From positions 1-24,926 of the IMG/VR virus record IMGVR_UViG_3300017987_000342: 24,926 nt of DNA. The stretch is one strand, 5' to 3'. Below, piece by piece: positions 1-24,926 of the stretch (its first letter is position 1; every line of letters starts with the position of its first letter). The position numbers were made by a program, and so were the translations under genes. Under the pieces are notes generated by a model. The model did not search any database. It worked only from the letters and a program-made list of their open reading frames with translations, and had not been told where the DNA came from. Origin of the DNA: a virus.

Positions 1-82
1 TATGATCGACGCGAAAGAACCGGATTGGTTTGACTACCGTAGCCCGGAGATCCTGCCCCAGGAATTCCCGAGGCCCTTCTGA
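1..82 (+). CDS. 3' end of an unidentified upstream gene
   Basis: An open frame enters from the left edge and stops at the TGA at 80-82. The visible residues end in PQEFPRPF and are rich in acidic and aromatic side chains. An ATG sits at position 2, so a complete 26-residue peptide is formally possible, but an internal methionine of a longer protein is more likely because the frame is open to the edge. The next gene begins 13 bases downstream on the same strand, so this is probably the preceding member of the same operon. Family not recognised. Confidence 0.45.
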   Translation, partial: MIDAKEPDWFDYRSPEILPQEFPRPF

Positions 83-95
83 GCACGGACGCACG

Positions 96-866
96 ATGTC
101 AATCCGCGGTATCACCGTTTCCGTCGAGTACGATGACCTTCTGGAGATCACTCTCCACCGGGCCGCGCAGGTACTGGACAAGATCGTGGTCGTGACAACG
201 CCGGAGGACCACGCAACGCTGGCGATCGTGGCCCGGGTGCCGAATGCCGTGGTTTACTGCACGGATGCCTTCTACCGCGACGGAGCCGCGTTCAACAAAG
301 GCCGAGCCATCGAGGAAGGTCTTGACTTCCTCGGTCGCCGTGGTTGGATTCTTTCGTTTGACGCCGACATCGTGCTTCCGGCAGACTTCCCGCCGGAGCA
401 CCAACGGTACAAGCGTGTGCTCTACGCACCGTGGCGGCGAATCCTTGACGACCCGACGCAGCACGGCCACTACGCGGATCCGGCAACCTGGCGGAAACTT
501 CCCCGCTACGAAGAGACCTGGGAATTCGCCGGGGCGTGCCTCCTCTTCCATGCCGACGCTCCGCACCTCGGGGAGCCGCCGTGGTTCGGTGTCACATGGG
601 AGGCCGCGCAGGGCTACGATACGGAGTTCTTTTTCAAATGGCCCGAGAAGCATCGCAAGCGGTGGGACTACGACGTCCTTCACTTGGGGCGACATACCCA
701 GAACTGGTACGGCCGCCGGACGCCCAAACTCGACGGTACGATCCCCGAGAAAGCGGCCGAACGCGCCGCCCGCATGGACCGACTTCACGTCGACCGGCAA
801 CTGACAAGAGCCAAGTACCCTTATCCCAACGAGCACATCCAATGCGCGTCTTCGGAATCGGACTAG
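96..866 (+). CDS. glycosyltransferase-like protein (GT-A type, DxD)
   Basis: A 256-residue protein. A nucleotide-sugar-binding pattern is visible: strand IVVVTT near residues 30-35, the NKGRAIEEGL helix at 67-76, then ILSFDADIVLP with a DAD (DxD) metal-binding motif at 89-91. This order is typical of GT-A glycosyltransferases related to family 2, which transfer a sugar from a nucleotide-sugar donor in the cytoplasm. The start at 96 (MSIRG) is preferred over an upstream in-frame ATG at 30, which would overlap the previous gene. The 3' end overlaps the next gene by 25 bases. Acceptor and donor sugars cannot be read from the sequence. It is the first complete gene of the modification operon. Confidence 0.7.
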   Translation: MSIRGITVSVEYDDLLEITLHRAAQVLDKIVVVTTPEDHATLAIVARVPNAVVYCTDAFYRDGAAFNKGRAIEEGLDFLGRRGWILSFDADIVLPADFPPEHQRYKRVLYAPWRRILDDPTQHGHYADPATWRKLPRYEETWEFAGACLLFHADAPHLGEPPWFGVTWEAAQGYDTEFFFKWPEKHRKRWDYDVLHLGRHTQNWYGRRTPKLDGTIPEKAAERAARMDRLHVDRQLTRAKYPYPNEHIQCASSESD

Positions 867-1393
867 GTCGGACGGGAACCCAGTCGCTGGCCTCGGCGCT
901 GCGCACGTTGGGGTTTCGCGTGGTACACTACCCGGCCGATCTGGCGGAGATTGACAAGCACGACGCCTGCCTGGATATCACGGTTGCGAAGCGGTTCCGC
1001 TTTCTCGATGCGATCTACCCAGGCAGCAAGTTCATTCTCACGACGCGGGAAATGGAGTCATGGTTGCGAAGCTGCCAGTGGCACTACAGCGTGCCATGGC
1101 GTGAGGCGGCACCCGGGGATATACCGCTTGAGCAGAAGATGCTTGCCGAGAATGACTTTGACATGTACGGCACCTGGCGCTTCGATGAGGAGCACTTCCG
1201 CCACGCCAAGTGGAGACACGAATCGGGCGTGCGATTCCATTTCGCAGATCGGCAGGACGATCTTCTGACGCTGGACATCACGACCACGCCGGCTGAAGAC
1301 CTATGGCGCGCGTTGGTCGCGTTCCTCGATGTGCCAGTGGTCGATTTTGGCCAGCCGTTCCCGTGGGAAAACCGATCGGAGCCTGTTAGGTGA
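842..1393 (+). CDS. sulfotransferase family protein (short, Sulfotransfer_4-like)
   Basis: A 183-residue protein beginning MRVFGIGLGRTGTQSL. Residues 6-16 match the 5'-phosphosulfate-binding loop of PAPS-dependent sulfotransferases, in the GxGRTGTxSL version used by the Sulfotransfer_4 group. A second signature, KFILTTREMESWLRS at about 63-77, corresponds to the 3'-phosphate-binding segment. The family moves a sulfate group from PAPS to a hydroxyl or amine; here the acceptor is unknown, though neighbouring glycosyltransferases suggest a sugar. The ATG at 842 is chosen because the PAPS loop starts almost at once; the gene overlaps the previous one by 25 bases and the next by 4 (GTGA). Slightly shorter than typical family members. 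Confidence 0.75.
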   Translation: MRVFGIGLGRTGTQSLASALRTLGFRVVHYPADLAEIDKHDACLDITVAKRFRFLDAIYPGSKFILTTREMESWLRSCQWHYSVPWREAAPGDIPLEQKMLAENDFDMYGTWRFDEEHFRHAKWRHESGVRFHFADRQDDLLTLDITTTPAEDLWRALVAFLDVPVVDFGQPFPWENRSEPVR

Positions 1394-2166
1394 AGCTCTC
1401 CATCCTCATCGCGGCCCTCACGTCTCGACAGACAATGCTCGATCAGCTTCTGTCTGACTTGGCATCCCAGGCGGCCCCATTCGGTGAGGAGGTGGAGATT
1501 CTGGTCGAGCAGGACGCCGGGCAGATGGCCAGCGGCGAAAAACGCAACCGGCTTATCCGACGCTCGCAAGGGCGGTACTTCGCATTCGTGGACGATGACG
1601 ACACGGTGTCAGCCGAGTACGTCAAGACGCTTGTCGAGGCGACGGACTTGGACCGGCACGTGATCAGCTTTGACTTGGAGCGACTTGCCCCGGGCCGACC
1701 CCGGGAGGTTCACTCGTTCTCTATCTGGCACAAGGATCGACAGCGGCTTGACAAGCGCCTGATCGGGATGAGGGCCAACCACCTCTGCGCGTGGCGGCGC
1801 GACATCGGGACACTGATTTCCTTCCCGTCGATCCTTGGCTACAACGATGACGTGTTCTGGTACGACCCGCTTCTGGCCAGCGGTCGTGTGAAGACCGAGC
1901 ATCACGTCGACGCGGTTCTCTACCGGTACAAGTATTCGCCCGGAAAGAGCCGGAACCAGCTTGCCCATCAGCTTATCCTCACCAGAGAGTGGTCGAACGG
2001 CGGCGTACCATGCTGGGATCTCGATGGTCGGCTGTTCGTTGCGGTGATGGGGCAAGCGCACTATGATGGCCTTGATTACGTGCAAGCCCGGGATGGTAAC
2101 GGGACAGTCTACACGTTTGGTCGGGATGGACTGCCAACACCGTACTTTATTGCTCGCATGAAATAG
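1390..2166 (+). CDS. family 2 glycosyltransferase
   Basis: A 258-residue protein starting with GTG inside a GTGA overlap with the preceding stop codon, a sign of translational coupling. The N-terminus MKLSILIAALTSR is the usual first strand of GT2 enzymes. GEKRNRLIRRSQG (49-61) followed by YFAFVDDDD (63-71) matches the GT2 pattern in which the acidic cluster binds metal and the nucleotide-sugar diphosphate. The later segment LGYNDDVFWYDPLL could hold the catalytic acid region. It should act in the cytoplasm, adding a sugar to an unknown acceptor. It is sandwiched between two sulfotransferases, which supports a sulfated-glycan pathway. Confidence 0.8.
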   Translation: MKLSILIAALTSRQTMLDQLLSDLASQAAPFGEEVEILVEQDAGQMASGEKRNRLIRRSQGRYFAFVDDDDTVSAEYVKTLVEATDLDRHVISFDLERLAPGRPREVHSFSIWHKDRQRLDKRLIGMRANHLCAWRRDIGTLISFPSILGYNDDVFWYDPLLASGRVKTEHHVDAVLYRYKYSPGKSRNQLAHQLILTREWSNGGVPCWDLDGRLFVAVMGQAHYDGLDYVQARDGNGTVYTFGRDGLPTPYFIARMK

Positions 2167-2177
2167 GGAATAGCAAC

Positions 2178-2795
2178 GTGTGGATCAGCCGACAAGCTGG
2201 TTTTCTGTTTTGCCACAATCCGCGGACGGCTGGCAGTTCGATGATCGACGCGCTGCGTGAGGTCCATGGTGATTTTGAGCCTTATTCCGACGACGACGAA
2301 GCGCCCTACCACGCGAAGGATCACAGCACCGATCGGCCACCGAACAGCGACGGACTTCCTATCGTCGGCTTCGTGCGCAACCCTTTTGCCCGCGAACTCT
2401 CGCTCTACTTGTGGCAGGCGTTCATTGGACGCAACGATGTGCGCCACCCATCCGGCCTTAGCATGACCGCGGCGCTGTTGTCGTTCGAGCAATACATTGC
2501 ATTTCGCGTCAACCAGCGATTGGATGACGCGGTCAAGCGCGTGGTCGGGACGCAATCCGAGTTCTACGGCGACCTCACGCCACACCGTCTCTTGCGGTAT
2601 GAGGATTTGCCCGACGCATTCACTTCGCTTTCGTTTGTCCCGGAGGGGACTGCGTTGGAAGTGAATCAGACCACGCGCATGGGCCCGGTCAATTTGCGAA
2701 CCTTTTACACGCCGGCCGCCCGAGTGTTGGTTGCCCACTATGCCGCCGCGGATTTTGAGCGATTCGGCTACGATCCACAGGAGATACCAGAGTGA
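2178..2795 (+). CDS. sulfotransferase family protein (Sulfotransfer_2-like)
   Basis: A 205-residue protein with a GTG start at 2178. FLFCHNPRTAGSSMIDAL (9-26) is the PAPS 5'-phosphosulfate loop in the form seen in carbohydrate sulfotransferases (HxPKTAGTS). IVGFVRNPFARELSLYLW (62-79) carries the 3'-phosphate-binding R, S and Y residues. RYEDL and the C-terminal ADFERFGYDP are also family-like. It differs clearly from the sulfotransferase at 842-1393, so the operon carries two distinct sulfotransferase types, presumably for two positions or acceptors. Its stop overlaps the next start as GTGA. The start codon lacks a strong ribosome binding site. Confidence 0.8.
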   Translation: MWISRQAGFLFCHNPRTAGSSMIDALREVHGDFEPYSDDDEAPYHAKDHSTDRPPNSDGLPIVGFVRNPFARELSLYLWQAFIGRNDVRHPSGLSMTAALLSFEQYIAFRVNQRLDDAVKRVVGTQSEFYGDLTPHRLLRYEDLPDAFTSLSFVPEGTALEVNQTTRMGPVNLRTFYTPAARVLVAHYAAADFERFGYDPQEIPE

Positions 2796-3565
2796 ACCCG
2801 ACATGGTTGGAATACACCTTCAAAAGCTCGGAGTTTCCGCGATACTTCCAGCGGACAAACCGGACGCGAGCCGAACTTATTGAAAGCGTTAGGGCAAACA
2901 ATCCGCCACACGTTGCTCGGTTTGGAGACGGCGAGATTCTCTGCTGCCTCGGTTGGTTGGAACGGAACAACTGTGACGGCCATGATTACTCGCCGGCTCT
3001 TGCCGAGGCGTTGGCCGGGGCTGTGCGGACGTTCGTCCAGACGCCGAACCTCTGGCTTGGTAATTGGGGATGGTGGCCGTTGGCTGTCTGGGTTCACGGA
3101 TTGTGTGATCAGTGGGGCGGCCAAACGGACTGGTGTGACCACGGGCTGTTCATGCATTTCAAGGATCAGGACAATAGCGCGGTTCGCGATCTGTATCTCG
3201 CGATTCGCGATTGTCCGCGGCGTAAGGTGTTGGTTGGACCCGATCTGCTGCAACCGGCGATGCACTTTCTACAGGCATCCCAGTTCGTGCAAGTGCCGCC
3301 GAACAATGGGTGGGATCAGTTTCCGCGTGTCCGGGACGAGCTTCTCGGAATCGTGCGTCCGAGTGACTTGGTCCTGCTGGTCTATGGGATGCCGGCCAAG
3401 CCGCTGATGGCTGAGGTGATTCGGCACGAACCATTGGCCAGATGCTTCGACATCGGCACTGGTCTTGACCCTCTTGTCGGCCGACAGACCAGACCACACC
3501 AGCCCGACTCGGCGGTGATGGGCGAACTCTACGGAGACGTGCTCAATGGCATCCTACAGTCGTGA
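2792..3565 (+). CDS. putative GT-D fold glycosyltransferase (RFGDGE motif)
   Basis: A 257-residue protein with a GTG start coupled to the previous gene (GTGA). HVARFGDGEIL at 40-50 contains the RFGDGE motif that marks the GT-D glycosyltransferase fold (formerly DUF1792), where the D-G-E residues form a DxE metal site. The sequence also has a tryptophan-rich segment (NLWLGNWGWWPLAVW) and a C-terminal DIGTGLDPLVGRQTRPHQ, comparable to the acceptor-side end of that family. Function in other bacteria: addition of glucose to an O-linked glycan on adhesins. Here the acceptor is unknown. The 3' end overlaps the next gene by 20 bases. Confidence 0.65.
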   Translation: MNPTWLEYTFKSSEFPRYFQRTNRTRAELIESVRANNPPHVARFGDGEILCCLGWLERNNCDGHDYSPALAEALAGAVRTFVQTPNLWLGNWGWWPLAVWVHGLCDQWGGQTDWCDHGLFMHFKDQDNSAVRDLYLAIRDCPRRKVLVGPDLLQPAMHFLQASQFVQVPPNNGWDQFPRVRDELLGIVRPSDLVLLVYGMPAKPLMAEVIRHEPLARCFDIGTGLDPLVGRQTRPHQPDSAVMGELYGDVLNGILQS

Positions 3566-4181
3566 TGACGTGATCACTCATGCCCAAGCTGCCGTTGACG
3601 AAGCGGACAAGGCAACGCAGTTTTCCGGGCCCATGGTCGAGGGAATGACATCAGTCAAGATTCGCGTACTCTTGCAAGCGCTATGCCGACTCCATGGGGC
3701 TCACTATCTCGAAATTGGCGTGTGGAAGGGAGCGACGCTCCTGGCCGCCACCCACGATAGCCCGCTTGTCTTGGCCACCGTGATTGACAACTGGTCCACA
3801 TTTGGTGGGCCGCATGATGAGTTTCTGGCGAACCTGTTTGCAGTCGAAGACTACTTACCGCCGGTCGAAGTCATCAATGCGGATTGCTGGACAATCACCC
3901 CGGACCGAATCGCGCCGCCCGTCGACGTGTACTTCTACGACGGCTGCCATCATACCGAAGACCAGCGACGGGCAATGTCGCACTTCTGGCCCGTCCTTTC
4001 CAAGCCGGCAATCGTGGTAGTCGACGATTGGGACGACCAAAACTATGACGTTCCCGGCGGCACCCGCGCCGGACTGGCCGACGTAGGCGCTACGATCCTT
4101 GCTGAATGGGAACGGCATACCGCTTTCCAAGCTGATGCCGAGGGCTGGTGGAACGGAGTGTTTGTGGCTGTAGTCGCATGA
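3546..4181 (+). CDS. class I SAM-dependent methyltransferase
   Basis: A 211-residue protein. HYLEIGVWKGATLL (53-66) is the SAM-binding motif I (E/DxGxxxG). VDVYFYDGCHHTEDQ (126-140) resembles the conserved DGxHxYE block of Methyltransf_24-type enzymes, and IVVVDDWDDQ (156-165) supplies a further acidic strand end where a metal or substrate may bind. The group methylates sugars and small molecules; the context of glycosyl- and sulfotransferases favours a sugar O-methyltransferase. The start at 3546 lies inside the previous gene (20-base overlap). The next gene follows after 12 bases. Confidence 0.72.
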   Translation: MASYSRDDVITHAQAAVDEADKATQFSGPMVEGMTSVKIRVLLQALCRLHGAHYLEIGVWKGATLLAATHDSPLVLATVIDNWSTFGGPHDEFLANLFAVEDYLPPVEVINADCWTITPDRIAPPVDVYFYDGCHHTEDQRRAMSHFWPVLSKPAIVVVDDWDDQNYDVPGGTRAGLADVGATILAEWERHTAFQADAEGWWNGVFVAVVA

Positions 4182-4193
4182 AAGGTTTACACT

Positions 4194-4796
4194 ATGCAGG
4201 AATCGCACTTGTTTACCGTCGACACGTATCCGGCAACTGACATCGTGCAACGTCCGCCTGGCTGGTGCGGAAACCAGCGAGGCACGGAGTTCTCGCGATT
4301 CGTCGATCGGCTTGTGGAGTACGAATGCCACTCCCTACTATTCATCGGGGCTGGCAACGGCGGCAACCAGTGGGCCATTGCTCACCGGTTCCGGCAACTC
4401 GGCTGGGAATCAACGATGCGGGTGTTTGACATACGTGCCAACCTCGGGCTACTGATGACATTCGATCTGCTTGCCCACCAGTGTCCGGAGTGCCGCATCC
4501 GGTTGACTCTGGCCGACAGCCAACACTTGAAGCCGGAGGACCTCGGCCAACACGATGCCGCTTTCGTCGATGGTGACCATGGGTACCCCCAGACACTTCA
4601 TGATGTGCGGATCTGTGACGCCGTGGTGAAACACTTCGTTGGGGTCCACGACATCAGCAACCTCGGGGGCCGCGAGAGAATGCTGCCTTGCGGCGAGGCA
4701 TGGCAGGAACTGAAGAAAGGTCGGCGTGTCGAAGAGTTCCTGACTGATTGGCAGATGGGAATCGGGATCCTGTACAAGGAAGAGGCAAAACCATGA
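4194..4796 (+). CDS. class I SAM-dependent methyltransferase-like protein
   Basis: A 200-residue protein. SLLFIGAGNGGNQWAIA (47-63) is a glycine-rich motif I with FIGAGNGG in place of the usual D/E-x-G-x-G. FDIRANLG near 78-85 may be motif II, and AAFVDGDHGYPQTLHDVR (122-139) is the DGDHxY block shared with Methyltransf_24 and CmcI-like enzymes. HDIS at 152-155 matches the later metal-linked HD pair of that group. It is not closely similar to the methyltransferase just upstream, so the two are probably not a recent duplication. It ends in an ATGA overlap with the radical SAM gene. Confidence 0.65.
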   Translation: MQESHLFTVDTYPATDIVQRPPGWCGNQRGTEFSRFVDRLVEYECHSLLFIGAGNGGNQWAIAHRFRQLGWESTMRVFDIRANLGLLMTFDLLAHQCPECRIRLTLADSQHLKPEDLGQHDAAFVDGDHGYPQTLHDVRICDAVVKHFVGVHDISNLGGRERMLPCGEAWQELKKGRRVEEFLTDWQMGIGILYKEEAKP

Positions 4797-5620
4797 TCCC
4801 TCCCCGAGAGCAATGGTGTGTCCAGATCGAAGTGACCAACGCCTGCCCCCGCGCGTGCTCGAACTGCACGCGCATGGTCGCCCACGTGCGGGAGCGGTTC
4901 TACATGACGCCGGACGACTTCAGGACGGCTTGCCGGGCCCTCGCCGACTTCCCCCGGGAGTCGACGCCGAACCCGAACGCCGGGGCCCCGCCCGGGCGCA
5001 AGTGCGTCGGCATGATGGGCGGGGAACCGCAAAGCCATCCGCAGTTCCGCGAACTGGTGGAGATCATGCAACGGGAGATTCCCCGACGGCGCGACCGTGG
5101 GCTGTGGACCGGGCAAGACCTCGATCCAGCAGTGGCCCGGGTCTTCGGCTACGTCAACCTCAACAAGCACAACTCCAATTGCGTTCACCAGCCCGTGCTC
5201 GTCGGCATCCAGGAAGTGATTCGAGACGAGGCAGAAATGTGGCGGCTCATCGAAGCCTGCCCGCTCCAACGAGCGTGGTCAAGTTCGATAACCCCAAAAG
5301 GGTTCTTCTTCTGTGAAGTGGCCGCCGCAATGGACATCGTGTTCGATGGGCCCGGTGGCATCCCCGTCACGCCCGGCTGTTGGGCCCACGACCTGGCGGA
5401 CTACCGCGACCAGATCGAGCGTTGGTGCCCGCGGTGCGGCGTCTGTCTGCCGCTTGAGGGCCGGCGTGACGCAGAGGGCGTCGACGATGTGAGCCATGCG
5501 AACGCGACCGCACTTCGGATGATGGCCAGCCCGCGGATCCGCAAGGGCCGGTTCAAGGTGTTCGATCCTGAGAGTTGGCAGCCGCCGGAGGATTGGGAGC
5601 CGCTGAGGTACCTGCGGTGA
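4793..5620 (+). CDS. radical SAM protein with possible auxiliary cluster
   Basis: A 275-residue protein. CPRACSNC at 18-25 gives the CxxxCxxC radical SAM iron-sulfur ligands (C18, C22, C25), preceded by IEVTNAC as in typical members, and GGEP at 76-79 is the SAM amino-group motif. The C-terminal half has GFFFCEVAAA (C174), C196, and CPRCGVC (C212, C215, C218), which together look like a SPASM or twitch-type auxiliary cluster. Such enzymes cleave SAM to a deoxyadenosyl radical and modify peptides or small molecules. The start at 4793 overlaps the previous stop (ATGA); an in-frame ATG at 4748 is rejected for that reason. Substrate unknown. Ends only 2 bases from a convergent gene. Confidence 0.8.
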   Translation: MIPPREQWCVQIEVTNACPRACSNCTRMVAHVRERFYMTPDDFRTACRALADFPRESTPNPNAGAPPGRKCVGMMGGEPQSHPQFRELVEIMQREIPRRRDRGLWTGQDLDPAVARVFGYVNLNKHNSNCVHQPVLVGIQEVIRDEAEMWRLIEACPLQRAWSSSITPKGFFFCEVAAAMDIVFDGPGGIPVTPGCWAHDLADYRDQIERWCPRCGVCLPLEGRRDAEGVDDVSHANATALRMMASPRIRKGRFKVFDPESWQPPEDWEPLRYLR

Positions 5621-5622
5621 GA

Positions 5623-5718
5623 TCAGCCGCGAGATGAGTACCATTTCGCCCACGCTGCCGCAAGCCACATCGCCGCGACCATGCCAAGGGCAATCAATAG
5701 ATCGTATCCGATATTCAC
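5623..5718 (-). CDS. 31-residue single-pass membrane peptide
   Basis: A GTG start at 5718-5716 overlaps the TGA stop of the prepilin-like gene (GTGA on the minus strand), the same coupling style as in the operon opposite. The peptide begins MNIGYDLLIALG, is almost entirely hydrophobic (about residues 6-24: a transmembrane helix rich in Leu, Ala, Met, Trp) and ends with the polar, basic AKWYSSRG. No family recognised. It could be a small membrane partner of the prepilin-like protein, or a holin-like peptide if this region is phage. The coding call rests on the overlap, the clean frame and the hydrophobic pattern. It converges with the radical SAM gene, leaving no room for a terminator. Confidence 0.45.
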   Translation of the reverse strand: MNIGYDLLIALGMVAAMWLAAAWAKWYSSRG

Positions 5719-6470
5719 GGCGTCCACTTTCGCGAGAGCCCAACGACCCCATCGAAGTCAATCAGTTGACACGATGAGACCGCGATCGGGAAGTCGCCGC
5801 CCCTGAGATCGACCTGCCCGTCCAGCGGGTCGGTAATCGTCTGCCACCAACCGAAGTGCCTACCGAGCCCACCGGGATCATCCCAGACAAGCATCACGTA
5901 CTTGTCCTGTTCAAGGATCGTTTCCGGCGGAAGCTGAAGCAGGACGCCCCCGGGATAGGACCACTCGACAGTGGCGTCGATCACGCGCTCGTCAAACGTC
6001 CGCTTCCGGCAGGCGATCGCTGTCACCTCGCCTTCGCATACGCTGGCGAACCAGGTGTATTCGCCCCTGTGCCCGTAGGCTTCCGGCCGTTCCTTGGAAT
6101 AGTCGCATTGCAAATCATCCGTCGACGTGTAGTCGGGCGGCAGGATGCCATCGACCGCGACACGCGGCACCCCGGCAATTACCCCAGGCAGTCCTCCGTT
6201 GACAATGCCGTCTGGGTCAAGGATTACGTTTGAGCCGATTGGCGTCTTCTCGTCTCCGTCGTTATCGAGCCAGCGATCTTGATCGAGCCAGCCGCGGACG
6301 AACAGATCCGCAATCGCGGCGCTCGCGCAGTCGGTTCCCCGCTCCCGTTGCTGCGTCTTGGCCACGATCTGGCCAGCGAAAGTGATCAAGCCCGCGATTC
6401 CTAGGAGCCCGAATAGCAGGACTCCGCAGGCCAACAAGACCTCCAGCAGCGTGTAAGCTCGGCGTCTCAT
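5715..6470 (-). CDS. prepilin-like protein with type IV pilin N-terminus
   Basis: A 251-residue protein starting at 6470, 7 bases after a GGGAGGG ribosome binding site. MRRRA/YTLLEVLL is a prepilin peptidase site: basic leader, small residue at -1 (Ala instead of the usual Gly), and Glu at +5. A long hydrophobic helix follows (about 6-38), as in PilV/PilE-like minor pilins. The globular part has LDPDGIVNG, a VPRVAV segment and acidic loops; the DPxG...PR arrangement resembles, from memory, planctomycete pilus-associated proteins. It would be processed at the membrane and assembled into a pilus or secretion pseudopilus. It is isolated from other pilus genes and lies on the opposite strand to everything else here. 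Confidence 0.7.
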   Translation of the reverse strand: MRRRAYTLLEVLLACGVLLFGLLGIAGLITFAGQIVAKTQQRERGTDCASAAIADLFVRGWLDQDRWLDNDGDEKTPIGSNVILDPDGIVNGGLPGVIAGVPRVAVDGILPPDYTSTDDLQCDYSKERPEAYGHRGEYTWFASVCEGEVTAIACRKRTFDERVIDATVEWSYPGGVLLQLPPETILEQDKYVMLVWDDPGGLGRHFGWWQTITDPLDGQVDLRGGDFPIAVSSCQLIDFDGVVGLSRKWTP

Positions 6471-6614
6471 CAGATTGCCCTCCCGGTTCGTGTGATGCCG
6501 CCCGACGCCCGCGGCCGGGCGATCTGCCATCAGCCTACCCCCAGTACGAATCGGCGTCCAGCGTCGTTCTGGGGCGTCTGACGGGATTCTTCGCAACTTG
6601 CCTATTTTGAAGGT
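6471..6614. other. non-coding gap upstream of the prepilin-like gene
   Basis: No convincing gene. The 5' flank of the prepilin-like gene contains the GGGAGGG ribosome binding site (minus strand, 6477-6483) and an inverted repeat CGCCCG...CGGGCG near 6498-6520 that could form a hairpin on either strand. I see no clear minus-strand promoter. The segment runs into the tRNA-like sequence at 6615. Confidence 0.4.
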
Positions 6615-6620
6615 CGCCGC

Positions 6621-6694
6621 GATTGCCCATGTGCTAGGTTCAGGACCTAGTCCCCAGTATGGGGGTAGGGGTTCGACTCCCCTCTTCGGCAATC
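6621..6694 (+). tRNA. 3' half of tRNA-Leu(CAG); chimeric, D arm missing
   Basis: The anticodon arm CTAGG-TTCAGGA-CCTAG (6634-6650, anticodon CAG at 6641-6643), a variable arm CCCC-AGTAT-GGGG, and the T arm AGGGG-TTCGACT-CCCCT (6667-6683) are canonical for a type II tRNA-Leu. The natural 3' acceptor strand is CTTCGGC plus A (6684-6691), but no matching GCCGAAG 5' strand and no D arm exist upstream. Instead GATTGCC (6621-6627) pairs with GGCAATC (6688-6694), and the pairing extends to a perfect 13-base inverted repeat (6615-6627 with 6688-6700). No CCA is encoded. This is either a remnant left at an integration junction in the 3' half of a tRNA gene, or an unusual tRNA-like RNA. A functional tRNA is unlikely. 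Confidence 0.55.
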
Positions 6695-6773
6695 GCGGCG
6701 GTTGCCGGGCACCCGCAAGGGCCGGGCGGTTTGCGTGCTGTGGACCGAGGAACAGCCGCCGCATCTTTTCGGC

Positions 6774-6801
6774 TTGCAAACTGCCAACCTATCGGTACAA
6801 T
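6774..6801 (+). promoter_or_regulatory. sigma70-type promoter P1, possibly leaderless
   Basis: TTGCAA (-35) and TACAAT (-10) are separated by 16 bases that contain GCCAAC. The -10 ends 6 bases before the ATG at 6808, so transcription probably starts at or next to the start codon. The GGAGG at 6802-6806 is only one base from the ATG, too close to act normally. Shares sequence with P2 at 7068. Confidence 0.6.
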
Positions 6802-6807
6802 GGAGGC

Positions 6808-7029
6808 ATGTCAACTGTGAGCGCGATCCCTGGTTTTTACACGGTCTATGAGGCGGCCGAAATCCTCGGTCGCAGCCATTCCCAGGTGTGCCGCTACATC
6901 AGACAGGGCCTTCTCCCTGCTCGCGATCTTGGCGGCCAGCGTTTGCTTGAGCAATCGGCTGTCCACAACTTCACGCCTCCGCCTCGGGGAAATCCCGAAT
7001 TCCGCAAGCCGGAACCCGAATCAGCGTAG
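6808..7029 (+). CDS. small excisionase/MerR-type HTH protein
   Basis: A 73-residue protein. YTVYEAAEILGRSHSQVCRYIRQGLLPARDLGGQRLL (residues 11-47) is a clear winged-helix DNA-binding module of the MerR/excisionase type (HTH_17): a helix-turn-helix followed by a short wing. The proline-rich C-terminal tail (TPPPRGNPEFRK) is typical of many stand-alone members. Proteins of this kind act as directionality factors in phage excision or as small regulators. Being the first gene after the tRNA-Leu fragment fits an excisionase role, but no integrase is in the window. The start at 6808 fits the promoter P1; longer forms would run through the tRNA fragment and are rejected. A palindrome at 7037-7049 could be its operator. 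Confidence 0.7.
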   Translation: MSTVSAIPGFYTVYEAAEILGRSHSQVCRYIRQGLLPARDLGGQRLLEQSAVHNFTPPPRGNPEFRKPEPESA

Positions 7030-7036
7030 GGAGTTC

Positions 7037-7049
7037 CGTGAATTTCACG
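7037..7049. promoter_or_regulatory. palindromic operator candidate
   Basis: CGTGAA-T-TTCACG is a perfect 6-base inverted repeat around a central T, just after the HTH gene and 19 bases upstream of the P2 -35 box. Position and symmetry suggest a binding site for a dimeric regulator, possibly the adjacent HTH protein. No binding evidence. Confidence 0.35.
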
Positions 7050-7067
7050 AAAATCGCCAAACTCCCC

Positions 7068-7095
7068 TTGTAAATCGCCAACGGATTGGTATATT
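7068..7095 (+). promoter_or_regulatory. sigma70-type promoter P2
   Basis: TTGTAA and TATATT are 16 bases apart. From the -35 box to 9 bases beyond the -10, 26 of 37 positions are identical to P1, including GCCAAC in the spacer and GGTA at the upstream edge of the -10. It should drive the ParB-like genes through a leader of about 145 bases containing the hairpin at 7162-7203. Confidence 0.6.
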
Positions 7096-7161
7096 GGTGT
7101 CATCTGGTCTGTGATGCGTAACCCGAGCCTCGCAACTCGGGCAGGCCTTTCCTGAACCACT

Positions 7162-7203
7162 GGCACCATCTTCGGCCGACGCTCCGGCCCCCCGGTTGGT
7201 GCT
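7162..7203 (+). promoter_or_regulatory. structured 5' leader hairpin (loop ACGCTC)
   Basis: Outer arms GGCACCA (7162-7168) and TGGTGCT (7197-7203) can pair with one G-U, enclosing the inner stem-loop GGCCG-ACGCTC-CGGCC (7174-7189). The same six-base loop and adjacent pairs recur in the leader at 11273-11288 with a different, still complementary, stem. It lies between P2 and the ParB-like gene, ending about 30 bases before its ribosome binding site. No T-run follows, so this copy is not an intrinsic terminator. Confidence 0.45.
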
Positions 7204-7245
7204 CCAACTGAGCAATTCCCATTCTCTAGAGCAAGGAAGGTAACG

Positions 7246-8112
7246 ATGTCTTCTGCGCCAAGTCTGCCTCAGGACGATCAGCACAAACTCCCAAACGCCT
7301 CAGGATCGGTGTCAAAGGTCGATGTGTTCGACTGGACGATTGTCGATGAGCCCGGCTCGCTCGTCTACATCAACAAGACGCTCCTCCACGTCGACCCAAC
7401 CTACCAGCGCAACAACGTATCCAACGCCCGTGTACTGAAGATTGCTCGCGAATGGTCATGGCGAGGATGTGGGGCACTTCTCGTAGCCCATCGTGCCGCC
7501 GACTTGTTTTTTGTGTTCGATGGGCAACATCGAAAGTTGGCGGCTGACAAGCGGTCAGACATCACAACGTTGCCATGTATCGTTTTTCGGACTGACGAGA
7601 TCTCCGAAGAGGCGGATGGTTTCATTCGAGCGAACACGGTGCGTGGCGCGATGAGCGGCGTAGATCGTTTCCGCGCAATGCTGGTTGCGAAAGATGCCAC
7701 AGCGGTCAAGATCAATGAACTTGTGCTCGGGGCCGGCTACGTTGTCAAGGGAACCGGCGCCGCGAAATCAGTGAAGTGTGTAATGCGGCTGATGTCATCC
7801 TACGAATCAGAACCCGATGTCTTTACAGACGCATGGCCGCTGATTGTGCAAATACACCATGGACAGTCAATTCATGATCGCATCGTCGGGGGTATGTGCT
7901 ATCTTGAGCGATACTTGCGGCGACTCAAGCAGACTCTCCTGAAGCGGTGCTATACGGACAGCCTTATCAGAATCGGACACGAGGGGCTTATTCGCAGCAT
8001 TAATGAAGCCTCCACGTTCTATGCCATAGGTGGGGAGAAAGTGTGGGCTCAGGGGATCGTTCGGATGCTGAACAAGGGTCGGCGGTCGAATCGGCTTCCG
8101 GATGTGATATGA
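7246..8112 (+). CDS. ParB/sulfiredoxin-fold protein (DUF6551-like)
   Basis: A 288-residue protein with a good ribosome binding site (AAGGAAGG). VDPTYQRNNV (49-58), the GCGALLVAHRAADLFFVFDGQHRKLAA segment ending at 100, and LPCIVF shortly after match the ParB N-terminal-like nuclease fold, with DGQHR (92-96) as the diagnostic motif. EEADGFIRANTVR follows as in phage DUF6551 proteins. Phage members of this fold are linked to DNA binding, nuclease or NTP-dependent switching roles; the activity here is not known. The C-terminal 150 residues have no recognised motif and are basic at the end. A second ParB-like gene starts 6 bases downstream, so the two are co-transcribed. Confidence 0.68.
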   Translation: MSSAPSLPQDDQHKLPNASGSVSKVDVFDWTIVDEPGSLVYINKTLLHVDPTYQRNNVSNARVLKIAREWSWRGCGALLVAHRAADLFFVFDGQHRKLAADKRSDITTLPCIVFRTDEISEEADGFIRANTVRGAMSGVDRFRAMLVAKDATAVKINELVLGAGYVVKGTGAAKSVKCVMRLMSSYESEPDVFTDAWPLIVQIHHGQSIHDRIVGGMCYLERYLRRLKQTLLKRCYTDSLIRIGHEGLIRSINEASTFYAIGGEKVWAQGIVRMLNKGRRSNRLPDVI

Positions 8113-8118
8113 GGAATC

Positions 8119-8889
8119 ATGGTTCGCCTGAAGCGCAGCAACAATTGCCCCGTTCGTAGTCTGAAGCTGGACGAGATCCGGACTGATGGCGACACGCAGC
8201 CGCGCGTCACGCTGGACGATCAGCTTGTGCGGGAGTATGCCGAACTCTACGAAGCGGAGACCGCTCTACCTCCAATCGTAGTGTTCCACGATGGCAGTCA
8301 TTATTGGTTGGCCGATGGGTTCCACCGTTACCACGCTGCGCGGCAAGCCAATCTGGCGCGCCTCGAATGCGAGGTCCACAAGGGAACCGTGGACGAGGCC
8401 CGCTGGTACGCCTGCGCCGCGAACCAGACCCATGGCCAGCGTCGCACCAACGAGGACAAGCGCCGCGCCGTGCTCTTGGCCCTGAAGCATCCGAAGGGGG
8501 CGGGGCTGTCGGATCGGCAGATTGCGGAGCATGTAGGGGTGACTCACCCTTTTGTTGGCAAGATTCGTTCAGAAGCCTCCAACACTGGAAACGATTACCA
8601 GTCACCCACGCGCATCGGTCGCGACGGGCGAACGATCGACACTACGAATATCGGGCGGAGGGCAAGTGTTGAACACCCGGATGAGGCGCAACCAGATACC
8701 CATCCTGCGATCATGCCGGTTGCAGAAGAACAGGAGGACGATTCACCGGTCGATGAACTCGGCACGATCCTATGGAGTGATTACGTTATGCCCGCGATCA
8801 CGAAGTGGTGGAATGATTGGGAGGGGGCGACGTTTCCCTTGGCCGCCGCCGTAGTGGAAAACAAGATCGACGAGATCCGAAACCAGTAG
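8119..8889 (+). CDS. ParB N-terminal domain protein with HTH
   Basis: A 256-residue protein. The region LKLDEIRTDGDTQPR (16-29) through YWLADGFHRYHAA (62-74) is a ParBc domain: Q-R then the ADGFHR motif equivalent to GxHR. It continues with RRTNEDKRRAVLLAL and a helix-turn-helix, LSDRQIAEHVGVTHPFVGKIR (130-150), as in ParB/KorB-type proteins found in phages and plasmids. The tail is acidic and ends in a tryptophan-containing region (TKWWNDWEG). Possible roles: segregation or copy-number factor, or a regulator. No ParA is present in the window, so classical partitioning is unproven. Confidence 0.75.
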   Translation: MVRLKRSNNCPVRSLKLDEIRTDGDTQPRVTLDDQLVREYAELYEAETALPPIVVFHDGSHYWLADGFHRYHAARQANLARLECEVHKGTVDEARWYACAANQTHGQRRTNEDKRRAVLLALKHPKGAGLSDRQIAEHVGVTHPFVGKIRSEASNTGNDYQSPTRIGRDGRTIDTTNIGRRASVEHPDEAQPDTHPAIMPVAEEQEDDSPVDELGTILWSDYVMPAITKWWNDWEGATFPLAAAVVENKIDEIRNQ

Positions 8890-8891
8890 CA

Positions 8892-9209
8892 ATGCCCCAA
8901 CTCGCCCTCCCATTCGCCGAAGCCCCGTCCCGCCCCCTCACGCTCCGCGAGCGCTTCGAGCGGTTCCATGCGGCCAACCCGCAGGTCTATCGACGGCTCA
9001 GGGCCCTCGCCCTTGAGCTTCGCCACGTAGGCCACGAGCGGTACGGGATCAAGTCGCTTTTCGAGGTACTCCGCTGGCGGCACGCCATGCAAACGAGGGG
9101 CGAGGAGTTCAAACTCAATAACAACTACACCGCTTTTTACGCCCGGCTCTTGATGGACCAAGAGCCCGAGTTGGAAGGATTCTTCGAGGTACGCGAACAG
9201 AACCACTGA
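8892..9209 (+). CDS. conserved phage hypothetical protein
   Basis: A 105-residue protein starting 2 bases after the previous stop. The pattern ERFERFHAANPQVYRRLRALALE, GHERYGIKSLFEVLRW and FKLNNNYTAFYARLLMDQEPELEGFFEVRE is familiar from small hypothetical proteins of many phages and prophages, usually near early genes; no function is established to my knowledge. It is probably all-helical with many aromatic residues. The start at 8892 is chosen because upstream extension would run inside the ParB gene. It is the last gene before the 760-base gene-free stretch. Confidence 0.65.
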   Translation: MPQLALPFAEAPSRPLTLRERFERFHAANPQVYRRLRALALELRHVGHERYGIKSLFEVLRWRHAMQTRGEEFKLNNNYTAFYARLLMDQEPELEGFFEVREQNH

Positions 9210-9212
9210 CCG

Positions 9213-9238
9213 TTTCCCACCATAAAGGGTGGTAGAAT
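9213..9238 (+). promoter_or_regulatory. possible promoter with overlapping inverted repeat
   Basis: CCACC-ATAAAG-GGTGG is immediately followed by TAGAAT (9233-9238), a good -10. The -35 is weak (TTTCCC, spacing 14). The same layout, TTTCC then an inverted repeat then TAGAAT, occurs at 21973-22001. It could start a transcript covering the gene-free region 9240-9970. Confidence 0.35.
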
Positions 9239-9241
9239 TGA

Positions 9242-9469
9242 ATAGGGCACGGAGAACTCGCAAGGAAGCCCGGCCGGAGGCTGGCGGGGCGCACGGATCA
9301 CGGGAGGGCTCGGCACCCCGCCGAGAGCTACGCGGCGGCGGCCCGTGGGGTAGCGTGGGCGGCCGAGGCGGTCGGCCATACCGAGGCGGTGGCGCGGCAG
9401 AGCTACGTCAATCCTGTGATCGCCCCAGGGCCGTCGCTGATAGACGTTCTGCCGAGGCCGCGATTCTGA
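9242..9469 (+). pseudogene. alanine-rich reading frame without start codon
   Basis: This frame is open for 75 codons and ends at TGA 9467-9469. Its second half, SYAAAARGVAWAAEAVGHTE and on to IAPGPSLIDVLPRPRF, has the strongly GC-ending codons and alanine spacing of a real protein, but no ATG, GTG or TTG occurs in frame before codon 50. It may be the decayed 3' end of a gene, or chance composition inside a non-coding RNA. Family not recognised. Confidence 0.2.
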
Positions 9470-9790
9470 AATACCCGTTTGAGAACCAGTCCCCCGTTGA
9501 CGCTTCGCGGCCAAAGCCCGTAGGGTTGCCGCAAGAGGCAGAAGCCCGGCTGAGGGGGGCGAGGCAGGAGAGTGCCGTAGGGTTTGGAGGGGCCGGTGGT
9601 TGCGCGGCTGGCCGAGCCCCAAATTCGAGCGAGGCGTCTGAAGGCCAAATGCAGCCGCAGAGCCGGAACTCCTGTCGTAGTGAATCGCTGCCCGTCCTCG
9701 CCGGGCAGCATCCTTTTGAAATCCTAGAGAGACCGCCTGCCTTTGCCGGTTTTGGCGGCGGGCCCACAGTGGGTTGGAGAAACCGGCATT
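9470..9790 (+). other. gene-free, hairpin-rich segment
   Basis: No convincing frame on either strand. Visible structures include CTGCCCG/CGGGCAG (9688-9708), and a larger hairpin with perfect nine-base arms TGCCGGTTT (9744-9752) and AAACCGGCA (9780-9788) enclosing CCCAC-A-GTGGG. The sequence CCGTAGGGTT occurs twice (near 9518 and 9582). Together with the tRNA-like fold just downstream this suggests a structured RNA rather than spacer DNA. It does not match an RNA family that I recognise. Confidence 0.35.
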
Positions 9791-9949
9791 GGTCCCCCTG
9801 GAGTCTATGCACGATAAAAGACACTCGCTGGCCAGCCAAGAACGTGCAGCGGGTCCCGAGGCTAGATGCTCAGCCCTCACAAGCTGACAAGCCCGTCATC
9901 ACAAATATCGGGGAAACGGCTGGCGTGGGTTCGATTCCCACGGGGACCA
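9791..9949 (+). ncRNA. tRNA-like RNA with tmRNA-style architecture
   Basis: GGTCCCC (9791-9797) pairs perfectly with GGGGACC (9942-9948), with A9949 as discriminator. A perfect T arm, GTGGG-TTCGATT-CCCAC (9925-9941), abuts the acceptor. Directly before the T arm, GGCTGGC (9918-9924) pairs perfectly with GCCAGCC (9831-9837). An acceptor stem, a T arm and a long helix stacked straight on the T stem, with a loosely structured D-like segment (9798-9830), is the tRNA-like domain plan of tmRNA. Yet no tmRNA tag frame is evident, the acceptor lacks the G3-U70 alanine identity pair, and 80 bases between the helix strands are too few for usual tmRNA pseudoknots. An alternative 5' strand, GGTCCCG at 9852, pairs 6 of 7. 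No encoded CCA. Confidence 0.45.
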
Positions 9950-9972
9950 CTTCCTAACCAGTGAATTGACAG

Positions 9973-10350
9973 ATGAGTCGCCCCACCAAGATCACCTGCG
10001 CCCGAAAACCGAAGAAGTATCGCGACACCCAGTATTGCCGCGACATCGCCTGGAAAGCGTCCTTGCCTTTCCTGTGGAACCCACGGGGTTATTTGATTCA
10101 CCGTGTTCGTGCCGTAGATTCCCATATCATTCGCGGCAAATGGAGTCACGACACGGCAACGTACTGGTGCGGGAACTGTGGACGCGGGGAGTTCGTGTCC
10201 GAACCACCACAAGGATATTTGCTCTGTGCTGTATGCGAAGCACAGGCGGTAGCCCATGGCGAGCCGTCTGCCGAGAGTATCGTGGGGCGGCATGTGTGTA
10301 TCGGAAAGTTGAGGGCCGTAATGGTGTGTTGCGGCGGCGAGAAGAACTAA
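9973..10350 (+). CDS. zinc-ribbon hypothetical protein
   Basis: A 125-residue protein. YWCGNCGRGEFVSEPPQGYL followed by LCAVCEAQA gives two CxxC knuckles 15-20 residues apart, as in zinc ribbons that bind nucleic acid or stabilise small domains. Two further cysteines (VMVCCGGEKN) end the protein. The N-terminal half is basic and aromatic (RKPKKYRDTQYCRD, WNPRGYL). It probably binds zinc in the cytoplasm; function unknown. The start lies 24 bases after the tRNA-like RNA, so the two could be co-transcribed. A large hairpin follows the stop. Confidence 0.6.
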   Translation: MSRPTKITCARKPKKYRDTQYCRDIAWKASLPFLWNPRGYLIHRVRAVDSHIIRGKWSHDTATYWCGNCGRGEFVSEPPQGYLLCAVCEAQAVAHGEPSAESIVGRHVCIGKLRAVMVCCGGEKN

Positions 10351-10361
10351 CCCGGGAGCTT

Positions 10362-10438
10362 GCGAGCCGGCCGGTCAGCGATGGGCGTTTGTTTCCACCG
10401 CCCGTCTTCGATGGCCGATGGCCGGTCGGCTCGCGTTT
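10362..10438 (+). terminator. large nested hairpin with T-tract (terminator or attenuator)
   Basis: GCGAGCCGGCCGG (10362-10374) pairs with CCGGTCGGCTCGC (10422-10434), 13 pairs with one G-U, followed by GTTTTG. The intervening bases form a second stem, GATGGGCG (10380-10387) with CGCCCGTC (10399-10406). It sits between the zinc-ribbon gene and the membrane-peptide gene, 22 bases before the latter's start, so it may attenuate rather than end transcription. Confidence 0.55.
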
Positions 10439-10456
10439 TGAACGAAAGGACCCAGC

Positions 10457-10666
10457 ATGATCGTCAAAGCAACCGCTGTGCATCACGACGACTGCCAATG
10501 CGACAACTGCTCTGTCGACCGCGTGCTGACCACGACTGGCGGATTCGAGTGGGTCGACGACGGGCGGGCTGAATGCCGCAAGGTACGGCTGCCGGAGTAT
10601 AGCCTTTTGGACTTGGCTATTCTGCTGTTGACTCTTGTGATTGGCGCACTCGTCTTGTTGGCGTGA
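10457..10666 (+). CDS. small tail-anchored membrane protein with Cys motif
   Basis: A 69-residue protein with a good ribosome binding site (GAAAGGA). The N-terminal domain has HHDDCQCDNC (residues 9-18), a compact Cys/His cluster likely to bind metal. The C-terminal 22 residues (YSLLDLAILLLTLVIGALVLLA) form one transmembrane helix ending at the C-terminus, so the protein should be tail-anchored with the metal site in the cytoplasm. Many phages carry small membrane proteins of this kind; some act in superinfection exclusion or lysis, but nothing here shows which. Not recognised as a named family. Confidence 0.55.
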   Translation: MIVKATAVHHDDCQCDNCSVDRVLTTTGGFEWVDDGRAECRKVRLPEYSLLDLAILLLTLVIGALVLLA

Positions 10667-10789
10667 TCTGATGGAGCCCGGCAAGACGCCGGCAGCGGCC
10701 ATGGACAAGGATGCACGGACGGCAGGCCGCAGTAACCCAGGAGAAGCCCCGTCCGGGCAAGAAGCCGAGGCGGGGCATGAGAGGAGAGC
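10667..10789 (+). other. non-coding gap with short hairpins
   Basis: No gene seen. Short inverted repeats CCGGC-AAGAC-GCCGG (about 10678-10692) and GCCCCG...CGGGGC (about 10746-10777) occur. The second lies just before promoter P3 and could end transcription from the upstream genes, although no T-run follows. Confidence 0.3.
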
Positions 10790-10818
10790 ATGACAAGCGG
10801 TTCCAGGAAAGCTAGAAT
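10790..10818 (+). promoter_or_regulatory. sigma70-type promoter P3
   Basis: ATGACA and TAGAAT are separated by 17 bases, 31 bases upstream of the HTH gene start. The stretch TTCCAGGAAAGCTAGAAT (10801-10818) matches P4 in 14 of 18 positions and contains the short palindrome TTCC-A-GGAA, a candidate operator half. Confidence 0.6.
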
Positions 10819-10849
10819 GGGCGGTAACTCATCTAAGAGGAGCCGCACC

Positions 10850-11122
10850 GTGACGCCACGCCCGCAACGCGAGCCCGACCAGACGACCTACGCAGGCAGG
10901 GTCGCGGCCCGGCTGAGGCAACTCCGCGAAAAGCGGGGGTGGTCGATCGGCAACGTCCAGGATCTCTTGGCCGAGCGAGGCCACGTGATCCCAAGCTCTA
11001 ACCTCTACGCCTACGAACGCGGCAAGGCGGGCGGGGGCGTCGATCTGCCGGTGAATCTGTACCCGGCGATCGCCCACTTGTACGGATTCAAGACTGCCAA
11101 CGGCTGGCTCCCGGACGCTTAA
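10850..11122 (+). CDS. Cro/CI-type (XRE) HTH regulator
   Basis: A 90-residue protein with a GTG start preceded by AAGAGGAG. YAGRVAARLRQLREKRGWSIGNVQDLLAERGHVIPSS then NLYAYERGKAGGGVDLPVNLYPAIAHLYGF is a helix-turn-helix domain of the XRE family with a slightly enlarged loop. The choice of GTG 10850 rather than the ATG at 10790 follows from promoter P3, which would otherwise lie inside the gene. It is a likely phage repressor or Cro-like regulator; P3 and P4 flank it and share a promoter sequence, so it may control both. Confidence 0.68.
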   Translation: MTPRPQREPDQTTYAGRVAARLRQLREKRGWSIGNVQDLLAERGHVIPSSNLYAYERGKAGGGVDLPVNLYPAIAHLYGFKTANGWLPDA

Positions 11123-11170
11123 TTGCTGCCCCCCCGGCGGGCCAATTTGCAGGATTCCTAGAAAATCATG

Positions 11171-11198
11171 TTGACGGGGATTTCAGGAATGTTATAAT
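11171..11198 (+). promoter_or_regulatory. strong sigma70-type promoter P4
   Basis: TTGACG, a 16-base spacer, and a consensus TATAAT: the best promoter in the window. Its spacer end and -10 (TTTCAGGAATGTTATAAT, 11181-11198) resemble P3. It drives the leader peptide, leader hairpin and gene at 11316, probably continuing to the recombination genes. Confidence 0.75.
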
Positions 11199-11218
11199 AC
11201 CAGCGTGAGGGCCAGAAC

Positions 11219-11311
11219 ATGAACGCGACCAATCAGAATCCGCAGCGAGCCCCGGACGTGTCGGTAACTGGCCCCCGACGCTCCGGGGTTTTCGCTGCGC
11301 CTGGAGGATAA
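11219..11311 (+). CDS. 30-residue leader peptide candidate
   Basis: ATG at 11219, about 15 bases downstream of the expected P4 start site, opens a 30-codon frame ending at TAA 11309-11311. It begins MNATNQNPQRAPDV and ends in GVFAAPGG. The frame passes through the long hairpin at 11242-11298 and its stop overlaps the ribosome binding site (GGAGGA) of the next gene, so its translation could open the hairpin and couple to the downstream start. The peptide itself resembles nothing known and may be merely regulatory. Confidence 0.35.
   Translation: MNATNQNPQRAPDVSVTGPRRSGVFAAPGG
11242..11298 (+). promoter_or_regulatory. long leader hairpin with internal terminator
   Basis: Three stacked stems: GCAGCGA (11242-11248) with TCGCTGC (11292-11298); CCCCGGA (11250-11256) with TCCGGGG (11282-11288); GTGTCGG (11258-11264) with CCGACGC (11275-11281, one G-U). 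An alternative, smaller hairpin CCCCG-ACGCTC-CGGGG (11273-11288) followed by TTTT resembles an intrinsic terminator. The two folds exclude each other, as in an attenuator. Confidence 0.5.
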
Positions 11312-11315
11312 GCAG

Positions 11316-11657
11316 ATGGCCTATTACGAACACATCAGCATCACGCCGGAGGCAGCACGTCGCTTTATCGCGTGGACCCGAGACTTGATGTGCCACGCGC
11401 CGGCGAGAGTTGCCTTCACGGAAAGGCAAGATACGGGGGCCATCGTCGGGATTGCAATCCTGTTCGAGAGCCGTAGCTTCGGGATGGGGGTACAGACACT
11501 ATCTCCACTGGGCACAGGGCTTGTGTCATGGAGCGATGATGCGAAGGGCAACCCCTATTGGCGAGAGGATGGGGGTCGGCAATCATATGGCGTCCTGCGC
11601 TCGAGGTGGGCTACGGAAGCCGAGGCTTCTTATGACTCGATTAGGGCAGGAGGGTAA
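11316..11657 (+). CDS. hypothetical protein
   Basis: A 113-residue protein starting 7 bases after a GGAGGA site. It begins MAYYEHISITPEAARRFIAW and has an alternating hydrophobic strand pattern in the middle (VAFTERQDTGAIVGIAILFE), then a glycine- and tryptophan-containing segment (GTGLVSWSDDAKGNPYWRED). This looks like a small alpha/beta protein. I do not recognise the family. As the first gene after strong promoter P4 and its attenuator-like leader, it should be expressed early. The next gene starts 4 bases downstream. Confidence 0.55.
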   Translation: MAYYEHISITPEAARRFIAWTRDLMCHAPARVAFTERQDTGAIVGIAILFESRSFGMGVQTLSPLGTGLVSWSDDAKGNPYWREDGGRQSYGVLRSRWATEAEASYDSIRAGG

Positions 11658-11661
11658 GCAA

Positions 11662-12039
11662 ATGCCAGTCACACTTGCAGACGGGACCTACGATCGACTG
11701 AGGGCGGCGGAGCGGAACTGCCGACTGCTGCAAGAGTCTTACCGCGAACTGTCCGGGAGTTGCCAGACGTGGATGGAGCGGTGCGAAGAGTTCGAGTGCA
11801 ACTTCCACACCGCATTCGGTATTGAGCCGACGCGCGAGAGCATGCAACAGATCAGCGATGTCGTGGAGTGGGCGATCAGTGTTCGCGAGGAGTATCGGCG
11901 AGGGAACCGAGGTGAATTGGCCCTGGCGATCCGCAAGCTTTTAACTGCCGTCGATGAATTGGAGGGCGATGAATTGGAGGGCGATGAGGAGCGGTTGTTG
12001 GAGAAGTTCGAACATGAGGAGCCGCACTGCAATCCGTAG
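11662..12039 (+). CDS. hypothetical acidic coiled-coil-like protein
   Basis: A 125-residue protein with the ribosome binding site AGGAGGG. The N-terminal half is helical with many charged residues and cysteines (LRAAERNCRLLQESYRELSGSCQTWMERCEEFEC), suggesting a coiled coil. The C-terminal part has a perfect 15-base tandem repeat at 11955-11984 encoding DELEG twice, then a highly acidic tail. No catalytic motif is visible and the family is not recognised. Strong acidity would suit a DNA-mimic or inhibitor, but that is conjecture. Confidence 0.55.
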   Translation: MPVTLADGTYDRLRAAERNCRLLQESYRELSGSCQTWMERCEEFECNFHTAFGIEPTRESMQQISDVVEWAISVREEYRRGNRGELALAIRKLLTAVDELEGDELEGDEERLLEKFEHEEPHCNP

Positions 12040-12092
12040 TTTCCAGGAGCGTGAACCTATGGGCCATTTCCTTTTGACTTGGAGGAGAAAGC

Positions 12093-12965
12093 ATGACCAC
12101 GACCATCGACCGCAACACCGGGCTTGGCGCGTCCGACGCCGCCGCCGCAATCGGGGTAAGCCCCTGGAAGAGCCGATTCTCGCTTTGGGGCGAGAAAACA
12201 GGTCTGGTTGAGCCGCCCGACCTGTCCGAGAAGGAGGCCGTTCAGTGGGGCACCTATCTCCAACCTCGGATTGCCGAGGTCTACGCGGAGAGGACGGGCC
12301 GCATTGTTCGGCAGAACCGGGCAGACATTGCCCGGCACCATCCCGATCACCCGTGGATGTGGGCAACCCCTGATGCCTCGCAACGCGAGAACGGGGGCGC
12401 GATTGGCTGCCTGGAGATCAAGACAACCAACGCATTCGCCGGCGACCAATGGTCAGACGAGCCGCCGCTCTACTACCAGTGCCAGCTCCAGCACCAGCTT
12501 GCCGTGACTGGGTATGAATGGGGCACGCTCTGCGTCCTGATCGGCGGGCAGAAGCTGGTGTGGTTCGATCAGCCCCGACACGACCGGTTCATCGCCGCGA
12601 TGATCGAAAAGGAGGCCGAATTCTGGGCTCTGGTGGTGTCACAGACACCCCCGCCCGTCGACGGGTCTGCTGACACGGCCGAGGCCCTGAAACGGCTCTA
12701 CACGGCGGAAGACGGCACCACGATCGATCTGCCGGCCGAGGCCGCGGAGTGGGACCGGGAGTTGCGGCAGGCGAAAGAACAGATCAAGGCGCTCGAAGGG
12801 ATCAAGCGTGAAATGGAGAATAAGCTGAAGGGTGCCCTGGGGCAGGCGACCTACGGGCTATTGCCCGATGGGGGCCGGTACCAGTGGAAGGAGAGGGAGC
12901 GGAACGAACAGGCACGGGAGGCCAGAACCATCACTTACCGCGAACTGAGGAGACTGAAGAAATGA
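12093..12965 (+). CDS. YqaJ-type viral recombinase exonuclease
   Basis: A 290-residue protein of the YqaJ/lambda-exonuclease group, which degrades one strand of double-stranded DNA to load an annealing protein. Motifs: GASDAAAAIGVSPWKSRFSLW (12-32), WGTYLQPRIAEVYAE (52-66), ATPDA (91-95) with the metal-binding Asp, GCLEIKTT (105-112) with the catalytic E-x-K, and QCQLQHQLAVTG (129-140). A C-terminal helical tail (EQIKALEGIKREMENKLKGAL) resembles that of other phage YqaJ proteins. A strong GGAGGAG ribosome binding site lies upstream. The stop overlaps the RecT start (ATGA), consistent with a coupled exonuclease-annealase pair. Confidence 0.85.
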   Translation: MTTTIDRNTGLGASDAAAAIGVSPWKSRFSLWGEKTGLVEPPDLSEKEAVQWGTYLQPRIAEVYAERTGRIVRQNRADIARHHPDHPWMWATPDASQRENGGAIGCLEIKTTNAFAGDQWSDEPPLYYQCQLQHQLAVTGYEWGTLCVLIGGQKLVWFDQPRHDRFIAAMIEKEAEFWALVVSQTPPPVDGSADTAEALKRLYTAEDGTTIDLPAEAAEWDRELRQAKEQIKALEGIKREMENKLKGALGQATYGLLPDGGRYQWKERERNEQAREARTITYRELRRLKK

Positions 12966-14245
12966 GTACAGCAACCCAAGAACGTACCAGTCAGGCACCG
13001 GTCGGAGAAAGCCAACCCCAGCTTCCGGCGACGAGCCGACAGACGGGGACCAGCGTGCGCGTGACGTCGGAGGCACCAGCCTACCTGACGGATTCCGCCG
13101 CGTTTGAACACTTGTGGCGGGTTGCCGTGGGGTTTGCGAAGAGTAGCCTCGTCCCCGAGGTGTTCCGGGGCAAGGTGGAGGATTGCTTTATTGCGTGTCA
13201 GTTAGCCGTGCGGCTGAACGTCGACCCGTTCATGTTGCTCCAAAACATCTACATCGTTCACGGCAAGCCGGGCTTCGAGGCCAAGCTGTCCATCGCGTTG
13301 CTGAATGCTTCCGGCAAGATCCGGGGGACACTCGGCTACAGATTCGACGGCGAGGGCGATGAGTACGGCTGCACGGCTTTCGTAGTCGATGCGTTCACCG
13401 GTGAGACCGTTACTGGTCCCAAGGTCGATCAGAGGATGGTCAAGGGCGAAGGTTGGCACAAGCCCAAAGGGCAACAGGTTTCCAAGTGGATGACCATGCC
13501 GGAGCAGATGTACCGCTATCGGTCGGCGACGTTTCTCATTCGGGCCCATTACCCCGAGGTGTTGATGGGGTTACAGACCCGAGAAGAAATCGAGGAGACG
13601 CAAGAGCCCGCGCCATTGGCTGCACCGCCGCGAAGCCTGGATGCACTGGCCGATCGGCTGGAAGCTGAAGGATCGACATCCGGCCAGACCGATGGGGCCC
13701 AGACCGACGTTACCGGGCTTGCTGAACTGACGCTTGGTGGCAAGCAGTATCAGGTCACCAAGAACAAGAACCTGTGGTGTTACAGGCTGATCGGAACGGC
13801 CCAGTGGATACACGCGACCGAGGAAACGGCTGAGCTGATCGAGGCAGCGTTGTCGCCTCAGACCGACGAGTCCCCCGCCGAATCCTACGACTCGAGCCGC
13901 AAGGCGTTTCTGGCCGCACTCACATCCGCGAACAGCTACAAGGCGTGCGATGAGGCTGTCGCCGAGTTCGCTGGCGACCTTCCCGCCGCTGCCAGCGATT
14001 GGATGAAGGAGCAGGCCGAAGCCCGGAAGCTGGGGATCAAGGCAGCCCGGGACAAGAAGACCACGCCAGCCGAGCAATCAAAACCCGGCGGCATCGACGT
14101 TGCGGCCGACCTCCGCAAGCAGGCGGAGAAGGCCAAGGGCGACCCGATCGCGGCCGGCAAAGTGCGGCGGGCGATCAAGTCGGCGGCGGAGTCGGGGGAT
14201 ATTACCCCGGAGGTTGCTGATGAGCTCATCGGACAACTCGAATGA
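12962..14245 (+). CDS. RecT-family single-strand annealing protein
   Basis: A 427-residue protein coupled to the exonuclease gene. The central part (roughly 40-240) is RecT-like: AFEHLWRVAVGFAKSSLVPEVFRGK, CFIACQLAVRLNVDPFMLLQN, YIVHGKPGFEAKLSIALLNASGKI and MTMPEQMYRYRSATFLIRAHYPEVLMG, which are the conserved blocks of phage RecT proteins. The C-terminal third is low-complexity, rich in Ala, Glu and Lys, and longer than in typical RecT. It should anneal single strands produced by YqaJ in phage recombination. The start at 12962 is set by the ATGA overlap. Confidence 0.8.
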   Translation: MSTATQERTSQAPVGESQPQLPATSRQTGTSVRVTSEAPAYLTDSAAFEHLWRVAVGFAKSSLVPEVFRGKVEDCFIACQLAVRLNVDPFMLLQNIYIVHGKPGFEAKLSIALLNASGKIRGTLGYRFDGEGDEYGCTAFVVDAFTGETVTGPKVDQRMVKGEGWHKPKGQQVSKWMTMPEQMYRYRSATFLIRAHYPEVLMGLQTREEIEETQEPAPLAAPPRSLDALADRLEAEGSTSGQTDGAQTDVTGLAELTLGGKQYQVTKNKNLWCYRLIGTAQWIHATEETAELIEAALSPQTDESPAESYDSSRKAFLAALTSANSYKACDEAVAEFAGDLPAAASDWMKEQAEARKLGIKAARDKKTTPAEQSKPGGIDVAADLRKQAEKAKGDPIAAGKVRRAIKSAAESGDITPEVADELIGQLE

Positions 14246-14420
14246 TCGGACGGTAGGCCCTCGTCGATACTTTGTGCCAGTCTGCATCCGGACGAAATTG
14301 GGATTTATCGGCGGGCCATCGGGCTACTGCGAAACCACAGAGGAAAACGCAAAGGGGGCTAGGCCAATCATTTGGTCCGAGGAGAACGCAAGGAATGGAA
14401 GTCTACTTGAAGCCAGATAG
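14220..14420 (+). CDS. small hypothetical protein
   Basis: A 66-residue frame beginning with ATG at 14220, within the last 26 bases of the RecT gene, and overlapping the helicase start by 26 bases. It reads MSSSDNSNDRTVGPRRYFVP, then IRTKLGFIGGPSGYCETTEE, with basic and aromatic residues and no motif that I recognise. Without it a gap of 149 bases would be left between RecT and the helicase, which is unusual in this dense block. The ribosome binding site is CGGAGG (14208-14213). Coding status is plausible, not proven. Confidence 0.4.
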   Translation: MSSSDNSNDRTVGPRRYFVPVCIRTKLGFIGGPSGYCETTEENAKGARPIIWSEENARNGSLLEAR

Positions 14421-15882
14421 CCTTGACGACTATCGCCTGTTTCTGCGGATCAAGCAGTTGCCCACGTACACGATCCGCGGGAGAATGGCGTGGTTTCCGG
14501 ATGAGTACGCAGAGCGATTGCGAATTGACCATGTACCATCATCCAGCAATGAGAGCTATGCACCACCCGCGTGGATGTTCGACTATCAGCGGGAGATTAC
14601 GTCAATCGCGATTCGCAAGCGGAAGTATTGTTTGTTCATCGATTGTGGCTTCGGCAAGACAGCGATCTTTCTAGAGTTTGCTCGCTACGCTCTCAAGATG
14701 CTTCCTAAAGGTCGCACCGTGCTGATCATATCGCCCTTGATGGTAGTTGATCAGACGATGGAGGAATCGCGGACGTTTTTCGGTGACAAATTGTCGATGG
14801 AACACATCCACGCGAATGAGCTTCAGACATGGTTAGAGTGTGGAAAAGGAATCGGCATCACCAATTATGAATCCATCCGGCCCGACCTTCGAAGGGGGCA
14901 ACTGGGAGCGTTAATCCTCGATGAATCGAGTTATCTTAAGAGCCACTATGGCAAATGGGGAACGAAATGCATCGAGCTTGGCCGCGGGCTCGATTGGAAG
15001 ATGGCCGCGACTGGAACGCCGGCACCAAACGACCGTATCGAGTACGCAAATCACGCGGTATTCATGGATGCTTTTCCGACCGTCAACAGCTTTCTCGCTC
15101 GCTTCTTCGTGAACAAGGGGCAGACGCAAGAGCGATGGGTGATGAAGCCGCATGCGATTCGCCCATTCTATCGAGCCCTGTCGCACTGGGCCATCTTCAT
15201 GACGGACCCAGCGACATATGGCTGGACGGACAACTCGGAGACTATCCCGCCGATTATCATCCACGAGCATGATGTACCGGTGACCGAGGAACAGGACAAG
15301 CTAGCGTTTGGCGCAACTGGCCGCCTGTTTGCCGACCGTATCGGGGGAATCACGAATAGGTCGGTTCTCGCTCAGATTGCAAAGGGGAGCTACAAGGGTA
15401 AGCGGATTCCAACGCGGAAGCCGGAGTATATCAAGCGGCTCATCGATGGATGGCCGGATGAATCTACGATCATTTGGTGCAAGTACAACGCGGAGCAAAA
15501 ACTCCTCGAAGAGACTTTCCCGAACGCTGCGAGCATGGACGGGCAAACTCCGCACGATGTTCGGATGCGGATGATTGCCGACTTCCAAGCCGGCAAGCAG
15601 AAGGTACTCATCAGCAAACCGAAAATACTCGGATTTGGTTTGAATCTCCAGCGGGCAACGCGGCAGGTGTTCTCTGCATGTGAAGACTCATATGAGTCGT
15701 TCTATCAGGCAGTGAAGCGGTCTAACCGCGTCGGCTCAACCAAGCCGTTGAATGTTCACTTGCCGATGACGGACATTGAACGCATCCAGATGGAGAACGT
15801 GTTGCGGAAGAAGGACCGCGTGCAACAGGACACCATCGAGCAGGAAGCTCTATTCCGGGAGGAAGCATTATGTGCTGTGTAA
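14395..15882 (+). CDS. SNF2-like SF2 helicase
   Basis: A 495-residue protein. Helicase motifs in order: Q-like FDYQREI (62-68), Walker A DCGFGKTA (83-90), Ia LIISPLMVV (110-118), motif II LDESSYLKS (175-183, DESS in place of DEAH), motif III ATGTPAPND (205-213), then in the second RecA domain LGFGLNLQ and QAVKRSNRVGS with the arginine finger. The pattern matches SWI2/SNF2-type DNA translocases encoded by phages. It probably acts in phage replication, recombination or chromatin-like remodelling; activity not shown. The start at 14395 (MEVYLKP) follows GAGGAG; an upstream ATG at 14272 is out of keeping with the family length. Confidence 0.82.
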   Translation: MEVYLKPDSLDDYRLFLRIKQLPTYTIRGRMAWFPDEYAERLRIDHVPSSSNESYAPPAWMFDYQREITSIAIRKRKYCLFIDCGFGKTAIFLEFARYALKMLPKGRTVLIISPLMVVDQTMEESRTFFGDKLSMEHIHANELQTWLECGKGIGITNYESIRPDLRRGQLGALILDESSYLKSHYGKWGTKCIELGRGLDWKMAATGTPAPNDRIEYANHAVFMDAFPTVNSFLARFFVNKGQTQERWVMKPHAIRPFYRALSHWAIFMTDPATYGWTDNSETIPPIIIHEHDVPVTEEQDKLAFGATGRLFADRIGGITNRSVLAQIAKGSYKGKRIPTRKPEYIKRLIDGWPDESTIIWCKYNAEQKLLEETFPNAASMDGQTPHDVRMRMIADFQAGKQKVLISKPKILGFGLNLQRATRQVFSACEDSYESFYQAVKRSNRVGSTKPLNVHLPMTDIERIQMENVLRKKDRVQQDTIEQEALFREEALCAV

Positions 15883-16064
15883 TGTGTGAGACGCCGATGC
15901 CTCCGATCGATGAGGCAATAGACGCCGGATGGATGCCATCCTATTACGATGGTGATGACCCATGCGACGGTCCAGTCTGCCCAGAGTGCTGCGAGCGGCG
16001 GTGCATGATCGCTCGCGACGGCGAATTAGAACTAACCTTTCCGGAGATTCGATTGAATGTGTGA
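15870..16064 (+). CDS. small cysteine-rich zinc-binding protein
   Basis: A 64-residue protein beginning MCCVMCETPMPP, with a second cluster CDGPVCPECCERRC. The paired CxxC-like knuckles point to zinc binding, as in treble-clef or ribbon proteins. The ATG at 15870 lies 6 bases after GGGAGGA; another ATG at 15882 overlaps the helicase stop (TAATG) and is a possible alternative. It overlaps the helicase by 13 bases and the methyltransferase by 8. Function unknown; nucleic-acid binding is reasonable by composition only. Confidence 0.55.
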   Translation: MCCVMCETPMPPIDEAIDAGWMPSYYDGDDPCDGPVCPECCERRCMIARDGELELTFPEIRLNV

Positions 16065-16935
16065 TTTACTGAACGGGTCTGAATGGCACATTGAGCATGG
16101 CGATTGCATTGAGCACATGGCGACGTTGCCGGATGCGTGCGTTGATTTCGCGGTGTTCTCGCCGCCATTTCCGTCGTTGTATGCCTATACCAATGAGGAA
16201 GCCGATATCGGTAACAGTGAGGACTTGGCCGGCGAGACTAAGATCCATCTGTCGTTTTTCTATCGCCAGTTTGCACGAATCGTCAAGCCCGGGAGAGTAG
16301 CGATCGTGCATGTGTGCCAGATTCCGCGGATGAAAAGGAGCGGTGGTCAAGGGCTGATGGATTTCCGCGGGCTGAACATCCGGCTGGGTGAGCGTTCGGG
16401 ATTGATCTATGAGTACGATTGGCTTGTGTCGAAGAATCCGCAAGCCCAAGCGATCCGCACCCATAGCCATGAATTGCAATTCGCTGGACTGGAAAGAGAC
16501 AGGAGTATCAGTCGCGGGGCTCTTGGTGATTATTTGATCAAGTTCCGCATTCCTGGCGATAATGCGGTCGCAGTCGATGTGGCTGGCGAGACTTCGCGGA
16601 ATGATTGGATTGCATGGGCCGAATCATGCTGGTCGTGGCATGAGATCAAAGCAACCGATACACTCAACACCGCTGAGGGCAAGGGGGAGAATGACACCAA
16701 GCACATTTGCCCGTTGCAGCTTGGCGTCATCGAGCGGTTGGTGAAACTCTACACGAATCCTGGCGAGATCGTCTTCTCGCCCTTTGCGGGAATCGGTTCC
16801 GAAGGCTACGAGGCACTTCGGCTTGACCGGCGGTTCTATGGAATCGAACTGAAAGAGGAATACTACCAGACAGCCCGGAAGAACATGGAGCGGGCGATAC
16901 TGGCGAGGGAACAGGAGCTCCCACTGTTTGCCTGA
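16057..16935 (+). CDS. N4/N6-type DNA methyltransferase
   Basis: A 292-residue protein. FAVFSPPFPS (31-40) holds the catalytic motif IV in its SPPF form, and the SAM-binding motif FSPFAGIGSEGYEA follows near the C-terminus, with DRRFYGIELKEEYYQTA after it. Motif IV before motif I is the beta-class order (N6_N4_Mtase family). It transfers a methyl group to adenine N6 or cytosine N4; SPPF is more often linked to N4-cytosine, but this is not decisive. No restriction endonuclease is adjacent, so it is an orphan enzyme, probably protecting phage DNA or marking it for regulation. Confidence 0.82.
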   Translation: MCDLLNGSEWHIEHGDCIEHMATLPDACVDFAVFSPPFPSLYAYTNEEADIGNSEDLAGETKIHLSFFYRQFARIVKPGRVAIVHVCQIPRMKRSGGQGLMDFRGLNIRLGERSGLIYEYDWLVSKNPQAQAIRTHSHELQFAGLERDRSISRGALGDYLIKFRIPGDNAVAVDVAGETSRNDWIAWAESCWSWHEIKATDTLNTAEGKGENDTKHICPLQLGVIERLVKLYTNPGEIVFSPFAGIGSEGYEALRLDRRFYGIELKEEYYQTARKNMERAILAREQELPLFA

Positions 16936-16950
16936 CAAGGAGGAGTAATC

Positions 16951-17160
16951 ATGCCCCGCTGCCCCAAGTGCAACCGCCCCAGCGACACGCCCACGGCAAC
17001 GCCCAGGGCGTACTACTGCCACAACTGCCGGATGGAGTTTGATCCGGAGGACGATGGCGACTATAGCACGTTCGACCCGTCCGCGAGGCTGAGGCGTGAG
17101 GAGCGGGCGAGAGAGCGGAGGAAACGGAGGGAGGCATGCGATGACGCCCATGCGAACTAA
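16951..17160 (+). CDS. small zinc-ribbon protein with basic tail
   Basis: A 69-residue protein with a near-perfect ribosome binding site (AAGGAGGAG). MPRCPKCNRP and YYCHNCRMEF supply two CxxC knuckles 17 residues apart, a classic zinc ribbon. An acidic linker is followed by an arginine- and glutamate-rich helix (RLRREERARERRKRRE). Zinc binding seems safe; a nucleic-acid or adaptor role is inferred from the basic tail. The next gene starts within its last 20 bases. Confidence 0.65.
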   Translation: MPRCPKCNRPSDTPTATPRAYYCHNCRMEFDPEDDGDYSTFDPSARLRREERARERRKRREACDDAHAN

Positions 17161-17446
17161 GCACAGCGGACACGTAGAGATCGACGGCTACCTGCCTGAT
17201 CGGCACGACGAGTCTGAGCCGGACGTGGTGATCGGCTTCGACTGGGCAGATGCAGAGCCGATGACGCGGGACTACCCCGGCTCGGATGGCGGCGTCTGGG
17301 TGACAGATGTTGAACTTCAGGACGGCAGCCAGCTCGACGTGGAAACCATGGACCCGGATCTGTACGTCCACCTGCGAGAGCAGTGTGAACAGCACATGAT
17401 TGACAGGGACGAGGCCGACTTGGCTGCGAGGGAGGAAAAACGGTGA
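17141..17446 (+). CDS. acidic hypothetical protein
   Basis: A 101-residue protein. The ATG at 17141 is chosen because GGAGGGAGG lies 7 bases upstream. Composition is strongly acidic: SEPDVVIGFDWADAEP, DGGVWVTDVELQDG and a terminal RDEADLAAREEKR. The middle looks like beta strands, the C-terminus like a helix. Family not recognised. It is linked on both sides by overlaps (20 bases with the zinc ribbon, GTGA with the next gene). Confidence 0.55.
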   Translation: MTPMRTKHSGHVEIDGYLPDRHDESEPDVVIGFDWADAEPMTRDYPGSDGGVWVTDVELQDGSQLDVETMDPDLYVHLREQCEQHMIDRDEADLAAREEKR

Positions 17447-17670
17447 CTCATTCTTCGATTGGCCCCCCTTTCCACCTCGGCCAAACCGTGTTCGTCCAAC
17501 TCGATGGGTGCGAGTACATCGGCAGAATCACCGCTATCGAGCCCGGAGGCGGCTTGAGAGAGCCGATCGATGGGCTCGCCTACCACGTGCGCCTCTCCGG
17601 CCTCAACGGCAGCACGGGGCGTCTGGTGGTCGTGGGAAGGGATTTGCTGGAGACACTTGGGGAAGGCTAA
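17443..17670 (+). CDS. small SH3/KOW-like beta-barrel protein
   Basis: A 75-residue protein with a GTG start in a GTGA overlap. The pattern LGQTVFVQLDGCEYIGRITAIEP, then YHVRLSGLN and VVVGRDLLETL, is that of a small SH3-like barrel such as those seen in KOW or tudor-type modules: G-x-x-V-x-V, a turn, G-x-I-x-x-I, then a closing strand. Such domains bind protein or RNA. Identity is uncertain because the match is only of hydrophobic spacing. Confidence 0.5.
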   Translation: MTHSSIGPPFHLGQTVFVQLDGCEYIGRITAIEPGGGLREPIDGLAYHVRLSGLNGSTGRLVVVGRDLLETLGEG

Positions 17671-17687
17671 TATGCGAAGGAGAAAAC

Positions 17688-18401
17688 ATGGAGACGGAAA
17701 CTGTTTGGAAGCCAGAGGATCTAAAAACCGATTACTCTGGACATTTGATTATTGAATGCGAAGTGGACCTACCTGCGATGTGCTTGCGTGTAAAAGGCAA
17801 GTGCATCTGTCGAAAGAAAGCAATTGTACGGTCCATCGAGGCCGGCTGGTCCATCGAGGCCGGCGAGTTCATCGAGGCCGGCGAGTTCATCAAGGCCGGC
17901 GGGTCCATCGAGGCCGGCGAGTTCATCAAGGCCGGCGGGTTCATCAAGGCCGGCGAGTTCATCGAGGCCGGCGGGTCCATCGAGGCCGGCGAGTTCATCA
18001 AGGCCGGCGGGTCCATCGAGGCCGGCGAGTTCATCAAGGCCGGCGAGTTCATCAAGGCCGGCGGGTCCATCAAGGCCGGCGAGTTCGTGTTATCGTTGAT
18101 GTTCGAGGTTTCGTGTGCCGGCTTGCGTGTATCTTTACTCCCATTTTGGAGGTCGTTCTGGGCTGCGATGCCGCCGTTGCAGAAGTGGCGAACAGCAATT
18201 CTCTCTCGTGATTGCTGCTGGGGTGATTTGCGGCTTCTCGCGACAGTTCACGAACAGCGAGACATCGTCGCTTGGGAGGGCTGGCACCCGATCCTACGCG
18301 CACACTTGGAGATGTTTTTCGGTCTGCGTTCTGAGGTGCCTGGGTCTGAGCTTAGGGTTCATGCCCCAGAGACAACGGACGCGCCGACAACGGAAGACTG
18401 A
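17688..18401 (+). CDS. protein with 14 hexapeptide repeats (IxAGxx)
   Basis: A 237-residue protein with ribosome binding site GAAGGA. Residues 1-48 form a non-repeated head (METETVWKPEDLKTD, cysteines at 32, 39 and 41). Residues 49-132 are 14 exact six-residue units of the form [SF]-I-[EK]-A-G-[EGW], expected to fold as a regular beta solenoid, with Ile inward and Gly at turns. The C-terminal 105 residues are hydrophobic and tryptophan-rich (FWRSFWAAMPPL, WEGWHP), then acidic. Related I-x-A-G repeats appear in phage and bacterial hypothetical proteins, but I know of no function. The repeat part could bind a surface, a polymer or DNA by mimicry. Confidence 0.65.
   Translation: METETVWKPEDLKTDYSGHLIIECEVDLPAMCLRVKGKCICRKKAIVRSIEAGWSIEAGEFIEAGEFIKAGGSIEAGEFIKAGGFIKAGEFIEAGGSIEAGEFIKAGGSIEAGEFIKAGEFIKAGGSIKAGEFVLSLMFEVSCAGLRVSLLPFWRSFWAAMPPLQKWRTAILSRDCCWGDLRLLATVHEQRDIVAWEGWHPILRAHLEMFFGLRSEVPGSELRVHAPETTDAPTTED
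17832..18083 (+). repeat. 14 tandem 18-bp repeats
   Basis: Each 18-base unit encodes six residues and contains GGCCGGC. Units differ mainly at three positions: TCC or TTC, GAG or AAG (Glu/Lys), and GAG or GGG (Glu/Gly), giving a patchwork rather than identical copies. Length 252 bases, no stop codon in any forward frame. Copy number is likely to vary by slippage or recombination, always in frame. Confidence 0.9.
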
Positions 18402-18427
18402 TCAGGCGAGGAACGGAGGCCGCACAG

Positions 18428-19265
<838 letters not shown>

Positions 19266-19279
<14 letters not shown>

Positions 19280-19883
19280 AACATCGCGTTTGGCGGTACT
19301 GGTCGGCGTGCTCGCGGAGGCGTACCGGCAGACCATCACCGAAGCGACAATCGAAGCGTATCGGATCGGGCTGCGTGATCTGACGCTTGGGGCGGTTGAA
19401 CGGGCCATCGATGAGGCGATCCGCACTTGTCGTTTCATGCCCACCGTTTCTGAGCTTCGTGCGTTGGCGGGCGTTATGATCCCGGAGCATCGCGCCGTTC
19501 TGGCATGGCGGCTACTGATGGACGCGACCAAGGAGCACTGTCCTTACCACTCGGTCGACTTCGACGACCCGCTCATCATGGCCACGCTCCGCAACTTGGC
19601 TGGCGGCGATCGCGCCTGGGAAGTGTGGGCCGAGATGGTCGAGGCCGAAGAGGAGAAGTGGTTACGCCGGGATTTCGAGCGGATCTATGTGGCGATGGCG
19701 CAATCGTCAGTTTGGACCATCGATGGATCGCCTCTTATTGGGTTTCATGACCGTGAGAACGCTTCGCGCGGATACCCAATGAAAGACCCTGTGAACATTA
19801 CCTGTGGGCTTCCGCCAATCCAGTTCAATGCGCTTGCTGATAACCGGTCCCAGATCGCCCTCCTGGAAAACATCGGCGCGTGA
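19266..19883 (+). CDS. putative helicase loader / replication accessory protein
   Basis: A 205-residue protein starting 14 bases inside the previous gene. The N-terminal domain (ETSRLAVLVGVLAEAYRQTI, EAYRIGLRDLTLGAVERAIDEAIRTCRFMPTVSELRALAG) matches the helical pattern of phage helicase-loader or loader-inhibitor proteins of the G40P/gp59 type: ...FxPxxxELR.... The rest is helical and tryptophan-containing (DRAWEVWAEMVEAEEEKWLRRDF). No Walker motifs, so it is not a DnaC-like ATPase. Position after the initiator-like gene supports a replication role. Confidence rests on the F-x-P-x-x-x-E-L-R signature. Confidence 0.5.
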
Positions 19884-19897
19884 TCTGAGGAAACCGA

Positions 19898-20443
19898 ATG
19901 ACCCAACGCGTCGTCACCATCGAGGAAGCCCGAGACCTCGCCAAGAGGCAGCGCGGCCGAGATTGGGCCGACCGCCGCAAGGATGAGGCCGAGGCGAAGG
20001 CTGCGAGGCGAGAGCGGTTGCGGCTGAGCACGGAGCCGGTGTCGGTGCGGTTGCCGTTTCCGCCTTCGATCAACCGGTACTGGCGTACGAAGGTTGTCGG
20101 CAAGTCGATCAGGGAAGCGAGCGTGATCACGTACATCAGTGCGGCCGGCACAGCCTACCGCAAGGAAGTCATCAGGCTCTGGCAGAAAGTCGGCGTCACC
20201 TTCGAGGGCAAGTTGGCAATCAAGGTCCGCGTGGTCATGCCCGACAGACGCGAGCGCGACCTCGATGGGCTCTGGAAAGCCTTGCTCGATTCGCTGGAAC
20301 ACGCCGGGGCCTGCGAACGGGATTCGCAGATCAAGGCCGAGAGCATGGAAGAGGTTGCGATTGAGTCGCCAGGCTGGATTGAGATCGTGCTCGGTCCGAA
20401 GCCGGGCGAGCGGCAAGGGACGTTGTTTGATACGGAGTGGTGA
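19898..20443 (+). CDS. rusA: RusA-type Holliday junction resolvase
   Basis: A 181-residue protein. After a basic helical N-terminal extension of about 45 residues, the RusA core begins SVRLPFPPSINRYWR, continues with a long helix (SAAGTAYRKEVIRLW), and has PDRRERDLDGLWKALLDSLEHAGACERDSQIK, containing the acidic residues that bind metal in RusA (the RDLD pair, LLD, and the later D). These dimeric enzymes cut four-way junctions during phage recombination and before packaging. Core length fits; the N-terminal extension is longer than in the E. coli protein (about 120 residues). Confidence 0.82.
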   Translation: MTQRVVTIEEARDLAKRQRGRDWADRRKDEAEAKAARRERLRLSTEPVSVRLPFPPSINRYWRTKVVGKSIREASVITYISAAGTAYRKEVIRLWQKVGVTFEGKLAIKVRVVMPDRRERDLDGLWKALLDSLEHAGACERDSQIKAESMEEVAIESPGWIEIVLGPKPGERQGTLFDTEW

Positions 20444-20471
20444 TCGTTAACCCAATCAAAGGAGGCCGAAA

Positions 20472-21281
20472 ATGGCAAAGCGCAAGAAGTCAGACCCCGC
20501 CGACAAGCGGAAGCCCGTCAATGTGCGGCCGATCGAACGGAAGCACGCGGGAAAAGTAACGGAGCCGTACAAGATCATGGAAGCACTGATCCCCGAGCAT
20601 CACGAGCATCTGAAGGAGGCGACAATCCTACTCTGCTACCGCCGCGGCTGGAAGCCCGACGTCGACCGCGTGCTCACGCTGGCGAAGATCAAGAAGGCAT
20701 CCGACCTTGACCGGGCCCTTGGAAGCCGGTTCGGCGATTCCTACGATTTCGTGATCCAGTTGAACGAAGACGCTTGGGCTGGGCTCGATGACGAAAAGAA
20801 GCGGCTCGTCATCGACCACGAACTGTGCCACGCCAAGCCCGACTTGGACCGGGACGGCAACCAGAAGCTGGACGCTCGGGAGCGGCTATGCTGGCGATGC
20901 CGGAAACACCCTATCCAGGAATTCCCCGAGATCATCGAGCGGTATGGGGTCGACGTAGCCCTGGGCATGAACCAGACCGCCTTGGACGCGGCCGAGGAAG
21001 CCCAGACGCCGCTCTTCGCTGGCCTGGACGATGGGGAAGGCGAGTCGCTGGATTGGCGAGAGGCCCCGCTGGAAACGCTGAGGGCCAAGACCATCACCGT
21101 GACGGAGGCCATGCTGACCAAACTCTCGGACGCTGGCATTGAGAACCTGGGGCAACTCGCCGACTGCATGGACGGCGAAGGGACGTGGTGGCACAAGGGC
21201 GTCAAAGGCATCGGTAAAGAGACCGCCGCGCCGATCGAGGATGCACTTGCGGCAATACGAGCAGGACACGCAAAGGAGTGA
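20472..21281 (+). CDS. putative phage metallopeptidase with C-terminal HhH
   Basis: A 269-residue protein with a strong AAAGGAGG site. The first 190 residues resemble the putative phage metallopeptidase family: LGSRFGDSYDFVIQLNEDAW, then LVIDHELCHAKPD with the zinc motif HELCH (HExxH, 116-120), then FPEIIERYG. A C-terminal domain, LSDAGIENLGQLADCM and KGVKGIGKETAAPIEDAL, is a helix-hairpin-helix or RNA-polymerase-alpha-CTD-like module that binds DNA or protein. The fusion of an HExxH domain with HhH suggests it acts on a DNA-bound target. Enzymatic activity is inferred only from the motif. Confidence 0.68.
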   Translation: MAKRKKSDPADKRKPVNVRPIERKHAGKVTEPYKIMEALIPEHHEHLKEATILLCYRRGWKPDVDRVLTLAKIKKASDLDRALGSRFGDSYDFVIQLNEDAWAGLDDEKKRLVIDHELCHAKPDLDRDGNQKLDARERLCWRCRKHPIQEFPEIIERYGVDVALGMNQTALDAAEEAQTPLFAGLDDGEGESLDWREAPLETLRAKTITVTEAMLTKLSDAGIENLGQLADCMDGEGTWWHKGVKGIGKETAAPIEDALAAIRAGHAKE

Positions 21282-21284
21282 GTC

Positions 21285-21872
21285 GTGGCCAAGCGAGCGA
21301 GGAAGACGAAACCAACACCGAAGGCGACACCGATCGTCGAGGAAGGAGAGCAGGTCATCGAGTTAGAGACGCCGTTGCCGCCAGATTTCGCCGAAGGGGG
21401 CAACGCGGGGCACCTGATGTGCCTGAGCCTGCCTGCGGTGGTTGATATCCTGATTCCGCCCAGCGAAGTCGGCGTGGAAGAATTCCGGCGCTTGCGCGCG
21501 GTCGCATCCGAAACGAGCTTACTGGAGGGCACCGAAGGAGAGCTTGGCGTGCTGAAGCGGAAGCTCTGGTGTCGAATCCGGCAAGAGACCGGTGCGAAAT
21601 GGCAGATCAGCAGAGGGCCCCACGCCGGGATGACGGCTGTCAGCGGGACACCAGAGCCGGGCGATTTTTCGGAAGCCGCGCTGGAGGAGTTGTACGATCA
21701 TTTGGTGTGGTACCTGGCGACGGTCATGAAACTCGCTCGGCGACTTGGGCGAAAGCGCAACACGCGGTTTGTCGGCCCCAGTTGCATTTGGGCCGCGGTG
21801 AAGCACGTGTTGAAGGAGGCACCGAAGCGTGATCGGTACGGGGATGACTTGGAGAGGGTGGAAGCGGGGTGA
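21285..21872 (+). CDS. hypothetical protein
   Basis: A 195-residue protein starting with GTG after AAAGGAG, 3 bases downstream of the previous stop. The basic N-terminus (AKRARKTKPTPKATP) is followed by an acidic segment and a helical body (VGVEEFRRLRAVASETSLLEGTEGELGVLKRKLW). The C-terminal half, EAALEELYDHLVWYLATVMKLARRL, is amphipathic helix. No motif recognised. It is the last gene before the GGCNN array and terminator, so it closes the early operon. Confidence 0.55.
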   Translation: MAKRARKTKPTPKATPIVEEGEQVIELETPLPPDFAEGGNAGHLMCLSLPAVVDILIPPSEVGVEEFRRLRAVASETSLLEGTEGELGVLKRKLWCRIRQETGAKWQISRGPHAGMTAVSGTPEPGDFSEAALEELYDHLVWYLATVMKLARRLGRKRNTRFVGPSCIWAAVKHVLKEAPKRDRYGDDLERVEAG

Positions 21873-21876
21873 GGCA

Positions 21877-21931
21877 GGCGGGGCTAGGCGAGGCTTGGCG
21901 GGGCATGGCACGGCCTGGCCAGGCATGGCAG
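21877..21931 (+). repeat. GGCNN pentamer array (11 units)
   Basis: Eleven consecutive five-base units each start with GGC and vary in the last two bases (gg, ta, ga, tt, gg, at, ac, ct, ca, at, ag). It begins 4 bases after the stop codon of the preceding gene and ends 6 bases before the terminator stem. Fixed GGC with free NN argues against simple slippage of a single unit. Confidence 0.7.
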
Positions 21932-21937
21932 GCGAGG

Positions 21938-21968
21938 AGCCCGTTGGGTTAACACCCGGCGGGCTTTT
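21938..21968 (+). terminator. intrinsic terminator
   Basis: AGCCCG (21938-21943) pairs with CGGGCT (21960-21965), continued inward by two G-U pairs and GGGT/ACCC around a TAAC tetraloop, 12 pairs in all, then TTTTA. It closes the early operon in front of the terminase genes. Confidence 0.75.
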
Positions 21969-21972
21969 ACTA

Positions 21973-22001
21973 TTTCCACAAACGGCCCCCGCCGTTAGAA
22001 T
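21973..22001 (+). promoter_or_regulatory. promoter for terminase genes with inverted repeat
   Basis: TTTCCA, 17 bases, TAGAAT (21996-22001). The spacer contains AACGGC-CCCC-GCCGTT (21980-21996), which reaches into the -10 and may be an operator. Layout matches the element at 9213-9238. It should start the packaging operon. Confidence 0.5.
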
Positions 22002-22053
22002 AGCGCGCGCAGCGTGCCACTTGGTAGAGGGGAGAAACGTAGTAGGTGGTACT

Positions 22054-22602
22054 ATGGACCTCAGTCAGGGTGAAAAGAAAGATCGCTTCTTGGAGGCGTA
22101 CGCGAAGTGCGGAATCATCACCGTGGCGGCAGAAGCGGCCGGCGTGAACCGGCAGTGCCACTACGCTTGGCTGAAGGAGGATCCCAACTACCCAGCCCGG
22201 TTCGCGGATGCCAAGGAAGCCGCGGCCGATCGGATCGATGCGGAAATCGTCCGGCGTGGCGTCACTGGCGTCGATGAGCCGGTGTTCGGCACCATCTACA
22301 GCGAGGAAGGGAAGCCGCTCAAGAAGGACGTGGTTGGGCACATCCGGCGCTACAGCGACGTGCTGCTGATCTTCCGGGCAAAGCTACTGAGGCCGGAGTA
22401 TCGCGAGCGTTACGAATTAGAGGTCAAGGACACCTCAGATGGGAAGCAACGAGCAGACTTCGTATCCCGCAGACTGGCCGACATCGATCGACTCTTGTCA
22501 CGATCCGGAGGCGTTCAGGGCCCTGCTGACGCTCACAGCGGAAACGGGAACGGCCGAAGCGTGGGAGGCAATGGTAAGCCGGGCCCGCACGAACCTGCTT
22601 GA
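22054..22602 (+). CDS. terminase small subunit-like protein
   Basis: A 182-residue protein. KKDRFLEAYAKCGIITVAAEAAGVNRQCHYAWLKEDPNY is a homeodomain-like helix-turn-helix typical of small terminase N-termini. RRGVTGVDEPVFG and HIRRYSDVLLIFRAKLLRPEYRERYE are segments often seen in phage small terminase proteins. It would recognise packaging sites and assemble as a ring with the large subunit. The C-terminal tail is low-complexity (HSGNGNGRSVGGNG) and is read through by the large subunit frame. The ATG at 22054 has a poor ribosome binding site. Confidence 0.72.
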   Translation: MDLSQGEKKDRFLEAYAKCGIITVAAEAAGVNRQCHYAWLKEDPNYPARFADAKEAAADRIDAEIVRRGVTGVDEPVFGTIYSEEGKPLKKDVVGHIRRYSDVLLIFRAKLLRPEYRERYELEVKDTSDGKQRADFVSRRLADIDRLLSRSGGVQGPADAHSGNGNGRSVGGNGKPGPHEPA

Positions 22603-23965
22603 CTTCACACGCTTCACCTTCGGGGGCTCGCCTCCGTACGTAGTCAACTGGCATCACCGCGTGTTGGCGAGGGAACTCGACAAAGCCATCGAGACGCCCG
22701 GTAGTCGTACCATGGTGCTGTTACCACCCCAGGTTGGCAAAACCGAACTCGCGACGCGCCGGGCGGCCGCCTACGCGATCGGCCGCAACCCGAACGAGCA
22801 GGTGATCGCGGCGACGTACTCGGGTGACTGGGCCCGTCAGTTCGGCATCGACGTACAACGGATCATCCGTAGTGAGGAATACCAAGCGTTGTTTCCGGAT
22901 GTGCGGCTGCGCAAGGCCGGGGACAAGGAAGTCGCCGTTTCGAGGCAGGACTACTTCAAGGTGGTCGGGCACAACGGCTTTTTCAAGGCGGTGGGTCGCG
23001 AACAGGGCATTGCCGGCTGGCCCGGGTCGCTCTGTTTGATTGACGACGTGCTGAAGAACCAAGAGGAGGCCATTTCCGCCTCGGCGCGTGAACAGTGCTG
23101 GCGGTTCTTCACTGCGGAGATCCTTCGCCGGATCGGTGAAGACGCGAGGATCATCATCGTCAACACCCGCCGAAGCCGAGACGACCTGTGCGGTCGGCTC
23201 CTCCGGCAACAGCCCGATCGGTGGCGCGTAATGGAGTTGCCGTCGATCAGGAAGGCGGAGAAGACGCACCCGGACGATCCCAGGAAGGAAGGTGATGCCC
23301 TCTGGCCGCGTCACAAGTCGCTGAAGACGCTTGAGGAAGAGCAGCGGCTTGACCCGGCCATCTTCGCGGCGGTCGATCAGCAGGACCCGTCCGAGGCCGG
23401 AGGGACGGAGTGGTCGCCGCACCTGTTCGACGGGGTGCTGGTGCCAAGGCGATTGTTTCCCAGGAACTTCCAAGCCCGCCTTGTGACGATCGACCCCAGC
23501 AAAGGCAAGAGCGATAAGAAGGGGGACTACTCGGCGTTGATCTTCCTCGGGTTCGCACAGCGGCTGTTGTGGGTGGCGGCCCACATCGAACGAATCCCGC
23601 TCAACAGGATCACCGGCAAGCTCCTGGGCTGGTGCAACGAGTGGCAGCCGGACGCCGTAGGGATCGAATCGGTGCAATTCCAAGAACTGCTTTGCCACAA
23701 CTTGGAACGCGAGAGTGCTGGCGGCTTCGGTCAGCAGTACAACCCGATCCCCATGGAGACCGGGGGGCTGAAAAAGGAGTTTCGGATTCGCCGGCTCAAC
23801 CCGTACATCGCTGACCGGAAGATTCGCGTGCTGGACGATGAGGGGAACCATGGCCGGCGGCTGATCGATCAACTGATGGACTTCCCGGTCGGGGAGCATG
23901 ACGACGGGCCGGACGCGCTGGAAATGGCGGAGAGGTTGGCAGGAGAAGTATGCAGAGGGAGGTGA
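22439..23965 (+). CDS. phage terminase large subunit
   Basis: A 508-residue protein with ATPase and nuclease domains. LLPPQVGKTELA (94-105) is Walker A in the PPxxGKT form, SLCLIDDVLKN is Walker B, and IIIVNTRRSRDDL holds the coupling motif. The RNase-H-like nuclease follows: VTIDPSKGK, AVGIESVQFQE and DDGPDALEMAE provide the metal-binding acids. It pumps DNA into the prohead and cuts it. The start at 22439 gives a 164-base overlap with the small subunit; ATG 22571 (MVSRARTNLLDF), behind GGGAGG, is an alternative with a 32-base overlap. Confidence 0.88.
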   Translation: MGSNEQTSYPADWPTSIDSCHDPEAFRALLTLTAETGTAEAWEAMVSRARTNLLDFTRFTFGGSPPYVVNWHHRVLARELDKAIETPGSRTMVLLPPQVGKTELATRRAAAYAIGRNPNEQVIAATYSGDWARQFGIDVQRIIRSEEYQALFPDVRLRKAGDKEVAVSRQDYFKVVGHNGFFKAVGREQGIAGWPGSLCLIDDVLKNQEEAISASAREQCWRFFTAEILRRIGEDARIIIVNTRRSRDDLCGRLLRQQPDRWRVMELPSIRKAEKTHPDDPRKEGDALWPRHKSLKTLEEEQRLDPAIFAAVDQQDPSEAGGTEWSPHLFDGVLVPRRLFPRNFQARLVTIDPSKGKSDKKGDYSALIFLGFAQRLLWVAAHIERIPLNRITGKLLGWCNEWQPDAVGIESVQFQELLCHNLERESAGGFGQQYNPIPMETGGLKKEFRIRRLNPYIADRKIRVLDDEGNHGRRLIDQLMDFPVGEHDDGPDALEMAERLAGEVCRGR

Positions 23966-24003
23966 ATCAAATCCTACCTGTGATTCGGGAGACAGACCCA
24001 TGA
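23950..24003 (+). CDS. 17-residue coupling ORF (doubtful)
   Basis: ATG at 23950 follows AGGAGA by 3 bases and opens a 17-codon frame (MQREVNQILPVIRETDP) that overlaps the end of the terminase gene and whose TGA overlaps the ATG of the next gene (ATGA). It may only serve translational coupling. No other support. Confidence 0.2.
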   Translation: MQREVNQILPVIRETDP

Positions 24004-24251
24004 GAAGGTTGAGTGAGGTATTGCTGAAATATACACATGCCGTGTGTACCGGCTGCCTGGAGATTTTCGAGGATGACCTTGCGGGAGGTGTCTCAATCGA
24101 TGCACCACACGGTTGCGACCGATGCGCAAACAGGGAGCGCGGGATGTTGGGGCCGGTGTCGATTCACAGATTCCGCAGTCTACATGACGCCGAGCGGTTC
24201 GTTGGCGATTACAAGCGCTGGATGAAAGCCATGCACGGCGTCGACCTATGA
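24000..24251 (+). CDS. small zinc-finger hypothetical protein
   Basis: An 83-residue protein. VCTGCLEIFEDD and GCDRCANRERG supply two CxxC pairs, so a zinc knuckle is likely; the C-terminus is helical with aromatic residues (FVGDYKRWMKAMHG). It lies between the terminase and portal genes, where phages often carry small accessory proteins. The start at 24000 is favoured by the ATGA overlap with the short upstream frame. The stop overlaps the next start (ATGA). Confidence 0.5.
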   Translation: MRRLSEVLLKYTHAVCTGCLEIFEDDLAGGVSIDAPHGCDRCANRERGMLGPVSIHRFRSLHDAERFVGDYKRWMKAMHGVDL

Positions 24252-24439
24252 CTGACCGTACCCCCATCCGCCGCGAGATCCTTGACACGTTCGATGTGGT
24301 CTCGCAAGGGCTGCACGATACGGACTACGTGGAGCTCTGCAAGGAGGTCAAGGCCGAGGTGAACACCCGGGAGCAACGCATTTACCGCAGACGCCGGGAG
24401 ATTTTCGAGAAGCTGGCCGCGTCGACCAGCGGCTGTTGA
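24248..24439 (+). CDS. small helical hypothetical protein
   Basis: A 63-residue protein coupled by ATGA to the gene before. Composition is charged and helical (YVELCKEVKAEVNTREQRIYRRRREIFEKLAAS), probably a short coiled coil. No motif recognised. The portal gene starts 14 bases after its stop. Confidence 0.5.
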   Translation: MTDRTPIRREILDTFDVVSQGLHDTDYVELCKEVKAEVNTREQRIYRRRREIFEKLAASTSGC

Positions 24440-24453
24440 GCACGGAGGACCGC

Positions 24454-24926
24454 ATGTACTTTCCAGGCATTTCCGAAGCCGTCCGCACGTGGCGCAACGG
24501 CAGCCGGCTCCATGAACTCCGGCAACGTCAGGACGACACCGTCCTGCGGGCCATCCAGCACGAACTCAGGGCGATGGAGTCGACGCTTGATCTGTGCGAC
24601 CGATACGTCGACCCCAACGATGACCTGTTCGACGCGAGCGGCCGCTGGTCTGCGATTGGGCTGGCCAGTGCGGGTGCGATTGCACCGGTCTATCAGAACG
24701 AGCAAGGGCTAAAGGAGGTGAGGGACCATGGCCGGCTGCTCTGGAATCAGAACCCGTTCGCCAGGTGCGGCCATGAGAACCGCGTCAACTATATCGCGGG
24801 CGATGGCCACCAGTACAGGGTGGAAATGAAACCGGGCGAAAAGCCCGATGAGGAGTTGCTCGATGATGTCCGGAACTGGCTTGACAAATGGATCACTGCA
24901 AATCGGTGGTACTTAAGGCAGCAAGA
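24454..24926 (+). CDS. phage portal protein, N-terminal part
   Basis: The frame starts at ATG 24454 behind GGAGG and is open to the window edge (157 complete codons). HELRAMESTLDLCDRYVDP is a helical N-terminus, and LLWNQNPFARCGHENRVNYIAGDGHQYRVEMKPGE is a typical early portal segment (N-x-F-A ... R-x-x-Y-I-x-G-x-G). It would form the dodecameric ring at the capsid vertex through which terminase packages DNA. Its place after the terminase genes fits. The remainder lies outside the window. Confidence 0.7.
   Translation, partial: MYFPGISEAVRTWRNGSRLHELRQRQDDTVLRAIQHELRAMESTLDLCDRYVDPNDDLFDASGRWSAIGLASAGAIAPVYQNEQGLKEVRDHGRLLWNQNPFARCGHENRVNYIAGDGHQYRVEMKPGEKPDEELLDDVRNWLDKWITANRWYLRQQ

Follow-up and report, generated by a model that had tools for sequence, protein, structure and literature searches.

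A variable sugar-enzyme cassette around a Twitch-domain radical SAM enzyme and a glycosyltransferase-like protein in uncultivated tailed phages

Many uncultured tailed bacterial viruses carry, among the genes that build the particle, a variable set of sugar enzymes arranged around a radical SAM enzyme and a glycosyltransferase-like protein. In the stretch of DNA analysed here (the window), which is a tailed-phage fragment of 24.9 kb from IMG/VR, this set is an eight-gene operon on the + strand at 96-5620. Its products are a GT2 glycosyltransferase and two other probable glycosyltransferases, two sulfotransferases, a pair of methyltransferases of Methyltransf_24 type, and one radical SAM protein (RSAM_A). 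Co-location and two gene fusions tie the Twitch-type RSAM_A genetically to a GT-A-like protein (GT1), and this core is surrounded by variable glycosyltransferases, methyltransferases and, sometimes, sulfotransferases. The eight-gene cassette probably adds an unusual sugar chain to the virus particle, or else to the host surface.

Operon structure and accessory enzymes

All eight ORFs are present on the + strand between 96 and 5620, and their junctions match the original prediction of a compact operon joined by short overlaps. GT1 and ST4 overlap by 25 bases (842-866), ST4 and GT2 by GTGA (1390-1393), ST2 and the GT-D-like gene by GTGA (2792-2795), the GT-D-like gene and MT1 by 20 bases (3546-3565), and MT2 and RSAM_A by ATGA (4793-4796); gaps of 11 and 12 bases separate GT2 from ST2 and MT1 from MT2, respectively. 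The module lies at the left edge of the window, and its own upstream neighbour is beyond the contig end. Searching the window for Rfam families and tRNA genes gave no hits. The nearest phage relative, L003 (5.4 kb), was recognized through its terminase (66%), and no other close relative was found; another terminase relative (43%) occurs in a Planctomycetota genome without a strong RSAM_A match.

ST4 (842..1393, 183 aa) is a PAPS-dependent sulfotransferase that matched Pfam Sulfotransfer_4 above the cut-off (2e-22), as first proposed. Its alignment with the SgdX2 structure (1.2e-5) spans GLGRTGTQSL, which is P-loop-like, and, further downstream, R-x-x-x-x-W-x-x-S/R, both the 5'-phosphosulfate loop and the 3'-phosphate motif regions being aligned. 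ST2 (2178..2795, 205 aa) is galactose-3-O-sulfotransferase-like according to phrog_3347 (2.4e-8), which upholds its prediction as a sulfotransferase, while the Sulfotransfer_2 family named at the outset was matched weakly (0.0086, below the cut-off) and the motif PRTAGSSM was picked by eye. A copy of ST2 in the L001 module is 38% identical, and alignment with it supports the GTG start.

The GT2-family enzyme (1390..2166, 258 aa) contains a DDDD motif and was retrieved both with Pfam Glycos_transf_2 (8e-8) and with the phage glycosyltransferase phrog_8858 (5.6e-31), bearing out its original assignment; copies 32-47% identical are present in L001, L002 and L008. The label of the GT-D-like putative glycosyltransferase (2792..3565, 257 aa) is tentative, given a match below the cut-off (0.0099) and an RFGDGE motif seen by eye, and single-protein scans of viral contigs, INPHARED phages and the PDB detected no relatives. 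Of the two predicted methyltransferases, MT1 (3546..4181, 211 aa) is SAM-dependent O-methyltransferase-like and of Methyltransf_24 type (Pfam 3.2e-10; phrog_1458 2e-17), and MT2 (4194..4796, 200 aa) points to the same family below the cut-off (4.6e-4).

A Twitch-type radical SAM enzyme

RSAM_A (4793..5620, + strand, 275 aa) matched Pfam Radical_SAM at 0.0013, which is below the cut-off when taken alone; its identity as a radical SAM enzyme is nevertheless secure, since the family alignment, the structure model and the fold search agree. The core C18-x3-C22-x2-C25 was present in all 20 members spanning it, and the SAM-binding GG (GG(E/N)P-type motif) in 21 of 21. C156-x17-C174-x37-C212-x2-C215 was likewise invariant (21/21), with no further invariant cysteines, and these four residues are predicted to hold one auxiliary Fe-S cluster. 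The SPASM class is defined by a seven-cysteine motif and two auxiliary clusters (PMC6231123). With four C-terminal cysteines alone invariant, that class was ruled out, and the SPASM-like protein of the original prediction is better described as a Twitch-type enzyme with one auxiliary cluster.

The AlphaFold model, built on an 18-sequence alignment, was confident (pLDDT 92.3, pTM 0.91); an earlier 7-sequence model (pLDDT 58) was set aside and not used for fold searches. The closest Foldseek match was SpeY (E 5.6e-9, with a modest TM of 0.54), followed by BtrN (E 3.3e-5, TM 0.41), the similarity being remote in both cases, and both were also retrieved by core profile matches (4.8e-4 and 1.6e-4, respectively). 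SpeY and BtrN are Twitch-domain radical SAM dehydrogenases of sugars or cyclitols in spectinomycin and butirosin biosynthesis. By analogy, RSAM_A may be a two-electron oxidiser of a sugar or cyclitol alcohol. It shares with them the core C-x3-C-x2-C, the four-cysteine single auxiliary cluster and the overall fold, but it is only about 15% identical, phage-borne, and coupled or fused to a GT-A-like protein instead of lying in an aminoglycoside cluster.

The next best folds were peptide-modifying Twitch/SPASM enzymes, SkfB (1.8e-4) and SuiB (3.7e-4). They would suit an activity on a peptide or virion residue that GT1 then glycosylates, comparable to anaerobic sulfatase-maturating and sactipeptide enzymes, and the two RSAM-GT1 fusions described below would fit such sequential action on one macromolecule. 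However, the two best structural relatives use small sugar-like molecules, and RSAM_A lacks an N-terminal RRE peptide-binding domain, as it has 275 aa and its core begins at residue 8. Moreover, no small precursor-like gene recurred among the neighbourhood clusters found in at least four lineages, in gene calls of 45 aa or more, and within that scope we rejected a RiPP maturase class. Side-chain modification we regard as unlikely.

Pairing of RSAM_A with GT1

GT1 (96..866, + strand, 256 aa) had a sub-threshold match to Glyco_tranf_2_4 (E 0.025) and no PHROG match. Among 20 homologues, D89 and D91 (a DxD), F59, K68, G69, H196, G198, W204 and G206 were invariant, the last four forming an H.G/W.G motif. 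Profile–profile comparisons with GT2 and GT9 families were not significant, with the FNK and DAD motifs aligned in the correct order. A glycosyltransferase role is weakly supported, and the GT-A label that the gene first received is kept as tentative, the DxD being invariant and all family matches sub-threshold.

GT1 homologues were found at 28 IMG/VR loci. After dereplication, RSAM_A was carried by 49 lineages, with identity to the window's copy down to about 29%, and the family is phage-enriched. GT1 was found on the same strand, no more than 4.5 kb away, in 40 of these lineages, and in 39 of the 44 whose downstream sequence extended for 4 kb or more. When the window and the loci fetched by GT1 were left out, pairing stood at 28/37 lineages; conversely, RSAM_A was detected in 11 of the 16 lineages fetched by GT1 alone. 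RSAM precedes GT1 in 39 of the 40 paired lineages, the window alone having GT1 first and RSAM last. The two are fused in one protein in two lineages, L014, whose fragment begins inside the RSAM, and L057. GT1 was undetected in nine RSAM_A lineages, five of them with ample flanks. The codon-usage gene caller made some errors in related loci (in L012 and L020 the opposite strand was chosen), and homology matches were therefore taken from six-frame searches.

Around the pair, methyltransferases, other glycosyltransferases and sulfotransferases vary. The constant scattering of homologues that would have counted against the original prediction is not seen for the core; it is the accessory genes (sulfotransferases, GT-D and individual methyltransferases) that differ between relatives. 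Widely differing accessory content, together with the absence of INPHARED relatives of the GT-D-like protein and ST4 (tblastn), would suit metabolic genes that share no pathway and merely gathered where insertion is tolerated, in a permissive site between the late and the early genes. The tight translational coupling of the operon, the pairing repeated across divergent phages and the two fusions all argue against this, and we consider it highly improbable.

Genomic setting

Wherever neighbours could be read, the module lies among terminase, portal, capsid or tail genes and on the same strand, some neighbour names in related loci being assigned by eye. It is found between terminase and portal genes (L001, L008 and L009), directly before the portal gene (L007, L011, L013 and L014), between capsid and connector genes (L032-L037) or after tail genes (L002, L010, L021, L023 and L024). 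In one Phycisphaerae MAG, a prophage shows the order GT-GTB-MT-RSAM_A-GT1, with terminase, portal and capsid genes coming next. GT1 was detected in one of 392 Planctomycetota genomes, inside a prophage, and at least some carriers are phages of Planctomycetota, hosts for which we know of few cultured phages. The link to the phage genes, initially regarded as unproven, is supported by this recurrence of RSAM and GT1 among structural genes in dozens of uncultivated phages.

Tblastn searches of INPHARED with RSAM, GT-D, ST4 and ST2, and with two module proteins of divergent sequence, gave no match, and the RSAM-GT core is without one in 50,697 deposited phage records. No published description of the module was found among open-licence PMC papers. 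A pattern scan with the RSAM alignment against 84,980 species genomes retrieved no relative, and chromosomal relatives were therefore sought by profile in the 392 Planctomycetota genomes. One RSAM_A relative is fused to TPR repeats and a C-terminal part that looks GT-like by eye, and another lies between a Wzm/Wzt-like exporter and a glycosyltransferase (names by eye). The weak matches G055, G108 and G140 fell on the RSAM_B side and were left uncounted.

Gene order had been proposed as a way of telling a virion or receptor role from a host locus, and both outcomes were seen: phage relatives keep company with structural genes, and a few chromosomal RSAM relatives with polysaccharide-export or glycosyltransferase genes. 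The latter would be consistent with a cassette that alters the LPS, capsule or another surface glycan of the host, for superinfection exclusion or receptor masking, as would the polysaccharide pyruvyl transferase that the L012 module encodes. Such a role has been proposed for glycosyltransferases in the hypervariable regions of pelagimyophages, which also contain radical SAM cassettes and were interpreted by their authors as O-chain modification (PMC7029224). Against this, all eight proteins lack membrane segments (maximum 19-residue hydropathy 1.35), hence no GtrA/GtrB-type flippase or bactoprenol transferase is present, and Gtr-type serotype conversion, with its membrane flippase and bactoprenol glucosyltransferase, was rejected on this ground. 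The modules also lie on the structural-gene strand, outside any separate early or lysogenic unit. Host-surface modification is a minority reading, somewhat unlikely in our view.

DNA hypermodification by phage glycosyltransferases is on record (Pyle et al. 2024, cited in PMC12619734), and here these enzymes could, together with the methyltransferases, decorate hydroxymethylated bases of phage DNA. A thymidylate-synthase-like gene, possibly a hydroxymethylase, was detected in 7 of 38 carrier records by a search that covered the thymidylate-synthase family only. No gene of that family was detected in the window or in long records such as G002 (57 kb), G399 (54 kb), G406 (83 kb), G412 (70 kb) and G414 (104 kb), and the module accompanies late genes rather than DNA-metabolism genes. 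We also know of no role for sulfotransferases in DNA-hypermodification pathways, and this reading is barely plausible.

Proposed function

Most likely, the operon is a phage cassette expressed late, whose products build a glycan and oxidise it, with a virion protein as the probable acceptor. GT1, GT2 and the GT-D-like protein would draw on host nucleotide sugars to make a short glycan in the cytoplasm of the infected cell, a site suggested by the lack of membrane segments. In the manner of SpeY and BtrN, RSAM_A would abstract a hydrogen atom from one carbon of a sugar, with its auxiliary 4Fe-4S cluster accepting the second electron; the product would be a keto-sugar or, with lower probability, an epimer. 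Capping of the chain would fall to the methyltransferases and the PAPS-dependent sulfotransferases. The acceptor, the least secure step, would be a capsid or tail protein, as in glycosylated mycobacteriophages, and the cassette would therefore alter the particle surface. For the proposal as a whole (a modular glycan cassette with virion genes, an RSAM_A-GT1 core, glycosyltransferases, caps and a virion acceptor), our confidence is evenly balanced. That a Twitch radical SAM enzyme and a dedicated glycosyltransferase, in tandem or fused, oxidise a sugar on a virion-bound glycan, a previously undescribed pathway, is a more tentative suggestion. The original idea is borne out as far as a cassette that makes and modifies a glycan, with virion, host surface and small molecule all candidate targets.

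Phage-encoded glycosyltransferases are common, and their targets and chemistry are mostly guessed. The recurrent RSAM-GT core, unmatched in the deposited phage records, offers a concrete enzyme pair for expression. If RSAM_A oxidises sugars, radical chemistry enters viral glycobiology, and the variable methyl- and sulfotransferases could be a readable record of phage–host conflict over surface sugars. Oxidation of a virion glycan would be the first known radical chemistry on a glycan of a viral particle, and a coat of keto-sugars, capped variably with methyl and sulfate groups, would be hypervariable and possibly reactive.

Comparison with known systems

Mycobacteriophages Che8 and Rita carry glycans on their major capsid proteins, and phage-encoded glycosyltransferases are thought to act there on virion proteins (Freeman et al. 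2023, via PMC11256854). The cassette resembles these systems in encoding glycosyltransferases with virion genes, an arrangement seen in the relatives' loci. It differs in its radical SAM core and sulfotransferases, and its glycan is a predicted one. Neither the RSAM queries nor the one GT1 query found a match in INPHARED, whose mycobacteriophage records were covered too.

The pelagimyophage hypervariable regions, also from uncultivated phages, are similar in that variable glycosyltransferases and radical SAM cassettes adjoin tail genes. They belong to other phages, however, and are interpreted as lipopolysaccharide modification, and the relevant part of PMC7029224 reports no sulfotransferase or conserved RSAM-GT unit. 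A Planctomycetota locus for ABC-transporter-dependent polysaccharide (L053) differs in being chromosomal, in having an exporter and in lacking GT1 and phage genes; as in the phage modules, its RSAM_A relative adjoins a glycosyltransferase, here together with the exporter.

The operon and its recurrence in phages

The original prediction described eight coupled genes at 96-5620 of the window (24,926 bases of an IMG/VR virus record), and it proved correct: all eight ORFs are present at these positions on the plus strand, with the overlapping starts and stops that it listed. Family assignment is firm for the two sulfotransferases (ST4 and ST2), the glycosyltransferase (GT) GT2, the methyltransferase MT1 and, by way of its relatives, the radical SAM protein (family RSAM_A). 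Support is moderate for the second methyltransferase, MT2, and weak for GT1, a GT-A-like putative glycosyltransferase, and the GT-D-like protein. Genes for RecE, RecT, a helicase, a DNA methyltransferase, a replication initiator and the terminase large subunit lie to the right of the operon, so the window is a tailed-phage fragment.

The sole convincing minus-strand gene of the fragment (5715-6473) separates the cassette from the early genes. It encodes a prepilin-like protein that has a hydrophobic helix and, at its N-terminus, the methylation motif RRRAYTLLEVLLACG (N_methyl, E 0.0089). A tandem repeat of 18/54 bp (17834-18086) codes for SIEAGEFIKAGG-type repeats within ORF 17688-18401, whose protein had no family match in NCBIfam. 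Eleven copies of AACCAG (18855-18920) encode a Pro-Glu-rich stretch of the replication-initiator-like protein.

The operon is not an isolated oddity; it belongs to a type of cassette that recurs. Scanning with the single RSAM protein retrieved two relatives (54-59% identity), both in phage contigs beside GT, methyltransferase and sulfotransferase genes and a GT1 homologue; alignment scans raised the total to eight loci. GT1 alone retrieved 28 loci, most of them with RSAM present, and two divergent RSAM subfamilies used as queries gave 29 and 19. Once contigs sharing DNA at at least 90% identity were merged, 49 RSAM_A lineages were obtained: the window, 47 other viral contigs and one prophage of a bacterial MAG. 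Since these lineages are related to each other, the pair counts do not represent independent trials: GT1 lies on the same strand within 4.5 kb of RSAM_A in 40 of the 49, near it in 39 of the 44 whose downstream sequence extends for 4 kb or more, and in 28 of 37 when neither the window nor the eleven lineages initially retrieved via GT1 are counted; conversely, 11 of the 16 lineages fetched only by GT1 contain RSAM_A. In a twelfth lineage among the 16 (L029), an RSAM protein of another family overlaps the GT1 start. RSAM precedes GT1 in 39 of the 40 pairs, the exception being the window, where GT1 opens the operon and RSAM closes it.

Fusions belong, with gene content, linkage, genomic location and the modelled fold, to what the data show directly. 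One locus (L057) encodes a complete RSAM_A followed by GT1 within a single 587-residue frame, and the L014 contig begins inside RSAM_A, in frame with GT1 and with no intervening start codon. These fusions argue that the two proteins share one substrate or act sequentially.

Of the 49 neighbourhoods, 26 contain a methyltransferase cluster, 23 a GT-B-like cluster and seven the window's GT2 cluster. Four modules additionally hold Methyltransf_24 and a second radical SAM family, RSAM_B (L001:5354-6157, L007:3186-3953, L009:13200-13964 and L012:12221-12961), accompanying an FkbM-type methyltransferase. Weak RSAM_B-like matches also occur in Planctomycetota chromosomes (L046 and L047). Sulfotransfer_4 was present in two of 38 records and phrog_3347 in three of 38; L008, L013 and L093 contain other genes that resemble sulfotransferases. 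Sulfotransferases are thus optional members, and the window is a sulfation-rich version of a common cassette. Two adjacent genes at L026:12289-13769, named sulfotransferase-like by eye, lie downstream of a tandem GT1 pair.

Predicted chemistry of RSAM_A

The cassette's radical SAM core is unusual. In alignments of up to 21 members, the only cysteines that never vary are C18, C22 and C25 plus C156, C174, C212 and C215. RSAM_A is accordingly predicted to be a Twitch-domain protein, with a single, fully ligated auxiliary cluster in addition to its radical SAM cluster. An 18-member profile matched BtrN (1.6e-4) and SpeY (4.8e-4) best, and the likeness extends to the predicted fold: with the AlphaFold model (pLDDT 92.3, pTM 0.91), Foldseek placed SpeY (5.6e-9) and BtrN (3.3e-5) above the peptide enzymes SkfB and SuiB. 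The top viral match in BFVD was a remote radical SAM protein from an uncultured phage (5e-5). BtrN carries out the two-electron oxidation of 2-deoxy-scyllo-inosamine, its auxiliary cluster being the likely electron acceptor (PMC9012708). Given these neighbours, oxidation of a sugar alcohol is the most economical guess for RSAM_A, in a subfamily whose functions are difficult to predict from sequence (PMC6231123).

Genomic position and possible target

In related phages, the cassette lies on the structural-gene strand: between terminase and portal (L001, L008 and L009), immediately 5' of portal (L007, L011, L013 and L014), flanked by capsid and connector genes (L032 to L037), or downstream of tail genes and upstream of replication genes (L021, L023 and L024). 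The window runs from module through early genes to terminase and portal; it would match the last type if tail genes stand to the left of base 1, where the contig ends.

None of the operon's proteins has membrane segments. We infer substrate, sequence of steps and target as follows: cytoplasmic GTs would build a glycan late in infection, RSAM_A would then oxidize one of its sugars, and the methyltransferases and sulfotransferases would cap it. The structural-gene location, the absence of flippases and a mycobacteriophage precedent for virion glycosylation (PMC11256854) make the virion the preferred target; the main rival is modification of the host surface (PMC7029224). Modification of phage DNA is disfavoured: a thymidylate-synthase relative occurs in seven of 38 records but was not found in the window. 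Phage-encoded glycan modification is already known as a general kind, and we place the cassette within it as a variant because its enzyme activity and product are predictions.

Possible targets are two cysteine-rich proteins whose genes follow those for the tail and lie shortly upstream of the cassette (L002:6073-7476 and L010:5297-6493, in phages differing greatly in G+C content). A beta-lactamase-fold protein (L010:15055-16755; PF00144, 2e-15) adjoins the latter cassette; its N-terminal signature, RKLLFEGLEVRTLLSA, resembles that of planctomycete surface proteins.

Distribution beyond viral contigs

No record in INPHARED, a collection of deposited phage records, matched the window's RSAM, GT-D-like protein, ST4 or ST2, or the RSAM or GT1 of L024. 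The genome-wide GT1 pattern scan retrieved a single locus, in a Phycisphaerae MAG, where genes for terminase, portal and capsid come after those for GT9, GT-B, methyltransferase, RSAM_A and GT1. Among 392 Planctomycetota genomes, GT1 was confined to this MAG, and convincing RSAM_A matches to this MAG and three other genomes. A Planctomycetota genome encodes a terminase 43% identical to that of the window, which weakly suggests this phylum as host.

On a Planctomycetota chromosome from one of the three other genomes with RSAM_A (L052:8831-12016), an RSAM_A domain is fused with TPR repeats in a protein of 1,061 aa whose C-terminal part appears glycosyltransferase-like by eye, with other sugar-modification genes nearby. 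On a Planctomycetota contig from another of the three (L053:3773-7310, minus strand), an RSAM_A relative lies between Wzm/Wzt-like ABC exporter genes and a GT.
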